A stretch of 64,000 nucleotides of DNA from Nemopilema nomurai (taxonomy: Eukaryota; Cnidaria; Scyphozoa; Rhizostomeae; Rhizostomatidae). Under the pieces are notes generated by a model that was not told where the DNA came from, ran no database searches, and saw only the letters and a list, made by a program, of their open reading frames with translations. The DNA lies in the NCBI GenBank assembly GCA_003864495.1, contig ML133436.1, positions 4,816,212 through 4,880,211 of the forward strand. The letters run 5' to 3'. This document shows positions 1-64,000 of this stretch, piece by piece (position 1 is the stretch's first letter; each line of letters begins with the position of its first letter). The position numbers and the translations under genes are program-made.

Positions 1-18238
<18,238 letters not shown>

Positions 18239-18339
18239 TGCATATGGGCGAAAGCAACCAATCGCTGAGTTGTTTTCATTTTGCGACAAACTGTTAGTTG
18301 AACAAAACAAGGATCATGCATAGCAATAATACATTTGTA

Positions 18340-18365
18340 AATAAATGAACGGTAGTTTTAATAAA
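18340..18365 (+). terminator. Polyadenylation signals of the coiled-coil gene
   Basis: Two AATAAA hexamers, at 18340-18345 and 18360-18365, lie 100-130 nt after the stop codon. They fit the 3' end of the transcript. Confidence 0.5.
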
Positions 18366-18783
18366 GAAACTTTAAAGCGTCAATTTAGATCGCTCTTTGT
18401 AAGCTAAGTATTTCATGTGGTTTTAGTGATGCGCACCAGGTTGAATGCCTTTTTCTGGCACCCTTACCACACGCCGGAATCAATCTGCCAAATGCTGTTG
18501 TTAGAGCCTCTCAGTCGCTTCCAAGGTCACAAACTTTCCTCGCATACTTCGGTCTCAGGTTGGGTCCACGCAACATTCAACACATCCACACTTCTACCAA
18601 TAATAAACGCCATACAGATTTCGCATTACTCATCTCGCCTCGTGTTTTCCCTTCCTCAAATAAGGACGCCCTTCCAGAGTCTCCTGGCAAAACTTCCCAA
18701 TATCACACAAGTGCAGCCTCCAAGAATACTCCGGCCAAGCAGAACGTCATCCATAACATAACGGAGCGCGGTTGCCTAGAATA
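18366..18783. other. Intergenic stretch without a supported gene
   Basis: Short open frames only, with no splice-compatible coding pattern. It ends where the 176-bp satellite begins. Confidence 0.5.
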
Positions 18784-20752
18784 CCTATAGAAAACGATTT
18801 CTGGGTAGACAAATTTTCAATCTCGGGAAGGCACGACAAGGCTCTTGTAGCATTCTAAAAGCAAAACTTTGCCTAGTAAACATTGTAGAAGAAGATTTCT
18901 GGATAGAAAGTTTTTTGTCAAAAATCGATAATTTAGCAAGGTTATAGCCCTGTCTTTGCGTCCAGAAAACGGCCAATTTCCGACAAAAAATTCTCATCAC
19001 GGAAAGGAGCCACACAGCTCTTATAGCCTTCTAACAACAATAACTTGCCTAGTAAACATTGTAGAAGAAGATTTCTGGATAGAACGTTTTTGTTCAAAAA
19101 TCGATAATTTAGCAAGGTTATAGCCCTGTCTTTGCGTCCAGAAAACTGCCAATTTCCGACAAAAAATTCTCATCTCGGAAAGGAGCGACACAGCTCTTAT
19201 AGCCTTCTAACAACAATAACTTGCCTAGTAAACATTGTAGAAGACGATTTCTGGATAGAACGTTTTTGGTCAAAAATCGATAATTTAGCAAGATTATAGC
19301 CTTGTCTTTGCGTCCAGAAAACGGCCAATTTCCGACAAAAAATTATTATCTCGGAAAGGAGCGACACAGCTCTTATAGCCTTCTAACAACAATAATTTGC
19401 CTACTAAACGTAGTAGAAGACGATTTCTGGGTAGAACGTTTTTGGTCAAAAATCGATATTTTAGCAAGATTATAGCCCTGTCTTTGCGTCCAGAAAACGG
19501 CCAATTTCCGACAAAAAATTATTATCTCGGAAAGGAGCGACACAGCTCTTATAGCCTTCTAACAACAATAATTTGCCTACTAAACGTAGTAGAAGACGAT
19601 TTCTGGATAGAAAGTTTTTGGTCAAAAATCGATAATTTAGCAAGGTTATAGCCTTGTCTTTGCGTCCAGAAAACTGCCAATTTCCGACAAAAAATTCTCA
19701 TCTCGGAAAGGAGCGACACAGCTCTTATAGCCTTCTAACAACAATAACTTGCCTAGTAAACATTGTAGAAGAAGATTTCTGGATAGAAAGTTTTTTGTCA
19801 AAAATCGATAATTTAGCAAGGTTATAGCCCTGTCTTTGCGTCCAGAAAACGGCCAATTTCCGACAAAAAATTCTCATCACGGAAAGGAGCCACACAGCTC
19901 TTATAGCCTTCTAACAACAATAACTTGCCTAGTAAACATTGTAGAAGACGATTTCTGGATAGAAAGTTTTTGGACAAAAATCGATAATTTAGCAAGGTTA
20001 TAGCCCTGTCTTTGCGTCCAGAAAACGGCCAATTTCCGACAAAAAATTCTCATCTCGGAAAGGAGCGACACAGCTCTTATAGCCTTCTAACAACAATAAC
20101 TTGCCTAGTAAACATTGTAGAAGAAGATTTCTGGATAGAAAGTTTTTGTCAAAAATCGATAATTTAGCAAGGTTATAGCCCTGTCTTTGCGTCCAGAAAA
20201 CGGCCAATTTCCGACAAAAAATTCTCATCTCGAAAGGAGCGACACAGCTCTTATAGCCTTCTAACAACAATAACTTGCCTAGTAAACATTGTAGAAGAAG
20301 ATTTCTGGATAGAAAGTTTTTTGTCAAAAATCGATAATTTAGCAAGGTTATAGCCTGTCTTTGCGTCCAGAAAACGGCCAATTTCCGACAAAAAATTCTC
20401 ATCTCGAAAGGAGCGACACAGCTCTTATAGCCTTCTAACAACAATAACTTGCCTAGTAAACATTGTAGAAGAAGATTTCTGGATAGAAAGTTTTTTGTCA
20501 AAAATCGATAATTTAGCAAGGTTATAGCCCTGTCTTTGCGTCCAGAAAACGGCCAATTTCCGACAAAAAATTCTCATCTCGGAAAGGAGCGACACAGCTC
20601 TTATAGCCTTCTAACAACAATAATTTGCCTACTAAACGTAGTAGAAGACGATTTCTGGATAGAAAGTTTTTGGTCAAAAATCGATAAATTTAGCTAGGTT
20701 ATAGCGTTGGTGTTGCGTCCTAAATATGGTGAAATTGCGAAAAAAAATTCTG
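18784..20752. repeat. 176-bp satellite array
   Basis: The anchor word GCCTAGTAAAC (or its variant GCCTACTAAAC) recurs at 176-bp intervals from about 18872 to 20628. Two adjacent units are 174 bp (anchors about 20104 to 20452). There are about 10 full units plus a diverged, internally deleted first copy and a decayed last copy. The conserved core includes TTTGCGTCCAGAAAAC and AATTTCCGACAAAAAATT. Unit types alternate (ACATTGTAGAAGAAG versus ACGTAGTAGAAGACG), suggesting local homogenisation. The near-nucleosomal length is typical of satellites. Confidence 0.95.
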
Positions 20753-20935
20753 AATAAGTGCTTTGTGGTACAAAACTTCACAGTTGCTAGAAAAAGCGGA
20801 ACTAGTTTTCGCATACTTAAAAGTACTTTTTTCGTCCGGCACTCCTCAGAGTATGCAAACGTCGGAAGATAACCAAAAACTGACGGAATAAATAGCCAGA
20901 TGCGGATCGAAAACACTAGAGGGTGATAAGCAGAG
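20753..20935. repeat. Dispersed repeat, copy A
   Basis: This segment after the satellite resembles 61801-61980 in the same orientation. Shared words include ATACTTAAA, a run of T then GGCACTC, GCAAACGTC, and ACCAAAA-CTGAC. The two copies are clearly diverged. No coding potential is seen. Confidence 0.55.
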
Positions 20936-20994
20936 CGCGTGATTGGTTATAATTGACCAATCTGCGTTACTTAACACCTAACTTTAGAGGAGCC

Positions 20995-21336
20995 CTAGGG
21001 AAAAGACGAACTCTTTCTGTCTACAAAGAATGGGCTTTTCCAGACAGACTCCAAAACACCTTGGTGAAAGGACGACCTAGCTTGCCCAATTATACGAAAA
21101 TTGCCGTCACTGTATGTTTTGGCGCAATCTGGATTTTCTAAAAGATGTTGTCCTATAGCCAAATCGCAATTAATTTGGGCATTGCGTCTTTTACAATTTC
21201 GACGCGGCTGCTCTCTTTCTGCGGACGTTTTGGTCCTTATGATCGTGGGAACATGCTGCTTTATTATATCCCCCAGTCTTTGAGTATTGCGTCGAAATTT
21301 GCGGAAGTATTTATGATCACTTTTAGCGGATCCCAA
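20995..21336 (-). mobile_element. Possible remnant of a Penelope-like (RT/GIY-YIG) retroelement
   Basis: A 113-codon minus-strand frame contains IGQHLLENPDCAKTYSDGNF followed by a segment reading ARSSFHQGVLES. From memory of the families, this pattern (a homing-type His/Cys segment then a FH-LEA-like helix) is common near the C-terminal GIY-YIG end of reverse-transcriptase proteins in cnidarian genomes. No RT domain is present nearby, so this would be a 5'-truncated fossil. It could instead be a chance reading frame. Confidence 0.3.
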
Positions 21337-22567
21337 CCCTTCTTTTCAAAACACATGGAAATTAAATGCCGCACCTTTGTTAAACCCATTGTTAAACCCT
21401 TTTTTTAATCAAATGCAATTTTTGTCACTACCTCGAAAAAGGAGACTTTCATGTTTTGACCGATCATCAGCCGCTGTCTCGTGCCTTTTTCATCGCCCAA
21501 TTTCTACACAGTTACAGGAATCTCTGTACGTCATTACCAAATCTCTGTTTAGCCCTTTCTCAACCCCACACCTTATTCAGGAGGCTATTGAATCACAAAT
21601 CTCTACGCTCTAAAACAATTTGTCTAGAGTTCAGTTGGTTTCCATATTACTTGAGCTAACACACATGTTATTGTTATCTTTGCTGTCGATAACGTAAAGG
21701 AGCGAAATTCAAAGTTTTCACAAACAGGTCGTTTGAGGTCGTTTATTTACCAATGTTTAAGTTAATAATTATTTCCATGCTTAGGAAAAATTAGACATAT
21801 TAAAAGGTAAAGTATTCAAACAAACTCTTCTAGGGTGTAAAGAAAATAGTGCCTCAGATTACAAACAGGGCTTTTATTATCCTTCTCTGCTCCTCTATCT
21901 TCATTTCTAAATTTGGTGATCAGAATCTTATAATCCCGCCACAAAAGTACCGCATTTCTTGCTCTCTTGAAAGAGAAAAGCACATTTGGAACAGAGGCAC
22001 ACAAATGAAACTGTGGGTCACCAAGACCACTCCCCCCCCAGTCTTTTTTGTATGAGCACATGCTGTGCACATGCTGTGATCGGATGGATCGGAAAAGTTG
22101 ATCTGGTTCAACTGCGACAGGTCTGTCATCGATCCGTGACGCATCGCAGGCAGACTTCCGATCGTTACGGCTATATGGAAACCAGGCTTTAAGATGTTTC
22201 TTCAGTAATTACATAATTAAGATCTCTCTTGCAATTGTTTTGTCCTGACGGATATTCTTCCGAAAGTTGTTGCTATCATTCAGCCCCATTCTCTATCATA
22301 TAAATGTCATCTATTGTTGTTGTTGCTACCTCCTGCGCCCTCCTGAAGAGGCCTACAATCTCTGCAAAAAGTCTCGGGACACTTGCTCCCATTTACGCAT
22401 CGCGCAAGTCGCCAAATCCCCTCGCCCCGCAAACAATATTGTGTAGCGCAAAAGTCAATAATCCTAAAAACAAAAGTGAAGAATTCTCATATATCTATGG
22501 CCTATTTTCATACACCTAACGATGAACAAAATTTTACGGAGGCAAGGGGGTTACAACCACCAAGGAG
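21337..22567. other. Intergenic stretch flanking the retrotransposon
   Basis: Nothing coding can be supported. Near 22349-22378 there is a segment (CTACAATCTCTGCAAAAAG) whose imperfect inverse appears just beyond the retrotransposon at about 27550-27576. Confidence 0.4.
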
Positions 22568-22571
22568 ACAC
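22568..22571. repeat. Target site duplication ACAC, left copy
   Basis: Matches ACAC at 27514-27517 immediately outside the right LTR. Four bases is a usual length for gypsy-type integrases. Confidence 0.85.
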
Positions 22572-22723
22572 TGTTGGACTAGTATACCCCCCGCCTATGT
22601 AAATAGTCCGTCCTTACGTATTCTTATTTACTCGTGTTCTGTTATTCATTTATTCGGTTACAGTTCTCAAATAGTAAAGTCGCCAAGTAAGAAGTCTCTC
22701 TTTTCAGCAATCTTTAGGCAACA
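22572..22723 (+). repeat. 5' LTR (152 bp)
   Basis: Begins TGTTGGACTAGT and ends TTTAGGCAACA, and is identical to 27362-27513. A TATA-like TTCTTATTTAC at 22621-22631 lies about 25-30 nt before 22652, where the self-complementary segment starts. This suggests U3 = 22572-22651 and transcription starting near 22652. Confidence 0.93.
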
Positions 22724-22725
22724 TT

Positions 22726-22738
22726 ACTGTAACCGAAT
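22726..22738 (+). promoter_or_regulatory. Putative self-priming primer-binding site
   Basis: ACTGTAACCGAAT, two bases after the LTR, is the perfect reverse complement of ATTCGGTTACAGT at 22652-22664 inside the LTR. There is no TGG tRNA-type primer site next to the LTR, and only 19 nt separate the LTR from the gag ATG. In the Tf1/sushi group, the first ~11 nt of the mRNA fold back onto such a site and are cleaved to prime reverse transcription. The complementarity is seen directly; the mechanism is inferred. Confidence 0.7.
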
Positions 22739-22742
22739 TGAC

Positions 22743-23639
22743 ATGGATGCATCGAAAAGCAGTGTTTTGTGTTTCACAGGAAACGGCGATGTTCAAGCCT
22801 TTTTAACCAAGGTAGAAATACATGCCGCACTGAAAGGATACACAGGAGAAAAGCTGGCTCAAGCGTTGGCAAGTAAACTTGAAGGGCCAGCGTTCGATGT
22901 TTACCTACGACTTTCAGCAGATGATAGAAAGGATCCAGAAAAATTAAAAGCTGAACTCAAAAAGGAATTTGAGAAGGGAAAACGAAACCGCGAAGAAGCA
23001 CTGAGTGAATTGGCGAATAGGCCAAGAAAAGTAGGAGAATCGACGCAAAACTATGCATATAAACTGCTGGAATTAGTCAAATTGGCATACCCTTCATTTG
23101 ATAACAAAACTTTGGAGGCTATTGCTAAAGACTATTTTATTAAAGGGTTGCATCCAGATATGCAAGTTGCCTTGAAATCCCTAGAAAGGTTTGATAAAGC
23201 GGAAATCAGAACCATCGCAGACGAAACAACGCGCTTAGAATTGGCAGGAATTCGTTCATTGTTGTCCGATGCTTCAAACAACAAAGGAATCTTTGGTGCA
23301 GCTAATCCCTATGAAGAGAATTCAATTGTTGATTCAATCGCTGACAAGGTGATAGAGAAATTGCAGGGCATTTCAACAAGCACTGACGACGGGGGACCAC
23401 GCAACGAAATTAGTTTTGCTGATAGAAACCGCGGCCGCGGTTTTAGGGCCCGTAATTTCAGAGCCCCAGGACGTGGCCGCCCAGTTTCTTCAAATGGGAA
23501 AATGGAACCACGCCAAATGCGATGCAGAACATGCCAAAGCACAGAACATTTGTTCCGAAAATGTCCAACAAGATTCTGCCAGGCCTGTGGTGCGCGAGGC
23601 CATGATGCTTGGGATAAGAACTGCTCGAATTTCCAATGA
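22743..23639 (+). CDS. gag: Gag polyprotein of the gypsy element
   Basis: 298 codons from ATG 22743 to TGA 23637-23639. The N-terminal and middle part is a helical retrotransposon-gag domain; an ELANRPRKVGESTQNYAYKL segment lies near residue 90-110. An RGRGFRAR basic stretch precedes two zinc knuckles: a classical C-x2-C-x4-H-x4-C (CRTC...H...C) and a variant C-x2-C-x4-H-x6-C. The protein would form particles and bind RNA. The frame remains open after the TGA into the protease, and the stop is followed by CTAG. Confidence 0.9.
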   Translation: MDASKSSVLCFTGNGDVQAFLTKVEIHAALKGYTGEKLAQALASKLEGPAFDVYLRLSADDRKDPEKLKAELKKEFEKGKRNREEALSELANRPRKVGESTQNYAYKLLELVKLAYPSFDNKTLEAIAKDYFIKGLHPDMQVALKSLERFDKAEIRTIADETTRLELAGIRSLLSDASNNKGIFGAANPYEENSIVDSIADKVIEKLQGISTSTDDGGPRNEISFADRNRGRGFRARNFRAPGRGRPVSSNGKMEPRQMRCRTCQSTEHLFRKCPTRFCQACGARGHDAWDKNCSNFQ

Positions 23640-23643
23640 CTAG
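23637..23643 (+). promoter_or_regulatory. Leaky-stop context UGA-CUA-G between gag and protease
   Basis: The gag stop reads TGACTAG, and the same frame then runs on for 86 codons into the protease. UGA followed by CUA(G) is the best-known context for efficient stop-codon readthrough, used by some alphaviruses and several animal mRNAs. The sequence is seen directly; readthrough itself is inferred. Confidence 0.6.
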
Positions 23644-24081
23644 ACGGTCCCGACATTTTGAATTTAGAGGACAATACCACTGGTGCGTCAACCGTCGTTT
23701 TAAAAGCCAAATTGGACGGAGTTTCTAGCAACGTTTTGCTTGACTCAGGAGCAGCTGTATCAATTATTGACTCGAGAACTCTTGAAAATTTGAAACTCGC
23801 AGTAAAGATAAATGCTTCAAGTGAAACACTGACAGATGCCTCAGGTAATAACATGAAAATAACTGGTTATGTAACTCTAACGTTAATATTTTTGGCCTAA
23901 CAAAGCCAGTTCTACAACAGTTCCAAATTGTTGATTCCCATTCGCCAGTCAGCATATTATTAGGCAGAGACTTTTTGCAGAAATTTGGTCAAGTGACATT
24001 TGATTTTGCAAATAACCGTGTAAGGCTTGGCCCAGCCTGGATCAGGGGGGCTGAGATAAAACACCCATACGTGTTCGGGTA
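23640..24081 (+). pseudogene. Retroelement aspartic protease, split by a frame break
   Basis: In the gag frame, 23640-23900 encodes a protease start with the active-site motif LLDSGAAVSIID (D-S-G-A) at about 23740-23770, then stops at TAA 23898-23900. The C-terminal protease signature ILLGRDFL appears a little further on in a different frame (open from about 23879 to TAG 24079-24081). The frame change near 23877-23882 is what a single-base loss would give. A second change of frame is needed at 24052-24081 to enter RT. These could be real inactivating indels, assembly errors or, less likely, programmed shifts. Confidence 0.75.
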
Positions 24082-27000
24082 GCTGAAAAAACCATCATTC
24101 CCGGTCGTTCCGAAAAATTTATCCAGGTCAAATGTGATACCAAAACGGCATTTTTAGAAGGAGATTTTGACCCCGCAACAATAGCAGGGATGACGGGTAT
24201 CTACGCATCAAGAACACGAGTGATTCCAAATTCTGCGGGTGTTTTCACGATCCGCCTGTTGAACGTTTCTGCTGAAGATATTATTTTAACTGCACGCAAA
24301 CCAGTTGGAACATTACACGCTGCCGCAACGGGAAGTATCACCCAAGGCCCAGTTAAAGGTAATCCCTCGTTTGACTATGGTACCCAACTTTCCGAAGAAG
24401 AAAAAACCACATTAATGTCCTTGATTTCTGACTACAAAGACATATTTGCGCAGAATCCAAAAAAGCCTCAGAGGAACAAAATCATAGAGCATAAAATCAT
24501 TACAGATGACTCAATGCCCATTTATCAAAAACCACGCCGTGTACCAACCGCATGGGAACCAGAAATCAATTCCCAGATCACCGACATGCTGGACAATGAC
24601 ATTATAAGACCTTCTGAATCACCCTGGAATAGTCCTATCATTTTGGTTAAGAAAAAAGATAATACAACACGTTTTGTTTGCGATTTCCGAAAGTTAAATG
24701 ATGTGACCAAAAAAGACACATACCCTTTGCCTCACATCAGGGACGTTATTGATAAAATGGCCGGCGCAGTTTACTGGACAACTCTTGATGCAGCATCAGC
24801 CTATTGGTCTATGCCGTTGAAAGAAGAAGACAAAGAAAAAACTGCTTTCTCTGTCCCACGAGGAAAGTTTGAGTTCAATGTAACGCCATACGGTTTATGT
24901 AATGCAGGAGCATCGTATCAAAGATTAATGGACATTTGTCTCTCAGGGCTACCCGCCGAACGAACGTTGGCGTACATGGATGATATTGCCATTTTTAGCA
25001 GAACCTTCGACGAGCATTTAAAGGACATTGAAGCAGTATTCAGCAGATTGCGTAACACAGGCATCACGTTGAAGCAATCAAAATGTGCATTTGCGAAAGA
25101 AAGCGTGGAATTTTTAGGATACGAATTGTCCATGGCTGGTATCAAACCACAGAAACGTCTCACCGACGCGATACATGATTTTGAACGCCCAACAACCAAG
25201 AAAGATTTAAAGCGTTTCCTAGGACTTGCAGGATTCTATCGAAATTTCATAAAAGATTTTGCTGAAATCTCTAAGCCACTCAATAAACTCACTAGTGAGC
25301 AAGTCGTGTATCAATGGGACCCGAGTTGCGAAAGAGCTTTCATTTCCCTGAAAAACGAATTGTGCTCAGAGCCCACGCTAGCCTTTCCACGATGTGGTGA
25401 ACGATTTATTGTAGAAGTGGATGCAAGTGACGTAGCAGTAGGAGGCGTACTTTCTCAAGTCCAGAATGATAACAGTATCCATCCTGTGGCCTATTTTTCC
25501 ACCACGCTTTCAAAATGTCAACAGAAATGGTCTACCCACAGTAAAGAAGCCTTTGCCCTGCTGACAGCTGTACGAAATTGGCATGTCTATCTCGCTGGAA
25601 CGGATTTTGTTTTGAACTCCGACCATAATCCGTTAGTTCACCTACGCAATCAGAGGGACCCTCGTGGAAAATTTGCAAGATGGTTATCAGAACTCGAAGA
25701 ATACAGTTACACAGTCCAATACCTACCGGGAAAATTGAATGTGAAAGCAGATGCGCTGTCAAGGACACCTGGAGCTACAGCTAATACAGATCACTTCGAT
25801 ATGATTTTTGAAGATAAGGTGTATGCAATCAACCATACTACCAAAGACTTCAAAGAACAATTGGAAACAGAACAAAATTCCGACCCAGTAGTAGGACCTG
25901 CTAAGCGTTTGATTACTGAAGGCAATACCATTCGGGAAGGACGCTTGAAACGAGTTTCCAGTCAATTAAGAGTAGAAGATAACATCCTCACTAAGTCAGG
26001 AAGACCTATTTTGCCCGCTTCAATGAGACGCTTTGTGACACTCGCTATCCATGAAATGGCCCACTTTGGCACTGATAAAACATACGCACTCCTCAAAGAC
26101 CGATTTTATTGGCCCAATATGTACCAATTCGTTCACCGATTCATCGCCACCTGTTCGGTATGCCAACGCACTAAACGTGACACACAAGCGCCTAAAGCAC
26201 CCCTGTTGCCGTTGCACATCCCAGAGTCACCGATGGAATTTGTGTCCATCGATATTGCAGTACTACCACCAGATGACAGCGGTTTCAAATACATGCTCCT
26301 GATCGGTGATGTCTTTTCAAAATACATAGAGGCAGTGCCCATGAAAGATCAGCATGCTACAACAGTATGTCAAGCTTTCCGAGAATCATGGATCTTTAAA
26401 CATGGATCCCCATACTTCCTTTTGTCTGATCAGGGATCAAACGTAGATGGAAATTTGATTCATGAACTTTGCAAAATATTCAACATCGAAAAGAGGAGAT
26501 CTTCCGCGTACCACAGTCAAGGTAATGGTTTTGCTGAACGCAACATCGGCAACATCAGAGAGGTATTACGTGCTTTGCTCCTCGATCGCGACTTACCTCA
26601 AAAGCAGTGGCGTCTCCTCCTACCAGAAGTGGTTTTCGCACTAAACACCAGTGAGAACTCAGTCACGAAATGCACACCCTATTTCATAGTATTTGGAAGG
26701 AAACCAACATTGCCACCAGACCTCATTCTCGGCAGTAAGACCCCCCAAGCTACCGATATCGCAACAGCATCAGACTATGCAACAGAAACGAAAGTACGTC
26801 TCGCTGAAGTATATTACCACGTCGCGACAAGACTCGGTTTGAATCGCACCCAGATGCAGAGACAGTACAATAGGAATATAAACTTCCATAATTATCAGAA
26901 GGGAGATAAGGTGTGGTTAAGAAGGAAGTATTTCAAAACTGGCGAAACCCAGAAATTAGCTCCCCGAAGAAATGGCCCCTGGACCATTTTAGAGAAGCTT

Positions 27001-27348
27001 GCAAACGGAGTGAACTTTCGCATACAAAATGATTCGACAAGGAAAAAGCAAGTCGTTCATCATAATCGATTATACCCCGCCAAGATTATAGACACACCAG
27101 AGAATGCGCAACAAGACGACAAACAACAAATTGAAAGCGACATTGTGGCTCAAGAGATTCGGGACAAAATCAATGATACTTTTATAGACGAGGATTTTAA
27201 TAGCTCAGACGAATCGGACACTAACGCAGACGACCGCGAAGACCTGGGACAGAATCGAAGGTACCCGATGAGAAATCGGAGACAGAGAACAATAGAAGGG
27301 AGCATTCCCTGGGACAGTATTAACGTTGTCAAACATCAAATCTTATAA
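24052..27348 (+). CDS. pol: Pol: reverse transcriptase, RNase H and integrase of the gypsy element
   Basis: The frame is open from 24052; its first ATG is 24190, giving 1052 codons to TAA 27346-27348. Numbered from that ATG: RT with the catalytic LAYMDDIAIF (YMDD from residue 262); RNase H with DASDVAVGG near residue 411 and NSDHNPL; integrase zinc finger H-x3-H...C-x2-C (HEMAH...CSVC) near 621-657; and the catalytic core D (VSIDIAV, about 687), D (SDQGSN, about 745) and E (FAERN), with exactly 35 residues between the last two. A GPW-type module follows. No chromodomain is evident after it; the tail is acidic then basic. All catalytic residues are present, so this part looks functional although its link to the protease is broken. 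Confidence 0.93.
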
Positions 27349-27361
27349 AGGTGGGAAGGAA
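27347..27361 (+). promoter_or_regulatory. Polypurine tract
   Basis: AAAGGTGGGAAGGAA, interrupted by one T, lies directly against the 3' LTR just after the pol stop. It is the expected primer for plus-strand DNA synthesis. Confidence 0.75.
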
Positions 27362-27513
27362 TGTTGGACTAGTATACCCCCCGCCTATGTAAATAGTCCG
27401 TCCTTACGTATTCTTATTTACTCGTGTTCTGTTATTCATTTATTCGGTTACAGTTCTCAAATAGTAAAGTCGCCAAGTAAGAAGTCTCTCTTTTCAGCAA
27501 TCTTTAGGCAACA
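27362..27513 (+). repeat. 3' LTR (152 bp)
   Basis: Identical over its whole length to 22572-22723. It is followed by ACAC, the right target duplication (27514-27517). Confidence 0.93.
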
Positions 27514-27517
27514 ACAC

Positions 27518-27810
27518 GGGGGTCGCAAAGTCGCAAAGTTCCAATGTTCCAACTACTTTTGGCAGAGATTGTAGGCAGTTGCCGAATCTGTTCTTTTCAG
27601 CAAACAATAACGATTTCACGTCGACTTTCAATGGAATCCAGCGTCTGCCAGGGTTAAATTCATCATCTAAATAACAACAGAAGGTATATCAAAATGGTTT
27701 AAAAAGCGACACTGTGCTAGCAAGTAGAGCCAGAAGTGACTGAAGCCAATGACTGCTTTTAAGATGAATGCACATTATAGAAGTCAAATAAAAACATATC
27801 AAGTTTTGCG
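27518..27810. other. Spacer between retrotransposon and CMTR2 3' end
   Basis: No gene seen. It contains the imperfect inverse (about 27550-27576, CTTTTGGCAGAGATTGTAG) of a segment left of the retrotransposon, and presumably the CMTR2 3'UTR, which reads leftwards. Confidence 0.4.
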
Positions 27811-30800
27811 TTAAAAATTTAAAGTAAGTGTATCACAGTGTATCACATACCTAAGTTCTGTCTTTTTAAATCGTGTGTTTCGAATCACGTTCAACTGATA
27901 TTTACTGAATGACTCGTTGGCCGCTTGCAGAAAGTCTGTAAATTTTTCTTCTAGAATGCACGAAATTGGCACAACGTGAATGATGTCATTATCCTGACAT
28001 TTTCCTTCCAGAATTTCAATTTTCGAGAGCAGCAGCTTCTTAATGTATCCAACAGTAAGGGCGTTTCGTTTCTTGAGACCACGACAGATAAGCAGCCTAG
28101 AGGCACACCATGAGTCTGGCTTTATAATGCTGACGTGGCAAAACTGCCGAATCAAAATGTAAACAATGCCAGCATTGAAATTTGTGAAGACATCGCCGAT
28201 TCGACATATCAATGCGCCGCCCTCTTCCAGTAAACTCAGTACAATGAATGCGATGGAGCAAAAGGTCTCCCTGCACGTTTCACTACCATAAACATCATCT
28301 GACATCCCAACAGCACAACAAAAAAGCAGGTCGAATGATGGCCTTTCCCAACCAGTAGATTCTGCGACAAGCCTCAGCGCTGCATTCAAAAGATCCAAAC
28401 TTTGCTCAGAGCCCTGGAATGCTTCTCCTTTGTCACAGCTGGAAGAAGCGGCCGAAGAGCATGCATCTGAAGTAGTCGATGCCAATTGAACTGCATCGAG
28501 TGTAATCTTGACGTTCTCCTCATAACACACATTCAGGGCCGTTGGCTGCTTGTACCCACCCAGTTGAATTACTGCCTCTTTCAAAACAGCGTCATCAGTG
28601 AACCAGGCCCGTGTCGCTGCCATGTCAACGTCCACCTTGATTGCGAAATCTTCCAGTTTACACAGCTCCCTGGCTTCTAATAAGTCTTTTAGCAGATAGT
28701 TCGAGCCGAACTGGGTGCTCTTTAATTTCGAAAACTTTTTGCCAACAATAGGAAACCACTCAGCAACTTCGACTTCCGCGATATCATTGACAGCTTCGGA
28801 AAACACGTGACTAGCAAAAGATTCCCCACAGCAATCTGAAAAGATGACCACTTTTAAAACAAAGAGGCTGCAAATTGGCTTTGAAGAGTAGCAACAAGTT
28901 TTCAAATTTAAGGATATCAAATTATATAAACAACATAAATGACCAATATAAAATAATTTGATATAATGTAATCAAATATAACTCAAATATAACGCAATTT
29001 ACTATTATGTTACAAAGTATCTGCACTTAGGCAAAACAAGGCTGGATAGAGAGCCTTGAAAATATTCAATTTCGTTGACTTAAGAAGAGAGCAGTTATGC
29101 AATTACAGATATAAAAGTAGATGCAGACCTCTTGGTAAAAGAGGGTTGGATAATCAAAAAATTGCAAATCAATAAACCTTTTTGGTCAATCCTATCGAGC
29201 CAAGTAGAATATTTCTTCTGCGACCTTTCATAGAAGTTTCCAGAAGAAAAGTTATGACTGTGCTCTTTGGGGTGAGACAGAAGGTCTGGAGGTGCCCCTT
29301 CTGCAAAGGTCACGGCCTTTTCTTGATCAAGGGCCTGCAGGTCGAAATTGTTGACGAACATTCGACACATCGCATCCTTCTGTTCCTTTATAAACCTCCT
29401 CCTGTTTCTTCCCGCCTTTTCTGACAAACTTTTGTAAGCACTGATATTAGACTGTATTGCTTGAATTTGAAGGCGAATGAAGTACTCCTCGCACTCCAGA
29501 AGTTTGGATAAAAACCTTTCTGGTATATTCCTAAGTGGAATAAGGCTTGACGTGAAATCAGAAGAAGTGGTTCGCTGCATGACGGTGTTATAGAAGTCTT
29601 TACCGAGAACGTCGAGGCCACGAAATGCAATGCAGACAATGTATACCTCGGAATTTCCAGGTTTACTCGGACCTAAAAGAATATTCATTGGTGTAACAAG
29701 CAAATGCCGAGACAATTTATTAGCAATGAAAGTTGGTCACATTTTGAAGTAAGATGGAGGTGAAGTCAAAGCGCGAGCTGTACATAGAGACACAAACATT
29801 CAGAAGCAAAAATTACAAAAAAGTACAGCATCCTGGGCACAAAAATTGGCCTAAGCCATTTTACGGTTAGAACAGGAATCATCCAGAAAGTGACCGACCT
29901 TATTAGCGAAAGATATGCGAAACATTGACAAGGCAAAATAACAAATATTTGGAATACCTAGAAGTTAAATACCTGAAACCCTGCCGAAATTCTGAAAACA
30001 CCTTTGAATCACATCAGAGAATGTAAATCTAGTTTACGCTCTATCTTTAAATGAGTTTTCAATTGCAGCTTGTATGGATCACTATCAACAAGGATCAAAT
30101 TTTTAACCGCTATATCACATTTACTTTTACAGTATTACTCAACTACTTCTTAATATAACACACAACAAAGAAAATATAAAACAAAGTGCATACGTCTTGA
30201 AAAGACAAAGAGCCTGTTTTGAAACATCTTACATTTTCATTTGTTTTCAAATCATTTAACGCCAGCAGAATTAACCAAATAACTTACATAATTTTGACAA
30301 CATAATCGGAATCGATATAAAAGCTAGCGAAAATTGGATCACTGCTATTCTTAGCACCTTCACGACAAACAAACAGAAAATGTTCAGCTAAGGAGCAGAA
30401 GTGCAGTGAATAACAACTACTGACCTAGACGTATTTGCTTGATGTAAGTTCTGCAACAAAACTATGTAGTAACATTGGTCAAAAGTTGATCCTGAAGAGC
30501 TGACTTCACAAAAGAGTATAATCAGTATAGACTAATTCAATAAAATGACGGTTGACAAGATTGATTCAAAGGAATATCCTAAACCATTTCAGAAACAACA
30601 GAATCTGGACCATGCTTTATTCTTAGAAGCCGCCAATGCAAGTTTTACTTTGCCGCCCACAAACAAACTTTCGGCAACCCCTGCAACTTTTCCCGTGGCT
30701 AATTTCTTCAACCAATAAAAAACGTATGAAAATGTCATTAAACGTATAAAAGGCGTCGGTAAACCTCATAATAGACGCCTTCCAAAATCGGTCTACAAAT

Positions 30801-33800
30801 AACAGCTGCCTTTCAATACAGATATACCTAATATAACCGCCTACCAATATCAACAAACTATCGCTAGATTATCAGTAATGACCAGAATGTGTGCTCACAG
30901 GGGAACAAGGTAGGAAATACTAACAATGAGCCCTTCATTCATATGTGAACATTGTTTTACAATGGAAAAGTTGATCAAATGAAAAAATTTCCATGACGGA
31001 AAATAAAGCCATTTCAAGATCAATAAGTGCTCTTTTCTGTATCAATTTCTGTAAATTTACGCAGAGTGAACATCTGTTGAGAGGTACAAAAGGAAGAAAG
31101 TGGAAGAAAAAGAAAGCAAATGGAAGAAAGAGGAAGAGATGGGAAGAGAGAGTAAAAGAGAAGAAGATAGACATAAAAAGAGGAAGAAAGAGGAAGAAAG
31201 TGGAAGAAAGAGGAAGAAAGTGGAAGAAAGAGGAAGAGATGGGAAGAGAGAGTAAAAGAGAAGAAGATAGACATAAAAAGAGGAAGAAAGAGGAAGAAAG
31301 TGGAAGAAAGAGGAAGAAAGTGGAAGAAAGAGGAAGAGATGGGAAGAGAGAGTAAAAGAGAAGAAGATAGACATAAAAAGAGGAAGAAAGTGGAAGAAAG
31401 AGGTAGAAAGTGGAAGAAAGAGGAAGAGATGTGAAGAGAGAGTAAAAGAGAAGAAGATAGACATAAAAAGAGGAAGAAAGAGGAAGATAGAGGAAGAAAG
31501 AGGAAGAAATAGGAAGAAAGAGGAAGAAAGAGGAAGAAAGAGGAAGAAAGAGGAAGAAAGAGAAATAAAGTGGGATAAAAAAGCGGTTAGATAAGTAGCT
31601 AGGGACTGGTATTGACTTGAGAAAAACAATCAAATGAATTTGAAAAATGTTTTCAAAGAAAATGACCAAATTTTGCAGGAAAAAGATCTCGAAAATTCAT
31701 ATCTGAAGGGGATAAAAAGAAGGGGCTTAAAAAGAATAACCAAGAAGTCTAGTTTATCGCAAGTCTTAAATAATCTGACAACATCATCCAAAAGTGATCA
31801 ATACTGCCCAATGTTTTTATCATACACCAACATCCAACAAACGGCTATAATCACGAGAACGTTTCTATACAAGGGAAATAGTTGGAGATAGTTCAAACAT
31901 GGAGAATATTTGAACTCGTTTAAGAGGTAGGATAGTATCCCCCTTTCTGATAATAAACGCAAATTACAACAAGCTTTAACTTTACAAAGACAATTATTTC
32001 AATATGCCTGTTTCTGTGATACAGGGCTGAAATACACGGTCAGCTAAAGATGATCAGTTTCAACGGACGATCTATTTTGGTCAGTTTTGCATGATCGATA
32101 TTCGATGAGCACTTTAATGGCAAGGCGTCTGAAGACTTGGCTAATATCGAAAATGACACAGGAGAGATTCAACAGTTTGGCCATTATCCACTCTCATAAA
32201 TGCAAGACTGATACATTGAACTTGCTTTACAATGGAAACCAATTTTATAACAATGAAAACAGGCCCCCTAAATTTTTGAAAATTTGTCAGGGAGGACATT
32301 GACAAAGAGTTATTTTAAAACATATCTCTGCTCTAGTAAAATCGTTAAGCTGCCTAATTCAATCGGCCAATAGCTATCGGCCTAATTCAAAAAGGCTTTA
32401 TTATATGTGTTATCAGAACAAACATTTTCTACAGTTTTAGCCCCCCCCCCTCATTTTCTTCAACCCCACTTTCCGCGGTCTATTTTGGTCAGTTTTGCTT
32501 GATCGATGTTCGATGAGCCCGTTTACACGATCAGTCGAAACTGATGATATAGTGCTATTTTCTTTCATTTCGCGATTTTGGCGACACAAAAGTTGCTTTA
32601 GTTACAGCCGTGGTGTCAAAACGAAAGAAAATATCTTTCTGAGTTTATCAAAGATCTATTAGACTCTTCAAGCGATCAACTAAGCTCTTCAAAATTCTGC
32701 TTTATTCCATTGCAATCTTTGCTTTATTCCATTGCAATCTTTGCTTTATTCCATTGCAATCTTTGCTTTATTCCATTGCAATCTTTGCTTTATTCCATTG
32801 CAATCTTTGCTTTATTCCATTGCAATCTTTGCTTTATTCCATTGCAATCTTTGCTTTATTCCATTGCCAATCTTTGCTTTATTCCATTGCAATCTTTGCT
32901 TTATTCCATTGCAATCTTTGCTTTATTCCATTGCAATCTTTGCTTTATTCCATTGCAATCTTTGCTTTATTCCATTGCAATCTTTGCTTTATTCCATTGC
33001 AATCTTTGCTTTATTCCATTGCAATCTTTGCTTCATTCCATTGCCAATCTTTGCTTTATTCCATTGCCAATCTTTGCTTTATTCCATTGCAATCTTTGCT
33101 TTATTCCATTGCAATCTTTGCTTTATTCCATTGCAATCTTTGCTTTATTCCATTGCAATCTTTGCTTTATTCCATTGCAATCTTTGCTTTATTCCATTGC
33201 AATCTTTGCTTTATTCCATTGCAATCTTTGCTTTATTCCATTGCAATCTTTGCTTTATTCCATTGCAATCTTTGCTTTATTCCATTGCAATCTTTGCTTT
33301 ATTCCATTGCAATCTTTGCTTTATTCCATTGCAATCTTTGCTTTATTCCATTGCAATCTTTGCTTTATTCCATTGCAATCTTTGCTTTATTCCATTGCAA
33401 TCTTTGCTTTATTCCATTGCAATCTTTGCTTTATTCCATTGCAATCTTTGCTTTATTCCATTGCAATCTTTGCTTTATTCCATTGCCAATCTTTGTATAA
33501 GCTGGCTATAACATCACATAAACTCGGTTTTTCCTCCCGACCGCGGTTAGTTTGCTTGACGCACTTTGCTTTGCGAATCCTTGTCTTCGAAAAATAGAAT
33601 CCTCCATGTGAGGCTCAAGGAGGAGATTAACTTTTCGTCGCTTACAAATCAACTGACAAACTTATTTTTAGTCGTTGTAATGAGTCGCTACAGCTGCAAT
33701 GATTTGGCAAAACATTTTGAGATAAAAAAAAGGAATATCCTAACATTTGCATGTGGACTGTCTCTCAAACATAAAGTCACAAATGGCATAATGCTGAGCA

Positions 33801-36216
33801 AGGGTAATAATAAAATATGGAAAAGACACAGCGGACACAAAGAGTCCTTTCTATTAATTTATCGAAAAAAGAACCACAAAAGCTGTGGACGTAGAGCCAC
33901 CACAAAAAGCCATGCATTTTGATACTGACAGTGATACAAGCTCATCCAGTGATGTCAACTTACATATCTAGAAAAATGTGAACAATTTTGGGACTTTGTT
34001 TTATCATACATCAATATATTTCTCCATCTCTTTTCTATTTCAACTTTACAGGTGGTACACTACCATTTGAAACAACTGCAATCATATGAAACATAAACCT
34101 CATCAAAAACTAAATGAACATTGACCATCAGTGTAGTCTTCAACAAACTTTTTCAACAAATTTAGAACAAGATCTTCGTTGTTTTATTAGATGTTTGTCA
34201 GTGAGCCTCTCAAGCCCCAAATGCTTGTTATCAAAAACTGAAAATGTAAAAACAACTTAAGCGTACTAAAAATGCTCTGTTCCATTAGAGCAATTGACTA
34301 GAATAAATGGATTAGAAGAATTATTGCCATTCAAAACAAGATGCCAAAAGAATAGTAGAAGACAGCTCTTCAAAATAACAAAATAACTAACCTGGTTTGC
34401 AAAAGTGGACTTGCTCAAAAGCGGTACAGAGCAGAAAAACCATTGATATTGTGAATTCCTCAAGCACAGTAAATGCTTTGATGACAAAATTCCCTCCAGT
34501 AGAAATTATATTTATAGCAGTAACAAATTCCCAATAGAGCAGATATGAAACAAGAGCTTCTTGCATGTCTGGTTTTTCAGAGCAATCAATACTGCCATCA
34601 GCAGTTACCTAGGTATTGAATGATAAAGAAATTAGATGCCCAACAAAAACAGCAATAAAAAGAATACAAAAAGGAATTTGTGCTAGCAACACTGAAACTG
34701 AAGATTGGTTTTTAAAAAATTGTGAAAACCCTATGACACATCTATTAAGTAAATTTTATTACCTTTCTCAGTTTATGGACGAAAAGGGACTTTGCCCAGT
34801 GTGTATGATTAATATCAGGATCATGTTACTTATCTGGCCATAGGTCAACAATTTTATGACATTTTGCAATTAGGTTGGGTTGGGCATTGTTGATTGCTAG
34901 TTTTTAGCTCCTCTAGAAAAACTGCATAGATAGAGGTTCTAAAAACTGTGAGGTAGTTGTAGAATCAAGAGGTAACAGGATGTCTGACCCTGAAAAAATT
35001 TCAAAATAGTGTGAGAGTACTTCTTAAATTTGTGTGATTTGAGGAATAATGACATTGTTCGGCTGTGTATAAAAATTGTAAATTTTATGAGCTAATCTTT
35101 TGAAATGGAGAAAACTAGCCTTTTATAACAAATGATGCATCTCGTGCTAGGAGACCCCTCATTTTTAAAATAGGGATTATGCCAATTTATTCGATGAGTA
35201 GTTGGCATAGCTATACCTTAAAATGATCCGGTTGTGTTTATTCAAACAGATATAAAGGGGTTTTTCGAACTCAAACTCAAGATCATAACATTTTTTCAGC
35301 TAATCAATTCATTAAATGAAACATCATTTAAGTTTGTTATTAAAAATTCAAATGCCATAGTTCGGGGTTGATTCTACAATTTATGTATATACATTTATCT
35401 GATGCATGTTTTTTTCATATCAAGTGTTGCACTCAAAGCATTTGCTTTGGCAGTCATTTTGCTGCAAGGCAGGGTGATATGGTTGTCTTTGAGGATGAGG
35501 AAGACTTGTGTAACCAATTGTCGTATAGGCAGTGAGGAATGAGTGGAATGTCTTACCAAATTCACACTCTTGCTCTTTTCACATGCATCTTTCAGGTGTT
35601 CCAGGTTTTTCAAGCTTGCCAAATCACCAGTGAAATCTTCACCAAAATGCCAGTTGTTAAGTGTTTTCTTAATAAGCCGGTCATCAGTTATCATCTCCCC
35701 TATGTTGTTGCCTTCATAATATGGATTAAATGTTGTTGCTCTCCAGCTCAATGACAGATCTGGGAACTTGTTGACAATGTGATGATTTAAACATGTCACA
35801 AACGCGCCTGGGGCTTCACATAAATGAACACTTGAAAATTTCCCTTCCAGGCAACCCTGATCTCTTTTCACCAGTTCAAAAGTATTTAGAATCGTGCAAA
35901 ATTTCAGCCATGCTTGGGTACACAGCTCTGCATTCAAAACTGTTTTACAATGTCTTGACAGGTGGCCACATAAATTCATGAAATTTGTATGTGTCCGCCA
36001 TATTTTAATATCAAAGTCATTCAGTCTCGACTTTGTAAAGTTGAGTTCATCTTTCAGCTCTTCAATCCGCCGCACAAAACTGTCATAGAAAGGCTTACTA
36101 ATTTCCTTGTCCTTGCAGCTTTCCTCTTCATCTTTACATCTGACATCCTTACTTGGTAAAGTAAGGTCAAAACATTTCCCAAACAAGTTTCCCCACTCTA
36201 AAGAGATTGCAGACAT
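27811..36216 (-). CDS. CMTR2: Cap-specific mRNA 2'-O-methyltransferase 2 (cap-2 methyltransferase)
   Basis: Four exons on the minus strand: 36216-35557, 34608-34392, 29672-29178 and 28835-27811 (660+217+495+1025 = 2397 nt, 798 residues; phases 0,1,1). CMTR2 adds the 2'-O-methyl group to the second transcribed nucleotide of capped mRNA. Residues 131-139 (HLCEAPGAF) are the SAM-binding motif. LCTQAWLK (Lys105), TADGS (Asp224) and FVIK (Lys264) are the K-D-K catalytic residues of the RrmJ-type fold. GNSEVYIVC follows in exon 3. Exon 4 is a second, degenerate methyltransferase-like domain, which is normal for CMTR2. An in-frame TGA lies just upstream of ATG 36216, supporting this start. Length is close to the human protein (about 770). 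Confidence 0.93.
31088..31570. repeat. GA-rich hierarchical tandem array
   Basis: Built from a 10-bp basic unit (GGAAGAAAGA/GGAAGAAAGT). A larger period of 100, 100 and then 90 bp is marked by recurring GAGAGTAAAAGAGAAGAAGA followed by TAGACATAAAAAG, near 31141, 31241, 31341 and 31431. On the CMTR2 sense strand the array is almost pure pyrimidine. Long open frames across it on both strands are low-complexity artefacts. Confidence 0.93.
32071..32518. repeat. Pair of 40-bp direct repeats
   Basis: TCTATTTTGGTCAGTTTTGC and the following 20 bases at 32071-32110 recur at 32479-32518 with about two mismatches. The spacing is 408 bp, inside CMTR2 intron 2. Confidence 0.8.
32697..33496. repeat. 22-bp minisatellite (about 36 copies)
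   Basis: Nearly perfect tandem copies of a 22-bp unit that runs CTTTATTCCATTGCAATC then TTTG. Four copies have an extra C (TTGCCAATC, near 32866, 33042, 33065 and 33484). Because 22 is not a multiple of 3 and the unit lacks stops, all three plus frames stay open for about 250 codons and encode the same 22-residue repeat peptide. It lies in an intron and on the antisense strand of CMTR2. Confidence 0.97.
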
Positions 36217-38722
36217 CTTTAACAGTACCTTGATGATTCACCAAACAAAGTTTGAGCAAACGACCCTTGTTATTGCCATTTGGCCAAACTTTCTTCCCTT
36301 CCCCAAAGCTGATGAACAAAAGCCTCGTTTTGAGAATTAGTACCTTGTGTGCGTTAGAAAAGTATCAAATTTTGCGATTGTTTGTAACAGTAAAAATAAA
36401 ATGCTTCACAACGGGATCACAATAACGGAAACGACACATTTACATAAGACAATACATACTTGATAACAAAATTAAGATTAATCAGTGTTCATTGCCTTCA
36501 TGCTTCAGGCTCGAGTTTTATCGATCCAAAAATCAACCTGGATGTTGACAATATCGAATGGGCTTAAATTTTGGAGATTTCCGTTTTTTAGATTCTACGC
36601 GTTTTTGTTAAGCTCCATTTCCCAGGGATGGTCTTGTTATTCTTTGGTCAAAAGGAAGTTCCATTTCGTTGAAAATTCAATGTCATTCATACAAAAAGAA
36701 TGCTTATTGTGCAACTACTACGCATTGATGCGATCTCAAAGTGTTATAGCGATGTGTATCATTATACATTTTATTTTGAACTTTAAAACTTTGCTTGATA
36801 CAAGAAGACGTGGAGATGGTGAACTGTGATGGTCGTTTTTGTTTCTGCCACCGAAAATCGACAATGAATGAGCACTGTCACCTGCCACGTCGAAAGCTTT
36901 AACCTTGCAAAACAATTTTGCAAAGCCACGCCCATAGGAAATGTGCGTCAAGGATGTGAATGATTATCGACCTTTGCTTTCTGATTTTTGCGAAGAACGG
37001 CATAAACATCCACGATGGCTTTGTACCTTAGTCTGCGAGATCAGGTCAATGCTTTGAAAGAGATTTCTACAATTTCCTAGGTATTATGGTTGCTCTACAG
37101 TCTTCGAAACTAACGGTAAGAATGAGTCAATGCATGACCTTACAGCCAAAATTGAAAACATATATGTGCTAGGTGTACACACCAGAAGTGATCATGTAAT
37201 CTGTAATTTGTGTTTCTGTAAGTGGCATAGACACAATTATTGGGCTCTTGGTGACTATAACAACAAGAGATGAAGCCATTGTGTCTCACTGCGTTATCAA
37301 TAACTGTTGTGAAGAATTTGTCAATCTGATGGACGGCACTAGTATAACTGAATGCCAAACAATCTTGTGCAGTATCACCATGCTTTCTGCCTTAAGAAAA
37401 GTTTTAACGAAAGTCGCAATTATACCTTATAGACACATGTAGAATTTTCTGAAAGACGTTTTCATTTGAGATGACTAGAAGGCCAGACGAAGTCGTTAAG
37501 TTCAAATAGTGATGGCCCATTTGGGTTGACAAAGTATCTGAGCAATGTCATTTTGAAGAGACTCAGAAAACGTTAAAAGGATTTTGCATCATCCAACAAA
37601 TCTTTACAAAGAGATGTTTCTGGTGGTCTACGTTGTCAATGTGATTGCACGTGACTGGTTCCAGACGGGACTGGTTGTTCCGGGACAGATATTCGACAAT
37701 CAATCCGTTACTTGATGAGACAGATATCTCTCTACAATATTTAGATTAATGGGTAGGGGACCTCAAATTGTTGCATTAATTTCAGAGCTTTCTCTCATAA
37801 ACTAAATCCCTACTAAGTATAGTCGAGCGTTCGGACCAGCAGCTTAAATATCGAACCAGTTCGGGAGCTGTTCTAATCTGCTATCGATAGAAATCCAATA
37901 GACAAATGAAACGCAAATCCAATATCTTTGATAAAGCATAATTATTGCGAAAGAACTTGTTTGAAAGTACGATATTTGTAAACGGTCTTTAAGGCTTCGT
38001 CTGAATAGAGAAAATTTTTGATTGAATTTAGCGAACAAAGGAGAAAGAGCTCACATGACCCGTTCTGGGTCACGCAAATATGAATGTCACTTAGGACTCG
38101 CTTAGTGATAGGTGGCACCTATGGAAGCATCTCACCTTCCTTCAATCATGTTCAACTGCTTAAAATTCTTTATTAGGCTAGTTAACGGAATGACGCAGAG
38201 AGGATTGCACAGCCACCCAGGGCGATGCAAAAAGTTGTGAGCAGAAAAAGGCACAATTTGGAGCTATCTTGATCTTTTTTGCATGAATTTTCGAGTTGGA
38301 GCAGACTTTTTACTACAATCTTCTCAAAGATACCGTCAGCAACTAGGACGCTTAGAGATATGCCTTTTGGCTCTGATACTAATTAAAGACCTTGCTGACT
38401 GTCACTGAAACAGTGAATACACAGTGACAGGAGAAGGAACGATAGCACGTTTGTGACTATTTGCCGCTTGGTTGGCCTAGTCATCACACATGCTAGTGCT
38501 GTACTCGAGCCAGTCAACTGGTTTTGGGTTGAACTTATATACCAAGAATTAAAGTAGATGAAATGGTTTATAGATACCAGCTGAGCTTAAATGTTTACTA
38601 GAAGAAAAATGGTTAATCATGGTCGAAAGCAACGACGAAACAAGTTACATCGTACATGCTCTTTGTAATCAATAAGCGTAGTATCTAGCATAACACATGT
38701 CATTCCGATTCTCGTCAAACAG
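36217..38722. other. Intergenic stretch upstream of CMTR2
   Basis: It includes the CMTR2 promoter region and one copy of a 75-bp dispersed repeat. An ATG in a good context at 37016 (CACGATGGC) opens only 21 codons (MALYLSLRDQ...). I could not connect it to further exons. Confidence 0.4.
36411..36485. repeat. 75-bp dispersed repeat, copy 1
   Basis: Runs ACGGGATCACAATAACGGAA... to AAGATTAATCAG. It is identical to 42345-42419 except for one C/T difference, in the same orientation. The flanks on both sides are unrelated. Confidence 0.93.
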
Positions 38723-39109
38723 GCATTCTCAAAGTGGAAGACTTCTCAGTTGATCTGGAACAAGCAACAGGTACCTAGCCTCCAGGACTCTCAATTCAAA
38801 TCAAAAGCAACGACCAAAGAGCCTTTCTCTATCTCCATCCCCCTTTCTCATTTTTTCAACCTTGTTGTTGTCTCTCTTCTTCTTGCATACCTTATCACAT
38901 TCCTGCATGCAAGTAAATCAATTGGCATTGCTTTATAATTTGTCACATTACCCAACTGACTTCACTGTCAGATGTATGTGAACACATGGATCTTTGCATG
39001 AAAACAACATGTGAAGCTACGTTGAATTTTGAAAACTTCTGCAAAGATCATCACGTCTTCCACCTTTCTCGGGCGAGTTTGACTGATGTTATTTTTGCGG
39101 CAACTTTAA
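38723..39109 (+). CDS. Two candidate exons of an unidentified cysteine-containing protein
   Basis: Exon a (38723-38770, GILKVEDFSVDLEQAT) and exon b (38972-39109) join in phase 1 with good AG/GT borders. Exon b encodes VCEHMDLCMKTTCEATLNF then ENFCKDHH, with four cysteines, and leaves in phase 1. I found neither the upstream start exon nor a convincing downstream exon. The family is not recognised. The pattern of matched phases and non-repetitive sequence is better than chance but modest. Confidence 0.35.
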
Positions 39110-40780
39110 GTAAATATCATATTGATGTGATAATCCTCTTTGTGTTCCATGTTTGAGACACATTTTCATTTGTATCAATTATAACAGTAAACCTTCTAAT
39201 ACCAAACTCATCACAGCCAAAGTTTGTTGAAGCTGCATACTCAGCTCCAAAGCTCCTAAAAGATGTAATCGTGCAGGAATTTCTAAAAATTTTGCCTTTC
39301 AAAGTATAAAAAGAAAGTTGCCGAGGATTGCAGTGAAAACCCTAGGTTCATACAAAGTATCGCTTTGATAATATAGGCATAAGAAATGGAAACTTTTAAG
39401 TTACAAGGATTTTTGTTTTAACCGCAAAACTACGCCATGATCTTCTGCATCATTTTTGGCGATTTCACTTAGCTAGGCCTTTCACGCGGCAGCCGTTGCT
39501 CAAGCAAAACTCCTGTTGACAATGCCGGGTTTATATTGTAAATAAGGTCTTAAATTTATGCGACAAAACAGTAATCTACACAGTTTAAAATGCAGCCATT
39601 GCACGGAATCTCTGTTAAATGAGACATTGGGCGTATCATATAGAGTCAATAAACGCCCTGGGGAGAGGGAGTTTGCTTCCCACATTTTCCCACATTTTCA
39701 AGCCATTGAATTCCAAAGATCCCCGTTTCCATTGACAAGGTAGCTTTATTTTTCTAGGATTACTTTATTTTGAAGAACGATGTTTCTATTCTGCGTGTGT
39801 GGTTAACGTACCTACGATCGAAAACGCAGTCATATTGTAATGCAAGTCAACATGCGAAATCAGTGGAACATAACCAGTGAACACAAGCAAATAAACAAAG
39901 TTGAATTTCGGCTTTTTTGCTTAACAAAAATGTAGCCTCAAAATACCAAACAAAAAATACCACCAAGGATTCTGGATTGAAGAAGCCAGGGTGGCCAACC
40001 CAATAAGAGCAGACGATTTGGTAAAAATAGAAGAGCCTCCCCTCAAACCAATATCGCATTTGTATGCCAAATTGCAGAAAATGATATTTAACACATAAAC
40101 AGTAGCGCCATTGTAAAGCTTCTCAGAACGTTGGTTGAGCCCATCAAGGTTTTATTAGCAAAACCAGAATAGATTTATTTACTTAAACTTACGATGCAGG
40201 CTTATGGTTTTCCAACCAAAGATTTTTATCCATTAAATCCGTACAATGGCTTTTCGTTTTTTTACATTTCGAGCAGAAATTTGAGGTTGGTGTATGGTTG
40301 ATCGAATAAATGAGAAAATTCATTTGATGCCCTCCCGGCCTCTTTACAAGAACTAATCTTTTCTCAGTTGACTTTTGACACTGCATCCTGAATTCTATAC
40401 AATTAGATGGTATTTTTTTTATAAACGACATCTAACGTTAGTGGTATTTCACAAAAAATGTTCTTTTTATGATCGCCATTATAAGTAGATACAAAATATC
40501 AAACATAAGTAGCGCCGATGTTTCGCTTCTGCTTGCTAAACAGGGCCGACTTGCCTTTCTCCTAAATCGTTTAGAATGGGCCTTGGCAACGTGCTAATGA
40601 ACAAACGCGCAATTGATTGTTGACATCGACCGGGCTGTGACCTCCTCCAAGTACATTTTCTTACAATAACAAACCATTCGCCATTATCTTTTGTTGTTCT
40701 GCATCATCCGTGTCATCCTGTCTTCACCCATGGAGACAGCAAATCAGTTAGCTCTCCATAACGCCATTAGCGCTTTTAAC
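39110..40780. other. Stretch without a supported gene
   Basis: Contains several 60-80 codon open frames on both strands, with no splice-consistent chain I could follow from the candidate exons at 38723-39109. Confidence 0.35.
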
Positions 40781-40787
40781 ACACCAC

Positions 40788-40797
40788 TATAAATAGC
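40788..40797 (+). promoter_or_regulatory. Candidate TATA box
   Basis: CTATAAATAG is followed about 30 nt later by a GC-richer stretch (CTCCAGCCCCGC...) and, at 40914/40915, a donor-like CTCAAG|GTAACG. It could drive the small candidate gene just downstream. Confidence 0.3.
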
Positions 40798-41003
40798 CGC
40801 ACTCCAGCCCCGCTGTGCTCATAACTTAGTGCCCTCAGCAGACAGAACAGCACCGAAGTGACAATAAAACCTGGTTCCGACACAGTACTGTCAAGACTGC
40901 AAAAGTAAACTCAAGGTAACGATTGACCATCGACAATTTCAGCCAATTTTTTTCTAGTACATTTTAGAGCTCACTATTACGGGAAAATGTTGCTCTTCAA
41001 GTA

Positions 41004-41409
41004 ATGCATTTCTTACCGTCTTGCTGTTTTAACTCAAAATTGTTTTACTTGTTGCTCTTTCAACAGCAGTTTCCACTGTTAACGTTTTTTCCTTGCCGCA
41101 AAGCTCTATTTGTTCAGAAACGCCATGTGAGTCCTGCCATTTTCGTCTACCCTGATTACCAGTGTGTTGAAATCATCAACTATACTTACAAACAATGTTT
41201 CATTGGCAAACATTGCTTTTACCTTCGACTTCCACACTGCAAATCGAAAGAAATAAGACACGGCTTAGAAATAGCCTCCAGATTTCAGACTCGAAGTGCA
41301 TATATTATGGGTACATAGCGAATTATTTTACCTGTTCCTAGAGGCAACTTCAAAGTTCTGCTGTTGTCGTGGCTTGGTTCCGTACGTCATAGAAGACGAC
41401 AAGGTTTAA
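41004..41409 (+). CDS. Candidate small cysteine-rich secreted protein
   Basis: An open frame from ATG 41004 to a donor at 41310/41311 (ATG G|GTACAT), joined in phase 1 to 41342-41409 (acceptor TTCCTAG, stop TAA), would encode 124 residues. The first 40 are hydrophobic (FYLLLFQQQFPLLTFF) and could be a signal or anchor. The rest has cysteines in YQCVEI, KQCFIGKHCFY, LPHC and the C-terminal FCCCRG. No family is recognised. The start is uncertain because an acceptor at about 41066 or 41117 could replace the first part. Confidence 0.25.
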
Positions 41410-43844
41410 CACTTATCAGTTACAACCCAACAGCCTTGTCTCGACTTTTTCTGAAGCACCAAGACTGGAGTAAAATCACCACAACAGAGATTCTACTAGC
41501 ACACGTATCTTACAGAAGAGCCTTGGAGGCAGTCAGATGTAACTGATGTCAATGCGCTCCGTAAAGGAAACAGCTCTGGTGGCAACACCACATAGTTAGT
41601 TCACGGTTCTCAATCATATAGCGTATAATGAGGAAAGCCTAGATGAGTTGTTCAATGGTTGTTCAATGAGATGAGTTGCGGGAATGGAGATAAAGAGGGC
41701 TTCGACGAAATAGTGGAGGTGCGTGAGAAGTGCGTCTCCTTTTAAGAAAATTAGTAGACAAATTGTTTAATAATTTGAAGGGTTTTTTTTAATTAAACTC
41801 GCAGCGGAATTGCTAAATGAATTAGATACTCCTTAGTTGAGTCTAACTGAGCGAGGAAATCAGCTTCTCTTCAAGCAAAAAGACAACCACCATCTGCACC
41901 AAAAGAAGTTGACCTTGAGGAAGACTCTCTAGATTCAATCGAAAAAATGAAGATTAAAAGTTCGGTCCTCGAGGCAGGATTTAATTTTTAACAGTGTTGT
42001 TTTGAAATTCTCAAGGCTGCAACTAGCTCAAGATGAGCACTTGATTAAATATTTATCAGGATCGCCTGAACATTAACGTGGGCAATTCAATATGGAGTTT
42101 GAGAAGTAGACAAGGTACCGAATTGTGATTGTTATCGTGCCTATCGAAAGAGCTCACAGTTGTAACGAAACTAGGTTCTTTGCTAGCGCCAAAGAAGATG
42201 GCATGGTGCGACATAAGGCAACAGCATAGTCGGCAAAACAACGCATCTCAAATCGATTTCACCAAGACTGACTAATGGTACTGACGCACACTGAATATAT
42301 TTGAAGATGACAATCAACAGTAATACTTCACTCTACAACAATTAACGGGATCACAATAACGGAAATGACACATTTACATAAGACAATACATACTTGATAA
42401 CAAAATTAAGATTAATCAGAGTCACTGCACGCAGTACAACTAATCAACAAAACCCTAACAAGTCACATAGAAATCAAGATCACCGGCCATGCATCGTCAG
42501 GAAATGATCATCAGATTAGGCATCAAGTATCAGAATAGCGTACAAAATCTGAACCAAACCTGTGAAATGTTATGGAGCACGCCTCAGCACCATTGTTGCG
42601 ACAAAGGAAGTTTCGCATGAGAAACGACTTGATTCCAGATTGGTGGCAGGTTCTGCTAAATCTCGAACGTACAATGCCTGCCAAAATTGTTTGCACATTT
42701 GCGACAATTCTTTGACTCGCGTTCACTCATCCCCCTCCCCCCTTCGAACAATGTTGTGTTGCTGCTAAACGAAGCGTCGATTTTACACCAAACTTTTTCC
42801 CCAGATTGACTGAATGCTTTACTTTGTTACCAACATTGTTTTAGGGGGGAGGAGGGGGATTAACAGCTTGTGGCGTGTCAAAGAAATGAAAAATACAAAA
42901 ACCAGAGAAAATACTGAGGTGTTCCAAGGACTTTTGGCAGGCATTGTAGCAATCTTTGAAGCTCTCCTTACAAAGCTACTAAGTACAAAGCTAGGTACCT
43001 TTACTAAAAACCTGTTCAATGGGAAAGTGGAGCCCCAGGCTTTAGAACACATTTGAGGGGTACAATGAGAATGACTGCAAGGAATGAATGCAAAACTATG
43101 CTGTCCTTTTGTATTCAAGCCATTTGCACATTCTAGAATTAAAAGAAATGCAGCAAGAGATGCTTACGCAGTGACAGTAGCATCTAATCCATCCTGTGCA
43201 GACAAGGGCGATCTCTAATTGACATAGCAAGCACATTAACATGTCATACTTCTGGAGATGCTGGCTTACTAGCTATTGCATCAGCAGGTATTGAAATAAA
43301 AAGGCATATTTACTTCACTTCCTCTATGCTGCTTGAAAACTCACAAATTTACTTTATTTCCCAAGAAAAGAAATAATTGGTAAAATATTGTTCATAGATG
43401 GTCTTTGCAGTTAGAGATCCATATGATTTGACATTTGCAAAGTAATAAGCAATGCAGAAACTATGCTATTGTAAGCAAATATGAAGATAAGGAAAGAGAC
43501 CCGTAACACAAGTAACAGCCACCAGAATGAGCAATTAACTAAATTCCCCATGATGCAATACGCTCCTAAGGATGAATGCGTTTGCGTACTCATGCACACA
43601 AAGTTCCTAACGAATTCGAAGAATATGGTTGTGTTGTTTCATGCAGTATTCATTGCTTTATGTACAAAATGTTTATCAGAATTTCTTTCTTCCATAACTT
43701 TCAAAACTCATTTCAATTCTCAACAACGCCTTTAGGAGAGATTCAAAATTATTCATAGCAACTGAAATAACTTTGGCAACATATAACAAAAAACAACATA
43801 TAAAAAGTTTAAGAAAATTAACGTTGTAATGTTATAATTTTTAG
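41410..43844. other. Stretch without a supported gene
   Basis: Includes the second copy of the 75-bp repeat (42345-42419). Open frames are short and unconvincing. The right end presumably holds the promoter and any 5' noncoding exon of the isocyanide synthase gene. Confidence 0.4.
42345..42419. repeat. 75-bp dispersed repeat, copy 2
   Basis: Identical to 36411-36485 over 75 bp except one base (GGAAATGACAC here, GGAAACGACAC there). Confidence 0.93.
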
Positions 43845-43854
43845 GGTGAAAGCC

Positions 43855-46494
43855 ATGGAGGCCACAGAAATTAAACGCAAAAGGTATGTCTTTAACTTCC
43901 TATCTATAAAATGCATAAATTTCGATCAAAGGAACTTAAACCGATTCGCTTTTTCTTTGCATCTATGCAATATACTCTCATTTTCACATCAAGATTGAAA
44001 ATGTTCTCTATGAAACTGGTCAGATTTGCAAATTTTTCAGCCAATAGTAAAAAGACTAGCCCCAAAAACCCCGCTACGCGGGCTCAACTCCTTCTGTGGG
44101 AAAAGAATTGCCCCTTAAAACTACCCCAAAACAAATTAGGCATTTTAGCCTCGGCAAGACAAGAGCCTCGCATCGACAGCAAAAATGACGTAATGCACAG
44201 CCACGCACCGCATACTTGAAACGAAACTTGTCAACGAAAAATGACTCGCCATCCTTCGCGTGCATCACTCGCACTCCTGTGACAATCGCTAGGACGGGGT
44301 TCGCAAAATATGAAGGGATGACACCCACAGTCTGCCACTGTTATTTAAATCTAAATAGAACATATCATTGTGTTCAGGACGCAATCATTGGCTACAAATC
44401 AACTAATCAAAAATTGTCCCTTTCAGTGGCACTTTCCATAAGTCTTCAAGCAAGAAATACAAAAAATCGACTAGCTTGGAGGAAGCAGAGATATCAAGCG
44501 GTCAGTTCAATAGTGCTGAGAGTAAAGACAGTTTAGCACGGCAGATTTTCAACATTATTCTTGATGACTGGATGTATAGTTATGGAATCATGTATAATGA
44601 AGATGATTATGCCGTGCTGTTTGATTTGCTCAAAAAGTCTGTGGAAGAGGAGTCGTCTCTTAGATTCTTCATCCCAGGTTTTCCGTGCAAAAGTTGCAAC
44701 ACGAAAAAGAAGGTTCTTGGAACGCTGCCAGATTTTGCTGAGGTTCTTGCCATTCGCTCCCTTACAAAGACTCTCAGAAAGATAGAGGCAATTTATGTCA
44801 AAGGAGCAAAAATGACTATCCTTTCGGACTATCATACCTTTGACCAGTATATTGGAGTCGAAGAGGAAACGTATCAGACTTACCACGAGGCACTTAAACA
44901 CCTGGTAAACGATGCAGGCGCTTCTGATGTGATTGAACTCATTTCTTTGTCCAGTTTCCCTGAGTTCCAGAACGTACCTGGACCTGAAGCGAGCAAAAAG
45001 TTAAGGGACGAATATGGAGGTACTCTCGTATTGCAAAATTTTGAAGAATGCTTGCGAAATGACCGAATGATGTTAGAAAAATACAAAAAGCTGAAGAAGT
45101 TTATGCAGTTTGACCAATCACATCGTCTTCCCGGATCACCTAGGGCAAATAAGACAAGATCATTCATCAAAAGAATTGCTCGTGGAATGCTGGCGCAGGG
45201 GATAGCACTGGACAATTTTTTGAAGCATTACATAATAAGAAGGAAGTTCATCCGCTTAAGTGTTCACAACCATCACCCATCCACGGGGAAGTTTGCGATC
45301 GACATGTTTAAAGAGCACCAATGTAGCGGAGGGATCTTGCGCACGCCATGGCACCATGCGGTTGTCTTCGACTCTGCATCCGCTGAGTTCATGATCAACC
45401 ACCGGCAAGGGGTGGAGAAGGTTGAGTGTGGCGACTCAAGCCTTGTTACTGTAATGTACAAAGGAGAGCCATGGTTGCTGCTGAGAGTTTACTTTGACAG
45501 CCAGGTTAAGGCAGGCTTCACTGCAATGCCAAGCTTCCATGTCTCCATGGTAAGAGGCTCGTGTGGCCTTGTGGTAGAATGTAAAACCGATTCAGGCAAA
45601 CCAATTCCAACTTCGGTGTTTCAAGAGCAGTCTCTAACTTCCTTGGTCAAAGAGTTTGGCTTGGTTGTCATGAGGGGATTCAAACAGTTCGGTTCAGAAG
45701 AGGAAATTGTTGAGTTCTATAAGACCAAAGCAAAATATGGAATCGTGAAGTGGAAATTTGGTTTTGTTCACAAAGTCACTCCAAATAAGGAAATTCCTGG
45801 GTATGTCAACAGTAATGGAGGCCTGCCCATCCATTTTGACCTAACTGCGCCCCCAAAGTACATGCAGATATCACAGGAGGAGCATAGTTATGAGGAATTC
45901 GTTGTCCGAGAGTTCTTACTTTACTGCAAAGACATCGGAATGAAAGGTCAGGGAGCCACTGTGTTCGTTGATACCCGAGGGGCTGTTTTATCTATCAACG
46001 GGAAACTGGCCACAAAATGGAAGCAGACAACCATAGCCTACGAAACTGAATTGAATTCAAAACCCGAAAGAAACAAAGAAGAAAGCAATCAGAAGGCGAA
46101 GAATGAGTCATACTTTGGCGGCATTGGCAACGTCTACACCTATCCACTAGTGATCAGATGCCCATGGACCGGAAGTGACGTTTTACGTTGGTGGCAAACG
46201 TGGACAGCAGAGAAGAACCCCCAGAGCGAGCAACACAACTGGTCCTTTATCAAATCCTCTCCGTGCAAAGAGAAACAAACAATACAGGAGCTGGAAAAGG
46301 AGATTGAAAAAGTGGCCTACGATGAGAGGTTCTTCTTCCAGCACTCGTACGAAGTGGGAGACCAGGTGTACGTCAACAACTACACCATGCTTCATGGAAG
46401 AACTGGGTTTACTGACACACGTGAACTGTGGAGATTGCAGGCAGTTCCGCCGAGTGGCAATGTGCCTAAATACTTCAAGAATAACTTCTTTTAA
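43855..46494 (+). CDS. Isocyanide (isonitrile) synthase fused to Fe(II)/2-oxoglutarate oxygenase (PvcA-PvcB / IsnA-IsnB type)
   Basis: Two exons, 43855-43883 (MEATEIKRK) and 44427-46494, join in phase 2 and give 698 residues. Residues ~45-330 match the DIT1/PvcA isocyanide synthase family: PGFPCKSCNTKKKVLGTLPD near 94-113, IEAIYVKGAKMTILSD, the RLSVHNHHP-GKFAID stretch and RTPWHH near 316. Residues ~395-690 match the TauD/PvcB oxygenases: HFD (His479, Asp481), GATVFVDTRGAVLSI, distal His666 in NNYTMLHGRTGF, and Arg675/Arg679 (RELWRLQ) for 2-oxoglutarate. In bacteria the first enzyme turns an amino acid (Tyr or Trp) into an isonitrile using ribulose 5-phosphate, and the second oxidises or decarboxylates it. 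Both active sites look complete. No signal peptide, so cytosolic. Substrate unknown. An acceptor (TTTTTAG) precedes the ATG, so a 5' noncoding exon probably exists. Confidence 0.88.
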
Positions 46495-46689
46495 TTACAC
46501 AGAACTTGATTATATGAGAACTTTACGTAGCTCTATTCAACATGTCAAATTATCTTTTGTACAAAATGTCGCATTGCATTTAGTCACGAACTTGACTAAC
46601 TGCAAAACATGACAAGGGTCAGGGTGAAATGTGACTTCCGAATGTCTAAAAACACTATTTTCTCCATTTTCAAGGTTTCCGTTGCAAGG

Positions 46690-46695
46690 AATAAA
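46690..46695 (+). terminator. Polyadenylation signal of the isocyanide synthase gene
   Basis: AATAAA about 195 nt after the TAA stop. Confidence 0.4.
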
Positions 46696-46699
46696 TAGC

Positions 46700-48461
46700 T
46701 TTGAAACGTAGTTGAATCAGCAACAAAGATGGCTGGTAGCATAACCTACCCTATACGTTTGTGAATTCGTAATTCTTAACAAATATTTTCGATGTGACGG
46801 AAGACTTCCTCCTTTAGCATTTGCTGTTGGCCTCATCTTCACATCTGACTTGCAAATTCAGTTGCTTTAATGACTTACTCGCAGTGAATGTGCACCATAA
46901 CAAAAACTTTTTGTAGGTATCTAAGTGTTTGTAATATGTAAATATATCTCTGGAACCATTTGTAAAATTCCTCTTTGTGCTGACCTTGGCTTTGCTGCCA
47001 GTGAATTTGATAGATATTATCTTGCTATTATATCAATATTATTGTATAACTATATATGAAAGATATAGCCTGACAAAATTGCATCATTCTTGATACACCA
47101 TTCGTTATCTGGTCAGTTATAGCATACCTCAAATGGTAACGGAGCAAAATAACAACGGAGCGAAATATCAACGGAGCGAAATAGCAAAGCAGCAAAATAG
47201 CAGAAAAGTAAAATGGCAAAGTAGCAAAATAGTAAAGTATCAAAGTTGCAAAGTAGAAAGGAAGAAAGAAAGGTAATGATACGCATATGTATAGCAACTA
47301 ATCTGACTGATTCACAGCTTTATATATTCCCAATAAAGGTTAGCTTCAGATCAAGATAGAGGCAGCTATCATAACATTGTTGGTGATCAGCGTGATTACG
47401 ATTCAATCACAATCAAAACTGAATAAGCTTTAATACAAATTGCAAGCTATAAGAGACATACTTGAAAGCTGACGTCTAGATACACTTTGACGCTAGATAC
47501 AATCGTAGCTAGGTTTTTTAAGGCGGCAATTCAATTAAATTTGCGGCATTTGGTCACCCGAGTGTTTCTTGCTGTTTCATTGTCAAATTGATCGCTCGCT
47601 TATTTGACAGGGAGGAGATTTATTGTCTATTCAGCAAAGACGCTGGTACCGCCAGTATAGTATATGAACAGAGGACAGCTACATGCATGGTGTTTTCTTA
47701 AAACCTTATCTCTGTCAATCTTTGAAGGAACTGGTAAAACTCAAACGTAAACCGTAAATCAACTTCCTACAGGAGAATCTTTTTGCACGAAAATCCGATG
47801 CATACAGCGATAATCGTGCGAAATTTTTGGCTGGAACTATGATTATGCACAAGTGCACAGTGTTGTGCGTTTGACTGTGTATAGGCAGCTGGATTGATAT
47901 TCAGATTCAGATTCAGATTCACAACTTACTGAACAGGATTGACCAGTGCTTAGAAACAGACCAGAATGCAGCAGCCAATGCTAAGAATGCATCAAAATAA
48001 TATTACGCAACACCTTTGCAGGGCCGACCCAAGAGATTTTGTAACAGAATAGCCAATGGACAAAACAATAAAAATGTATCAGATTTTGGCGTGGCTTTCC
48101 CTTTGAAAGCGATCCTTTGAAAGCGATCCTTTTCGAAATTATTTCAAAATCACAAAAATTTTTCCTCAAGCGCTTTTCAGTAGTGCAATAAGCAAGGTGG
48201 CCGTTCAATGATAAAGATTTGATGAAGCTCACTTTATTTTGCCAAGCTTCGAATAATGCACGGTATAGTCAGAGAGTGACAGCACGCCGGCGCGTTATCG
48301 CTCTGAGGTTAGCAGCAAAGACTAGGAGCAGTTTGGCATGGCAATGTAAGAAGATGGAAAGAATTTGATGTTAGCAGCCTTGAAGTGACAAAACCTGTAG
48401 AATTTCTTAGGTTCAAGTCAGCGCATTTCACGTGCGGAGAAAAAGGACCACCGATGCAGTT
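46700..48461. other. Intergenic stretch with degenerate A-rich repeats
   Basis: 47140-47265 is a decayed tandem of GGAGCGAAAT / GCAAAATAG-like 8-10-mers. A CAGATT hexamer is repeated about four times near 47900. No gene is supported. Confidence 0.5.
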
Positions 48462-51400
48462 ATGAGGAATTTCAAGATTGGAACCATCATTTCCATACTT
48501 GCACTAGCAAAAGGTAAGGAAAAAATCATACAAAATATCTCTATTGAAGGTGACTTATTTTTCTCTATGCGTTTGAATTCAAAGACTGAAATTACTTTCA
48601 ATGTTTATAGGGGTTGTACGTCAGATGCATTTAATGAATAGCATGACTCCTTTGAGCAAAGCCACGACTTGGTAGTTGCATGCACTGGCATTTGAACTCT
48701 GAACTGAATTCGTGTTGCATTCTTATAGCAAGGTTGTTGCATTCTTATAGCAAGGTTGTTGCATTCTTATAGCAAGGTTGTTGCATTCTTATAGCAAGGT
48801 TGTTGCATTCTTATAGCAAGGTTGTTGCATTCTTATAGCAAGGTTGTTGCATTCTTATAGCAAGGTTGTTGCATTCTTATAGCAAGGTTGTTGCATTCTT
48901 ATAGCAAGGTTGTTGCATTCTTATAGCAAGGTTTTAGGCCCTTTACCCAGTTTGAGGAACTAGCCTGATCCACTCTTAAACTGATTCTTTAATCGTGATG
49001 TGTGCATGAATGCATAGATCTATAAGTTCAATCGCTATTAATTTGTGGTTATTAATGAAACATTGTAGCCGCTGACTTCCATTGATAAAGAAATGAAGAA
49101 AAGGTAATACGTGGTGCAGAAAGAATCATAATTTCTCAATGGTCAACTCTTTCATCAAACGGCCAAAGATTTTTAGTACTCTCAGAATTGTTCATAATGA
49201 AATCACTGACATCCTGATTTATTTCTGGCTCCATTGCAAAGGTCATGTCCAAGGTTTTTTAACAATCGATACAAGATTGCCGAAAACATGGAAAATATCA
49301 CTACTCTTATGGAAAGTGAATGTTTTCGGAAATTTGAAATGATCGACACATTTACGAAATTATCGACTTGAGCCAGGTTGGAATTTACCCACAAATTTTG
49401 AATTACTCCAACCCCGTACACAAAATTGGTCTGGAAAGCTAATCAGTCTAGAAATCACTCCGCCCTTCAAACTCTCACAGAGGCTGGGAAACCATCTACT
49501 TATCAAATTTTGAAGAGCGTCGATTTACTCCCATAGTACTAGATCACTAGTGAAAATGAAGATATTCAAACATTTAAAGCCATTGAACATTCAAATCACT
49601 ACGTTTGAGTAGGTCGCTCAAAAATTTGCGTAACAGTTGGAGGGTAGCGGGGGGCTGGCCGCCATGACAAAGCGTGGCAAAAAGTTCAGGGTAAGTAAGG
49701 GGTATACACATTAAAGCCATTTGCTAATGACATCATGACCGATCAGCTAAATTTTCCCACTAAAAGAATTATTGTGCTCTATAGTACGCTTAAGGTTTAC
49801 CAAGCGTTCGATCTCCACCTTGTCCCTTGCATAAAAATCTGCCATAGCAGCAATTAGACCACGTGTAGAAGCATGATGAAATCAGATGGGATGGTGCTCC
49901 CAGATTTTGCTTCCTCAGATATATGATACATAGCCCACTTAAAGGTCGACTATTCGCGATTAAGCCCAATCTCTAGTGAGAAAAAACAAGCGAAATGTGA
50001 TAAACTGCACGCTCAACACGTCATGCGCAGTGCGCCTTGACTTGGGTTTATCGCGAAAATTAATTTGCGAGAAAATGCGAAGTGAGTAGAACTCTTTTCG
50101 CTTGCGAAGTCCTTCCGCAGCCAATCATGATCCGTATTGACTTGTCGCATGACAGTATTGACGGGGTTGTAACAAGGGGTTAATATTTTAGCGTGCTATT
50201 ATTGCATTCAACTTGAAGGCTAAATGCATCTAGAACAGATTACTGCATCTAAAACAACCCAAACTGGTTAAATGATAAGTGAAAATGTAAAATATTATGA
50301 ACTGAGTCGGGCCTAAAAACGGAAACATGTTTTTGTAACGATCCAATTAACCATTCAATTTCTGATGACAGGATCATTTGAGTTCAATTTGAAGTACAGC
50401 AAAGTGGGATGTTTCCGTGATGAATACAGGGATGCGAGTCCATTGAAAGACTTAATCTTAACAAGACGGGATTGGCTGGATGAAGGATTTGATGGCATTT
50501 TGATTGACTGGAAGAACTACAACTCTTCATTACACAGGTACAGTTGATATTGAAAATTTAACAGCAATATTGTTTCTGGATGAAAGAATCAATTACAAAA
50601 GTAGACCACCATAGATCCTTGCGAGATCGACATGAACGCAATAGATTAACTTAAGAATAGTTGATATGAAAAGCAACTTGTTACTCAACAAAAATAACCC
50701 TCAAATAGTTCCCTTCATAGGGAGAAATCCGTTTGAGCATCAAGCGAAAATGATACGAAATCATTCACTTCCCGTGTGGAAAGTCTACTTTTCAATTCCA
50801 AAATCTTGAATGAAGATGAAACGAGACGATTCGGTTCCAACGGAGTCTCCATGGGAAATTTCACCGTGAAAACAAGGTCGTTTCAGAATGTTGTAATTGA
50901 AATCACAGCAGCGAAAGTATGTACTTTACAAGTATTGTACAGGTGGATTGGAAAGAGCTTAAACATGGAGTGAATGAATGTGGTCATCGATTTTGTTGAA
51001 AAAGTTTGTTTAAGAAAGAAAGAGCTAGCAGATCGCAGGAAAAGATCTAGTATTTACATTGAGTCAAATCTGAAACTTGATGGTCACATTGCAAATGTTA
51101 GAAGATTAAAGCCAAACACACTCATTGAATCACAACAGAACATGAGTGACTGACTACACAAGCATCTAATTATCTCACGATGGCATTCTTGCGAAATTTG
51201 CAATAAGAAGATAAACTTCAATATTCGATAAGTCTTCTGTCCTTCTTTCATCTGATTGACATTGCCTAACATCTCTTTCTTCGTGCACAAAGTAATGCGG
51301 ATAAAAACTACCCTTATCTGCGATTACATAATGGGCTTCCATAGTCTCACTCAAGCTTAACTTTACAGCATGATTTGTGAAAAGATAGAGCATATCATTT

Positions 51401-54400
51401 TGCTGCACAAAATATATTAGCAAGTTCGTCTTACAGAGACATTATCTTGAAGATTTGGTTTTCCAATCAACAGGTTGGCAATGAGAGTGCACTACTCTAA
51501 GCGAGAGACTATAAGAAAATAGTTACCTGACCTGAAGTCCACAAATTACTTGAATGTGGATGGTTTTTCAATGCTAATTTACAATTACTCTAAGGCTCTG
51601 AGGAAATGCGTAGATGTCTTAGGAACTAACGTCATGACACGGGTTTCCAATTTCTCCACTTTTTGATTGTAGTTTCTACTGCAAATGCGCTGCAATGGCA
51701 CAGAGAATGGGGTACGCCTACATTGCGCTTCATAACTTTGGCGAGTGCTGGTCTGGCACTACAAATACATCCTTAAAGCTAGAATCGATTTTCAAAGCTT
51801 CCTCTAAGAACTGCATAACAGGAGACTTTGCTTTCTGTGATCAAACATTCAAAGGAGTATGCATTGGTAAAGATGAAGCAAGCTTTCTCTACAAGCTTCC
51901 AATGGAAACAAGTAAGTCTCCAATTTGAAGCTAAATTTTTTCTTTCTTCTCGGTGTACAATACGTAGCTGAATCTGCGTTCCAAGCCACTTTGCGGCAAA
52001 GTTAACACCTACAGTTCACTTGTAGCCAACACTATTTCACAACTTTTAGTCTTCCAAATATCAATTTTGCCCCTTTTGGCTCTATCTCTCAGTGCAGATT
52101 TCAAAAACTCAATACACCACTAAATTGAATTCTGCATGTACCTTTTATATATAATTATTATTCATTCATGTTTATACTGCAAACATGTTTATTCACCATT
52201 TGTCTAGCTGCAAGTAAGTAGACAGGTTCTTATATATTGCACCTTGATGAACAGCAATGGCTTCTTCCATTTTTCTGAAAGTCATAACCTAGAAAATTTT
52301 TCTGAAAGTCATAACCTAGAACTTTTAGACGCAATGAATTTGTCCAAGGACATATACAGAAAATAATTCACCTAAACGTTTCCTGTCATTTGAAACCTGC
52401 TGTTTGACATGTGCAAATGACGCTTAAACACGGTCATTTAAAAAGTGTTACTTAGATAATATAGGATCTAATATAGGATCTAATCCTAATAACGTAAGGG
52501 AATTTGATAAAGCCTTCCTAGACTTAATGAAACCATGACTATTGCTCTTATAATTATTCATGTTGGCTTATGTCTTTACGTGCTTGTTGGATTGAACAAC
52601 TAAGTTATAAAACTGAAGATTTTTGAACGATTCACTGTTATTTGATAGAAAATTCATTCTTGGAATGATCTGCTAAGAAAAAGTATTGATAAAATAACTT
52701 GTAAGCATAGAGCGCAGAAGTTGAACAGCGGAAAGCCATTAACGGTCACTAATATTACAGCGTAACTGATTCTAAATCAACACCCATGTCATTGAAATGA
52801 TAAATTTTTCTAGTTCATCATTGCGTTATTCATATTAATATTTATTGCGTTGTATTATATGTTATGGCCCTAAGGGGGTGTTCTTGTTTATGGGGAAAAA
52901 ATATTACAGCGCTGTGGAGCTTACGAGTTTCCTAGGCTTCATCATTGAAATGAAAGAAAGTTCAATGCATTCAAAAAACGTAGTTCACATGTTCATTTCA
53001 ATGTTATTAATTGATACTAAAAATAAATAAATATTAAATAAATACTAAATAAGATACTAACTACAAAATTGAATGACTTCAAGCACCTACGTGTTGGTCT
53101 AGCTCAAACCATAAGAAGGCGTGCAGGTAGTTTGAGTTTTCTCCCAAAGCACAAAAACTGTCACGTTGACGCTGTGTACTTTCTATAATAAAGCAACACA
53201 TCAAAATAGATTTAATACTTTTTATTGATCAAAAGGCGAATTCACACCTTGTGTTGGGCAATAATAATTTAAAAATAACCTTAGGCTAAATATCGAAAAT
53301 TTTAGCAAATAGAAAAAATTGGATATTTTTATGAAAGAGGGTGTAAAGGTGAAAGCAAGAATATCAACTCATAACTAGAGCGGCCATCCACGACATTGAA
53401 TTCACTTGAATGTTTCAGGCAAAGTGATAGTCAGTGGAGGCTACACAAAATGGTCAAGGTGGTCAGATTGCAGTGCTTCGTGTGGCGGCGGATATAGGAA
53501 AAGAGACCGGTCATGCACCAACCCAGCTCCATCTCAAGGCGGCAAGGACTGCTCCGGGCTTGGGCCGACAGATGACATAAGCACTTGCAACAAGCATGCT
53601 TGCATCGCAGGTGAGTGAATAGGGTTGGTAGTTTATGAAGAAATTAGGTTCAAATTGACAGAAGCTCATTGTCTCCGGTAAAAATGCACCTCTTCTTCAT
53701 TAACCAAGCCAAGAAACATCGCCGTAAATGCTTTGCTATGAAAACGGGCACTTTTTTAGTCTTATTTGATAAGCCTTGGAGATATTTTTCTTCGATTTCT
53801 CTACATCTTGGGTCTCCCTCAAGACACTATGACCAAGTCACTAAAACGGTTCAAAAGCAACAAGGAAGTTAATCAATTCCACATCCAAAACTTTAGACTT
53901 CACATAAAAGAATGAGAAAATTGACTTTGATCGTAGGCTTGCACTTAGCGAATAGAGCTTGGTCACTGTCTGGAGATTCTTTTATTGTGAGAGGAAGGTT
54001 GTCAATTTATTTTGCTTCTAGAACGAGCAGGTCAAAGAGCTGAGCCATAAGCCTTCAAAAGAACGATGACTTTTATACTCGCATTGAAAACGTAATTTCA
54101 CTTGAAGAACCAGCCTGCTGCTTACCTTGTAAATCTGTACACTATATACATAGCAAAGAATCATCCTTTATTGCAGCTTTTATAAGCTTGCTTTTTGCTA
54201 CAGCTTAAGGTAACATGATTTTCTGATACCTCTTGAGAACTGAAAATTCACGAAAGACAATCGAAATTGATTGACAAGCATACTGTTCTCTATAGCTTGT
54301 AGACAGGCCGTGGATTTTGGCATCATCATAGATGCATCAAGAGAAATGAAAAAGCGCAACTTTATGGAAGTGAAGAAATTTGTAATGAAACTGGGCGACA

Positions 54401-56588
54401 ATCTGGAGATATCAAGTGGAAAGGTGCACATAGGGATAATCCACTACGCTAAGTTTCCATATGTCGATTTCACGCCTAGAAATGTTCTTTACTATGGCAG
54501 AAAGCAATTCAGAGCAAAGGTAGCTTCGATTGTCTACACTCAAGGTAAGTATTTCTGAATCAAAGTAAAACAATAGGGAGTTCTTGATTTTAGAAAAGGG
54601 ATATGAACGCAAGTCACTGCTTGCTTGGCAGCATCGCTTAACTGGATTAGCAAATAGAATTCGTCCTCATCCCGCATTCCTCTGACTTTAATGTGAGGTT
54701 TTTAACAGGTGATGTAGCTTTATCGTTTATGCTGTTGGCAGAAGAATGCAGCATACAGCATTGCCCTATTGATCATAAGGAGCGAAACGCATCCTTGCTT
54801 CTAACGAAATTTATGATGCTTGGAGAATCGCAAGAATCATAGAAATCAAACGGCAGAGCTACAGCGATACTCGAGGACCCTCAAGGCCTAGCCTTGTAGC
54901 CATTGTTTGCTCAGCTTGAAAACAGCTGTCAAGGTCCTATTTGTCAGGGAGACTATTGAGACACCTCAAGAGAAATATGTGCCCCTTTTCACTCACTTTG
55001 CCAGCTAACTTGAATTACAAATAAGAATATAGATTGACCTTACTATCTATGACAGGTGGAAAACGTCTTGACAGAGCTCTTGAGGCAGCTGAAATGGAAT
55101 TTTTTTGCGACAAATGCGCTCGCAAAAAAGCAGCACAGGCCCTATTGGTTATAAGTACAGAGATTGCAGAAAGCAAGTTCAGAGACATCGCGTTTTTTTC
55201 TTCACGACTTAAGGTAAGACTTTTAATAGAAAGGAGATCCAACTTGCATGAATGCTCTGCCATCTGAAACTGACACAAATTCAACCAAAGCAATAGCAAA
55301 AAAGAGCCATGTACATCAATTTCACTCTTACCTTGGGAATTCGTAAGAGTACCGAAGATGTAGAATTTGGCAGGAAGGGCTGGAAGATCAACAAATTGCA
55401 AGCTTCTAGCCTTAAATTCCACGGAGACTTTATTGAAAAAAATCTATGGTGTTTATATTTAAGCTAGCCAAATGATCCTGCATGCTCACTTTCGCAACAA
55501 ATTTTGTACTGTGGCTTCATGAAATCACAGCAAGAGGACCACATTCGTGGTTTCAAAGATAACTTCGAGTTGGTCGATGCTTTTTTCATATCAGTGCTCC
55601 GAAAGGCATTGCGGAGCTCAAGCATACAGTATGCATGGCTCAAAGATGGCTTCGAGGTGTTTACTGCAACATTACTATAGGCCAAAACGTAACTAAGCAA
55701 AGCCCTTAGATTTTTGAGATTTCCTTCAGTCCTTCCGAGTCTCTTGCTACCAGAAAGTAAGGCTTTACTAAATATAGAAAAGTCAAGGCAGAGTTAAAGA
55801 GGTTAAGTAGAATATATTTTGATATAAAATGAATGATAAAAAAGAGTAAATTAGAATGAAAGAAATATTAATAAATGAATTATATTAGTCGAAAAAATAA
55901 GAAGTCAAAGGGGTGAAGAATGAAATTGTAAGAAAGTAAACGGCGTGGGATGGAATAAAAAATGTATAACGATGAAAGGTGATAATAAAGATGGTAATGG
56001 AGTAGCTCTTTCAATAAATATGAAATGCCATGCAAATAGCGTTTCAGTAGTATCATTGGCTCTAAAGGCTTTAAGCAGCAAAGACGGCAAGTAACAGCTT
56101 CGATTATGCTCCTGTGTAGCTGGTTTATTTCTTCACTTTCTTCAAACCTCACTTTTGCTAGTGATCCTTATTATATTTTAATACTGCAACAATTCTTTCC
56201 ATATTTAGATATTTTACAGGATTAAGTACACCTTTGAACGTTAAATCTTTTTACATTATTAGCATTTGATGTGTCAAATTATTAGCATATAAATTACTTT
56301 GTGTAGAAGGTGTTTTTCAATTGAAGGAAGTTTGCAGATAATCAATACGAATTTATATGTGTTCCTCCAATTTGTTATTTCATTATTTGCTATGTTCCAT
56401 TGATTCAGGCCAAAGGCGTCGTTATCATTGCCGCTGGTGTCGGTAGAAATGCATCGTTTGCAGAACGTAGCAAAAGTGCCTCGAAGCACGCTGATGTGCA
56501 CCTATTCAAGCTGGAAAACTTTCATCAACTGAAGTTGAAGGCGAAAAAAGTTTCATTATTGGCATGCAATTCCAATCGTGTACCGTAA
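48462..56588 (+). CDS. Secreted WSC/apple-like, thrombospondin type 1 and vWA domain protein (coadhesin-like)
   Basis: Seven phase-consistent exons: 48462-48513, 50372-50537, 51673-51911, 53419-53610, 54296-54544, 55056-55213 and 56409-56588 (1236 nt, 411 residues). Residues 1-17 form a signal peptide (MRNFKIGTIISILALAK). Residues ~25-150 are a cysteine-rich WSC/apple-like module (VGCFRDE..., CAAMAQRMGYAYIALHNFG then ECWSG). Residues ~157-213 are a TSP1 repeat with KWSRWSDCSASCGGG. Residues ~218-410 are a vWA domain over three exons (VDFGIIIDASREM ... AKGVVIIAAGVGRN). The metal site DxSxS reads DASRE, so ion-dependent ligand binding may be lost. Such module sets are common in cnidarian matrix and adhesion proteins. 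Domain boundaries mostly coincide with phase-1 introns, the usual signature of exon shuffling. Confidence 0.82.
48713..48933. repeat. 22-bp minisatellite in intron 1 of the TSP1/vWA gene
   Basis: About ten perfect copies of a 22-bp unit containing TTGCATTCTTATAGCAAGG then TTG. Unrelated in sequence to the 22-bp array in CMTR2. Confidence 0.96.
52272..52322. repeat. Tandem duplication of about 26 bp
   Basis: TTTTTCTGAAAGTCATAACC and the following CTAGAA occur twice in a row, inside intron 3 of the TSP1/vWA gene. Confidence 0.85.
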
Positions 56589-58328
56589 AAAACTCATCAG
56601 GAAAATGCCTTTGGGAAGTTAGAATCTAGCCAAATCTTCTAATGTTTTGAAAAATAGACTTTGCTACTGTCATTTTCTTTCTTTCCTTCTTCTTAATTCG
56701 ATGAAGATAGAAATATGTTGATCATGCTTGGTTGCCTGGTCTGTCTTCTATTGTGCCCATTGAACATTCTGTTGGAAAATATTGGTCAACCAACATGTTT
56801 CTACATAAGAACCATTTATCTGAAAAATAATCTTCAAAAAATAGACGTTCTAAATATGAGATAAAAGTTTTCCTGAAGACATCAAACGCTAGGTTTCAGA
56901 CTAAGCTAGGTCAGAGGTGGACCCAAGAGTAAATCTGAGGGGTACTTATTAAGGGCGTTGCCCTTATATTCATAATTATGACACAACCACTTTTATTTGA
57001 TTACTTTGCTATACTCAAAATTAGACAAAACTCTTGGTTTGATTGTGCCATTAAAAAATAATATCTGCTCCATTTCTTTCTCCACTACCTTCCCTGTGCT
57101 CATCTACATTCTTAATACATAGATTGAATAAAACAATGATGCCAGTGATATTCTACGTCCAAATACTTAGTCTTAAAAGTTTGAGCTTTAATATTGTTAT
57201 AAAGAGTAGTTTACTTCTATCAAGACATCACCTTTTATTAAAAAAAACTGGCATAAAATTGGACAACATCATAAATATCAAATTCTTGATGCAGCCTTAA
57301 AAATGTTTGACTTTAAAAGAATCAACACAACTTCAAGCAAATCATGTCACTCTATGAACCATTTCCAATGCACAACCAAGAAAAATGATACCACTCTATG
57401 ACATTTTGGTGCTTTCCAATACATTTCAATATAAAAATTTGCCTTGTAAAATGATGTTGCTCATTAGCCTTAAAATTCATATTAGTTGAGAAACCTTTAA
57501 CATACTACTAGATTATTCTGCTCTTGTCATTTAGCCTTTTTGTTGAAAATTAAAATGGATCTATGCAACCATCTTGTCCTCTTGAATCTCTATAACCCTT
57601 GTATCTCATATATTGGTGCTCATGAATAGAGTCTGCATTTGTCAACATATCTGCACATTCATTTACAAAGGTTCTTCTTGCTGCACCAAATAGTGTGCAT
57701 AGCTCTGCCTATACAGATTTAAGCACTTTTTGACAGGTCAGTGAACAGAAATTTTCATAAATGTTCATTTTATCAAATAACAAGGGGTATATTACAAATC
57801 GTTTAGAGAAATACATTTTATGGCTATATTGAAATTATTTTCTTCAGAAAGAAGTGGGGGGTCACAGCTGGTAGCTATAAGTCTCTACTTTATAATGAGA
57901 AATAGCAGCTAGTTATCAGTTATCTTTCATTTGCGTTAAGTATCGCATTTTCCACGATGAAATTTTAAAATTTGTACAACAACATCATTTCAGAGCGCTA
58001 GGATCGGTCGTGTTTCTTCAAATCGCTTCTGTGCATGTCTAAACTGTTGAAAATCTTAGAATCCAGTCGGGCACTACTTGTTCCCTGATATAAAACTATG
58101 TAGGAATATGTGTAATGATTTGAATTGAAGAGTAAAGATTATATGCTTTGCTGGCCAAAGGAGTGGAGGGGCCATTTGAATAAGAACAAGCGAACATGCA
58201 GCTGCGTACCTTATGCTAATAGTTATACAGGCTCCCACACTTTCTAAACCACATGTTCCTTCACTCCTAAATCCTTACGTTGAGCTTTTTTGGCAAAACT
58301 CTAGCGAAATTTGACGTTCAGTCACGAC
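56589..58328. other. Intergenic stretch without a supported gene
   Basis: AT-rich, with no long open frame and no exon chain seen on either strand. Confidence 0.5.
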
Positions 58329-60205
58329 TTTGACCATACATCGGCTCTAAAGATAGGTTTAATTTTGACTTTCTGATACAGCGCATCAAAAACTATCGAA
58401 TGAGAGAAATTTTCGACTTGGTCTAAAAGAAAGTTATACGAGCTCTCTAAAAGAAAAGTAATCCTGCGGAATTCATCTAGAACTTCTTCGATTCATCTTG
58501 ATCAGGACCCAGGACTTTCTTCGTTGATCGTTGTTGCAGGGGCAAGGCGCTGAACAATTAACCAAAAACATAAAAGAAGAATTACTTAGGTAGTACTGAC
58601 TGATAGCTTCAGGTGGTTCTTTCAGCTGCTCTCTCATTTTCGCTCCTCCTTTCTGGGGAGTATATGTGGTCACACCATATGCTTCAGCAGTAATTTGTTG
58701 AGGGAAAACAAAAAAAATTTTTAAATTGTCGAGTTTGTCGCTGTAGTGATTGAATCTATTAAAGGTGCACAGTTCTACCAGCTAACTACTTTTCTATGCT
58801 ACAGAACATTGTGCATTTAAGTCAGGTAGAATAAATGGTTTGACCATACATCGGCTCTAAAGATAGGTTTAATTTTGACTTTCCGATACAGCGCATCAAA
58901 AACTATCGAATGAGAGAAATTTTCGACTTGGTCTAAAATAAAGTTATACGAGCTCTCTAAAAGAAAAGTAATCCTGCGGAATTCATCTAGAACTTCTTCG
59001 ATTCATCTTGATCAGGACCCAGGACTTTCTTCGTTGATCGTTGTTGCAGGGGCAAGGCGCTGAACAATTAACCAAAAACATAAAAGAAGAATTACTTAGG
59101 TAGTACTGACTGATAGCTTCAGGTGGTTCTTTCAGCTGCTCTCTCATTTTCGCTCCTCTATTCTGGGGAGTATATGTGGTCACACCATATGCTTCAGCAG
59201 TAATTTGTTGAGGGAAAACAAAAAAAATTTTTAAATTGTCGAGTTTGTCGCTGTAGTGATTGAATCTATTAAAGGTGCACAGTTCTACCAGCTAACTACT
59301 TTTCTATGCTACAGAACATTGTGCATTTAAGTCAGGTAGAATAAATGGTTTGACCATACATCGGCTCTAAAGATAGGTTTAATTTTGACTTTCCGATACA
59401 GCGCATCAAAAACTATCGAATGAGAGAAATTTTCGACTTGGTCTAAAATAAAGTTATACGGGCTCTCTAAAAGAAAAGTAATCCTGCGGAATTCACCTAG
59501 AACTTCTTCGATTCATCTTGATCAGGACCCAGGACTTTCTTCGTTGATCATTGTTGCAGGTGCAAGGCGCTGAACAGAAACATAACAGAAGAATTACTGC
59601 GATTCAGTTCAAACGAGCGTTAGAGGAAATCGGCTGGATAAAGTGTTATGAGCAGGCGAGTCTATAAGCTGGAAAGCAGGTAAGTTTTGAACTATAAAGC
59701 TTGCATTTCTTACAAATTTGTCACGAGCTTTGAAATAAAAGAAATCCGCTTTAAATATCAATGTTGAGGGTTATACCTAAGCAAAATCGCGCCTTGTTAG
59801 AACTGCCTTCAAGAGTGGTGAAAGTGTGAGAAGACTAGAAGCAAATAACCATTCTAGGCGAAAACATCCATGCAGTACTACAAAGGCGCCTTTAGTACAT
59901 AAAGTTATATGGTTGCTTTAGAATTTGTCATTACTACACTCTAAAACGACGAAAGTTCGTCGAAAGTTTCATAATCATCATTTACAACTATGTCTTTCTG
60001 TCATTAGTTTTTTTCTGAGTCAAGCCAAAGCTTTTAGCAAGAGCCATCAAGGATTTTTCCTTCTTCTTGAATTAAGTATTGATTCTGACTGATAGCTTCA
60101 GGTGGTTCTTTCAGCAGCCCTCTCATTTTCGCTCCTCCTTTCTGGGGAATATATGTGGTCACACCATGTGCTTCAGCAGTAATTTGTTGAGGGAAAAATA
60201 ACTAG
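58329..60205. repeat. 510-bp unit repeated about three times, third copy interrupted
   Basis: Copies start at 58329, 58839 and 59349 with TTGACCATACATCGGCTC. The first two are nearly identical over 510 bp. The third follows them to about 59598, is then separated by about 485 bp of unrelated sequence, and resumes at about 60085-60205. Within the unit, the minus strand keeps an open frame in all copies (about 58680-58473, 59190-58983, 60200-60085) encoding VTTYTPQKGGAKMREQLK or close variants. Confidence 0.9.
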
Positions 60206-61800
60206 ATTTGCATTGTCAATCTTTTAATTCTCAATCTTTTCATTCTCAATCTTTTTATTCTCAATCTTTTTATTCAAACAGAGAAAGTGTTCTTCGAAAT
60301 TTACCTGTCTTTTTTTCACACGAATATAAGTACTCTGCTATTGATATGATCCTGGCCTTATGAAGTTTTGCACCACGAAACGAATGTTCAAACATAAATT
60401 TGCTAATCTTATCGCGGTTTATACGTCTTGCTGTTGGCTTTTCATTCTAAGTTCCTAGAGAACTGACGTTAAAAGCTACGTCACCAGCTTTGAAGATTGA
60501 TTCGAGTATTACAGGACACCACGTTGAAAAAACATCTGAAAATACCATTGGTTGGAAAAGAATTACCGGCAGTACCAGAACAATCGAGTCCTGATAAAGA
60601 TTTAAGTTGGTTTAAGCTTGGAAAAAAACATTGGCCGTTTTAATAAGCTTAGCAATTCAAAATTTGCGAACGCTTTAGCAAGCAAGTGCACTTTTCAAGT
60701 GAAAGGGCAAACTATCAGTTTGAGCGAGAAAATTGAGATGTAGGCTCTGTGCCACTTGAAGGTCGTGTGGAATGTTTTCCCGATGTTTCACTACATAAAG
60801 CAAATTAGGAAATGTTGGAGATCATGGGATTTCTAGGCGGTTGTCGACCAATCAAGTTCAACTGGATAGCACAAGGTTTTGCGCATGCTGGTCTTTAAAG
60901 TCGACAAAGTCTGACAAAGTCTGACAAAGTCTGAATTCGACAAAGTCTGACCGTGTAAGAGCGGCTTCTGAATGAGTCCCGACTAAACCTTACCACCCAC
61001 CACCACACTGTTTTCCAGTTTCGTGTGTACTTTTATCGTTCTTGCTGTGCTCGAGCATGTTCATCGATTAATAAATCCGTTGTTAGGCCCCGGTCGAACA
61101 CATCCAACATTTCGTCCAACATTTGCTTTCTGCGGAAATTCTACATTAAATTCAAAGTTTACGGGTCGTTTAAGCTCTTACCGTTATTTAACCAAATTAA
61201 ACATAATTTCAATGCAAATATCAAAACTGGGTCTTTGTTGAAGGTACAGGCTCGGGGCTCCTAGCTAAAAATCATTTGATAAGGCCACACCGTCCCCAAA
61301 AAGCTTGGCAGCAATATTTCAAAATATTTCTATATTACTAATCAGCAAAGTATATTCACTGGGTGGCGACAGTTTAAAATGGTGCTAAATAAGGGGAGTT
61401 CTAAACATGCTAGTGATAGCAGTGCCTTTGGTTTCCATTTTCTTGAGAGTTTCTTTGGTTTCAGCAGAACCAATAACTGAAATTTTAACTTGAATAAAAT
61501 GAAAGCTTTTAATCTTGAAAACATTAAATCAACGCGTAAGAAGCAGCGACCATGAAATGGTAGCAGTACTTCACAGTTTGAACTGAAACCCTTTTTCTGT
61601 CCGTCAAAGGAGATTACGAGAGGAACTGGCACGGCTGTTCTATACGACCTGGCTCTTGTGTCTATCTGCATTAACTATGTTTTGGTCGCAGAGAAAAGCG
61701 CCTTAGGTTTTGGCACAATCTTGCAACATATGCCGCTTTTCTGAATATTGATCATAATTCACCACATGATCCTAACAAATGCACTCACATCTACCTAATT
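60206..61800. other. Stretch with small tandem repeats, no supported gene
   Basis: 60218-60277 is a 16-bp repeat (TTCTCAATCTTTTTA) in about four copies. 60900-60950 is an 11-bp repeat (GACAAAGTCTG) in about four copies. Open frames near 61023-61264 and 61342-61671 show no recognisable features. Confidence 0.5.
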
Positions 61801-61980
61801 GGTTAATAGATGTTTTACACTAAAAAGCTTCAAAATAGCACGGTATCTCAGCACCGCAGCTTTTGTATACTTAAAGCGCCTTTTTTCTGGCACTCATTAG
61901 AGTACGCAAACGTCAAAGAATGACCAAAAGCTGACAGAACAGCCAGCTAAGGATCAGGCCGAGGGAAGGTTAATCTATTA
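61801..61980. repeat. Dispersed repeat, copy B
   Basis: Similar to 20753-20935 in the same orientation (TATACTTAAA, GGCACTC, GCAAACGTC, GACCAAAAGCTGAC). Confidence 0.55.
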
Positions 61981-62874
61981 CGGTACAGGCTTCCAAAAGC
62001 TGACGGAGAGTCTCCAAAACGTGATAAATGCTCCACCTAAGTTTGTTCTTTGGGTTTCAAGCCAGTGGATCACCTACTTTGAAGAAACTTTTGTCACCCT
62101 AGGAGCTTTCTGTCTTGCCACTTGACAGGCCATTTGCCATATTATTTAGTATCGTTGATGTAGTTGACTATGAAAAGTCCGCTCACTACGTCGCATGACC
62201 TCTCTGGCCGTACGGGAGCTCGCTATACTTCCCATTGGCACTAATGCTGCTGTCGTTTCCTTCCGACTCCCATTAATTCAATTGACTATAATGTTGATGG
62301 GGCTGCTTTTGCCTAAAGGTGCAAATTCAATAATGGGCAAATCCGACGCCAAAATTTTGCTCATAGTTGAAAAACGTCAGGTTGGAAAATTTTCAAAAGA
62401 ACCACGTACCACTGCACTAACGGAGGACTTCTTTGCCTGACAACTTACCCATTTCCTGGAAATTAGATTGACGCTTTACTCCGAATTGTTGTTTTAGCCT
62501 CTTTCCGTCGATAACTTTCTTCCATCAAATGTGAGGAGGGCTTTTATTTCAACGTTGGGAGCTGAAAGCAAAGGTATCATGCTTATCATTTTGAATTCAC
62601 GATCTCGCCCCCAACAACGGTAGGTTCTCGCAAACTTACCCCTCCCCCGTAGCTTGTAGAGAGATATTCCAAAAGTGTCTTTATACCAGTCTGCTTCCCC
62701 CAGCTTAAGCTTAGAGGACTTTAGGCTAACGTCCCAGCTAAAATTCACCAGAGGAGTCTCGGTGCAAATCTGTTACGATGATGAAAATTAAATTGTTCCA
62801 GATACGAAACAGTATTATTCAGTAGGCGATGAAACAGTGACAGTGCATGTTTGATGAAATTTTTTCTCATCCAG
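61981..62874. other. Stretch without a supported gene
   Basis: No long reading frame or identifiable exon before the PTAN-type exon at 62875. Confidence 0.4.
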
Positions 62875-62951
62875 GAAGGACGTGTTGACCCACCAGGAAA
62901 GGCTGCTGGGAAGCTTGCAAAAGAACTGGACATACCAACTGCAAATTATAG
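62875..62951 (+). CDS. Lone exon with riboflavin-kinase-like PTAN motif (partial gene)
   Basis: Bounded by TTTTTTCTCATCCAG and TATAG|GTATTT, phase 0 in and phase 2 out. It encodes GKLAKELDIPTANY. Riboflavin kinases (flavokinases) carry G-[RK]-x2-K-x-L-G-I-P-T-A-N, whose Thr and Asn bind Mg-ATP; this exon matches except for Asp in place of Gly. The remaining exons of such a gene are not visible in the window. They would lie to the left, and to the right beyond the GPCR. A chance match is possible. Confidence 0.35.
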
Positions 62952-62972
62952 GTATTTAACAGGACGAATGAC

Positions 62973-64000
62973 ATGTCATCAACTCTTGGTCATCCCTCTA
63001 TCAACATGAATTTAAACAACTCTGAACTACTTGGAAATCTGTGCTGCCTATACAATGCATATGGCAATGTCAAAACAGTGAATCTAACTGGTGAAAAGTA
63101 CTTTTCGTTGGCTGCACTCTGCTTTACGTCAAACACAACAGCAAGGCAAGACATTGCAACAATCATAGAAATATATAATGAATATATTAACGATACAATA
63201 TGCTTGCCTTTACGGTCAAATGTGCTCAACATTTGCGACATCCCAACATCAAAAGGCAATATCATCTACTCCGTGTTTCTTTTCTTGCTGATGTTTTTTA
63301 TTTTGGCAACTAACGGCTTTTACTGTTTAGCAATGTTCTACTCCCGAAATCTTCTCCGGCATCCAAGCCATCGTTTTATTCTGTCTCTAGCAGTCAGTGA
63401 TTTGCTTGTGGCATTAGTCGCCATGCCAATCATAATCGACTTCACATTGCACAACCAGGCATTCTGTTCCAGCATTTTTTTTTGCCACCTGGCCTATTTT
63501 GCCGACCATCTCGTATTCATATCACTCATCCTGACCTTGCTTGCAATTGGGGTTGACAGATTTCTTGCAGTTGCAAAACCATATCAATACCACCAGCTAA
63601 TGAGTCCTTTGAAATCAAAAATCATCATTGTGTCAATATGGATCATTTCCTGCTTGTTTGGTGTCACTGCTAACGTTGATTGGGGTAACCTGACCCTGCA
63701 AGGCGTTGAGATAAACAAAAGGCAAGTGTGCTTCACCAGCAATCCAAAAGTAACAGGAGCAATTTTGGTTACCTGCTTCTTTGCGCCTGTGACAATCATG
63801 GGATTTCTATATTACCGGATATTCCGCGAGACATTGATGCATGCAGTGCCTATTGCTACCATCGGCAGCCTGGGAGATCCGGGTCATGTTGAGGAAGAAG
63901 ATCCAGATCATGTTGAGGAAGAAGATCCAGATCATGTAGAGGAAGAAGATCCAGATCGTATAAAGGAAGAAAAGCCTACACGTGAAGCTGGTCCAGTGGC
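62973..64000 (+). CDS. Rhodopsin-class G protein-coupled receptor (N-terminal part, cut by window end)
   Basis: Open from ATG 62973 (in-frame TAG just upstream at 62949-62951) to the window end: 342 codons with no intron. A ~95-residue N-terminus has several N-glycosylation sites (NNS, NLT, NTT, NDT) and cysteines. TM1 starts at about residue 97 (IIYSVFLFLLMFFILATNG). TM2 has LAVSDLL with Asp143. TM3 ends in DRF (195-197, for DRY). TM4 is KIIIVSIWIISCLF and TM5 AILVTCFFAPVTIMGF. Intracellular loop 3 carries about four tandem 24-bp repeats encoding DPDHVEEE. TM6 and TM7 are outside the window. The ligand cannot be predicted; an amine/adenosine/melatonin-like class A receptor is likely. Confidence 0.87.
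   Translation, partial: MSSTLGHPSINMNLNNSELLGNLCCLYNAYGNVKTVNLTGEKYFSLAALCFTSNTTARQDIATIIEIYNEYINDTICLPLRSNVLNICDIPTSKGNIIYSVFLFLLMFFILATNGFYCLAMFYSRNLLRHPSHRFILSLAVSDLLVALVAMPIIIDFTLHNQAFCSSIFFCHLAYFADHLVFISLILTLLAIGVDRFLAVAKPYQYHQLMSPLKSKIIIVSIWIISCLFGVTANVDWGNLTLQGVEINKRQVCFTSNPKVTGAILVTCFFAPVTIMGFLYYRIFRETLMHAVPIATIGSLGDPGHVEEEDPDHVEEEDPDHVEEEDPDRIKEEKPTREAGPV

Follow-up and report, generated by a model that had tools for sequence, protein, structure and literature searches.

A predicted two-domain gene

The window (the whole 64,000-nucleotide stretch of DNA analysed here) carries on its forward strand a gene predicted to comprise a 29-nt first exon (43855..43883) ending in a phase-2 donor (AG/GTATGT; in full AAAAG/GTATGT), a 543-nt GT...CAG intron (43884..44426) whose 3’ end reads CCCTTTCAG, and a second exon with the stop codon (44427..46494), based on the open reading frame at 44407-46494, that carries both enzyme domains whole. 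Joined, the exons give 2097 nt in frame, encoding 698 residues plus stop. The stop-to-stop frame at 44407-46494 runs for 695 codons, whereas mononucleotide shuffling of the window, repeated 100 times, produced a longest stop-free run of 192 codons (mean 142). The first in-frame ATG of exon 2 is the Met of MYSYG, with none earlier; the residues SLARQIFNIILDDW, N-terminal to MYSYG, form a confident helix in the AlphaFold2 model and are aligned in relatives. Because exon 2 has no ATG ahead of MYSYG, and these helical, relative-aligned residues precede it, the start codon requires an upstream exon. We infer from the sequence that splicing joins 43883 to 44427. Residue numbers below refer to the full protein (exon-2 number + 10) unless stated otherwise.

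In exon 2, an isocyanide synthase (ICS) domain of the DIT1_PvcA family (exon-2 residues 69-331; 44632..45420, forward strand) is followed by a Fe(II)/2-oxoglutarate oxygenase (DOX) domain of the TauD family (exon-2 residues 400-670; 45625..46437, forward strand). Pfam matches were E 5.9e-49 for DIT1_PvcA (PF05141; 167.4 bits against a curated cut-off of 26.4) and E 4.3e-17 for TauD (PF02668), so that an ICS precedes a PF02668 oxygenase in a single polypeptide, the ICS-DOX architecture. The AlphaFold2 model of the protein was confident (pLDDT 87.6). By VIA-align Z, the top structural match of the modelled ICS half was PvcA/PIsnA, consistent with a PvcA fold, and that of the modelled oxygenase half was PIsnB/PvcB; the PDB sequence matches likewise paired PvcA/PIsnA with the ICS half and PIsnB/PvcB with the oxygenase half. 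Foldseek alone matched the oxygenase half to PIsnB at 1.6e-17, with PvcB (3eat, 4.8e-13) level with carbapenem synthase (4oj8, 4.3e-13). The first-pass annotation had described a 698-residue fusion of an ICS with a PvcB-type oxygenase, and the Pfam domains, the AlphaFold2 model and the VIA-align matches bear this out. Against the NCBIfam equivalog NF045653 (L-tyrosine isonitrile synthase; cut-off 600) the protein scored 82.6 bits and, judged by this score, its ICS is related to, but other than, an orthologue of that enzyme.

The same annotation had named PvcA/PvcB (IsnA/IsnB) pairs from bacteria and related synthases from fungi, to which we add, as a correction, fused forms. ICS proteins have been divided into single-domain ICS, ICS-DOX (in bacteria and fungi) and ICS-NRPS classes, and fused ICS-DOX proteins already described include IsnAB of V. 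cholerae among bacteria and XanB and IcsB among fungi (PMC5974471); because these precede it, the fusion is not new. As eukaryotic holders, the results of PMC5974471 give fungi, oomycetes, one amoebozoan and one moss, and its discussion holds the lone word ‘metazoans’, with no species. The available text of PMC10153163 contains neither ‘animal’ nor ‘metazoa’, and that of a 2025 review on the chemical defences of Medusozoa neither ‘isonitrile’ nor ‘isocyan’. Among the open-licence literature matches listed, no animal isocyanide or isonitrile synthase is described in the text available, in agreement with the earlier statement that no characterised animal enzyme of this type was known to its author. 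The architecture is known; what is new is the animal family, apparently undescribed.

Animal-type and bacterial relatives

A protein search returned at least 43 relatives, 41 at 36-70% identity (highest P0001, 70%) and two, P0042 and P0043, at 29%. Two of the matches listed carry organism names, Clytia hemisphaerica (P0032, 43%) and Rhopilema esculentum (P0038, 50%, truncated). We use ‘animal-type’ as a label drawn from similarity and tree position; only the source-genome rows, P0032 and P0038 are tied to animals by record. The full-length proteins P0024, P0030, P0031, P0034 and P0035 lie on contigs of about 2.2-2.4 kb, which would suit transcripts without proving them. Because the family is present in both Hydrozoa and Scyphozoa, its distribution suggests that it was gained long ago, in Medusozoa or earlier.

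Among bacteria and archaea, a genome scan found 13 relatives, all of which the record titles place in Gammaproteobacteria; identity was highest for Algicola sagamiensis, at 36%, followed by Pseudomonas spelaei, at 35%. Among sampled genomes, matches occurred in 8 of 369 from the class of Algicola (E ≤ 1e-3) and in 8 of 394 from its order (E ≤ 1e-20), the only unbroken fused match in each sample being that of Algicola, and in 17 of 298 from the genus to which P. spelaei belongs (E ≤ 1e-60). Bacterial ICS-DOX proteins (V. cholerae IsnAB and those of A. sagamiensis, P. spelaei and Vibrio penaeicida) resemble the window protein in domain order and in length, at about 600-650 aa; those of Algicola, P. 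spelaei and V. penaeicida share 27-36% identity with it in the best segment, and of these three the first two retain the iron ligands. The window gene differs from them in being animal nuclear, with a 5’ intron and paralogues, and the sampled Vibrio and Marinomonas proteins are unlike its product in having lost iron ligands in the oxygenase half. Upstream of these Marinomonas/Vibrio fusions (L019, L020, L021), HWD and LHGR motifs mark a separate oxygenase gene. In the bacterial protein P0043, a HAD-family phosphatase is fused ahead of the ICS-DOX, and in Pseudomonas corrugata an ORF with a HAD-like motif (L023:5005-5859) lies directly upstream of it; a HAD partner is a possible extra step of sugar-phosphate chemistry.

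Trees were built from 27 animal-type rows, 11 bacterial fused rows and either 14 stand-alone ICSs or 12 stand-alone oxygenases, fungi being absent. Of the 43 animal-type P proteins (P0001-P0045 minus P0042 and P0043), 24 entered the trees and 19 that were truncated or near-duplicate were left out; two of the seven gene copies on contig C112 (see below) were included, and P0046 stands outside all counts. The animal rows fell on one side of a branch with support of 94/98 (ICS), 73/91 (oxygenase) and 91/98 (both halves), values to be read with the long branches of the domain trees and the odd composition of three Pseudomonas rows in the both-halves tree in mind. Both domain trees joined them, with support of 100/99, to seven gammaproteobacterial fused rows, Algicola, Pseudomonas spelaei and Vibrio among them. 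The animal rows stand beside these seven as their sister group and outside of them, and more distant bacterial rows lie beyond. Among the sequences sampled, from which fungal ICS-DOX proteins were absent, each half grouped with isonitrile-type enzymes and with no other branch of the TauD or DIT1 families. Because the domain trees agree, the ICS and oxygenase halves have a common history, which is what transfer of an already fused gene would produce.

On these trees, in which fungi are unsampled, the gene was likely acquired from bacteria long ago. We propose that the common ancestor of scyphozoan- and hydrozoan-type jellyfish likely took it, already fused, from a gammaproteobacterium, and that it would have gained its small 5’ exon after uptake and been duplicated later. 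An ancient bacterial or fungal origin had been suggested at first, as a possibility; the trees lean towards its bacterial part, and hold no fungal rows with which to weigh the other. Descent from a fungal or other eukaryotic ICS-DOX, or vertical inheritance with wide loss, would replace the bacterial source, and we regard this as unlikely, though deserving serious attention: fungal ICS-DOX proteins exist (PMC5974471, PMC10153163) and are absent from the trees, and the seven closest bacterial rows form a sister group without enclosing the animal rows. However, a fungal name appears on none of the 43 protein matches listed, most of them unnamed, and the more distant bacterial fused and stand-alone enzymes fall outside the animal/gammaproteobacterial pair. 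Acquisition from bacteria remains the reading that we favour.

Predicted active sites and chemistry

Alignments, read alongside PMC9467999, predict iron ligands at His479 and Asp481 (HFD, 45832..45840; PIsnB His101 and Asp103) and at His666 (46393..46395; PIsnB His250), and equate Arg675 and Arg679 (RELWR, 46420..46434) with PIsnB Arg261 and Arg265, all on the forward strand. Arg265 of PIsnB is the carboxylate anchor (PMC9467999), and Trp452 aligns with PIsnB Trp74, the Trp partner of that anchoring Arg. His479, Asp481, His666, Arg679 and Trp452 would together provide the HxD...H metal site, anchoring Arg and Trp of a PIsnB/PvcB desaturase. These positions were counted across 47 animal-type rows, with gaps set aside; three C112 copies were among them, as was the truncated P0038, which entered these counts but no tree. 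The iron ligands were present in 41/41 (His479), 40/41 (Asp481) and 37/37 (His666) rows, Arg675 in 37/37, Arg679 in 38/38 and Trp452 in 40/42. In the ICS half, Lys98, Asp112, Glu115 and Asp144 were each found in 47/47 rows, His290 and Trp318 in 46/46, and Arg286 and His319 in 45/46. The earlier claim that both active sites are intact fits the predicted protein, which has its metal ligands and the two active-site arginines.

A published rule separates PIsnB-type oxygenases, with Lys107 and Asn188 (K/R107, N/H188), from PvcB-type ones, with Leu and Cys (PMC9467999). The window protein carries neither signature: Pro485 and Trp599 stand at PIsnB positions 107 and 188, and the substrate-touching Gly104 of PIsnB is Leu482. 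Because of these residues, the rule leaves the exact oxygenase reaction and product unpredicted. PvcA/PvcB and PIsnA/PIsnB, the best structural (Z) and PDB sequence matches of the respective halves, differ from the window protein at positions 107 and 188 of PIsnB, and also in being encoded by separate genes.

We consider it probable that this is a resident, intron-bearing animal gene for a two-domain enzyme whose first half is predicted to form an isonitrile and whose second half is predicted to desaturate it. The PvcA/PIsnA-like half would draw on an aromatic amino acid, likely tyrosine and possibly tryptophan, for its amino group and on ribulose 5-phosphate for one carbon, giving an amino-acid isonitrile; the PIsnB/PvcB-like half would then use Fe(II), 2-oxoglutarate and O2 for desaturation to a vinyl isonitrile or isocyanoacrylate. 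The analysis shows how the gene is laid out in the DNA, which domains it encodes, that their active sites are conserved, that it resides in the genome and has copies there, and where it falls in the trees. We infer catalysis, substrate and product, as well as the direction and date of transfer and the use made of the enzyme by the animal; the chemistry is extended from PvcA/PIsnA and PIsnB/PvcB, and self-made isonitriles are a prediction. Isonitriles are metal-binding, potent bioactive groups, and to our knowledge the characterised makers using this type of enzyme are bacteria and fungi. An animal ICS-DOX would represent an animal lineage that has retained and multiplied a natural-product enzyme of bacterial type; it makes testable the question of whether medusozoans produce isonitriles, and for what purpose. 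Clytia, in which a relative occurs, is a genetic model amenable to knock-out and metabolite profiling.

If the ICS half were instead Dit1-like, its product would be N-formyl-tyrosine, destined for a cross-linked wall (of cuticle, cyst or capsule), and no isonitrile. Yeast Dit1 belongs to the same Pfam family (PF05141) as the window ICS half, and the relative P0016 carries the source name ‘Spore wall maturation protein DI...’, which we take to be the label of an Aurelia gene model. Yeast Dit1 has been argued to yield formyl-tyrosine and not to be an isocyanide synthase (PMC7345447). However, Dit1 is a single-domain protein with no oxygenase (PMC5974471), whereas here a second domain is present and kept, with its iron ligands intact in the rows that cover them, and PvcA and PIsnA head the structural matches (no Dit1 structure being among those listed). 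We judge a Dit1-like activity improbable and retain isonitrile formation as the predicted first step.

Genomic residence, paralogues and neighbours

The source assembly comprises 212.9 Mb in 226 contigs, and the window sits on a 5.3-Mb contig (C70). A Wnt profile gave 49 exon matches in this genome; the GFP and innexin families gave 0, but since the controls were equally silent these zeros carry no weight. TSP1 (about 53448-53603) and VWA (about 54322-54552) exons lie about 7-8 kb downstream of the gene, and these were the only matches over cut-off when a biosynthetic cluster was sought by a six-frame Pfam scan of about 46.5-61.5 kb. The three forward frames of 36.3-43.8 kb gave no Pfam match over cut-off; from 1-36 kb the analysis covered six single ORFs. 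Fungal ICS-DOX proteins (XanB of the xanthocillin cluster and IcsB), compared by description, share the two-domain architecture (PMC5974471), but their genes sit in clusters alongside genes for P450s, hydratase-like proteins and transporters; no gene of these kinds was recognised where the window was scanned. Elsewhere, the window holds a Gypsy-type retrotransposon with gag-like and pol-like ORFs (22347-27348), a tandem array that reads as LLYSIAIFALFHCNLCFIPLQS repeats in three frames (32602-33597) and, on the reverse strand (35398-36237), an exon that matches FtsJ methyltransferase below threshold and may belong to a cap methyltransferase 2 gene. Viral contigs gave 33 pattern matches and 0 relatives.

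Across the source genome PF05141 has nine matches, one at the window gene and eight on contig C112. We interpret the latter as seven copies of the gene, one group lying at 1.610-1.630 Mb and the other at 2.036-2.049 Mb; three are open over both domains and four interrupted. These groups sit in inverted arms (1.602-1.641 and 2.025-2.057 Mb) whose longest segments are 97.6-99% alike and in which ICS-DOX copies are nested as palindromes; the arms may be haplotypes joined by the assembly or a real duplication, and the true copy number is therefore unsure. About half of the residues are common to the C112 proteins and the window protein (dN about 0.46, dS saturated). An upstream scan for a phase-2 first exon found one of equal length, 29 nt, at copies 1617 and 2048 (two of the three intact copies), which count as one independent instance because they are 98% alike; upstream of the third, 1629, none was found.

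Could the family be a catalytic relic or a repurposed protein, one or both of its active sites no longer making isonitriles? The four interrupted copies and the Vibrio/Marinomonas sister proteins, whose oxygenase halves lack iron ligands while an intact separate oxygenase gene lies nearby, would accord with such decay. However, the window gene is open, as are three C112 copies, the catalytic residues are conserved, and a comparison of copy 1617 with copy 1629 gives 46 synonymous changes and 37 nonsynonymous ones (dN/dS 0.22); we think loss of function quite unlikely and keep to the prediction of a working enzyme. Bacterial contamination or a very recent insertion, as the bacterial nature of the closest non-animal-type relatives and the long, unbroken coding exon might suggest, is extremely improbable and is rejected, given the 5.3-Mb contig in a Wnt-bearing genome with TSP1 and VWA exons downstream, a best bacterial identity of only 36% against 70% to P0001, and a codon split across the intron, the first exon being equally long in C112 copies. 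We regard the gene as resident in the animal genome, and its first description as a nuclear animal gene, with a predicted intron, is borne out by the 213-Mb Wnt-bearing genome, the TSP1/VWA flanks and the C112 copies.

A more speculative extension, which we consider doubtful, is that jellyfish and hydroids hold the first animal-encoded isonitrile pathway, in which tyrosine would be converted to p-hydroxystyryl isonitrile and a rhodanese/mercaptopyruvate-type sulfurtransferase would add sulfur to give the tridentatol carbon skeleton. Tridentatols have the structure p-hydroxystyryl-N=C(SMe)2, and we know of no explanation of their biosynthesis. They are UV-absorbing compounds of the hydroid Tridentata marginata (PMC12194522). 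On C112, a mercaptopyruvate-sulfurtransferase-like ORF with a CGSG loop (about 1606.1-1607.0 kb; L010:1583-2041 = C112:1606583-1607041) ends 1.85 kb from an interrupted ICS-DOX copy in convergent orientation, and a mirror ORF (C112:2052284-2052745) lies 2.0 kb from the open copy 2048. Because the whole source genome has 12 rhodanese matches, such closeness by chance is unlikely a priori, although it was noticed post hoc and at one locus; the neighbour gives a weak hint of a sulfur step.
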